32,847 bases of DNA from Alphaproteobacteria bacterium. GTDB lineage: Bacteria > Pseudomonadota > Alphaproteobacteria > Rickettsiales > Deianiraeaceae. Shown piece by piece: positions 1-32,847 of the stretch; the first letter of the stretch is position 1; every line of letters starts with the position of its first letter. Location: contig JANYEN010000030.1 of NCBI GenBank assembly GCA_025363115.1, positions 1 through 32,847 of the forward strand. The letters are read 5' to 3'. The position numbers were made by a program, and so were the translations under genes. The notes beneath the pieces are model-generated. The model saw nothing but the letters and a program-made list of their open reading frames with translations. It was not told the DNA's origin and did not search any database.

Positions 1-59
1 ATATCTTTTATATCGTGACGAGGTTTTATTTCAGGAAAATTAGCAAAACAAAAATCCAT
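1..59 (-). CDS. possible 5' end of an unidentified gene leaving the window
   Basis: An ATG on the minus strand at 59 opens 19 codons that run off the left edge without a stop (begins MDFCFANFPEIKPRHDIKD). It would be transcribed divergently from the gene at 92, leaving about 32 bases between the two starts. The fragment is too short to recognise a family, and an open stretch of this length can occur by chance, so this is only a candidate. Confidence 0.25.
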   Translation of the reverse strand, partial: MDFCFANFPEIKPRHDIKD

Positions 60-91
60 TAAAGAACTTTTAAAAATTTATAAAGTAAAAT

Positions 92-1354
92 ATGAAAAGT
101 TTAGCTATAGCCAGTTTGTTTATGGCAAATATATCAATTACTCCAGTCGCACAAATAAAACAAATGCGCGATTATGCAAATAAAATGGGATTTGAAATAG
201 TTTTTAAATCAGAGCTAAACAATAATTATCATAAAACACTTGATGAACTAAATAAAGCTGATATTTTTATTGGCGATTTAACACCTTTTTTGAGCATTGA
301 ACCTGAATCCGATATAACTTTTTTGCTTGGCTTGGCAACGGCTAAAGAAAAGCCAGTGTTTAATTATATGAATGTCAATGAACCATTTTATGCTAGGCAT
401 AAATTTTGGAATAACGAAGAATTTAAAAAAGTTGGCATTTTGGAATTTGACAAATTAGGTAATAGAATTGAAAATATGGGTAAAAACCAAGATAAGCGAG
501 AGCTAATTATTTATGATAAAAATGATATTTTATTTTGCGACCCCGATAATCAAAATAATTTAATGCTTGAAGGTCCTTCAATAATGACAAATAGCTTTGT
601 TTTAACTCCTGATATTATTGGCAGAGAAATTAATAAAAATGAAATTTATAGTAACATAGAAGTATTTAAAGCTACCATTGATGTTATTAGACAAAGAGTA
701 AAACTTGGGCAACTTGGAGTGCATAAATTTGCAAAAGAGCAATCCGCAATTAAGCAATCTTTTTATATTGCTGGTCCCGATGTGTTTTTCACTAACTTAA
801 ATGAAAACTTTGAAAAAAAGAAAAATATTATGAAAGATTTTGGATTAATTGGAATTCCTCCCACTGAAAATCAACTTGATTTTGAAAAAATGCAATCGTG
901 GAAAAGAAAAAATGGCAATAATTTTAATATGAGAAAAGAAATTTATATGGCTGATGTTCAAACTATGCATAATACTGCTGGAGGAACTTTTAATTTTACC
1001 CCATTTCAGGGAGTTTTTGCGGATTCTGGAACTATATTTGAATTTGGATACACAACTGGACTTAAAAAACCATTTGTGGTTTATAGTAATGATCCTCGTA
1101 ATATAAATACTAGAATTAAAGAATGGGGTGATAATTTTGGTGCTAAACAGGCAATTGATTTAAAAATATATAGTCAAAATATACGTTATGGTAATTTAAT
1201 AGATTCTGCAATTTTAAATAATAACGTTTCTTTGGATAATGTAATAAATTACAGAGATTTTAGCGAAATATATAATAAATCTAACAAGCAGGAATATTTT
1301 ACAAATACGCAAGCTTTTGAAAAAGCAATAAGTGAACTTTCAGCACAAAAATAA
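92..1354 (+). CDS. tandem-domain nucleoside 2-deoxyribosyltransferase-like protein
   Basis: The family transfers deoxyribose between bases or hydrolyses nucleoside N-glycosidic bonds in purine/pyrimidine salvage. The 420-residue product contains two copies of the fold. The C-terminal copy (about residues 222-345) has the N-terminal IAGPDVFF strand, an acidic residue at D288 and the active-site segment DSGTIFEFG (311-319) with the expected catalytic Glu at 317. The N-terminal copy (about 1-95) keeps the same outline (SLAIASLFMAN; KADIFIGDL) but its matching segment reads ESDITFLLG (72-80), so Leu replaces the Glu and the Gly-Thr pair is lost. One half is therefore probably catalytic and the other structural. 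Usual single-domain members are about 150-170 residues. No Shine-Dalgarno precedes the ATG. The substrate cannot be told from sequence. Confidence 0.72.
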   Translation: MKSLAIASLFMANISITPVAQIKQMRDYANKMGFEIVFKSELNNNYHKTLDELNKADIFIGDLTPFLSIEPESDITFLLGLATAKEKPVFNYMNVNEPFYARHKFWNNEEFKKVGILEFDKLGNRIENMGKNQDKRELIIYDKNDILFCDPDNQNNLMLEGPSIMTNSFVLTPDIIGREINKNEIYSNIEVFKATIDVIRQRVKLGQLGVHKFAKEQSAIKQSFYIAGPDVFFTNLNENFEKKKNIMKDFGLIGIPPTENQLDFEKMQSWKRKNGNNFNMRKEIYMADVQTMHNTAGGTFNFTPFQGVFADSGTIFEFGYTTGLKKPFVVYSNDPRNINTRIKEWGDNFGAKQAIDLKIYSQNIRYGNLIDSAILNNNVSLDNVINYRDFSEIYNKSNKQEYFTNTQAFEKAISELSAQK

Positions 1355-1473
1355 AACTTGAAAAAACTATTTTATCAAAAAGTTATTGACTATTATTTAA
1401 AAAATCGATTATTTTATATATACAAATTATCAAATATATTTAGAGAATTAATAAAAATTATTTAATTAGCATT

Positions 1474-1953
1474 ATGGATTTGAAACTTGAAGAAACTGCT
1501 CCCAATTTTAAACTTGCAGACGAAAATGGAAAAATAGTTAGTCTTTCTGATTATAAAGGTAAAAATGTGGTTTTATATTTTTATCCAAAAGATAATACCC
1601 CTGGTTGCACTTTAGAAGCTCAGGATTTTTCTAAAATGATTTCAGATTTTCACGATAATAACGCAATAGTTATTGGAATATCAAAAGATACTTCAAGTTG
1701 CCACAGAAGCTTTATTGATACTTATGATTTAAAAGTGATATTATTGGCTGACGTTGATGGTCAAGTATGTGAAGAATATGGAGTAATGGGAGTTAAAAAA
1801 ATGTTTAGTAAAGAATATCACGGCATTAATAGAATGACTTTTTTGATTGATTCAGCAGGAAAAATAGCTTATATTTGGTCTAAGGTAAGCGTGAATAATC
1901 ATGCTACTGAAGTTTTAGAAAAAATTAAAAGTTTGTCAAACAGAGTAAGTTAA
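1474..1953 (+). CDS. bcp: peroxiredoxin, Bcp/PrxQ type
   Basis: This is a thiol peroxidase that reduces hydrogen peroxide and organic hydroperoxides in the cytoplasm. The 159-residue length is typical of Bcp. The peroxidatic cysteine lies in DNTPGCTLEAQDFS, with the family's TPGCT motif, and the thioredoxin-like core follows (VVLYFYPKD, VIGISKDT, MTFLIDSAGKIAYIW). The residue five positions after the peroxidatic Cys, where many Bcp proteins carry the resolving Cys, is Gln here. The protein therefore either works as a 1-Cys enzyme or uses one of its later cysteines (in SSCHRSF or QVCEEYG). It stands alone, 120 bases after the preceding gene and about 85 bases before rplU. Confidence 0.9.
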   Translation: MDLKLEETAPNFKLADENGKIVSLSDYKGKNVVLYFYPKDNTPGCTLEAQDFSKMISDFHDNNAIVIGISKDTSSCHRSFIDTYDLKVILLADVDGQVCEEYGVMGVKKMFSKEYHGINRMTFLIDSAGKIAYIWSKVSVNNHATEVLEKIKSLSNRVS

Positions 1954-2038
1954 GATGCCTTTGAAATAAATTTCTTGACAATTAATTAAAGCCAATGTTT
2001 TTGATTTTAATACATTTTACATAACCTTAATTAATTAT

Positions 2039-2347
2039 ATGTTTGCGGTAGTTGCCTTTGGTGGAAAGCAATATAAATTTGAGCCAAATTTTATATCTGA
2101 AGTAGAAAAAATAGAAGGCAAAGTAGGCGATGTAGTTACTTTTGAAAATGTGATTTTTATAGTAAATGATGATGAATCGATAACAGAAAGTAAAACAGCT
2201 GTAGTTTCTGGAATTATTGCAAGACAATTTAAATGTAAAAAAATTAGGGTTTTTAAAAAACGCCAAAGAACATCTGGTTTTGAAAAATCTCAAGGACACA
2301 GACAGGCAAACACTGGAATACTTATTAAAGAAATTAAATTTAATTAA
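2039..2347 (+). CDS. rplU: 50S ribosomal protein L21
   Basis: This is a large-subunit protein that binds 23S rRNA. The 102 residues match the family's length and start with MFAVVAFGGKQYKFEP, the usual N-terminal GGKQY signature. The end carries the basic rRNA-binding stretch KIRVFKKRQRTSGFEKSQGH followed by RQANTGILIKEI. It is followed three bases later by rpmA, the near-universal rplU-rpmA pair, which supports both calls. A TTGACA lies upstream at 1975-1980, but no -10 element sits at proper spacing. Confidence 0.97.
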   Translation: MFAVVAFGGKQYKFEPNFISEVEKIEGKVGDVVTFENVIFIVNDDESITESKTAVVSGIIARQFKCKKIRVFKKRQRTSGFEKSQGHRQANTGILIKEIKFN

Positions 2348-2350
2348 TTT

Positions 2351-2614
2351 ATGGCTAGTAAAAAAGCAGGAGGCAGTTCAAATAATGGTAGAGATTCCGC
2401 TGGTCGTAGATTGGGCTTAAAAAAATTTGGTGGTGAAAAAATTACGGTTGGTCAAATTATACTTCGTCAGCGAGGCACAAAATATAAAACAGGTCGCAAC
2501 GTTTTTATTGGCAAAGATCACACTATCCATGCAGCTATCGATGGCATTGTTGGCTTCCATAAAATTGCTGGCAATAGAATGGCTGTAGACGTTATAGCTA
2601 TTGACGCAATTTAA
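2351..2614 (+). CDS. rpmA: 50S ribosomal protein L27
   Basis: L27 has an N-terminal tail that reaches the peptidyl-transferase centre. The 87-residue protein begins [20 protein letters not shown] and continues [20 protein letters not shown], the family's most conserved section. The middle ([21 protein letters not shown]) also matches closely. No N-terminal extension of the kind cleaved in Firmicutes is present. It lies three bases after rplU and 12 bases before argS, so the three are probably cotranscribed. Confidence 0.97.
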
Positions 2615-2626
2615 TAAAATTGCAAA

Positions 2627-4459
2627 ATGTTTGCAATTGATAAAATAAAAAAAATTTTATTTGATGCAACCCCTAAACCAGAAGACTTTGATTTCAAAAA
2701 AATCATCGTTAGTCTACCCCCAGAAGAACTTAGAAACAATTTTGATATAGCAACAAATTTGCCAATGGTTTTAGCCAAAAGCTTTGGTAAAAATCCTATA
2801 GACATTGCTAATGATTTGGCAAATAAAATTAAATCTTATGTTGAATTTGCCCAAGTTGCAAAGCCAGGCTTTATTAATATAAAAATGCCACAATTGTTTT
2901 GGGAAGAAGAAATAATGACTATTTTGGAAGAAGAAAAACAAGGCAAAGAATATGAGCGAATATTAGATAAAATTGAAAAAAACCCTGACTTGCAAAAAAA
3001 ATTAGGTTATGGATTTGAAAATATTGGGCAGGGCGAAAAAATAAACGTTGAATTTGTTTCGTGTAACCCGACAGGACCCATGCATATTGGACATGTTAGA
3101 GGAGCAATTTATGGCGACGTGTTATGTAGTTTACTTGAAAAATCAGGTTTTGATGTGACTCGCGAATTTTATATAAACGACGCTGGTGGGCAGATTGATA
3201 CTTTGTATAAGTCGTCTTCTTTTAGATATCAGCAATGGAAAAAAAATGATTTTAGCGAACCAATGCCATCTGGTTTATATGAGGGGGAATATTTAATTGA
3301 TGAAATAAAAACTACCTGGGGTCTAGCATTAAAAGATATGGAGGAGAGAATTAAACTAGGCGATACAAGAGATCTGCTAGTAAACACAATGTTTCTTCCT
3401 AAAAACGGATATAGTGTGGGACCTGCTTTTACAATGGAAGAGAATATAAAAAATATTGGCATGATGGCTATGATGAATCTAATTACTGGAAATTTGACTG
3501 ATCTTAAAGTTGGGCATAACAAGTTTACATTTGAAACAGATGTAATAAAAAATGAAAGAGTAAGTCAAGCATTTAATGAATTAAAAAGTAAAAATTTAAT
3601 TGAAAAAAAAATATTAGAAGCGCCAAAAGGAAAGTTGCTAGAAGATTGGGAAGAGAGAGAACAGGAAGTTTTTTTATCGACTACATATGGAGATGATGTT
3701 GACCGACCATTAAAAAAAAGTGACGGTAGTTACACATATTTTGCTGGCGATGTTGGGTATCATTACGATAAATTACAGCGAGGGTTTAAAAAAATGGTGC
3801 TGGTTTTGGGTAGCGACCACAAAGGATATAAAAAGCGGATTATGGCAGCAGTAAATGCTTTGAGCGATGGTCAAGCAGAAATTGAAGTAAAACTATGCGA
3901 AATGGTTAATTTTTTAAAAAATGGCGAGCCAGTTAAAATGTCTAAACGGGCAGGAAATTTTTTATTGGCATCGGATGTTTTGCAAGAAGTTGATGTTGAT
4001 ATTATCAGATTTATGATGTTAACTCGTAAAAATGACACAATTTTAAATTTTGATTTTGAAAAAGTCAAAGAGCAATCAAAAGATAACCCTGTTTTTTATG
4101 TTCAATATGCCCATGCACGGTGTTGTTCGATAATTGCTAAGGCTAATGAAAAATTTGGCAATATTCAACCTCAAACACCAGATTTAACCGATAATAATTT
4201 GAGGCAATTAGTAATAAATTTGGCTAATTATCCGCAAATTATAAAAACTGCAGTTAGCAAATATGAACCTCATTTATTAATGTTTTATATTATTGATATT
4301 GCCTCAAAATTTCATTCTATTTGGAATAATGGGCTAAGATTTGTCGACGAAAATGATATAAAAAAAACTGGTCAAAATTTATCGGTGATTTTAGCTGTAA
4401 AAAGCATAATTGGATCTACTTTAAATGTTTGTAATATTGAGCCACTAGATAAAATGTAA
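2627..4459 (+). CDS. argS: arginyl-tRNA synthetase
   Basis: This class I synthetase charges tRNA-Arg. The 610-residue product is slightly longer than usual (550-590). An N-terminal tRNA-binding (Add-1) domain covers about residues 1-100. The catalytic domain opens with VEFVSCNPTGPMHIGHVRGA, the HIGH motif lying at 153-156 followed by the family's GAIYGD. The second signature is PVKMSKRAGNF, with KMSK starting near residue 437. The C-terminal part has the DALR-type anticodon-binding helical bundle (NPVFYVQYAHARCCSII onward). It sits between rpmA and holB with gaps of only 12 bases on each side, so it is operon-like although this gene order is not universal. Confidence 0.96.
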   Translation: MFAIDKIKKILFDATPKPEDFDFKKIIVSLPPEELRNNFDIATNLPMVLAKSFGKNPIDIANDLANKIKSYVEFAQVAKPGFINIKMPQLFWEEEIMTILEEEKQGKEYERILDKIEKNPDLQKKLGYGFENIGQGEKINVEFVSCNPTGPMHIGHVRGAIYGDVLCSLLEKSGFDVTREFYINDAGGQIDTLYKSSSFRYQQWKKNDFSEPMPSGLYEGEYLIDEIKTTWGLALKDMEERIKLGDTRDLLVNTMFLPKNGYSVGPAFTMEENIKNIGMMAMMNLITGNLTDLKVGHNKFTFETDVIKNERVSQAFNELKSKNLIEKKILEAPKGKLLEDWEEREQEVFLSTTYGDDVDRPLKKSDGSYTYFAGDVGYHYDKLQRGFKKMVLVLGSDHKGYKKRIMAAVNALSDGQAEIEVKLCEMVNFLKNGEPVKMSKRAGNFLLASDVLQEVDVDIIRFMMLTRKNDTILNFDFEKVKEQSKDNPVFYVQYAHARCCSIIAKANEKFGNIQPQTPDLTDNNLRQLVINLANYPQIIKTAVSKYEPHLLMFYIIDIASKFHSIWNNGLRFVDENDIKKTGQNLSVILAVKSIIGSTLNVCNIEPLDKM

Positions 4460-4471
4460 ATAATGTAAATT

Positions 4472-5425
4472 ATGGATTTACAAGCTAATCAAGATATAAT
4501 TGATGATTTATTACAAAAATTTGAGTCAAAAACACTTTACTCTTCAATATTATTTGTGGGTAGCCGTGGAATTGGTAAGGCAACTTTAATAAAAGAATTA
4601 ATAAAAAAAATCATCAAAAAAGAATCTACTTTTATTGAACAAGGGTTGCAAATAAAAATGCTTGAAAATCATAGCCATCCCGATGTTTTTAATTTTGGAA
4701 ATCGTGATATTGAAGATGAAAAAATGACGGTGGAAGGTGTCCGAAAAGTTATAGATTTTACTAACACATTACCTTCAATTTTATCTGCCAAATTTATTAT
4801 AATAGATTCTATAAACGAAATGAATAATGAATCATGTAATGCAATATTAAAAATATTAGAAGAACCTAGACCAAATGTTTATTTTTTTATAATTTGTCAT
4901 AATTTATCAACTGTAATTAAAACAGTTGTTTCTCGTTGCATAAAAGTTAATATACCTACCCCAAATTATGATAATGCTGTTAAAATATTGTCTTTAATGA
5001 ACAATAATCATTTAAATGAAATTCCTAAATATGTTTTTCTTTCGCAAAATAGTCCTGGAGAAGCATTATTTTTAATGGAAAAAGCGGGAATGGAAATTTA
5101 TAAGCAATTTTGCCTAGATGTTGTTAATAAAACTACCAATTCGGCTAAAATAATTATTAAAATTAGTCCACACGAAATAGAAAAAATAATAATTATTTTT
5201 GTAACTAGAATTTATAATTTAATTCTAGACTTTGGATTTAAAAAACAAGAAATACTTGCATTAACGGAAGAAAAACAAATTATAAATATTATACAAAAAT
5301 CTAACAATATAGAATATGTTATTAATAATTTTTCAAGAATATTGCAAATTATTCGCAATATAACTATACTTAATAATAATCATATGCTTTCGTGGCATCA
5401 GGTTTTGTTATTATTAAACTTATAA
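4472..5425 (+). CDS. holB: DNA polymerase III delta' subunit
   Basis: Delta' is the stator of the clamp loader that puts the beta sliding clamp onto DNA. The 317-residue protein has a P-loop-like SILFVGSRGIGKATLIKEL near residues 25-43. It also has the AAA+ stretch AKFIIIDSINEMNNESCNAI and LKILEEPRPNVYFFIIC, characteristic of the DnaX/HolB family, and the arginine-finger motif VVSRCIKV. No zinc-module CxxC set like that of DnaX or many other delta' proteins stands out. The length and absence of a tau-like C-terminus favour HolB over DnaX. It lies six bases before the transporter gene. Confidence 0.85.
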   Translation: MDLQANQDIIDDLLQKFESKTLYSSILFVGSRGIGKATLIKELIKKIIKKESTFIEQGLQIKMLENHSHPDVFNFGNRDIEDEKMTVEGVRKVIDFTNTLPSILSAKFIIIDSINEMNNESCNAILKILEEPRPNVYFFIICHNLSTVIKTVVSRCIKVNIPTPNYDNAVKILSLMNNNHLNEIPKYVFLSQNSPGEALFLMEKAGMEIYKQFCLDVVNKTTNSAKIIIKISPHEIEKIIIIFVTRIYNLILDFGFKKQEILALTEEKQIINIIQKSNNIEYVINNFSRILQIIRNITILNNNHMLSWHQVLLLLNL

Positions 5426-5431
5426 TATTTT

Positions 5432-7597
5432 ATGTTTAGGTATTTTTTTCAAGATTTTAAAGCCAGTATAAATGTTTTTTTTATTTCTATTCCCTTGTGT
5501 TTAGGCGTAGCAGTTGCGGCAAATGCTCCAGTTCAAGCTGGTATTATCTCTGGTATTATCGGGGGTATCGTTGTTGGATTATGTAGCGGGTCTCATGTTA
5601 ATGTTAGTGGACCCTCACCAGCCATGATTGCAACTATTTACTCAGCAATGCTACATTTTAAGGATTATAGAATATTTTTGTGTGCACTATTTTTATCTGG
5701 TATTATACAAATTATAATAGGTATAATAAAACTAGGTCGATTTGGTAGATATGTTCCCTTAAATGTAATTAACGGCCTATTGTTTGCAGTAGGAGCAATT
5801 TTAATTTTTAACCAATTCCCAGTATTAATTGGATATAGCACAGTTTCAACTGGAGATTTTGACTTTTTTAAAACCAACAGCAATGATAATACTTTAAAAA
5901 TTTTATATCATGCCATATCTCATCTTGATTTAGCTTGTACAATTATTGGATTTATATCTATTTTAATAGTATTATTTTATGATAAAATAAGTAAAAAATT
6001 TAAAACGCAAAATATTGGATCTTTAATAGTAGTAATATTTGGCATTGTTTCTGTTATTGTATTAAATTATATTGGAGATAATTTTTCTACATTACCACTA
6101 ACTGATAAACAATTAGTTCAGTTACCAGTATTTACTAGCTCTATATCTGGCAGATTTTTTGATTTAATTATGCATCCTAATTTTAGTTATCTTTGTAGGC
6201 TAGATGTGTTGTATATAGCTGTCATAATAGGGCTGATAGGCTCGGTAGAGTCTATTTTATCTACAGAAGCAGGAGATAAATTGGATAAAGAAAAAAGACA
6301 TACTTCTTTAAACAGAGAATTACTTGCACAAGGGGCAGGCAATGTAGTTGCTGGATTACTTGGTGGAATTCCTATAACAGCTTTAGTTCTTAGAACATCA
6401 GTTAATATTAATGCAGGCGCTAAAACCAAATCTTCTGCTATAATTAATGGATTTTTATTATTTTTAGCAGTATTATTAATTCCTAATATTTTAAATCAAG
6501 TACCTTTAGCTGCATTAGCAGCAGTTCTCATTATGTCTGGCATAAAACTTATAATACAAGTTGATTTAAAAAAAATATATAAACGTGGACATAGCTCTTT
6601 TATACCATTTGGCATTACAGTTGCTACTATATTTTTTACTAATTTATTAGAAGGAGTTTTGTTTGGTTTAATAGCATCTGCATTTTTTGTTCTTAAAAGT
6701 CATCAAAAAAATCCTTTTAAATCTATGTATGATAAATATAGTGTTGACGAAGCTATTAGAATTAAATTGCCAAGACAAGTTTCTTTTTTAAATAAAATCA
6801 CATTTGTTGATTTAATAAAATCGATACCCGCAAATTCCACTGTTATGATTGATGCAGAAGAATGTCAATACATTGATTATGATATTTTAGATATTATTAA
6901 AGATTTTAACGATTTTTATGCGCCTAATCATAATATCAAAGTTACGTTAAATGGATTTTTAGAAAAATATGAAATTAAAAATTCTCCTTTTATAGCAACA
7001 ATTACTAAAGAACAGCAAGAAAAAATGACCCCTGACCAAGTTTTAGAATGGATGATTGCTGGAAATAAAAGATTTATTAATGGTGAGCATATTTATCATA
7101 GTATAATAAAACAAAGGCAAAGCACCGCAACACAAGGACAACATCCAATGGCAGTTATTTTAAGTTGCATTGATTCGCGTTCGGCACCTGAGTTAATTTT
7201 TGACTTAGGCATAGGCGACGCAGTTAGCATTAGAATTGCAGGCAATATTGTTAATGAAGATATTATCAGTAGTATAGAATTTTCTTGTAAAGAGCTAGGC
7301 ACTAAGCTAATTGTTGTTTTAGGGCATACTGCCTGCGGAGCAATAAATGCAGTTTGCGATGGGTATTCTAAAAATGTTGCCAGAAGCATATTAGATAAAA
7401 TAAACCCTATTGTTGCAAAGGTTAAAGATTATATACCTAAAAATATTTTAGGAGAAGAGGTTATTAAAATGAACGTTATCAATTCTACTAATTTAATTGA
7501 AAAAAGTGCAATTATTAAAGAAATGATCGATTCTAAAGAAATAAAAATTGTGTCAGCAGTATACAACATTGCTACGGGAGTTGTAGAATTTATATAA
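5432..7597 (+). CDS. SulP-family anion transporter fused to a beta-carbonic anhydrase
   Basis: This inner-membrane protein joins a SulP permease to a carbonic anhydrase, so it most likely moves bicarbonate coupled to CO2 interconversion. Residues 1 to about 420 are highly hydrophobic and match SulP (early APVQAGIISGIIGGIVVG and VNVSGPSPAMIATIY; later VGLIGSVESILSTEAGDKLD-type stretch). About residues 435-535 resemble a short STAS-like linker. Residues 545-721 are a beta-carbonic anhydrase with complete zinc ligands: C579 and D581 in SCIDSRSAPEL, and H632 and C635 in LGHTACGAINA. The total length of 721 residues fits known SulP-CA fusions. It follows holB by six bases. Sulphate transport is the main alternative, but the fused enzyme makes bicarbonate likelier. 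Confidence 0.88.
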   Translation: MFRYFFQDFKASINVFFISIPLCLGVAVAANAPVQAGIISGIIGGIVVGLCSGSHVNVSGPSPAMIATIYSAMLHFKDYRIFLCALFLSGIIQIIIGIIKLGRFGRYVPLNVINGLLFAVGAILIFNQFPVLIGYSTVSTGDFDFFKTNSNDNTLKILYHAISHLDLACTIIGFISILIVLFYDKISKKFKTQNIGSLIVVIFGIVSVIVLNYIGDNFSTLPLTDKQLVQLPVFTSSISGRFFDLIMHPNFSYLCRLDVLYIAVIIGLIGSVESILSTEAGDKLDKEKRHTSLNRELLAQGAGNVVAGLLGGIPITALVLRTSVNINAGAKTKSSAIINGFLLFLAVLLIPNILNQVPLAALAAVLIMSGIKLIIQVDLKKIYKRGHSSFIPFGITVATIFFTNLLEGVLFGLIASAFFVLKSHQKNPFKSMYDKYSVDEAIRIKLPRQVSFLNKITFVDLIKSIPANSTVMIDAEECQYIDYDILDIIKDFNDFYAPNHNIKVTLNGFLEKYEIKNSPFIATITKEQQEKMTPDQVLEWMIAGNKRFINGEHIYHSIIKQRQSTATQGQHPMAVILSCIDSRSAPELIFDLGIGDAVSIRIAGNIVNEDIISSIEFSCKELGTKLIVVLGHTACGAINAVCDGYSKNVARSILDKINPIVAKVKDYIPKNILGEEVIKMNVINSTNLIEKSAIIKEMIDSKEIKIVSAVYNIATGVVEFI

Positions 7598-7657
7598 ATT
7601 ATTTTGAAAATGATAAAATTAATGATGAGTTTTTAAAAACTGGAATACCTAACAAAA

Positions 7658-8398
7658 ATGTCTATGCAAAATATTCCTCAACACGATAAGCCTATGACCC
7701 TTGGTAGTCATTTACAGGAGTTTAAAACACGAGTTATTTATTGTTGCATATTTTTTGTTATTTGTTTTGGCTTTAGTTATTATTTTTCAGAAAATATTTT
7801 ATATTTTATAGCCCAGCCTTTATTAAAAATAATTGGCAATAGAATGATATACACCTCAATAACTGAACCGTTTTTTGTTTATATAAAAATTGCTGGTTTA
7901 ACTGCATTGGCTTTGGCTATTCCTTTTTTGATGATCCAAATATATTTATTTATTTCTCCTGCCTTACATTATAATGAAAAAAAATGGATCGCTGGAACTG
8001 GCATTGTTTTTGTATCGATGTTTGTAATAGGAATGAGTTTAATGTATTATGCTATTTTACCTATCGGTATAAAATTTTTAATGACATATAATAAAGCTCA
8101 ATCTTTAATTTTGCAATTGCAAGCCAAGTTAAGCGACTATATTGAAATGATTTTTCAGTTATCAATTGGATTCGGTTTAGCATTTGAGTTACCTGTTTTA
8201 TTAGTTATATTGGCAAAAATTGGCATTATAAGTTATCGTCATTTGCAAAAATTTCGTAGATTGGCAGTGGTTTTAATTTTTATAATAGCGGCTGTTGTAA
8301 CTCCTCCAGATGTTTTAAGCCAGGTAATTTTAGGCGTGATAATGATGGCATTTTATGAAATAACTATTTTAATTTGTAAATATATACAGCCAAATTAA
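7658..8398 (+). CDS. tatC: Sec-independent protein translocase TatC
   Basis: TatC is the multi-spanning receptor of the twin-arginine export pathway, which moves folded proteins across the inner membrane. The 246 residues and six hydrophobic segments are typical. The conserved N-terminal cytoplasmic motif is present as LGSHLQEFKTRVIY (HLxELRxR in the family, with Glu kept). The end of the core carries AAVVTPPDVLSQ, matching the strongly conserved TPPD segment. There is also an IPFLMIQIYLFISPAL stretch. No tatA or tatB gene is adjacent. The ATG at 7658 follows a 60-base gap; a second in-frame ATG lies two codons in. Confidence 0.95.
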   Translation: MSMQNIPQHDKPMTLGSHLQEFKTRVIYCCIFFVICFGFSYYFSENILYFIAQPLLKIIGNRMIYTSITEPFFVYIKIAGLTALALAIPFLMIQIYLFISPALHYNEKKWIAGTGIVFVSMFVIGMSLMYYAILPIGIKFLMTYNKAQSLILQLQAKLSDYIEMIFQLSIGFGLAFELPVLLVILAKIGIISYRHLQKFRRLAVVLIFIIAAVVTPPDVLSQVILGVIMMAFYEITILICKYIQPN

Positions 8399-8475
8399 TT
8401 AGCATATAATAAATAGTTGATTTTAAAATATTAAATAAATTAAATGCAGACAGTAGGTAAATAATTAAATATAAA

Positions 8476-8928
8476 ATGATTAACAAAGTTATATTATTAG
8501 GTAATCTTGGGCAAGATCCTGACGTAAAAATGTTGCCAAATGGTAACAAAGTAGTCAATTTATCAATAGCAACAACCGATTCTTGGAAAGATAAAGAAGG
8601 CATAAGACAAACAAAAACCGAATGGCATAGAGTGGTGATATTTAACGAAAATTTAATCAAAATTATAGAGACCAATCTGCACAAAGGTAGTCAAGTTTAT
8701 TTGGAAGGTTCTTTAAGAACCAGAAAATATGTTGATGGTTCGGGTGTAGAGAAAAAATCTACCGAAATTGTTATTCAAGGTTATCAAGATACAATTAAAA
8801 TGCTGGGTGCAAAAAATGGCGAAAGCTCTAACGCTTTATCAAATCAAAATGAAGGTAGTGATAATAATTATAGCGGAAATAAATCTTCTGCTTCCGATGA
8901 TGACATGGATGACGAAATTCCATTTTAA
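8476..8928 (+). CDS. ssb: single-stranded DNA-binding protein
   Basis: SSB coats single-stranded DNA during replication, repair and recombination and recruits partners through its acidic tail. The 150-residue protein starts MINKVILLGNLGQDPDVKML, the usual opening of the OB fold, and continues with TEWHRVVIFNENL and GSQVYLEGSLRTRKYVDGSG. A disordered Asn/Ser-rich linker follows from about residue 110. The C-terminal tip DDDMDDEIPF is a good version of the conserved acidic peptide. It is transcribed alone, with no Shine-Dalgarno upstream. Confidence 0.97.
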   Translation: MINKVILLGNLGQDPDVKMLPNGNKVVNLSIATTDSWKDKEGIRQTKTEWHRVVIFNENLIKIIETNLHKGSQVYLEGSLRTRKYVDGSGVEKKSTEIVIQGYQDTIKMLGAKNGESSNALSNQNEGSDNNYSGNKSSASDDDMDDEIPF

Positions 8929-8961
8929 TAAATTTAAGGCAATGATTGGTTGCTATCATAT

Positions 8962-10449
8962 ATGTCAGTTATTAATGTATTAAGTAAATTAGAAAATTTT
9001 TGCTATAAAAATGAAAAACGCACGTTAATTTGTGCTTTTGTAAGTGGCTTAATGGCATTGTTTGTGTCACCTCCGTTTTTTTCTTATCTACTTTTATTGA
9101 TTCAGTTTAGTTTTTTAGCTGATATTTTATATAAAGCTTCCAATCTAAAATCTCGAATACTTAGGCTTATATCTTTTTCTTTTGGATACCATCTGGCAAT
9201 TTTTCATTGGATGTTATGGGCTTTAACGGTAGACGTTAGCTTTTATTGGATGATACCATTTGCTGCTATTTTTATTTGTGGGTTAGCCACTGCAATGCTT
9301 TTATTTGCTGCTATTTTTTATTTAATATTGTCTAAACGTTTAAATTCTCCATGGTTTCATTATTTTGGAATATCTTTATTTTGGACTTTTTTTGAAATAA
9401 TAAAAGGATATTTTCCTTTTGGAGGGCTGCCTTGGCAAGGTATAGGAATGATTTTTGCCGCCAATGATTATATCATTCAAATTGCTTATTACATCGGGAT
9501 ATTGGGATGCAATATTTTATCTATTTTGTTAGCTTTATTGCCCTTTACATTCGCAAGAGCAAAATTTGGTGTTATAGCAAGCTTTAGTGGTTTAATTTGC
9601 TGTATTTATTTGATAATTTTGGGTTATTATAGAATTAATATTAAACAAAAAATAAACGAATCTAAAGAAGTCTCTATTTTAGGAATACAGGCTAATGTGC
9701 CAGCCGAAATTTTACTAAATCCGTCGTTAGAAGATGAGGGCTTGCTAAACTATATCCAACAATCACAGGTTGCTACCGAGACTAAAAAAGAAACTATATT
9801 AATTTGGCCTGAATCGGCGTTTGGGTTATATACAAATATTAATGTTGAAAACAAAAATCTTTTTATTAACTTAATGTCTTCGTTGCCTCTTAATGTTAAA
9901 TATTTAATATTTGGTTCATTATATATTGATGAAAATACAGGTCAATATTTTAACAGAATAAGCGCAATTGATAGAAAAGGCAATATTATGGCCCACTATG
10001 ACAAACAAAAATTAGTTCCGTTTGGAGAATATATTCCTCCTAGAAATTTGTTCCCTTTTTTGACTAAAAAATTAACCAAAGGAATGGTTGACTTAACAAA
10101 AGGATCAGGCTATAATTTAATAGAAGTTGGAGGAATAGTATTTGCTCCTATAATTTGCTTTGAATCTGTTTTTGCTAGTCAGGTTATGGATAAACAAAAA
10201 GTAAAAAAAGCGGATGCAATATTGCAAATTAGTAACGACGTGTGGTTTGGTAATTCAAATGGGGCTTATCAACATTTAGCATTTTCTAAATTTTTGGCGG
10301 TAATTTATAAAACCCCCTTAATACGTATTGCAAATAGCGGTATAAGTGGAGTTTATGATGAATATGGTAGAACCACGCAGATTACTTCTTTAAATACTTC
10401 TGGATTTATTAATATAACAAATTTATTTAAAAAAAATAGTGCATTATGA
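8962..10449 (+). CDS. lnt: apolipoprotein N-acyltransferase
   Basis: Lnt adds the third acyl chain to the N-terminal cysteine of lipoproteins in the inner membrane, the last maturation step in Proteobacteria. The N-terminal half has about six to eight membrane segments, and the C-terminal half is a nitrilase-type domain facing the periplasm. The Glu-Lys-Cys triad can be placed in IWPESAFG, YDKQKLVPFGEYIP and PIICFESVF. I chose the ATG at 8962 (MSVINVLSKLENF); the frame is open to a TTG at 8950. The protein is about 495 residues. Its end overlaps rnd by 11 bases. The lipoproteins in this window (17793-18158 and 25040-25459) are plausible substrates. Confidence 0.93.
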   Translation: MSVINVLSKLENFCYKNEKRTLICAFVSGLMALFVSPPFFSYLLLLIQFSFLADILYKASNLKSRILRLISFSFGYHLAIFHWMLWALTVDVSFYWMIPFAAIFICGLATAMLLFAAIFYLILSKRLNSPWFHYFGISLFWTFFEIIKGYFPFGGLPWQGIGMIFAANDYIIQIAYYIGILGCNILSILLALLPFTFARAKFGVIASFSGLICCIYLIILGYYRINIKQKINESKEVSILGIQANVPAEILLNPSLEDEGLLNYIQQSQVATETKKETILIWPESAFGLYTNINVENKNLFINLMSSLPLNVKYLIFGSLYIDENTGQYFNRISAIDRKGNIMAHYDKQKLVPFGEYIPPRNLFPFLTKKLTKGMVDLTKGSGYNLIEVGGIVFAPIICFESVFASQVMDKQKVKKADAILQISNDVWFGNSNGAYQHLAFSKFLAVIYKTPLIRIANSGISGVYDEYGRTTQITSLNTSGFINITNLFKKNSAL

Positions 10450-11281
10450 ACTAATAGAAACCCAAAAAGCTTTTGATTTGGCAATAGAAATAATTAAAAA
10501 AAGTAAAATAATTGGTCTAGATACCGAATTTTTACGTGTTAACACTTATTTTCCATTACTTTCCTTGATTCAAATATCTACCGAAAATGATGAGTTTTTT
10601 ATATTTGACATACACAGTAAAAATATAGATTGGCTTAATTTAATTACAATTTTATGTAATAGCGATGTAATAAAAATTATACATTCAGCAGAGCAAGACT
10701 TAGAAGCTATAGAATATAGATTTAATGCTAAAATGCTAAATATAATCGATACTCAGATTATGGCAGAATTCCTTGATCTTGATAAACAATGTGGTTATGG
10801 CACTTTAGTTGAGCATTTTTTTGGCATACAAATTGATAAACAAAAGCAATTCAGTGCTTGGCATAAACGACCTTTAAGCCAAAAGCAACTTGATTATGCG
10901 GCTATTGATGTAGTTTATTTAATAAAATTATATAAATTAATGATAGAAAAACTTGAACAAAAAAAATTCGATATAAATATTCTTAAAAACAAATCAGCTT
11001 CAATTTCTTATAAAACAAAAAATATAGATAAATTTAATATTGCTCGTTTAATTAAAGTTTTTTGTAATAAATATCGGATTTTGTTAGGAGACAAAGAATT
11101 AGTTTTTAATTTAATAAAATTAAGAGAAGAGCTAGCAATAAAGCATAATAAAGCAAGAAAATATATTCTTGACGATTCAGAAATTATTAAAATAATAAAG
11201 CAAAAAAATATTTCTTTTAATAATTTTAGCAAGTATATTAATACTGAAACAATATCTAACCTTATAAAAAATGAAATATAG
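10439..11281 (+). CDS. rnd: ribonuclease D (3'-5' exoribonuclease, short form)
   Basis: RNase D trims the 3' ends of tRNA and other small-RNA precursors. All three exonuclease motifs of the DEDDy family are visible: IGLDTEFLRV (Exo I, DxE), IIHSAEQDLEAI (Exo II) and KQLDYAAIDVVYLIKLY (Exo III, with the Tyr and Asp). The 280 residues are shorter than the 375-residue E. coli enzyme; the second HRDC domain seems to be missing and the first is hard to trace. The best start is a GTG at 10439 lying inside the end of lnt, giving an 11-base overlap. The gene in turn overlaps the next ORF by 11 bases, so translation is probably coupled. Confidence 0.88.
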   Translation: MHYELIETQKAFDLAIEIIKKSKIIGLDTEFLRVNTYFPLLSLIQISTENDEFFIFDIHSKNIDWLNLITILCNSDVIKIIHSAEQDLEAIEYRFNAKMLNIIDTQIMAEFLDLDKQCGYGTLVEHFFGIQIDKQKQFSAWHKRPLSQKQLDYAAIDVVYLIKLYKLMIEKLEQKKFDINILKNKSASISYKTKNIDKFNIARLIKVFCNKYRILLGDKELVFNLIKLREELAIKHNKARKYILDDSEIIKIIKQKNISFNNFSKYINTETISNLIKNEI

Positions 11282-11642
11282 TATTTGTAAAAATGTAGTT
11301 ATTTTAACTATAATTAATATTTGTTTTAATGTTAATTTGGGGCTAGCAAAAATCAAAGATCATTGTCCAAATCGGCATTTAGAAAATGATTGGGTTGGAT
11401 CTGATAATAGCTGTAAAAAATCATCTCCCAAAGATTTAAAAAGTAGCAAAAAAATGCGAATAGAACAAGAGTTAGAAAACAAAAAAGATAAGAAAAAAAG
11501 AATAATAGAAGCTTTAAAAGAAATAGCAAAAGAGAATTCCGAAAGCAAATTTATTGTAAAATGTGCAGAATTAAATAGAGTTCATTTATCGATACGTAAA
11601 AAAGAATGCCAGCTGGGTTTACCTGCTAGCAATATGGAATAA
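11271..11642 (+). CDS. small exported Cys-containing protein of unknown function
   Basis: I do not recognise a family. The 123-residue product starts with a positively charged and then hydrophobic stretch (MKYSICKNVVILTIINICFN), followed by a likely signal-peptidase site after NLGLA. The mature part is rich in Lys, Glu and Ser, with a charged, probably helical or coiled segment at about residues 60-95. It contains four cysteines in two pairs (DHCP, NSCKK; VKCAEL, KECQL), which could form disulphides in the periplasm. It overlaps rnd by 11 bases and ends nine bases before the ABC exporter gene, so it belongs to the lnt-rnd transcription unit. Confidence 0.65.
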   Translation: MKYSICKNVVILTIINICFNVNLGLAKIKDHCPNRHLENDWVGSDNSCKKSSPKDLKSSKKMRIEQELENKKDKKKRIIEALKEIAKENSESKFIVKCAELNRVHLSIRKKECQLGLPASNME

Positions 11643-11651
11643 TAATTTAAT

Positions 11652-13442
11652 ATGACAGACCCAGATATTCCACAAAATACTATTTGGTCATTTTTTTATC
11701 CTATATTCAAGCCATATAAATGGTGGCTCTTGGCAATAATTCCCGCTCCTTTCGCTACAGCATTTTATGTATTTGGATATAATTATGCTGTAAAATTGCT
11801 TTTGGATATTTTAACTCAAAATAAAATTCTAGCTTATACGGATTTTATTTATCCCATATTATTCTATGTATTTTCTAATTTATTACTTAATATAATGTGG
11901 CGTATTAATTATTATGCTGAGTGGAAAGTTCAACCCTCAATTAGAAGGGATATCACGTGCAAAGTCTATGAATATATTTCTAATCATTCATATGACTTTT
12001 TTCAAACCAATATATCTGGCTCAATAGTTAGTAAGGTTAAAGGAATTACCGATGGATATTACCATCTTTTGGAAGATATTAAATATAATATTATTTTGCC
12101 ATTTTTAATATTTTTAGTTTGCGCCATTTCGCTATTTTGTGTAAATAGCAAAATTTTTATAATAATAACGATATTTACTATAATTATAATTATTATGTCA
12201 AATACTTTATATCGAAAAATTGCTATTTTGCAAGGTCAAATGTCTCAAGATTATCATAAAATTATGGGTTTTATTGGAGATAAAATCACTAATATTTTAA
12301 ACATCTGGTTTTTAGGTAAAAAAAATAGCGAACTGCAACATTTAAAAGACTATTTTGAATATACCAATATTCCTTTGCAAAACAAGTATTTTAAATTAAA
12401 TTTTTGGACAGAAATCTTGGTTTCAATACCTAATTTATTATTTGGAATATCTATTTTTTTATACTTGGTTTATCTTAAAAATACTGGTCAAATTACCATG
12501 GGAGATATAGCTTTTACAATGTCTATGTCTTATTTATCTAATCAAAATATTTTTGAAATGATTTTAAAATTTAAAGATTTTATTAATAAGTGGGCAGATT
12601 TTAAAGCCTCATGTTCAATTATAATTACCCCTCAAGAAAAAATTGATAAACCGAATGCAACCGAATTAAAAATTGAAAAAGGAGCAATACTTTTTGAAAA
12701 TATTAATTTTAATTATAAAAATGGTTTCTTAGTTTTTGATAATTTTAATTTATCTATTAAAGGGGGGCAAAAAATAGGAATTGTAGGCATTTCTGGAGTT
12801 GGTAAATCTACTTTGATAAGTTTATTATTGAAAAATTTTCAAATAAATTTAGGAGATATTTTAATTGATAACCAAAGCATTTATAATGTTACTTCTAGTT
12901 CGCTAAGGTCGCTTATTTCGTTAATCCCTCAAGATGTTGTTTTGTTTAATAGGTCGTTAAAAGAAAATATTGGGTACGCAAAACCTGATGCCACAATTGA
13001 AGGAATAAAAAAAATTGCCAAAATTGCTCATTTAGATAGTTTCATTGAAAGTTTGCCCGAAAAATATGAAACTCAAGTGGGCGAACGAGGTATTAAGTTA
13101 AGCGGAGGTCAACGTCAACGTATTGCGATTGCTAGAGCTATATTAAAAAATGCTCCGATTTTGATTTTAGATGAAGCAACTTCTAGTTTGGATACCGAAA
13201 CTGAATACCAAATTCAGAATTCTATTAATGAGATTTTATTAAAAAAGTCGGTTACAGTAATTGCTATTGCTCACCGATTATCTACTATCAAAAATATGGA
13301 TAGAATATTAGTTATGCAAGACGGAAAAATAATAGAAGATGGCAAATTTAATGAACTAATTGATAAAAAAAATGGAGAATTTAAAAGAATGTGGAATAAT
13401 CAAATAAATGGCATTATATTTGACAACACTATTAAAAATTAA
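11652..13442 (+). CDS. ABC exporter, fused membrane and ATPase domains (MsbA/ABCB type)
   Basis: The 596-residue half-transporter would dimerise in the inner membrane and export a hydrophobic substrate. Residues 1 to about 320 form the six-helix exporter domain. The nucleotide-binding domain begins near residue 335 (ILFENINFNYKNGFLVFDNF). It has the Walker A motif GISGVGKSTL (about 379-388), Q-loop region LIPQDVVLFNRSLKENIGYA, signature LSGGQRQRIAIARAI, Walker B PILILDEATSSLD and the switch IAHRLST. All are intact. Similarity to lipid and peptide exporters makes a lipid A, lipid or small-molecule substrate possible, but sequence alone does not decide it. Confidence 0.92.
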   Translation: MTDPDIPQNTIWSFFYPIFKPYKWWLLAIIPAPFATAFYVFGYNYAVKLLLDILTQNKILAYTDFIYPILFYVFSNLLLNIMWRINYYAEWKVQPSIRRDITCKVYEYISNHSYDFFQTNISGSIVSKVKGITDGYYHLLEDIKYNIILPFLIFLVCAISLFCVNSKIFIIITIFTIIIIIMSNTLYRKIAILQGQMSQDYHKIMGFIGDKITNILNIWFLGKKNSELQHLKDYFEYTNIPLQNKYFKLNFWTEILVSIPNLLFGISIFLYLVYLKNTGQITMGDIAFTMSMSYLSNQNIFEMILKFKDFINKWADFKASCSIIITPQEKIDKPNATELKIEKGAILFENINFNYKNGFLVFDNFNLSIKGGQKIGIVGISGVGKSTLISLLLKNFQINLGDILIDNQSIYNVTSSSLRSLISLIPQDVVLFNRSLKENIGYAKPDATIEGIKKIAKIAHLDSFIESLPEKYETQVGERGIKLSGGQRQRIAIARAILKNAPILILDEATSSLDTETEYQIQNSINEILLKKSVTVIAIAHRLSTIKNMDRILVMQDGKIIEDGKFNELIDKKNGEFKRMWNNQINGIIFDNTIKN

Positions 13443-13536
13443 ATTATTTGTAATTTAAATAAATGATAAAGAGTTTTTAATATTTTTAAAAAATTTTGCT
13501 ACTTAGTGATTTTAACATTATTATTTATAATTAATT

Positions 13537-14871
13537 GTGCAAAATATAATTCTAACGGATCAAATTAGCGAATTTGTTAAAACTGCTGTTAGCAATCAAC
13601 CATTTACTTTTTTAACGGGGGCTGCTGGGACTGGCAAATCTACTGCTTTAAGGCATTTAATAAAAAGCTTGGAAGGTACTAAAACCAGATACGTTGTTCT
13701 TTCTCCCACTGCCTTGGCGGCGATTAACATAAGCGGGCAAACAATACATAGTTTTTTTAGGTTACCAATTGGCATATTGCATAAAAGCCATATAAAAGTA
13801 GCCCGAGCAGCTTTAGATTTATATGCTAAAATGGATTTAATGATTATTGATGAAATATCAATGGTTAGAGCTGACTTGCTGGATGCCGTAGACCATATTT
13901 TAAGAATGGCTAAACATAATTATAAGCCTTTTGGAGGTGTAAAAGTTATAGCTATAGGTGATTTATATCAGCTTTGCCCAATTATTAGCAAAGATGAAGA
14001 AGAAATGTTTAAAAATTTTTATCAAAATGGATATTTTTTTAATTCTAATGTTTATAAAGATATTGTGGATCAGCAACTTATTAAAACATTGTCGCTAACT
14101 AAAGTTTTTAGGCAATCTGACGAAAATTTTATTAATGTTTTGCATAAAATTCGTGATGGAACCTATAATTCACAAGATTTGGATATAATAAATGCAAGAG
14201 TGACCACTAAAGATAATAAAAACAATGTGGTTCTTGCTTCTACGAATGTTATAAAAAATCAGTATAATGTGGCGGGTTTGAATGCGATAAAAAGTAAAGA
14301 ATATTCTTTTGAAGCAAAAAGGACGGGAGAATTTGAAAAGCAAAATGAAGCTAATTTGCCTTCTCCAATTAAGTTAATTTTAAAAGTAGGTGCCAAAGTT
14401 ATTTTTACTAAAAATAATCCTAGTTTAGGTTATTATAATGGCATGATAGGAATAATAGAAAATATAACCCATGCCGAAAAAACAAAGCCTGTAATTATGG
14501 TAGCTTCTGAAGGTAAAAGTTTTCTTATAGAGCGAGAAGAATGGCAAAAATATAATTACACATATGATGCCGATAAAGAACAAATGGACAAAAAATCAGT
14601 AGGGCGATTTGAACAATTTCCACTAGATTTAGGATATGCGGTTACAATTCATAAAAGCCAGGGGCAGACTTTTGAAAACATATTAATTAATATGGGATAT
14701 GGGGCATTTTGTCATGGTCAAACCTATGTTGCTTTAAGTCGTTGCAAAACTTTAGAAGGATTGATATTAAATCAAAAAATTCGTGATCGTGATATTATCG
14801 TAGATAACGAAGTAAAAACTTTTTATGATACAGTGTTAAATAATATTGATCAAAAAGATAATGAATTATAG
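13537..14871 (+). CDS. Pif1/RecD-like superfamily 1 DNA helicase
   Basis: This is a 5'-3' SF1B helicase, probably acting on replication or repair intermediates. The 444 residues hold Walker [18 protein letters not shown] (near residues 25-41), motif Ia [20 protein letters not shown], Walker [17 protein letters not shown], motif [16 protein letters not shown] and, at the C-terminus, the motif V/VI pair [16 protein letters not shown] and [14 protein letters not shown]. The organisation matches Pif1-type proteins more than RecD, because no RecBC interaction domain is present. The start is a GTG at 13537; no ATG is better placed. It follows a 95-base AT-rich gap after the ABC gene and precedes fmt by 25 bases. 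Confidence 0.87.
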
Positions 14872-14896
14872 GCTTTAATAAATTATTTTAGTAAAA

Positions 14897-15769
14897 ATGA
14901 AAGTTTTATTTATGGGTAGCGGTGACTTTGCTTTGCCTATATTGCAAAAAATACATAATTGTCACTCTATATGTGCAATTTATACTGCTAATTTTTATCA
15001 AGAAGCAAGTCGCAAAGTGGCTATAAATGTTGTAGAATCTTTTGCATTGCAAAATAATATTTTTCTTAAAAAAGAGCCTAAAATATCTGCGCAAGTAATT
15101 TTAGATATCAAGGAATATGATCCTGATGTTATTGTAGTCGCTTCATATGGTTTTATCTTGCCTTTAGCTTTACTTGAAATAGGTAAAATTTATAAACCTA
15201 TTAATGTACATCCTTCAAAGCTACCTAAATGGAGGGGAGCAGCACCCATTGAAAGAAGTTTGGAGGCGGGAGATACCGAAACTGCAGTTTGTATTATTAA
15301 AATGTCTCAAAAGATGGATGCTGGCGATATTTTGTTGCAACATAACTTAATTTCAAATGATAATGTTACTTCTAGCGAATTACGTAAAATTACAGCGGAA
15401 ATTGGTGGAGATTTAGTTTTGCAATATATTGCCAACCCCACAGAAGGTTTAAAGCAAAATGAGACCGAAATGACCCATGCCGCCAAAATTAGAAAAGAAG
15501 AATTATTATTAGACTTTAATCAAAAAGTTTTAACTTTATATAATAAAATAAGAGCTTTTGATAGTTGCGGAGGATGTTTTTTTATGTATAAAAACGAAAG
15601 AATTAAAATTTGGAAATCAAATTATCAAATTTGTCAAACTGAAAAAATTGGCTTAGATATTGAAAAGGGATTTATTTATTGTGTGGATGGTATTTTAAAT
15701 CCTATTTTTATGCAACGAGAGGGAAAAAAAATAATGTCAGCCACCGAAGTTTTTAGGGGAATGAGGTAA
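14897..15769 (+). CDS. fmt: methionyl-tRNA formyltransferase
   Basis: Fmt formylates initiator Met-tRNA using 10-formyl-tetrahydrofolate. The 290-residue protein starts MKVLFMGSGDFALPILQKI. It carries the substrate-binding segment INVHPSKLPKWRGAAPIERS, with the Asn and His of the family's active site, and the catalytic Asp in MSQKMDAGDILLQ. The C-terminal OB-like tRNA-binding domain runs from about residue 200 (LLLDFNQKVLTLYNKIRAFD). It is about 20 residues shorter than the E. coli enzyme, the loss being at the C-terminus. Peptide deformylase, its usual neighbour, is not next to it. Confidence 0.94.
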   Translation: MKVLFMGSGDFALPILQKIHNCHSICAIYTANFYQEASRKVAINVVESFALQNNIFLKKEPKISAQVILDIKEYDPDVIVVASYGFILPLALLEIGKIYKPINVHPSKLPKWRGAAPIERSLEAGDTETAVCIIKMSQKMDAGDILLQHNLISNDNVTSSELRKITAEIGGDLVLQYIANPTEGLKQNETEMTHAAKIRKEELLLDFNQKVLTLYNKIRAFDSCGGCFFMYKNERIKIWKSNYQICQTEKIGLDIEKGFIYCVDGILNPIFMQREGKKIMSATEVFRGMR

Positions 15770-15786
15770 TTAAAATTTATTTTTTA

Positions 15787-15815
15787 TTGCAAATAAATGT
15801 TACTTTGCATATATA
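15787..15815 (+). promoter_or_regulatory. candidate sigma70 promoter of the glycosyltransferase gene
   Basis: TTGCAA at 15787-15792 and TATATA at 15810-15815 are separated by 17 bases, and no other gene starts between fmt and 15841. The predicted start site falls inside the palindrome at 15818-15834, leaving a leader of only about 15-20 bases before the ATG. In DNA this AT-rich, a match of this quality can arise by chance. Confidence 0.4.
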
Positions 15816-15817
15816 CT

Positions 15818-15834
15818 AACATAGTCTATATGTT
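15818..15834. repeat. palindrome AACATA-N5-TATGTT at a predicted transcription start
   Basis: The six-base arms AACATA (15818-15823) and TATGTT (15829-15834) are perfect inverted repeats around GTCTA. The site begins two bases after the candidate -10 element and ends six bases before the glycosyltransferase ATG. This is where a repressor could block transcription; it could equally be a small RNA hairpin. Confidence 0.4.
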
Positions 15835-15840
15835 ATATTT

Positions 15841-17604
15841 ATGTATGTTGTCCATGATAAATTCTTGGATTTTTTAATACGTAAAGGTTTTAATTTTTCA
15901 CCTCCAAGCATTTCTAAATATGGGTTTCATGTCAAGCTAAGAGAGGTAGGTTTAAACGATGGCGATATAATAATATTATTATTAGATTTTGATGCTAAAA
16001 TTACTAGAAAAATAGAAATTCCAAATGCCATAGAAACAGAAAATTTAGTAAGTGAAAAATTTGTATATGAAAATTTTAGAGAATACATAACCCAGCAATA
16101 TTTTATTATAAAACATAAAAAGTTTGGTAAAATCATGATTGCGTATACCATAGATGCTATTTTAAACAATAAGATAAATCTTAATAAAATTTTATATTGC
16201 CCATTCGCTTTTTATCAAAATATTTTATGTGGTTTATATAGCAATAATTTAACAAAATCTGCTATTTTTAGCCGTAATCAAAAAGCAGAAAATTTATATT
16301 TAAACGGCTCTAAAGTATATTATAAAGCTATGTTTTTGATAGTTTGCATGACTTTGATGCTAATATTTTGGCCTTTAGGATTTTGGCTATGGTATTTGGC
16401 CAATATTTTGCTAAGAGTTACGCAAGCTATATTTAGCGTAACGGGATATTCAAAAAAAATAAAATTTAAAGAGATAGATTGGCCAATATATAGCATTTTA
16501 GTGCCACTTTATAAAGAAGAAAAAATGATAGATCAATTAATTAAAAGTTTAATAAATATAGATTATCCAAAGCATTTACTCGATATAAAAATATTATTAG
16601 AAGAAGACGATAAAGAAACCATCAAAGCTTTGTATGAAATTGCATTGCCTTACTATATTACCATAATAAAAGTTCCAGTTTCTATCCCTCGCAATAAACC
16701 TAAGGCTTTAAACTTTGGTTTTAGTTGTATAAAAGGAGAATATATGACTATCTATGACGCCGAAGATATTCCTAGCCCTAATCAATTAAAAATGGCGGTC
16801 TTAAAATTTATGCAATGTCCATCAAGTTTGGTTGCTTTGCAATCCCCATTAAATTATTATAACAAAAATTATAATCTATTAACAAAATTATCTGCTTTGG
16901 AATATTCGGTTTGGTTTGATTTTTTATTGCAAGGATCTAAAAGATTTGGTGGATTTATACCTTTAGGGGGTACTAGCAATCATTGCAAAGTAAAATGCGT
17001 GGATCAACTGCAACGTTGGAATGCATTTAATGTGACCGAAGATATTGAATTGGCTGCTAAAATGGTTCAAAACCATTTTGAAATTGATTTTTTACCAAAT
17101 CATACAACTATGGAAGAAGCCGTGATATCATTACCTGCCTGGATTAAACAACGAACCAGGTGGATGAAAGGATATATAGTTACGCTAGTTGATTATTTTG
17201 AGGAATTTAATTGTGGCTCTACTAATATTTTTAATAAAATTAATTTTAATAACTTTTGTTTTTTTGTTATTATTAATCCACTTTTGATGTCTTTTTTTAT
17301 TTTAACCTGCATTATAAAATATTTATTTTCTATAGATATTCAATTTCATAATATATTTTGCAATATATGTATATATATTTCTATTGCAACTACAGTTTTT
17401 TATATTTGGCAAGCATTTATTAAGCTAAGACTTTCTTTATTATCCTCTATTACTGTTGGTTTTTTATTTTATTTATATTATCTTTTGCAGGCAGTAGCGG
17501 TAGTTAGAGCTTTATATCAGCTAAGAAAAAATGAGGATTATATTTGGGAAAAAACCCAACATGGAATAAAAAAAAAGCCAAAAGCTTTAAAAAAGTTTAA
17601 GTAA
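15841..17604 (+). CDS. membrane-bound GT2 glycosyltransferase
   Basis: The 587-residue protein is a processive-type family 2 glycosyltransferase of the BcsA/hyaluronan-synthase layout, so it probably polymerises or adds sugars on a surface glycan at the inner membrane. After a poorly recognisable soluble N-terminal region (1-160) and a first membrane segment pair (about 160-200), the GT-A core shows SILVPLYKEEKMIDQLIKSL, KPKALNFGF, the nucleotide-binding YDAEDIPSP (near 304), GGTSNH, the TEDIEL acceptor-site Asp motif and WIKQRTRWMKGY, a Q(Q/R)xRW-type motif near 436-440. Further membrane helices close the protein. There is no PilZ domain and no partner gene next to it, so the product cannot be named. 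Confidence 0.85.
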   Translation: MYVVHDKFLDFLIRKGFNFSPPSISKYGFHVKLREVGLNDGDIIILLLDFDAKITRKIEIPNAIETENLVSEKFVYENFREYITQQYFIIKHKKFGKIMIAYTIDAILNNKINLNKILYCPFAFYQNILCGLYSNNLTKSAIFSRNQKAENLYLNGSKVYYKAMFLIVCMTLMLIFWPLGFWLWYLANILLRVTQAIFSVTGYSKKIKFKEIDWPIYSILVPLYKEEKMIDQLIKSLINIDYPKHLLDIKILLEEDDKETIKALYEIALPYYITIIKVPVSIPRNKPKALNFGFSCIKGEYMTIYDAEDIPSPNQLKMAVLKFMQCPSSLVALQSPLNYYNKNYNLLTKLSALEYSVWFDFLLQGSKRFGGFIPLGGTSNHCKVKCVDQLQRWNAFNVTEDIELAAKMVQNHFEIDFLPNHTTMEEAVISLPAWIKQRTRWMKGYIVTLVDYFEEFNCGSTNIFNKINFNNFCFFVIINPLLMSFFILTCIIKYLFSIDIQFHNIFCNICIYISIATTVFYIWQAFIKLRLSLLSSITVGFLFYLYYLLQAVAVVRALYQLRKNEDYIWEKTQHGIKKKPKALKKFK

Positions 17605-17792
17605 TAATTATAATAAAAAAATTTTAAGCTTTGCTTTAATATATAATTATTATGCAATAATATGTTTTACCTTTTGCGGCAAAATTAGTTATATTGAAAT
17701 ACTTATTAGGTTTTTTCTGAGGTACTCCAGCTTGTCAATACCATTTGATTACAATATATTTATTTAAAACGTTACTTGATAGCTTTTAACTT

Positions 17793-18158
17793 TTAAAAAT
17801 TCCCAGTGAAAGACTCTTGTATTATACTATTATTTATTGGAAATTTTTCATTACAATAGTTTATAACCTCGCTAATATAAACTTTTTCTTTAATTAACTC
17901 TTCTTTATCGGTAGTTTTATTTTTCCATATTGTCTCCGAAAAACATTCGCAAAATGCAGATATGCTATTGTAATCGCTCGATGAAATCTTTTCAGCGTTG
18001 TTAAGATTGGGAGTTTTTTTATAATCATATAATATATCGGCAGTACACATTACTTTTAGCTGTCTTTGACTGGTACATCCAAGCTTTTGAGGAAGAGTTG
18101 ATCTGTAAATATTGCATCCAACAACGAAAAGAAAGATAGCTATTATAGCCTTTTTCAT
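17793..18158 (-). CDS. small putative lipoprotein of unknown function
   Basis: I do not recognise the family. The 121 residues start MKKAIIAIFLFVVGCNIYRS, a short signal peptide with a lipobox-like VVGC, so lipidation at C15 is likely. The rest carries several cysteines, including SISAFCECFSE, and a final KFPINNSIIQESFTGNF. The segment NSISAFCEC resembles DNISKFYEC in the ORF lying 78 bases upstream on the same strand (18236-18439), which suggests a tandem duplication that has diverged. The region between the glycosyltransferase stop and this gene (17605-17792) contains no gene that I can identify. Confidence 0.55.
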   Translation of the reverse strand: MKKAIIAIFLFVVGCNIYRSTLPQKLGCTSQRQLKVMCTADILYDYKKTPNLNNAEKISSSDYNSISAFCECFSETIWKNKTTDKEELIKEKVYISEVINYCNEKFPINNSIIQESFTGNF

Positions 18159-18235
18159 ATAGTTGATAAAATAATATTACGAACCTTAATCTTTAAAGGG
18201 ATCAATTTTTAGTGGAAATCGCAAGATGCATTGAT

Positions 18236-18439
18236 TCATTGCATTATCATTACTTGCATTAATTCTTGGGCTACGTTAGGATTGCAATTTGGGGCTTTTT
18301 TGCTTATAATATTAGTTGTACATTCATAAAACTTAGAAATATTATCTACGTCTTTTTGAATGAAAGTTGCCTGAATTTCTGGCGGAAGCTTTTTGTAAGA
18401 ATATAATTTAGGCAAAATAGCATATATAAAGCCATCCAA
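18236..18439 (-). CDS. small ORF, possible degraded paralogue of the adjacent lipoprotein
   Basis: The frame encodes 67 residues from a TTG at 18439; no in-frame ATG, GTG or other good start is present before the upstream stop. It shares the DNISKFYEC pattern with SISAFCEC of the neighbouring lipoprotein and has a second Cys in APNCNP. A signal-peptide-like stretch (MLILSGFWMALYMLFC) is encoded just upstream but in a different frame. This would fit an original lipoprotein gene broken by a frameshift near 18420. The alternative is a short cytoplasmic protein using the TTG. Confidence 0.35.
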   Translation of the reverse strand: MDGFIYAILPKLYSYKKLPPEIQATFIQKDVDNISKFYECTTNIISKKAPNCNPNVAQELMQVMIMQ

Positions 18440-18579
18440 AAACCAGATAAAATTAGCATTATTAGAGAAGGTTTAATCAAGGTGCGCTAACTACATCATT
18501 ACTATTAATTTCAATATAAAAGTTTGACTATTAATTTTATTTTTTTGCAAACTAAATAAATATTTATATGTTCACTTAA

Positions 18580-19443
18580 ATGTCGCAAAATCAAACTATT
18601 TATGCCAAAATAGAAGTAGAAATAATGGATTTTTGGCAGAAAAATAATATTTTTAATAAATCGGTCGAAACACGAGAAAGCGAGATTGATGGCAAAAATA
18701 ATGAATATATATTTTATGATGGTCCACCGTTTGCAAATGGTTTGCCTCATTATGGTCATTTATTAACTGGTTATGTTAAAGATATTTTTGCAAGATATCA
18801 TACAATGAAAGGTCAAAAAGTAGAGCGTCGATTTGGATGGGATTGTCATGGTTTACCAGCCGAAATGGAAGCTGAAAAAGAGTTAAATATAAATGGTAGA
18901 TTGGCTATTAGTGAATATGGGATTGATAAATTTAATAACCAATGCCGTTCTTCGGTTATGAAATATACCTCGGAATGGAAAAATTATGTTTCACGGCAAG
19001 CTAGGTGGGTAGATTTTGATGGCGGATATAAAACCATGGATACTGATTATATGGAATCGGTAATTTGGTCATTTAATGAGCTTTATAAAAAGGGTTTAAT
19101 TTATGAAGATATGCGAGTGATGCCTTATTCTTGGAAATGCGAAACTCCTTTATCTAATTTTGAAACCAAGCTGGATAATAGTTATCGTCAAAAAGAAAGT
19201 AAATCAGTTTATGTTAAATTTGAATTAGAATCATTACCAGAATTTGTTTTAAATAGTTACCCTCAAACTAAAAAAGTTTTTATTATTGCCTGGACGACAA
19301 CCCCATGGACATTGCCTTCTAATCTTGCTCTTGCGGTTGGTAAAAATATAGATTACGTGGTAATAGTAAAGCAAGAAGAAGCTTATATTTGTGCAAAGGA
19401 AATGCAAGAAAAGATTTCTCAAATAATATTCGCTTCGCTATAA
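18580..19443 (+). pseudogene. ileS: isoleucyl-tRNA synthetase, N-terminal fragment
   Basis: The first 287 residues of an eukaryote-like IleS are present. They include the opening of the Rossmann fold YDGPPFANGLPHYGHLLTGY (the HIGH motif as HYGH), FGWDCHGLPAEMEAEKEL and the first part of the CP1 editing domain with the threonine-rich WTTTPWTLPSNLALAVG. The frame then ends after KEMQEKISQIIFASL, whereas the family is about 900-1100 residues long. The rest of the editing domain, the KMSKS loop and the anticodon-binding domain are missing, and nusA converges only 60 bases later. There are no internal stops or frameshifts, so the truncation looks recent. The fragment cannot charge tRNA; an intact copy should exist elsewhere. 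Confidence 0.85.
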
Positions 19444-19502
19444 TTATAAGATAATTAGAATTTGCTATAAAAAAGTTTTTAGATATACTAAATATTTTAT
19501 AA

Positions 19503-21008
19503 TTAAATTTTATATACAATTTTTCTTGCTTCCATTATTATGCTATTTGCTATTTCTTCGGCTAAATGGGATTCTTTTAATATTTCTATTAATTCATCAT
19601 TAGCCAAATCCGCCAATCCTTCAAGGGTGCTAATTGATTTATTATGCAACATTAAAATTTGATCGTCTCGCAAATGAGTAATTTTTTGTAAGCGAGGATC
19701 AATATCAAAATCGGCTATAAGTTGACCAGATCTTTCAAATTTACCATTTAAACAATCTTTAGCACGATTTTGGATTTCGGTAGCAATTTCGCTATCAAAG
19801 CCTTCAATTTTTATAATTTTTTCCAATGGAGCATTAGCGATGGAATCTACACTGGTGAACCCCTCAGCTACCAGTAATTGTCCAATAATTTCTTCTACAT
19901 CAAGGGCATATATTATTATATCGGTGGTTTCTTTAAAATGACTCATTGCCTTAGTTTGCTTGTCGCTTTCTGAAATTAAATCAATATCACATCCAATAAT
20001 TTGGGAGGCTAATTTTGCATTTTGACCTCGTCTTCCAATAGCCATGCTTAATGATTCGTTGGGTATTACAATTTCAATTTTATTTTTTTCTTGAATATAA
20101 GTTGCTTTAATTGCCTTAGCGGGAATAATGGCATTTCTAGCAAATACTTCAATATCTCTGTCCCAGGCTACAATATCAATTTTTTCTCCTTTAAGCTCTC
20201 CCATAACTGATACTACTCGACTTCCTCTTGGTCCTATGCAAGCTCCTACTGCGTCAAAACGAGGGTCATTTGACATTACCGCTATCTTTGCACGAGACCC
20301 AGGATCACGAGCAATAGCTTTAATCTCAATTAAACCTTCTGATATTTCTCTTACTTCATCTGCCATAAGTTTGCCCAAAAATTCATTAGAAGTTCGAGAT
20401 AAAACTATCTGAAAATCAAGATTACTTCGGTTAACTTCTTGTATATATGCCGTTATTTTATCTCTTACATTATAAACTTCTCCAGGTAATAATCCATGCT
20501 TAAAAATAATTGCCTCTGTTTTACCTCCAATACCAATAATCATATTTGAAAAAGCTACTTTTTTTACTATTCCTAAAGTAATTTCGCCTTGTCGTTTTGA
20601 ATATTCATTAAATTCTATTTCTTTTTCTAACGACCTTATCTCTTTTAATAAAATTACCTTCATATTATTGGCAATTTGTCTTTCGGAGTGAATATTAGGT
20701 AGAGGTTCATAGACATCATCTCCTATCTTTACTTCAGGATCATATCTTTTTGCTTGAGAAATCAGTAATTCTCTATCAAAATCATTGATATTTTCAACAA
20801 CTTTCATCGTTCTATAAATTTGCAAGTCTCCGCTTTTACGGTTTACTTTGGCAATAATTTCGCTATTTTGACCATAACGTTCTCTACTAACTTCTACCGC
20901 TGAAAGCTCAATAGCGTTTATAACGGCTTCTTTGGATATATTTTTTTCGTTTGATAAAAAATCAATTGTATCTAAAATATCGGTATTTCCAACTTTTTCT
21001 GAAGCCAT
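19503..21008 (-). CDS. nusA: transcription termination/antitermination factor NusA
   Basis: NusA binds RNA polymerase and modulates pausing, intrinsic termination and rRNA antitermination. The 501 residues contain the N-terminal polymerase-binding domain (KEAVINAIELSAVEVSRERY), an S1 domain (EITLGIVKKVAFSNMIIGIG), two KH domains (GACIGPRGSRVVSVMGELKG; SMAIGRRGQNAKLASQIIGC) and two C-terminal acidic helix-hairpin-helix repeats (from about residue 360). rimP and infB, the usual neighbours, are absent. A terminator-like hairpin lies in the leader, ending about 20 bases before the ATG (see 21028-21079). Transcription is convergent with the ileS fragment. Confidence 0.96.
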   Translation of the reverse strand: MASEKVGNTDILDTIDFLSNEKNISKEAVINAIELSAVEVSRERYGQNSEIIAKVNRKSGDLQIYRTMKVVENINDFDRELLISQAKRYDPEVKIGDDVYEPLPNIHSERQIANNMKVILLKEIRSLEKEIEFNEYSKRQGEITLGIVKKVAFSNMIIGIGGKTEAIIFKHGLLPGEVYNVRDKITAYIQEVNRSNLDFQIVLSRTSNEFLGKLMADEVREISEGLIEIKAIARDPGSRAKIAVMSNDPRFDAVGACIGPRGSRVVSVMGELKGEKIDIVAWDRDIEVFARNAIIPAKAIKATYIQEKNKIEIVIPNESLSMAIGRRGQNAKLASQIIGCDIDLISESDKQTKAMSHFKETTDIIIYALDVEEIIGQLLVAEGFTSVDSIANAPLEKIIKIEGFDSEIATEIQNRAKDCLNGKFERSGQLIADFDIDPRLQKITHLRDDQILMLHNKSISTLEGLADLANDELIEILKESHLAEEIANSIIMEARKIVYKI

Positions 21009-21027
21009 AATTCAAAATAATTATTAT

Positions 21028-21079
21028 AAAAAAATCCTTAATGCCAATGTTAGCTTTGCTAGGTATAACATTTTTAAGG
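21028..21079 (-). terminator. intrinsic terminator between greA and nusA, or a nusA leader attenuator
   Basis: Read on the minus strand, CCTTAA (from 21079) pairs with TTAAGG (ending at 21036), and inside it AATGTTA pairs with TAACATT with a small bulge. Seven T residues follow at 21034-21028. The structure lies downstream of greA and ends about 20 bases before the nusA ATG. It can therefore either end the rpsB-greA transcript or, if a nusA promoter lies just upstream, act as an attenuator. Confidence 0.6.
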
Positions 21080-21089
21080 GAACTAAAGC

Positions 21090-21117
21090 AAAATAAAATA
21101 ACAAAAATAATTATCAA
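21090..21117 (-). promoter_or_regulatory. weak candidate promoter for nusA
   Basis: On the minus strand TTGATA (21117-21112) and TATTTT (21095-21090) are 16 bases apart. The predicted start lies near 21083, just ahead of the hairpin at 21079, so the hairpin would be the first structure in the transcript. The -10 match is poor and the region is almost all A/T. Confidence 0.25.
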
Positions 21118-21183
21118 GTTTTTTTAAAAGTAAAAAATTTAGCTTTAATTAATATTTTATCAGTGACTTAATATGGCAACTTA

Positions 21184-21657
21184 TTAATACTTAACGCTAA
21201 TTATTTTATATTCTTTAACACCGCTAGGAGCTTCAAAAATGACAACATCATTTATTTTTCTATTCAATAAACTAATGCCAAGGGGAGAAACTATAGAAAT
21301 CATATTATTTCTAATATCTGCTTCATATTCTCCTATGATTTTTACAGTTCTTTTTAAATTGGTTTCTAGATCTTCAATTTCTACGGTAGCTCCAAAAAAG
21401 ATTATATCATCATTTTGGTTATCATTAAAATTAAAAATTTCAGAGTCCATTAGAACTTTTTCTAAAAATTGAATGCGATTTTCAATTTGCACTTGCCTCT
21501 CTTTTCCTGTATGATATTCAGCATTTTCTTTTAAATCGCCCATTTCTCTAGCTTTACCCACTGCGTCGCTAATGGATGGTCTTTCTACGTTTTTTAAGTT
21601 ATCTAATTCTGCTTTCAACTTATCATATCCAGCTTGAGTAATCCATTTGCTATTCAT
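21184..21657 (-). CDS. greA: transcription elongation factor GreA
   Basis: GreA enters the secondary channel of stalled RNA polymerase and stimulates transcript cleavage. The 157 residues begin with the coiled-coil domain (WITQAGYDKLKAELDNLKNV). Its tip holds the catalytic acidic pair in MGDLKENAEYHTGKERQ, close to the family's GDLSENAEY. The C-terminal FKBP-like domain follows with FFGATVEIEDLETNLKRTVK and ISIVSPLGISLLNRKINDVV. It lies 36 bases downstream of rpsB in the same direction, a combination that is not the classical one; tsf would be expected in this place. Confidence 0.96.
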   Translation of the reverse strand: MNSKWITQAGYDKLKAELDNLKNVERPSISDAVGKAREMGDLKENAEYHTGKERQVQIENRIQFLEKVLMDSEIFNFNDNQNDDIIFFGATVEIEDLETNLKRTVKIIGEYEADIRNNMISIVSPLGISLLNRKINDVVIFEAPSGVKEYKIISVKY

Positions 21658-21693
21658 TGCTTTTTTTAATTAACAAAAAAATGTTACTAAATT

Positions 21694-22545
21694 TTAACTA
21701 ATAATTTGCTCTATACCATCTTCTTTTTTCGCTATTTCGGCGTCCTTTATTTTATTAGATCGATTAAGTGAATCTTTTATTAAAGGTTTTGGATTATTTT
21801 TAGTGTCGTTACCTGGATTTTTATCTGTAATATTATCTTTCATTGCAGCCATTATAGTTTTTACAAATATATCCAAATAAAATTTTATTGATTTTATAGA
21901 GTCGTCATTTCCTGGAATAGGATACGCAATATTATCGGTGTTGGCATTTGTATCGCAGATTGCTATTACTGGCACTCCTACGCATTGAGCTTCTCTAATT
22001 GCCATATCGTCATGACAGGCACTCATAGCTATTATCAAATCTGGCATTCCACCCATTTTTAAAATTCCTCCAAATTTTTTATGTAAAGCATCTCTCTTTT
22101 TTTGCAACGAACCCAATTCTTTTTTAGTCATTTTAGTTTCTTCTTCTGAATTTTTAGAAATTTTTTCTAAAACTTCATTATATTTCTTAAGACTTCTAAT
22201 AGAAGAAACTATTGTTCTCCAATTTGTCATCATTCCACAACACCATTTGCATACATAAAATTGACCACTTTTTTCGGCTGCTTCTATAATATATTCTTGG
22301 AATTTGGGATTGGTGCCTACAAACAAAATATTTTTTTCTTTTTTAGTATCTTCATATATTTTTACTACAGCTTTATCTAAAGAAACTAAAGTTTTTCTAG
22401 GATCAATTATATGAATTTTGTTTTTTGCGGTTAATATATTATGAGCCATTTTTGGGTTACGAGTATTGGTTCGGTGCCCCCAATGAACATATGCCTGAAG
22501 TATATCTTCAACAGAAAAAGAAACAATAGATTGAGAATTTGCCAT
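21694..22545 (-). CDS. rpsB: 30S ribosomal protein S2, divergent
   Basis: S2 binds late to the 30S subunit. The N-terminus is recognisable (VEDILQAYVHWGHRTNTRNP, compare VHFGHxTxxWNPKM). So are the linking segments IHIIDPRKTLVSLDKAV, ILFVGTNPKFQEYI, PVIAICDTNANTDNIAYPIP and GNDDSIKSIKFYLDIF. The almost invariant RWLGGxLTN segment is changed to KWCCGMMTN (101-108), preceded by another Cys (YVCKWCC). The protein has 283 residues, with a polar C-terminal extension of about 50 residues rich in Asn, Lys and Asp. tsf, which normally follows, is replaced by greA. Confidence 0.95.
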   Translation of the reverse strand: MANSQSIVSFSVEDILQAYVHWGHRTNTRNPKMAHNILTAKNKIHIIDPRKTLVSLDKAVVKIYEDTKKEKNILFVGTNPKFQEYIIEAAEKSGQFYVCKWCCGMMTNWRTIVSSIRSLKKYNEVLEKISKNSEEETKMTKKELGSLQKKRDALHKKFGGILKMGGMPDLIIAMSACHDDMAIREAQCVGVPVIAICDTNANTDNIAYPIPGNDDSIKSIKFYLDIFVKTIMAAMKDNITDKNPGNDTKNNPKPLIKDSLNRSNKIKDAEIAKKEDGIEQIIS

Positions 22546-22666
22546 TAGATAAAAAATATTTATATTAAAATTACATACGATACTAAGAAAATCACAAAAT
22601 AAAATGCAAGCCTTTTTGCTAATTAAATTGATTACTGATAGTTAATATGGTTATAAAAAGTTATAA

Positions 22667-22694
22667 TTGACAATAAGGTTATTGGTTTTAATAA
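22667..22694 (+). promoter_or_regulatory. candidate promoter of tRNA-Met
   Basis: A consensus TTGACA at 22667-22672 is followed 16 bases later by TAATAA (22689-22694). This puts the start site a few bases before the mature tRNA 5' end at 22707. The -35 is perfect and the -10 weak. Confidence 0.4.
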
Positions 22695-22706
22695 AAAAAC
22701 AACAGT

Positions 22707-22783
22707 GGCGGGGTAGCTCAGTTGGTTAGAGCAAAGGAATCATAATCCTTGTGTCGTGGGTTCGAGTCCCACCTTCGCTACCA
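22707..22783 (+). tRNA. tRNA-Met (CAT), elongator type
   Basis: A full cloverleaf can be drawn. The acceptor stem GGCGGGG (22707-22713) pairs with CTTCGCT (22773-22779), with three G-U pairs. The D stem is GCTC/GAGC. The anticodon stem AAGGA/TCCTT (22734-22738, 22746-22750) encloses loop ATCATAA with anticodon CAT at 22741-22743. The variable loop is GTGTC. The T stem GTGGG/CCCAC has loop TTCGAGT. The discriminator is A, and CCA is encoded (22781-22783). The anticodon stem lacks the three G-C pairs of initiator tRNA, and 1-72 is G-U. Overall the sequence resembles alphaproteobacterial elongator tRNA-Met more than the lysidine-modified tRNA-Ile2, but the latter is not excluded. Confidence 0.95.
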
Positions 22784-22799
22784 TTTATTTTTATACGCA

Positions 22800-23429
22800 A
22801 TGTCTCTTTGTAGATTTGAAACAATCGAAATAACAAACTGGAGAGAAAAATATCTAGCTTTGCAAAAAAAGCGAGAATTGCAAATGACTAAAAGAGTAAA
22901 AGTAGAGCTTTCGGGTTTGCAGAAAAACGTGCTAAGATTACCTCATCGAACTTTTAATAGATCGTTCAAAAAAGCTTTAGGGCTACGAGCGGGAATGAGC
23001 TTAGGCTTATTGCGTCAACGTTTACTTTTTGCCAAAAAAATATATTTAATGTTACATAGTCCTGGTTTGGGTGTGCCATTTTTTATAGGAATTGGACTAA
23101 CAAGAAAAATGAAAATGTTGATACGACAAATTATTAGCCATAAAAACATGATGTGGATGATTCAATTAAAACAACAATGGCTTAACAACGAAATAGCTAA
23201 AGCCGAACGAGGAGAACAAGTTAGAGCAGAATTTGGATGGCTAAAAATAAATCTTTCTTTTAAAAAAGATATTTTTAAAATGAAAGTTGTTGTACAAGAC
23301 GGCAGAGATAATACCGCAAGTCAAAATAATTATTACTGGAGAAAGAAACTGGACGTGATGAAGCAAGAAGTTGCCGATGGGAAATATCAAACAATGAATG
23401 CTTGGAATAGCACAAATGCATCAGGATAA
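22800..23429 (+). CDS. unrecognised basic protein downstream of tRNA-Met
   Basis: The best start is the ATG at 22800 (MSLCRFETIEITNWREKY), 16 bases after the tRNA CCA; an earlier in-frame ATG at 22749 lies inside the tRNA and is unlikely. The 209-residue product is strongly basic. It has many Lys/Arg clusters (KKRELQMTKRVKVE, RSFKKALGLRAG), a short hydrophobic centre (SPGLGVPFFIGIG) and a C-terminal section with FGWLKINLSFKKDIFKMKV. No signal peptide or known motif is visible. The composition suggests nucleic-acid or membrane-surface binding, but this is a guess. It ends one base before the convergent M16 peptidase gene. Confidence 0.6.
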   Translation: MSLCRFETIEITNWREKYLALQKKRELQMTKRVKVELSGLQKNVLRLPHRTFNRSFKKALGLRAGMSLGLLRQRLLFAKKIYLMLHSPGLGVPFFIGIGLTRKMKMLIRQIISHKNMMWMIQLKQQWLNNEIAKAERGEQVRAEFGWLKINLSFKKDIFKMKVVVQDGRDNTASQNNYYWRKKLDVMKQEVADGKYQTMNAWNSTNASG

Positions 23430-23430
23430 T

Positions 23431-24714
23431 TTAAATCCAATCATTAATAATTTTTTCATCAATTTGGTCTTCAACGTTGCCGTAAATAGCGATAGTTGGT
23501 TTTGTTTCTAAGGTCATTTTAAGAATTTTATCCATTACATCGATTATTTTGTCGTTATCAACCTTGCATACTTTATCTATAATTTCTTGTGCCGTTATAT
23601 ATCTATTATATATCAAAAAATTGCTTGCTACTTTACTGGCACGATATTTAGTGCTTTCCATACTCATAAGAAGACCTGCTTTATATTGTCTAACTGTTTT
23701 CTCGAGTTCTTGCTTGGTAACACCTTTAGCAATTTTGTGTATTTCTTCTCTTATAACTTGGCATAGCTTGTTTACATTTTTACCATCAACCCCAGCATGG
23801 ATGCAAAACATTCCCACATCCGCATACGAATCGTTAGAAGCAGAAATTGTATAAACTAAACCATATTTTTCTCGTACTTGCTCAAATAATCGTGATGACA
23901 TTCCACCACCCAAAATATCTGATAAAATTTGTGCAGCGTAATAATCCTCTTCTTCTTTAGGGTCACGTGAAAAGCCTTTAAAGCCAAGTAAAAATTGAGT
24001 TTGTTCCAAATCTTTTTTGTGTTTGATTACCGTGCCACCTGTATAATATGCAGGTTTAGCTTTTTTAGTAATATTAGCTCCTGTAATTTTATTAAATTTT
24101 TGTTGGCATATTTCAACAATTTTTTCATGGCTAACGTTACCGCAAAAACCAAAAACCATGTTATCGGGGTGATACTGGCTATCAAGATAGTCAATAAGTT
24201 GATTCCGACTCATGTTTATAATATTTTCTTTTGGTCCTAGAATATTCATTTCAAGGGGAGTTTTAGAAAATCCAGTAGCATGAAAATTGTTGCTATTTAC
24301 ATCATAAGAATCATCAAGATACATAGCTATTTCTTGCAATATTGCCCCTCTTTCTTTTTCTAGCTCTTCAGCAGGCAAGGTAGAATTTTGGATAATATCT
24401 GCAATCAAATCGATAGCCACCTCAGTGTCTTCTTTTAATAATTTTATATAATACGAGGTAGTTTCTTTGCTGGTATAAGCATTTATTTCTCCTCCTAATG
24501 ATTCAATTTCGGCATTAATTTCTAAGGCAGTGCGTTTTTGGGTGCCTTTAAATGCCATATGTTCTAAAAAATGCGATACGCCATTATTTTTTTCATTTTC
24601 ATTTCTGCTACCAGTTTTAACCATCAAAATAGCTACCGCACTATTAAAATCTTCTACAAAATCGGTCGCTATAAGCAATCCATTATCAAGTCTTGTAGTT
24701 TGAATATTTTTCAT
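23431..24714 (-). CDS. M16 family zinc peptidase (mitochondrial processing peptidase-like)
   Basis: The 427-residue protein is a member of the inverzincin peptidases related to the mitochondrial processing peptidase beta subunit. The HxxEH zinc motif is HFLEH (48-52) in NNGVSHFLEHMAFKGT. The distal glutamate region is LEKERGAILQEIAMYLDDSY. Also conserved are GGEINAYTSKETTSYYIKLL and, in the second half, the substrate-binding DILGGGMSSRLFEQVREKYG followed by LVYTISASNDSYAD. All catalytic residues seem to be present, so an active single-chain or homodimeric enzyme is likely. No signal peptide is visible. Confidence 0.92.
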   Translation of the reverse strand: MKNIQTTRLDNGLLIATDFVEDFNSAVAILMVKTGSRNENEKNNGVSHFLEHMAFKGTQKRTALEINAEIESLGGEINAYTSKETTSYYIKLLKEDTEVAIDLIADIIQNSTLPAEELEKERGAILQEIAMYLDDSYDVNSNNFHATGFSKTPLEMNILGPKENIINMSRNQLIDYLDSQYHPDNMVFGFCGNVSHEKIVEICQQKFNKITGANITKKAKPAYYTGGTVIKHKKDLEQTQFLLGFKGFSRDPKEEEDYYAAQILSDILGGGMSSRLFEQVREKYGLVYTISASNDSYADVGMFCIHAGVDGKNVNKLCQVIREEIHKIAKGVTKQELEKTVRQYKAGLLMSMESTKYRASKVASNFLIYNRYITAQEIIDKVCKVDNDKIIDVMDKILKMTLETKPTIAIYGNVEDQIDEKIINDWI

Positions 24715-24824
24715 TAAATTTAATAAATTATTTATACACAGATTTTAAATTATATGTTAATATTTATAATAAACAACCACATTTATTAAGTATAATGTTA
24801 AAATATGCTTTTTTAGAGAGTTGC

Positions 24825-24986
24825 TTAAACATGAAACAAAACAGTTGCCATAATAGTTCCGTTTATGGTGGCAGTTCCCTTACTACCCAACATATTCATT
24901 CTTGCATCAACACGTAATGATAAGTGGTCGGCTATATAACTTTAGTAAGCTAGATGTATTTCTGAAGAAATCACAATATAATTGGA
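24825..24986 (-). pseudogene. C-terminal remnant of an outer-membrane beta-barrel protein
   Basis: The 325-base gap between the M16 gene and the lipoprotein is not empty. One minus-strand frame reads SSEIHLAY, then a TAA stop, then SYIADHLSLRVDARMN, and ends GTIMATVLFHV before a second stop at 24825-24827. A strand-turn-strand pattern of the type 'Y..tDHlSLRvdaR' ending in alternating residues and a C-terminal aromatic-containing strand is typical of the last two strands of OmpA/opacity-like 8-strand barrels. The in-frame stop and the missing N-terminus mark it as decayed. The plus-strand reading frames over the same bases are probably incidental. Confidence 0.5.
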
Positions 24987-25039
24987 TCATATTTATTGAC
25001 GAAGAAGTAAAAAATTATCGACAATAATATACAAGCTAT

Positions 25040-25459
25040 TTAAATATTATTTTTAGCATCTTGCTCAGCTTTGTCTTTTAAATCTGAAGTTTTTCTGCCA
25101 GCTTCTTCTCTCCTTTTTCTCAAGCGTTGACGATATTGACTGGCCTTTCCCGTTATTTTTTCTTGTAACTCCCGAGTTTTTTTAGCTGTTTTTCTAACTT
25201 TAGCGGCAGTTTTTTCGATCAAACCAGCTTTTTCCTCTATTTTTTCAAGAAAAGGTTTTTTTTCAGATATTTCATAACAAAGAGGACGGGTATTAATTGG
25301 GGCTTCGTAGCTATGCTGGCAAATTTCTCCTTTTTCTTGATAATTTATTTCTTTACGTACTTGTTCTGCCAATGACTGCGAATTATGTGATTTAAAAGTT
25401 TGACATCCTGCTAACAAAAAAAATTGCAATAACATCAAAACTAAAATTATGTTTTTCAT
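25040..25459 (-). CDS. putative lipoprotein with a charged coiled-coil tail
   Basis: I do not recognise the family. The 139-residue product begins MKNIILVLMLLQFFLLAGCQ, a clear type II signal peptide with lipobox LLAGC and C19 as the lipidation site. The residue after it is Gln, so outer-membrane sorting is plausible. Two further cysteines occur (GEICQHSY, RPLCYEI). From about residue 70 the chain is almost entirely Lys, Arg, Glu and Ala (for example AAKVRKTAKKTRELQEKITG). This should form a long amphipathic or coiled-coil helix, perhaps touching peptidoglycan or a partner. It is flanked by intergenic DNA on both sides. Confidence 0.65.
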   Translation of the reverse strand: MKNIILVLMLLQFFLLAGCQTFKSHNSQSLAEQVRKEINYQEKGEICQHSYEAPINTRPLCYEISEKKPFLEKIEEKAGLIEKTAAKVRKTAKKTRELQEKITGKASQYRQRLRKRREEAGRKTSDLKDKAEQDAKNNI

Positions 25460-25587
25460 ATATTTAAAAATAATATATTTGAATAACCATAAACTTATTT
25501 AAAATTTTGTAAAGTCAATAAATTTAATATTATTTGCTATTTATTAATTTAATTTTTATTAATAAATAATTAATAAGTGCAAATGTA

Positions 25588-25899
25588 ATGATAAATTCAA
25601 TTGATTCAAAAACTTTAAAACAATGGCTTACAAACAAAGAGGTTTTTTTAATTGATGTAAGAGAAAAAAATGAATTTGACGAACAATCAATCGACGGGTC
25701 TTATTTAATTCCATTAAGTACGATTAGTCTTGATAAAATCCTCGAAAAAAATATAGATAATAAAAAAATTGTTATTCATTGTAGGTTAGGCGTTAGAAGC
25801 ATAACTGCATGCCAAAAACTTATAAAAGAAAATCCTGATTTAGAGTTATGGAATTTAGAAGGGGGGATAACGAGCTGGATAGTAATGAATAAAAATTAA
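25588..25899 (+). CDS. single-domain rhodanese-like sulfurtransferase
   Basis: Rhodaneses move sulfane sulfur on an active-site cysteine. The 103 residues form one domain, as in GlpE and PspE. The N-terminal DVREKNEFDEQSIDGSYLIP is the CH2A motif, and the active-site loop is VIHCRLGVRSITAC, with the catalytic Cys followed by the RxGxR pattern. The C-terminal LWNLEGGITSWI matches the family's NLxGGixaW. No signal peptide is present, so it is cytoplasmic. It converges on truA with 13 bases between the stops. Confidence 0.92.
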   Translation: MINSIDSKTLKQWLTNKEVFLIDVREKNEFDEQSIDGSYLIPLSTISLDKILEKNIDNKKIVIHCRLGVRSITACQKLIKENPDLELWNLEGGITSWIVMNKN

Positions 25900-25912
25900 T
25901 ATTTTTAAATAT

Positions 25913-26650
25913 TTAATAAACAGCTTTATAAAAATATAATCCATGTGCTGGTGCTGTATTGGCACCCAGGGTACGATCTTTAGAATTTAATACCAATAAA
26001 ATCCATTCTGGCGGTTTTTTTCCTAAACCTATTTCTATTAAACATCCCATAATGTTTCTTACCATGCGATGTAAAAATGATTTGGCACAAAAAACTAAAT
26101 GTATTTCTTGATCATTTTGTATTATTTGTATGCTATCAATCGTTTTAATAGGATTTTTACCACTACAGCTACTACTTCTAAAAGCCGAAAAATCATGCTT
26201 ACCAATTATATAGTTAGTGGCTTTTTTCATCAACTCTATATTTAAAGTTTTTATAATATGTAAATGAGTATTAGTCATAAAAGTAAGGTTAGAAGAACGA
26301 TTTATAATTTTATATAAATAATAACGTTGTTTAACATCAAAACGGCTATGAAAACTTTGCTCTACTTTTTCTGCAGATATAATTGAAATTTGATCTTTAT
26401 ATAAATGAAAATTAATTCCTCTAGTTATGCTAAATAAAGATCTTTCTTGGGCTAAATCAAAGTGAGCAACTTGACCTATGGCATGTACTCCTTTATCGGT
26501 TCTGCCACAGTAGTAAATTTTATTAACTCCACAATATTTAGATAATGCTTTTTCAAGAGAAAATTCAATCGTAGGTAATAAATTTTGTTTTTGCATTCCG
26601 TGGTATTTTGTACCATCATATTCAATTGTTATTTTATAACGATAAGTCAT
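25913..26650 (-). CDS. truA: tRNA pseudouridine(38-40) synthase
   Basis: TruA isomerises uridines 38-40 in the anticodon arm. The 245 residues match the family's length. The catalytic Asp is in YYCGRTDKGVHAIGQVAHFD. The N-terminal RYKITIEYDGTKYHGMQKQ is typical. So are the mid-protein IIGKHDFSAFRSSSCSGKNP and the C-terminal SFLHRMVRNIMGCLIEIG, which holds the conserved MVR segment. It is transcribed away from the HisE-like gene across a 239-base intergenic region. Confidence 0.96.
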   Translation of the reverse strand: MTYRYKITIEYDGTKYHGMQKQNLLPTIEFSLEKALSKYCGVNKIYYCGRTDKGVHAIGQVAHFDLAQERSLFSITRGINFHLYKDQISIISAEKVEQSFHSRFDVKQRYYLYKIINRSSNLTFMTNTHLHIIKTLNIELMKKATNYIIGKHDFSAFRSSSCSGKNPIKTIDSIQIIQNDQEIHLVFCAKSFLHRMVRNIMGCLIEIGLGKKPPEWILLVLNSKDRTLGANTAPAHGLYFYKAVY

Positions 26651-26763
26651 ATTTTAAAAGGTTTTTACTATATTTTATAATTCAAAAAAATAATTTAAAA
26701 TTTTATGTATAAAAAACTAATTTAAAAATTATTAAAATAAAATAATATTTTATATTAACTCCA

Positions 26764-26791
26764 TTGACATTTATGTTGTGCAGGATATATG
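26764..26791 (+). promoter_or_regulatory. candidate promoter of the Gln-rich HisE-like gene
   Basis: A consensus TTGACA (26764-26769) is followed after 16 bases by TATATG (26786-26791). This would give a leader of about 90 bases, much longer than any other gene here seems to have. The leader contains a GC-rich patch (AAAGGGGGCCGAGGTG, 26841-26856) that is unusual for this AT-rich DNA. Confidence 0.4.
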
Positions 26792-26805
26792 CATATCAGA
26801 TATGC
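26791..26805. repeat. perfect palindrome GCATAT-CAG-ATATGC at the predicted start site
   Basis: The six-base arms are perfect and the spacer is three bases. The left arm overlaps the last base of the candidate -10, and the rest covers the predicted +1. It could be an operator or a 5'-terminal RNA hairpin that stabilises the message. Confidence 0.45.
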
Positions 26806-26889
26806 GACATACTTACCTGTGTTGACTATTCGTCTCTTTTAAAGGGGGCCGAGGTGTTTAGTTATTTTTAACGTTTATTTATTTTTTTT

Positions 26890-27750
26890 ATGGCGCGTAA
26901 CCAAAAGTCTGCTAAATTTCAAGCAGTACCACAACAAAACCAACAATTTCAACAACAACCTTTCCAAGTTTTGGAAGGCAGAAATCAAAATGCTCAAGAA
27001 GCATATGCTCAATATGTTGCTTCTCAAGCTGCACAATTAGGATATAATAATGCTAATCAGCAACAATTAGAGCAACCTCAACAACAGTTTGCTAACCAAC
27101 AGCAATTCCAACAACAACCTTTCAACCAACAACAAAATTATCAGGCTCGTGCAGAACATAACGAATATGAAGCACCAGAAAGACAAGAGTTGAATAAGTA
27201 CGAAAAGTACCAACAAAGTCAACAACTAGATAGTCGTCGTGCTCGTGCTCAATATGTTGGTAATGTTATTACTGCTTTATTTGAAATTATAGCAGAAAGA
27301 AAAAATGCCAATCCAGAAGATTCTTATACTGCTTATTTACATCAAGAAGGTAGTGTAGCATTGGCTAGAAAAACAATCACTGATGTTGCCAATTCGGTAT
27401 TTACTTTATTAAATAATGAAGAATCTAAATATGCTGTTGACGATGTAAGTAATGTGGTTTACGACTTGTTTGTTATACTTGAAGCTAAGGGATACGATAT
27501 TACCGATCTGTGTCACATGCTTGAGCAAAAAATTGTTGAATCTGATGCTGATGTTCAAGAATTAGTAGATGGTATGCCTAATGTTTTTGCAAATCATCAA
27601 CTTGAAAATCAAAATAATCATCAATTTGAAAATCAAAATAATCACGCTAATAATCAAAAACAAAAGCCTAAACAAAAAGCTAAAAAACCTGTAAAACTAG
27701 CTAAACAAAAAGCTAAAAAACCTGTAAAACTAGCTAAACCTAAAAACTAA
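26890..27750 (+). CDS. Gln-rich protein with a degenerate HisE-like domain and Lys-rich repeat tail
   Basis: The 286-residue protein has three parts. Residues 1-115 are dominated by Gln, Asn and Ala (QQNQQFQQQPF, QQQFQQQPFNQQQ). Residues about 120-215 read like phosphoribosyl-ATP pyrophosphohydrolase (HisE): FEIIAERKNANPEDSYTAYL, then K161 and a helix, then VVYDLFVILEAKGYDITDL. In active HisE the first helix carries KVGEEAxE and the next ExxD; here the equivalents are KTITDVAN (161-168) and DVSN (185-188), so most of the acidic metal ligands are gone. Residues 235-286 are Asn/Gln-rich repeats and then two KQKAKKPVKLA units. No histidine genes are nearby. It has its own promoter-like and terminator elements. 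A structural or nucleic-acid-binding role is inferred; activity is unlikely. Confidence 0.75.
   Translation: MARNQKSAKFQAVPQQNQQFQQQPFQVLEGRNQNAQEAYAQYVASQAAQLGYNNANQQQLEQPQQQFANQQQFQQQPFNQQQNYQARAEHNEYEAPERQELNKYEKYQQSQQLDSRRARAQYVGNVITALFEIIAERKNANPEDSYTAYLHQEGSVALARKTITDVANSVFTLLNNEESKYAVDDVSNVVYDLFVILEAKGYDITDLCHMLEQKIVESDADVQELVDGMPNVFANHQLENQNNHQFENQNNHANNQKQKPKQKAKKPVKLAKQKAKKPVKLAKPKN
27669..27734 (+). repeat. perfect 33-bp tandem duplication encoding KQKAKKPVKLA twice
   Basis: Bases 27669-27701 and 27702-27734 are identical, and 33 is a multiple of three, so the frame is kept and an 11-residue basic unit is repeated. A shorter 24-base imperfect repeat lies just upstream (LENQNNHQ / FENQNNHA). 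The identity suggests a recent expansion, and copy number could vary between strains. Confidence 0.9.
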
Positions 27751-27763
27751 TTATTTTATTTAT

Positions 27764-27806
27764 TTTAAGAAGCGGTAACAAACTGCCGCTTCTTAAATAT
27801 TTTTTT
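27764..27806 (+). terminator. strong intrinsic terminator of the HisE-like gene
   Basis: Arms TTTAAGAAGCGG (27764-27775) and CCGCTTCTTAAA (27786-27797) pair perfectly over 12 bases around a 10-base loop. A T run follows, ending at 27806. It starts 13 bases after the stop codon and isolates the gene from the TPR gene downstream. It is the clearest terminator in the window. Confidence 0.9.
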
Positions 27807-27839
27807 ATCAAAGTAAAAACCATATTTTTTTGTTAAAAT

Positions 27840-28523
27840 ATGTCACAAAAGCCTCAATTAGTCAATTTATTAAAACATCACTTTAAAGATATTCAAGAAG
27901 GTTATTACTTATATAAACAAGAAAAATATTTACAAGCAGAAATAATATACTTAAAATATTATAACAAATATCCTGATGATCCAGATATATTACATAATTT
28001 AGCATGTAGTTTTTTTATGCAAAAAAAATATGAATTAGCATTAAAGTATTTTAAAAAATCTACTGATAAAATATGGTCTTATCATTCAAGTTATCATTTT
28101 ATTTCCTCTGCGTTATATTATAATAAAGGTTTATTAACTGGAGACATAAATTACTTTAAAAAATCATGTTGGTTTTATCCACAAAACAATCAAGCTAAAA
28201 ATGCAATTAATGGCGACATTGCCAATAGAGAACAAATTCCTGTAATGCTAAATATTAACAATACGGCTGGAGATTTATTGATTTTTGAGAATAATAGAAT
28301 TAAATTTTCAACATCTGATATTTATTTGCAAAACTTACAACAAGAACATTTCAATTATCATTGCATGGCAGCTAGACAGTTTTTTAACAGGGCATTATGT
28401 TTTGCTATGTTAAAAAAAAACGATATAGCAAAATTTGATGCAATCAGAGCGTTTGAATTCGATGTACAAAATCCTGACAACGAAAGCTATAAAAATTTTG
28501 CCGAAACCTTGCATTTATCTTGA
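27840..28523 (+). CDS. TPR-repeat protein of unknown function
   Basis: The 227-residue protein carries tetratricopeptide-like helices. The best pair lies at about residues 18-85 (QEGYYLYKQEKYLQAEIIYL; PDDPDILHNLACSFFMQKKY). Another probable repeat lies near the C-terminus (AARQFFNRALCFAMLKKNDI). The middle (about 110-160) is not repeat-like. There is no signal peptide, so it is probably a cytoplasmic scaffold for protein contacts. It begins 34 bases after the terminator of the preceding gene with no obvious promoter or Shine-Dalgarno, and is followed by the insertion sequence. Confidence 0.72.
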   Translation: MSQKPQLVNLLKHHFKDIQEGYYLYKQEKYLQAEIIYLKYYNKYPDDPDILHNLACSFFMQKKYELALKYFKKSTDKIWSYHSSYHFISSALYYNKGLLTGDINYFKKSCWFYPQNNQAKNAINGDIANREQIPVMLNINNTAGDLLIFENNRIKFSTSDIYLQNLQQEHFNYHCMAARQFFNRALCFAMLKKNDIAKFDAIRAFEFDVQNPDNESYKNFAETLHLS

Positions 28524-28690
28524 ATAATTGATTCCGCTGTAAAAAAATATAATGCAATTTATACTAAATATTATTGCAATACATATATCCTTTGAAATAA
28601 GATTAAATAATCGGTTTAAAATACATTCAAAAATTTATTATATAAGTATATAACAAAATATTTGAAGAATTTGGTTAAATATATAGAGTA

Positions 28691-28709
28691 TTGCACACTT
28701 TTGGACTTG
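28691..28709. repeat. left terminal inverted repeat of the IS
   Basis: TTGCACACTTTTGGACTTG matches the reverse complement of 30028-30046 at 18 of 19 positions. It lies about 90 bases before the first transposase codon that can be aligned. Confidence 0.8.
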
Positions 28710-28783
28710 ACAATTCAATTACCAACTCTATTATAATTATAATAAATAAGTAAAATACAACTAAAATCAACATAAAGGAGGTT

Positions 28784-29643
28784 AATAATAGGTTCAAAAC
28801 TCAAGAGGACTGCATTAACTACCTTGAGACTAAACGCTGGTCTGGAGTTCCAAAATGTCCTTACTGCTGTTCAACAAATACTAATAGGTTAACTTCTGAG
28901 GGCAGACACAGACACCATTGCAACGGTTGTAGAAAATCTTTTTGCGTAACCATAAGCACTATTTACCATGGAAGCCACATTTCTTTACAAAAATGGTTCT
29001 TGCTTATAGCTCTTATGATAAATGCTAAAAAGAGTTTATCAGCCTGCCAAGCTGCAAGAGACTTAGGTATGCGTAGACCTACAGTTTGGTCAATGATGCA
29101 CAGAATACGCAAGGCTTTAACTCAAGACACAGATTTATTATGTGGTATAGTTGAAGTTGATGAAACCTACACTTGCACTAAAAAAGATGATAACGATGAG
29201 GATTTACCTAAGATGCGTGAGCGTGGTTGCAACAAACAGGCAATCGTTGGAATGATTGAACGTAATGGTAAGGTTAAAGCGGTTAAGCAAGATAAATTGA
29301 ATTTTGAAAGCTTAAAGAAGCTATTGTTTGCCAGTATTAACATTGAAAAATCTGTTTTGTATACTAATAACTATAGAGGTTATATACCATTTAAGAAGCA
29401 TTTGCCATGCTATACAGTAAAATCATAGCATTAAAAAAGCAATTTGTTAGTGGTGAAGTGCATATTAACACGATTGAGTCGTTTTGGGCAATTTTGAAAA
29501 GAGGAATTAAAGGACAGCTTTATCCTATATTGGTTAAATATTTGAATAGATATTTAGATGAATTTTGCCATAGATACAATATGCGTATGATGAGCCAAGA
29601 TGGGGTGTTTAACGATGTTATGGGTAGGATGTTGGGGGCTTAG
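28784..29643 (+). pseudogene. IS1595-family transposase, inactivated
   Basis: The reading starts near FKTQEDCINYLETKRW and continues through an N-terminal zinc ribbon (KCPYCCSTN; HHCNGCRKSFC), a helix-turn-helix (AARDLGMRRPTVWSMMHRIR) and the ISXO2-type DDE domain (VEVDETYTC; HINTIESFWAILKRGIKG). Four lesions are visible. There is no ATG, GTG or TTG start in a place that fits the strong AAAGGAGG at 28774-28781. The second catalytic Asp is Asn in LYTNNYRGY (TDxYRGY is expected). A stop follows CYTVKS at about 29428. The sequence resumes in another frame at KKQFVSGEVHIN, ending at 29643. It is a fossil gene and could move only if supplied with an active transposase. Confidence 0.85.
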
Positions 29644-29846
29644 TATTGCTTTCCTTGCTTTATTATAAATCCTTTTTTACTTAAATTATCTATCATTTTT
29701 TGAGTATTTGCTTCCTCTTGGTGTTCTTTTAGTATTAGTGCTTGTTGTTTTTTATGCAACTGCCAATCTGCAAAAACACCACCAATCCACAATCCAAACC
29801 AGCCAAGTATTATTGCAATAAAAGAGGCGGTAACATTTGGGGCTGT
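29640..29846 (-). pseudogene. truncated small membrane protein inside the IS (possible passenger)
   Basis: On the minus strand, 68 codons run from just after a stop at 29847 to a TAA at 29642-29640 that overlaps the transposase stop. They encode one membrane helix (SFIAIILGWFGLWIGGVFAD) followed by a charged helical region (HKKQQALILKEHQEEANTQK) and GFIIKQGKQY. No ATG start is in frame, so the N-terminus seems lost. The hydrophobic-plus-coil pattern looks truly coding. Passenger genes are known in the IS1595 family. The remaining stretch 29848-30027 contains nothing I can identify. Confidence 0.5.
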
Positions 29847-30027
29847 TTAGATTTTTATAAAACCAATGTTCTTTATTAATTAACAAATTCTGTGGTTTTG
29901 AAATAATGAGGAAGCAAGAAGCGTAAGCTCGTGCTATATATCTTAAGTAGCGATATAATGCTATTATACTATTTATGATTTAAAATATCTTCCTGCTGAT
30001 TTTTTGTAAATTAATGAAAATAAATAC

Positions 30028-30046
30028 CAAGTCCAAAGGTGTGCAA
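30028..30046. repeat. right terminal inverted repeat of the IS
   Basis: CAAGTCCAAAGGTGTGCAA is the reverse complement of the left repeat except for one base. The flanking DNA to the right is AT-rich and shows no copy of the eight bases preceding the left repeat. Confidence 0.8.
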
Positions 30047-30092
30047 ATCTGAATATATAAAACAATATATTGGTATTAATGTTTGTCCATTA

Positions 30093-30230
30093 TTACCCCA
30101 GAAATATCCAGTTAAAACTAATATCCCATATCTCACATTTAAATAAATAGCCAATTGTTGATACAAATAACGAATAATATGCAAGTATTATTACTACAAC
30201 TATATATATAAAAATAGTAATTTTATTACC
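30093..30230 (-). other. in-frame open extension after the AGCS stop codon
   Basis: Directly after the TAA of the symporter gene the same minus-strand frame stays open for 45 more codons. They encode GNKITIFIYIVVVIILAYYS and then a further hydrophobic and aromatic stretch ending WIFLG. It has no start codon. It could be a lost C-terminal extension cut by a stop mutation, a fragment of a separate gene, or chance. Confidence 0.3.
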
Positions 30231-31652
30231 TTATATAGTTTTATTAAATATTTTAAATTCTTTCCAAATAACTCCGCTTAAAAGTAAAACCCCAATTAGA
30301 TTGGGAAACACCACAGTAACAGTTATAGTATTTAAAAATGCTATCATTACATCGACATTATTGATTATACCACCAATAAAGCCAGCAAAAATATAAAGTA
30401 CCAAAAATATTTTACCTGTTTTTTTACCAAAATAATACGCAGTGATTCTTTCGCCAAAAAAGCCCCAAGCTATCATAACATTCAGCCCCATAACTGGAAT
30501 TATACAAACAACAATATATTTAAACCACCACGAAACCGTTTCAAAAGCCCTATATACATCTATAGCTCCCATCGAAGAAGTTTTGTATACTCCAGTTAAA
30601 GTTACCAGTAAACCCGTTATTGACGAAACAAAAAGTATTTCTATAATAGGTGCCGCCATGGCAGTTAAGCCTTCTTTTACTGAATCTTTATTAATTACAT
30701 TAGCATGAACAATAGAAGCTGTTCCTAGCCCAATTTCGCTTGCCACAATAGCTCGGGTTGCTCCCATTACAAATGCCCCTAAAATTCCTCCATACACCGA
30801 ATGGGGGGCAAAAGCCAAAGTAAAAATATCATATAAAGCTGAGGGAATTGCCTTATAATTAAAAATTATAACTATTATTGCAGAGCCAAAGTATAAAGCA
30901 ATTACTATTGGTACAATGGCAGAAAGCAAGCCTGCTACCCTTTTAATTCCTCCCGTTAAAACAAAGGCTGCTATTCCACAAAAAGCTAAAGTAAGGGGAA
31001 TTTTCATATCTCCAAACATAGAGAAATTATGAGATAAAACACTAATGGCTTGGTTTACCTGAAACGAACAAGGTCCACCAAAAGCAGCAAGCATCAAACA
31101 AATACTAAATATTCCACTCATTACAATTCCTAATTTTTTTAGCCCAATTTCGGCAAGACCTTTTTTTATAAAATGATGAGGACCACCATCAAAACCATTA
31201 TCAACTGGAGTGCGATATTTATGCCCTAAAAAAACCTCAGCAAATCTGATTGGCATGCAAAAAAATGGCATTAATATTATCCAAACTAACGATCCTGGTC
31301 CTCCCACCGCAATTGCTAAAGCAACTCCTGCAATGCTTCCCAAACCAGTAGCACCAGCAATAGCCATAAAAACTGCCTTTAAAGAAGCAATTTTGTTAAC
31401 ATTTTGTTTATCTTGACCTGCCATTATATCGGCTTGATTAAACATTACTTTTAGCCCATAAATAAAATACCTTAAGTTCATAAACCTAAATTTTATCAGC
31501 AAAAACAAAGCGGTACATATAATAAAAAATATTAATAAAGGAAATTGAGTCTCAGTAATACCAAATAACGATAAAACATTATAATACATAACCACTTCAA
31601 GCATTTTACTAAAGTCTAATATATAATGGCTAATAAGTTGTTCAAAAGTCAT
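30231..31652 (-). CDS. AGCS-family sodium (or proton):alanine/glycine symporter
   Basis: The 473-residue inner-membrane protein imports small neutral amino acids by cation symport. The signature segment near the first third is GATGLGSIAGVALAIAVGGP followed by SLVWIILMPFFCMPIRFAEV, matching the AGCS G-rich N-terminal motif. Further conserved pieces are AFGGPCSFQVNQAIS, GGIKRVAGLLSAIVPI and GATRAIVASEIGLGTASIVH, which lines the substrate and cation sites in the family. About ten to eleven membrane segments are visible. The length is normal for the family. No Shine-Dalgarno is present. Amino-acid import fits a nutritionally dependent bacterium. Confidence 0.93.
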   Translation of the reverse strand: MTFEQLISHYILDFSKMLEVVMYYNVLSLFGITETQFPLLIFFIICTALFLLIKFRFMNLRYFIYGLKVMFNQADIMAGQDKQNVNKIASLKAVFMAIAGATGLGSIAGVALAIAVGGPGSLVWIILMPFFCMPIRFAEVFLGHKYRTPVDNGFDGGPHHFIKKGLAEIGLKKLGIVMSGIFSICLMLAAFGGPCSFQVNQAISVLSHNFSMFGDMKIPLTLAFCGIAAFVLTGGIKRVAGLLSAIVPIVIALYFGSAIIVIIFNYKAIPSALYDIFTLAFAPHSVYGGILGAFVMGATRAIVASEIGLGTASIVHANVINKDSVKEGLTAMAAPIIEILFVSSITGLLVTLTGVYKTSSMGAIDVYRAFETVSWWFKYIVVCIIPVMGLNVMIAWGFFGERITAYYFGKKTGKIFLVLYIFAGFIGGIINNVDVMIAFLNTITVTVVFPNLIGVLLLSGVIWKEFKIFNKTI

Positions 31653-31722
31653 TTTTATTTAAAATTTAATTATTCGTAAAAAATATCGTTTTAATATTAC
31701 TTTAATTGCAATAATATTAAAT

Positions 31723-32625
31723 TTATTGAAATATCTTTTTTATTGCCTCTGCAACATTGCGATTTGTCATGATTATTATTTTTTCTTTTTTATTAATAAT
31801 CTCATCAATTGTTATTTCTAAACCATGTTGATTAAAAATATAACAACCACATTCTTTGGCTATTATTGCCCCTGCAACTATACTATTAGCATCTTTTAAA
31901 TTAGCTTCAATTAAAATATCTAGCTTTCCTGCTGCCAAATAACACGCTGCCAGTTGAGAAGGAATTCCCGAAAAACAATTAGCAGATAAAATTCCCACAT
32001 TTTTGATTTTATTACATAAAATTAAAGCATTTTCATTATTTGGATTTTCTTTTATTAAACTCTCTAACCCATTTATAGCTGATATTGAAGTGTAAATTTT
32101 AGATTTGTTAGAAATAGATAGTTTTACACCATTTAAAAATGACCCTTGTCCTACCGTAGCAGTGTAAAATTTATTTAAAGAAACCTCATAAACAAGAGCT
32201 TGGTGAGGCTGAAGTTGATTATCTTCGCTTATAAAAATGGCAATTGAAGAGCAAAATAAAGGAATTGACCTGGTAAAATTGATTATGCCATCTAAGGGGC
32301 TAATTAAAAATAAACCAATATTTTTATCTCCAATTTTTTCAATCTCGACTGTATCTAAAATAGAGTTTATAGAAATATCTTGTAATACTGAATTATATAA
32401 ACAAGAGATTGAATCTGGTAATTTAACTTTATAGGGAGCTATTAAATTAGAAATTTTAGAAACAATTCTAAGTGTAAACTTGCGATAAGAAGCTATTGTA
32501 AATTTTTCTATAACATGAGGTTCTGCAGATTGTAACCTTTCTAGCTCTATTGAATCTCTTATCAAAATCTCACTTTCTTTTGAGATAATTTCGCCAATAG
32601 AATCAATATTTTTTTTATTTGACAC
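31723..32625 (-). CDS. inositol-monophosphatase/SuhB-family protein with altered metal ligands
   Basis: The fold is recognisable: FLISPLDGIINFTRSIPLFC corresponds to the family's DPLDGTxNFxxxxP, then VGQGSFLNGVKLSIS, IPSQLAACYLAAGKLDILIE and AGAIIAKECGCYIF. Metal and catalytic positions differ, however. The first Asp of DPLDGT is Ser109 and its Thr is Ile114 (Asp112 remains). The upstream Glu-Glu motif is not found. The WDxAAG aspartate seems to be Ser248 in NSIVAG. Phosphatase activity is therefore doubtful. In E. coli SuhB has a second role with NusA in rRNA antitermination, which could be what is kept. The start is a GTG at 32625, six bases after the upstream gene's stop, so the two are probably cotranscribed. 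Length is 300 residues. Confidence 0.78.
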   Translation of the reverse strand: MSNKKNIDSIGEIISKESEILIRDSIELERLQSAEPHVIEKFTIASYRKFTLRIVSKISNLIAPYKVKLPDSISCLYNSVLQDISINSILDTVEIEKIGDKNIGLFLISPLDGIINFTRSIPLFCSSIAIFISEDNQLQPHQALVYEVSLNKFYTATVGQGSFLNGVKLSISNKSKIYTSISAINGLESLIKENPNNENALILCNKIKNVGILSANCFSGIPSQLAACYLAAGKLDILIEANLKDANSIVAGAIIAKECGCYIFNQHGLEITIDEIINKKEKIIIMTNRNVAEAIKKIFQ

Positions 32626-32631
32626 AATAAG

Positions 32632-32847
32632 TTATATTTGAATTAACTTATTAGAAACCGATCTTTTTTCTAATATTTTGTTTGATATAACTCTAAAAGG
32701 AGGATAGACTTCAGCACTTTGTAAGATGCCATGATCTACAAATAAGTTATATAAAAGTTTAGTATTACTATCAATATTATCTAGTACTTTTAACAAATTT
32801 GAAGAACATAAAAAACTATTTTGTGAAAAATTTATTCTAGCTAATTG
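32632..32847 (-). CDS. C-terminal end of an unidentified gene entering from the right edge
   Basis: The last 71 codons of a minus-strand gene are in the window, ending at a TAA at 32634-32632. The sequence (QLARINFSQNSFLCSSNLLK; TKLLYNLFVDHGILQSAEVY; PPFRVISNKILEKRS) looks like genuine protein but I do not recognise it. It ends six bases before the SuhB-like GTG start, an operon-like spacing. Confidence 0.6.
   Translation of the reverse strand, partial: QLARINFSQNSFLCSSNLLKVLDNIDSNTKLLYNLFVDHGILQSAEVYPPFRVISNKILEKRSVSNKLIQI

What the first reader, a model, noticed from the sequence alone, without database searches (positions are those of the whole stretch)
26890..27750. A HisE fold without its catalytic acids, set between a Gln-rich head and a Lys-rich tail
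The central 95 residues follow the phosphoribosyl-ATP pyrophosphohydrolase pattern closely (AERKNANPEDSYTAYL and YDLFVILEAKGYDITDL), but the metal-binding EExxE and ExxD positions read TDxxN and DxxN. Histidine biosynthesis genes are absent around it. The N-terminal Gln/Asn-rich region is prion-like in composition, and the tail resembles histone-H1-like basic repeats. Together with its own promoter, long leader and strong terminator, this suggests an abundant protein whose enzyme fold has been reused, perhaps for oligomerisation of a nucleic-acid-binding or condensate-forming protein. Seen: the motifs and losses. Inferred: the role. I know of no described family with this architecture.
Basis: partly seen in the sequence, partly recalled or inferred. 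Interest (0 to 1): 0.8.

Follow-up and report, generated by a model that had tools for sequence, protein, structure and literature searches.

The report
Dead histidine enzyme with sticky tails
In a small clade of bacteria in whose draft genomes the histidine-making genes tested were not found, one enzyme of that pathway survives with its catalytic residues changed and long, simple, glutamine- and lysine-rich arms added, which suggests that an orphaned enzyme was turned into a structural protein.

Summary
The gene at 26890-27750 (+) encodes 286 aa: a Gln/Asn-rich head, a HisE (phosphoribosyl-ATP pyrophosphohydrolase) domain and a basic, tandem-repeat tail. HisE homology is secure (PF01503 and TIGR03188, both above cut-off). 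The metal acids read T,D,N/D,N where all 87 canonical HisE domains I aligned read E,E,E/E,D; the invariant His is lost too. The one other genome held of this genus keeps the architecture and the losses (S,D,N/D,N). A third relative, in another genus of the family, has Lys-rich arms and a partly eroded site (D,E,Q/E,D). hisG, hisD and hisI were not found in these three incomplete genomes but occur in 9-10 of the 18 family genomes. A GyrA tree puts the three in one clade, so a single origin is likely. Two genomes of another family carry a separate case: HisE with a basic repeat arm but intact acids, with hisD present; so arms alone do not mean a dead enzyme. Most likely the window protein is a non-catalytic dimeric scaffold that binds nucleic acid or another polyanion through its tails (inferred); a nucleotide sensor and a type IV effector are live rivals. 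New variant of a known family; function untested.

The parts
26764..26769 (+). TTGACA, candidate -35 element; possible weak -10 (TATATG) at 26786-26791
   Evidence: sequence; TTGACA in the same-genus orthologue and TTGACT in G004 upstream of the gene; not listed by the promoter scan
26890..27750 (+). whole gene, 286 aa plus stop
   Evidence: ORF list; orthologue of the same architecture in G001/L061
26890..27225 (+). head, residues 1-112: 33% Gln, 11% Asn
   Evidence: composition; 41 Q/N of 80; 42% identical to the orthologue's head
27226..27573 (+). HisE-like domain, residues 113-228
   Evidence: Pfam, NCBIfam, PDB and profile matches; 75% identical to the orthologue, dN 0.16, dS 0.72
27298..27300 (+). 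Arg137, equivalent (by motif position) of MtHISN2 Arg183, a phosphate contact; kept
27322..27330 (+). Ser145-Tyr146-Thr147, equivalent (by motif position) of MtHISN2 Ser195-Trp196-Thr197; kept
27379..27393 (+). EExxE position, here T-D-V-A-N: metal ligands changed
27442..27453 (+). ExxD position, here D-V-S-N: metal ligands changed
27460..27465 (+). Tyr191 (equivalent of MtHISN2 Tyr240, which stacks on adenine) and Asp192 (invariant His lost)
27529..27531 (+). Lys214, equivalent of MtHISN2 Arg263 (adenine N1 contact); conservative change
27574..27747 (+). tail, residues 229-286, Asn/Gln then Lys-rich
   Evidence: composition, pI 10.6; last 35 residues 14 K+R, 0 D+E
27592..27644 (+). 24-bp tandem repeat, 2.2 copies
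27668..27739 (+). perfect 33-bp tandem repeat, 2.2 copies
27764..27797 (+). intrinsic terminator, 14-pair stem followed by a T-rich run

Best explanation
A HisE gene that outlived its pathway. In the common ancestor of two genera (G000/G001 and G004) histidine biosynthesis was lost, while a stand-alone HisE stayed, carried low-complexity arms that turn over by short tandem duplications, and stepwise lost its catalytic residues (partly in G004, further in the window's genus). Whether the arms came before or after the loss of the pathway is open; arms on an intact HisE in another family show that they can come first. The remaining helical domain most likely still dimerises, as HisE does; each dimer then carries basic C-terminal tails and, in this genus, two Gln/Asn-rich heads. 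I propose a non-catalytic scaffold that gathers nucleic acid (nucleoid DNA or RNA) or another polyanion through the tails, with the heads adding weak self-association. Shown: homology, residue changes, architecture, genes not found in three draft genomes, one clade in a GyrA tree, purifying selection on the domain. Inferred: dimerisation, loss of activity, polyanion binding, self-association.
For: HisE homology. Acids invariant in 58 of 58 and 29 of 29 canonical domains, changed in the three decorated ones. HisI, HisD and HisG not found in G000, G001 and G004; found in 10, 10 and 9 of 18 family genomes. GyrA tree: the three form one clade, support 98/94, inside the family. Domain dN/dS about 0.23 with 75% identity, head 42%, tail 25%: the domain is maintained while the arms turn over but keep their character. 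Basic last 35 residues in all three, pI 10.5-11.4. In MtHISN2 the PRA-PH domain is a swapped dimer and a monomer is called highly improbable (PMC8102479, passages).
Against: No test of dimerisation, binding or activity. The orthologue in G001 is acidic overall (pI 4.9) and the window protein neutral, which weakens a simple histone-like role. HU-type genes are present in all three genomes, so no missing HU is being replaced. G004 keeps three ligands of one metal site and could be active. G285 and G286 carry a basic repeat arm on a HisE with all acids, and have hisD, so arms are no sign of a lost enzyme role. Four family genomes without these his genes have no HisE match at all, so pathway loss does not lead to a decorated HisE by itself. 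The three genomes are 83-88% complete. Long branches in the HisE tree are not special to these proteins. AlphaFold models were weak (mean pLDDT 57 and 66).
Confidence: 0.46

Rival explanations
1. Nucleotide-sensing pseudoenzyme. The metal site is dismantled but the neighbouring pocket for the N1-phosphoribosyl/adenine part (Arg137, Ser145, Thr147, Tyr191, Lys214) is largely kept, so the domain still binds an adenine nucleotide without hydrolysing it, and binding switches assembly or tail exposure.
For: Pocket residues named from the MtHISN2-AMP structure (PMC8102479, section 9). Against the consensus of 29 class domains the window is identical at 4 of 5 pocket positions and 0 of 6 metal-plus-His positions (Fisher p 0.015).
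Against: Against the 58 domains mainly of the order the consensus is Val at 147 (34; Thr 11) and Phe at 191 (49; Tyr 9), so only 2 of 5 match (p 0.18). The 29 class domains were the best scorers of a profile that itself holds Thr and Tyr, a bias. Positions were chosen after seeing the alignment, and mapped by motif spacing. In that paper ITC assigned the measured AMP binding to the other (PRA-CH) domain (passages). PR-ATP is not made without HisG. The residues may be kept for folding or packing.
Confidence: 0.17
2. A type IV secretion effector or surface protein: low-complexity, tandem-repeat protein with a basic C-terminus, delivered into a host cell.
For: VirB4-type genes in 18 of 18 family genomes; basic C-terminal ends; tandem repeats. 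That Rickettsiales effectors tend to have basic C-termini is recalled.
Against: VirB4 is present in every family genome, this protein in 3 of 18, so no association; a HisE domain under purifying selection has no obvious link to secretion.
Confidence: 0.13
3. Still an active pyrophosphohydrolase with a rebuilt acid site, perhaps with a new substrate, the arms being an accessory.
For: Two acids remain (D165, D185); G004 keeps Glu, Glu and Asp of metal site 2; all three proteins pass the TIGR03188 cut-off; arms coexist with a full acid set in G285 and G286.
Against: Asn at two metal-ligand positions, loss of the invariant His, and no exception among 87 canonical domains.
Confidence: 0.12
4. A decaying remnant of hisE without function, kept open by chance.
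For: Pathway genes not found; strong divergence.
Against: Intact 286 and 299 aa frames in two species with 75% domain identity and dN/dS about 0.23, TTGACA upstream in both and a strong terminator here.
Confidence: 0.05

Closest known systems
HisE / PRA-PH (Pfam PF01503, TIGR03188), stand-alone type
   Same: domain of residues 113-228 is homologous
   Different: metal ligands and invariant His changed; long low-complexity arms; hisG, hisD and hisI not found in the genome
MtHISN2 and SfHisIE (PDB 7bgm/7bgn, 6j2l)
   Same: PRA-PH domain; most of the N1-phosphoribosyl/adenine pocket residues
   Different: no PRA-CH domain found; metal ligands of MBS2 not kept in the window protein
HisE with a basic N-terminal repeat arm in G285 and G286 (other family, same order)
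   Same: HisE domain joined to a low-complexity basic arm with tandem repeats
   Different: arm at the N-terminus only, Ser/Asn/Lys-rich; all five acids kept; hisD present
MazG / all-alpha NTP pyrophosphatases
   Same: MazG-type chains appear beside HisE in one structure list
   Different: no MazG family match in Pfam; EExxE...ExxD not kept
Proteins with lysine-rich nucleoid-binding tails (AlgP, HupB tail, PhaF; seen only as search listings)
   Same: low-complexity Lys-rich C-terminal part attached to another domain (details of these proteins recalled)
   Different: attached domain is HisE; head is Gln-rich; overall charge not basic in this genus

Membership tests
HisE (phosphoribosyl-ATP pyrophosphohydrolase) | sequence profile above curated cut-off | tested here: met
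   PF01503 23.5 vs 21.3 bits; TIGR03188 43.8 vs 42.7
HisE (phosphoribosyl-ATP pyrophosphohydrolase) | EExxE and ExxD metal ligands | tested here: not met
   TDxxN and DxxN; 58 of 58 and 29 of 29 canonical domains have all five
HisE (phosphoribosyl-ATP pyrophosphohydrolase) | histidine pathway in the same genome | tested here: not met
   no HisG, HisD or HisI match in G000, which is 84.5% complete; other his genes not searched
HisE (phosphoribosyl-ATP pyrophosphohydrolase) | dimeric all-helical fold | tested here: inconclusive
   five helices predicted; HisE/MazG chains take ranks 1-7 but at Z 5.8-6.5 only, on a model of pLDDT 66 whose alignment held HisE rows; dimer not modelled
HisE (phosphoribosyl-ATP pyrophosphohydrolase) | PR-ATP pyrophosphohydrolase activity | not testable with these tools
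   needs an enzyme assay
MazG-like pyrophosphatase | MazG profile match | tested here: not met
   PRA-PH is the only Pfam family listed at E up to 1
Histone H1-like tail protein (AlgP type) | Lys-rich low-complexity tail | tested here: met
   last 35 residues 14 K+R, pI 11.1; 33-bp repeat
Histone H1-like tail protein (AlgP type) | DNA binding | not testable with these tools
   needs a binding assay
Phasin PhaF | phasin domain | tested here: not met
   PRA-PH is the only Pfam family listed at E up to 1
Prion-like protein | Q/N-rich segment of at least 30 in 80 residues (threshold recalled) | tested here: met
   41 of 80; 37 of 80 in the orthologue
Type IV secretion effector | translocation by the secretion system | not testable with these tools
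   VirB4-type genes in 18 of 18 family genomes; translocation not assayed

The most novel reading that the evidence does not exclude
A histidine-biosynthesis enzyme, orphaned by loss of its pathway, was converted in one bacterial clade into a ligand-gated assembly protein: the domain still holds an adenine nucleotide in its old phosphoribosyl pocket but can no longer cut it, and nucleotide binding controls clustering of the Q-rich heads and nucleic-acid binding by the Lys-rich tails. G004 would be a surviving intermediate, and the armed but intact HisE of G285/G286 an independent first step on the same road.
Probability: 0.14. Interest if true: 0.82.

Novelty: new variant of a known kind. Interest (0 to 1): 0.55.

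Why it matters
It gives a tree-anchored case of what can happen to an enzyme when its pathway is lost during genome reduction: the protein is kept, its active site is dismantled, and it carries disordered-looking arms, with a less eroded form in a sister genus and an armed but intact form in another family. It also warns that profile-based annotation (TIGR03188, PF01503) would probably credit these genomes with an active histidine enzyme. If the pocket still binds nucleotide, it would be a compact model for the evolution of a sensor from an enzyme.

Tried and rejected
Structure: two AlphaFold jobs with five-row alignments gave weak models (pLDDT 57 and 66). For the first the top rows were HlyD, talin and PI3K chains, with HISN2 at ranks 18 and 20 and MazG at 32; for the second HisE and MazG chains rank 1-7 at Z 5.8-6.5, not clearly above unrelated rows. 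I do not lean on either.

Viral or plasmid origin: no relative confirmed in viral contigs with the decorated profile or a canonical HisE profile, no match in 50,697 phage records; 11 plasmid-collection records match weakly, 8 at annotated hisE/hisIE/cyclohydrolase genes and 3 at places without a listed gene; best PHROG E 0.047.

Replacement of HU: rejected, HU-type genes are in all three genomes. An RNA element in the leader: no Rfam match there, folding z -0.58. Strong expression: codon use shows only a mild tendency (GCT 21 of 32 Ala, CGT 5 of 9 Arg; same codon at identical residues 70% in the domain against 57% in TruA), not enough to claim abundance. The TruA comparison was misaligned and was replaced. 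The HisE tree has too few columns and low support around the decorated branch (89/74, 89/54, 86/8), so it does not place it.

Literature: searches for HisE with nucleoid (736 papers, 15 listed; the word-start match also takes other words that begin with 'hise'), phosphoribosyl-ATP pyrophosph* with pseudoenzyme (0), two of phosphoribosyl-ATP, lysine-rich, Rickettsiales (10, all listed), and two of HisE, phosphoribosyl-ATP, moonlighting (53, 15 listed) showed no title or abstract start that describes this architecture. Only open-licence papers are held. Rickettsiales with Deianiraea and histidine biosynthesis gave 0. PMC10242683 (HisIE kinetics) was seen in passages and not used further.

Full report
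What is there. The reading frame at 26890-27750 (+) starts with ATG and encodes 286 residues. Residues 1-112 are 33% Gln and 11% Asn; residues 113-228 match HisE; residues 229-286 turn from Asn/Gln-rich to Lys-rich. Pfam PRA-PH scores 23.5 bits against a cut-off of 21.3, NCBIfam TIGR03188 43.8 against 42.7, the best PDB sequences are HisIE and HisE at about 2e-6 to 3e-6, and profile-profile comparison with six canonical HisE domains gives 99.2% probability over 98 columns (the decorated profile there includes G004). The gene diverges from truA, has TTGACA upstream and ends in a strong terminator. The next gene (27840-28523, TPR-like, below the Pfam cut-offs) lies beyond the terminator.

Catalytic residues. 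I aligned 61 distinct HisE domains from the loci fetched by then (76 hits, 15 duplicates dropped; most from the order, three from Bacteroidetes; not all 117 matching genomes). All 58 canonical ones have E,E,E at EExxE and E,D at ExxD; the window reads T,D,N,D,N, the same-genus orthologue S,D,N,D,N and G004 D,E,Q,E,D. The invariant His after ExxD is Asp, Asp and Asn in the three; the Lys before EExxE (58 of 58) is kept in the genus and not in G004 as aligned. In 29 further domains from the class (the 29 new loci returned of 231 matching genomes, the best-scoring ones) the five acids and the His are again 29 of 29, the Lys 28 of 29.

What is kept. In the plant HISN2-AMP structure Arg183, Ser195, Thr197, Tyr240 and Arg263 hold AMP in the PRA-PH domain, which the authors read as the place of the N1-phosphoribosyl group (PMC8102479, section 9 read); metal site 2 is Glu214, Glu234 and Asp237 (passages). 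By motif position and spacing (not by a direct alignment to that chain) these correspond to window Arg137, Ser145, Thr147, Tyr191, Lys214 and to D165, D185, N188. Against the 29 class domains the window matches the consensus at four of five pocket positions and none of six metal-plus-His positions (Fisher p 0.015). Against the 58 domains mainly of the order it matches two of five, because Val and Phe are commoner there at 147 and 191 (Thr 11 of 58, Tyr 9 of 58; p 0.18). The class domains were the best scorers of a profile that holds Thr and Tyr, so the better figure is biased. Pocket retention is thus suggestive only.

Relatives. That scan of named genomes, by two short peptide patterns, confirmed otherwise only three Bacteroidetes HisIE genes. 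G004, in another genus of the family, has a HisE domain with a Lys-rich head and a 156-residue Lys-rich tail. In 343 genomes of the order 117 have a HisE match; the three proteins score 177-209 bits (they built the profile) and the next 70.6. Of the 24 other matches with an open frame of at least 150 aa, 11 have HisI-like sequence before the domain (by eye, and for those of the family), 2 carry an arm (next paragraph), and in 10 of the remaining 11 the first Met lies within ten residues of the matched domain, the last (G237) being unclear; none has a C-terminal extension over 15 residues. In 385 genomes drawn from the class, of the listed matches at E up to 1e-10 none but the window exceeds 70 bits (the list is cut).

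A second armed HisE. G285 and G286, one genus of another family of the order, have HisE proteins of 201 and 231 aa (from the first Met) with an N-terminal arm of 117 and 146 residues, Ser/Asn/Lys-rich, pI 10.1 and 10.3, with a 39-bp tandem repeat in G286. All five acids are kept and hisD is present in both genomes. In G285 the gene lies beside a small HesB/IscA-like gene and a guaB-like gene (by eye), and I saw no his gene beside it on that contig. So arms have been added to HisE at least twice by this count, and once without loss of the acids. This speaks for a sequence in which arms come first, and against reading the arms as proof of a new job.

Pathway and origin. HisI, HisD and HisG families have no match in G000, G001 and G004 (84.5, 88 and 83% complete), but 10, 10 and 9 of the 18 family genomes have them. 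Four other family genomes (G002, G006, G011, G017) also lack all three and show no HisE match, so losing the pathway does not by itself lead to a decorated HisE. The GyrA tree groups G000, G001 and G004 (98/94) inside the family (16 of 18 family genomes are in it; G004 is a long branch, G006 a short fragment). In the HisE tree the HisIE domains of eight other family genomes fall with the three Bacteroidetes HisIE (91/87), the decorated ones elsewhere but without firm support; their long branches (4.21 and 2.63) are matched by canonical ones (2.75 for G005/G009, 2.32 for G285/G286). The simplest history is loss of the pathway with retention of an armed stand-alone HisE in one ancestor, followed by further erosion of the site in the window's genus.

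Selection and growth of the arms. Between the two same-genus species the domain is 75% identical with dN 0.16 and dS 0.72; head 42%, tail 25% (dS of the head saturated, tail estimate unreliable). For scale TruA is 65% identical and GyrA 84%. The arms carry different short tandem repeats in each species: the composition is kept while the sequence turns over, as expected of disordered segments that work by composition (inference).

How it may work. The PRA-PH domain of MtHISN2 is a swapped dimer (PMC8102479, passages). A dimer would carry two heads and two basic tails. I think a non-catalytic scaffold on nucleic acid or another polyanion is most likely (0.46), because the basic end is an arm feature shared by all three proteins. 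Points against: the orthologue is acidic overall (pI 4.9) and the window protein neutral, HU is present, and nothing was measured. A nucleotide-sensing reading (0.17) rests on the partly retained pocket. A type IV effector (0.13) cannot be excluded: VirB4-type genes are in all 18 family genomes.

Literature context. Two Rickettsiales studies (PMC9352585 and PMC10847448; starts of abstracts and passages) describe repeated loss of amino-acid biosynthesis in the order; the word histidine was not found in either main text. In the searches made no listed paper describes this architecture, judged from listings.

Verdict. Observation confirmed and strengthened; interpretation partly supported. A new variant of a known family: a HisE-derived probable pseudoenzyme with low-complexity arms, found in one clade, with a less eroded form in a sister genus and an independent armed but intact HisE elsewhere in the order. 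Interest 0.55, held back by the untested function and by having only three members.

Noticed in passing
L071/L139 7425-8030 (-) (G285) and L072/L140 (G286): HisE with an N-terminal, Ser/Asn/Lys-rich basic arm of 117 and 146 residues and intact catalytic acids, in genomes that have hisD: an independent case of a HisE with a low-complexity arm.
   Followed up: partly
window 18580-19443 (+): An isoleucyl-tRNA synthetase-like frame (by eye) of only 287 aa ends inside the contig next to a nusA-like gene; it looks like a truncated ileS or a split gene.
   Followed up: no
window 29000-29643 (+): Two overlapping frames together resemble an IS1595-type transposase, apparently broken (by eye; family name recalled).
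   Followed up: no
window 5432-7597 (+): A 721-aa protein that looks like a SulP-type anion transporter fused to a carbonic anhydrase domain (recognised by eye, not searched).
   Followed up: no
L009, L010, L011, L013, L019, L021, L030, L067 (other genera of the same family): Their HisIE domains group with three Bacteroidetes HisIE in the HisE tree (91/87), together with G297, G301 and G302 of another family; this may mean horizontal replacement, but few outside HisIE were sampled.
   Followed up: partly
L065 (G005) and L066 (G009): These two genomes carry a very divergent stand-alone HisE (canonical acids kept) and a HisI match inside a frame of 523 and 509 aa, unlike the other family genomes.
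   Followed up: no
L061 457-1194 and 2966-3217 (-): A second, partial copy of the truA start lies near the intact truA, in a stretch that separates truA from the decorated hisE compared with the window.
   Followed up: no
G000:C43, G001:C9: The HU-type proteins of the two window-genus genomes score 72 and 68 bits, at the low end of the best matches in the family (68 to 117), i.e. they are diverged.
   Followed up: no
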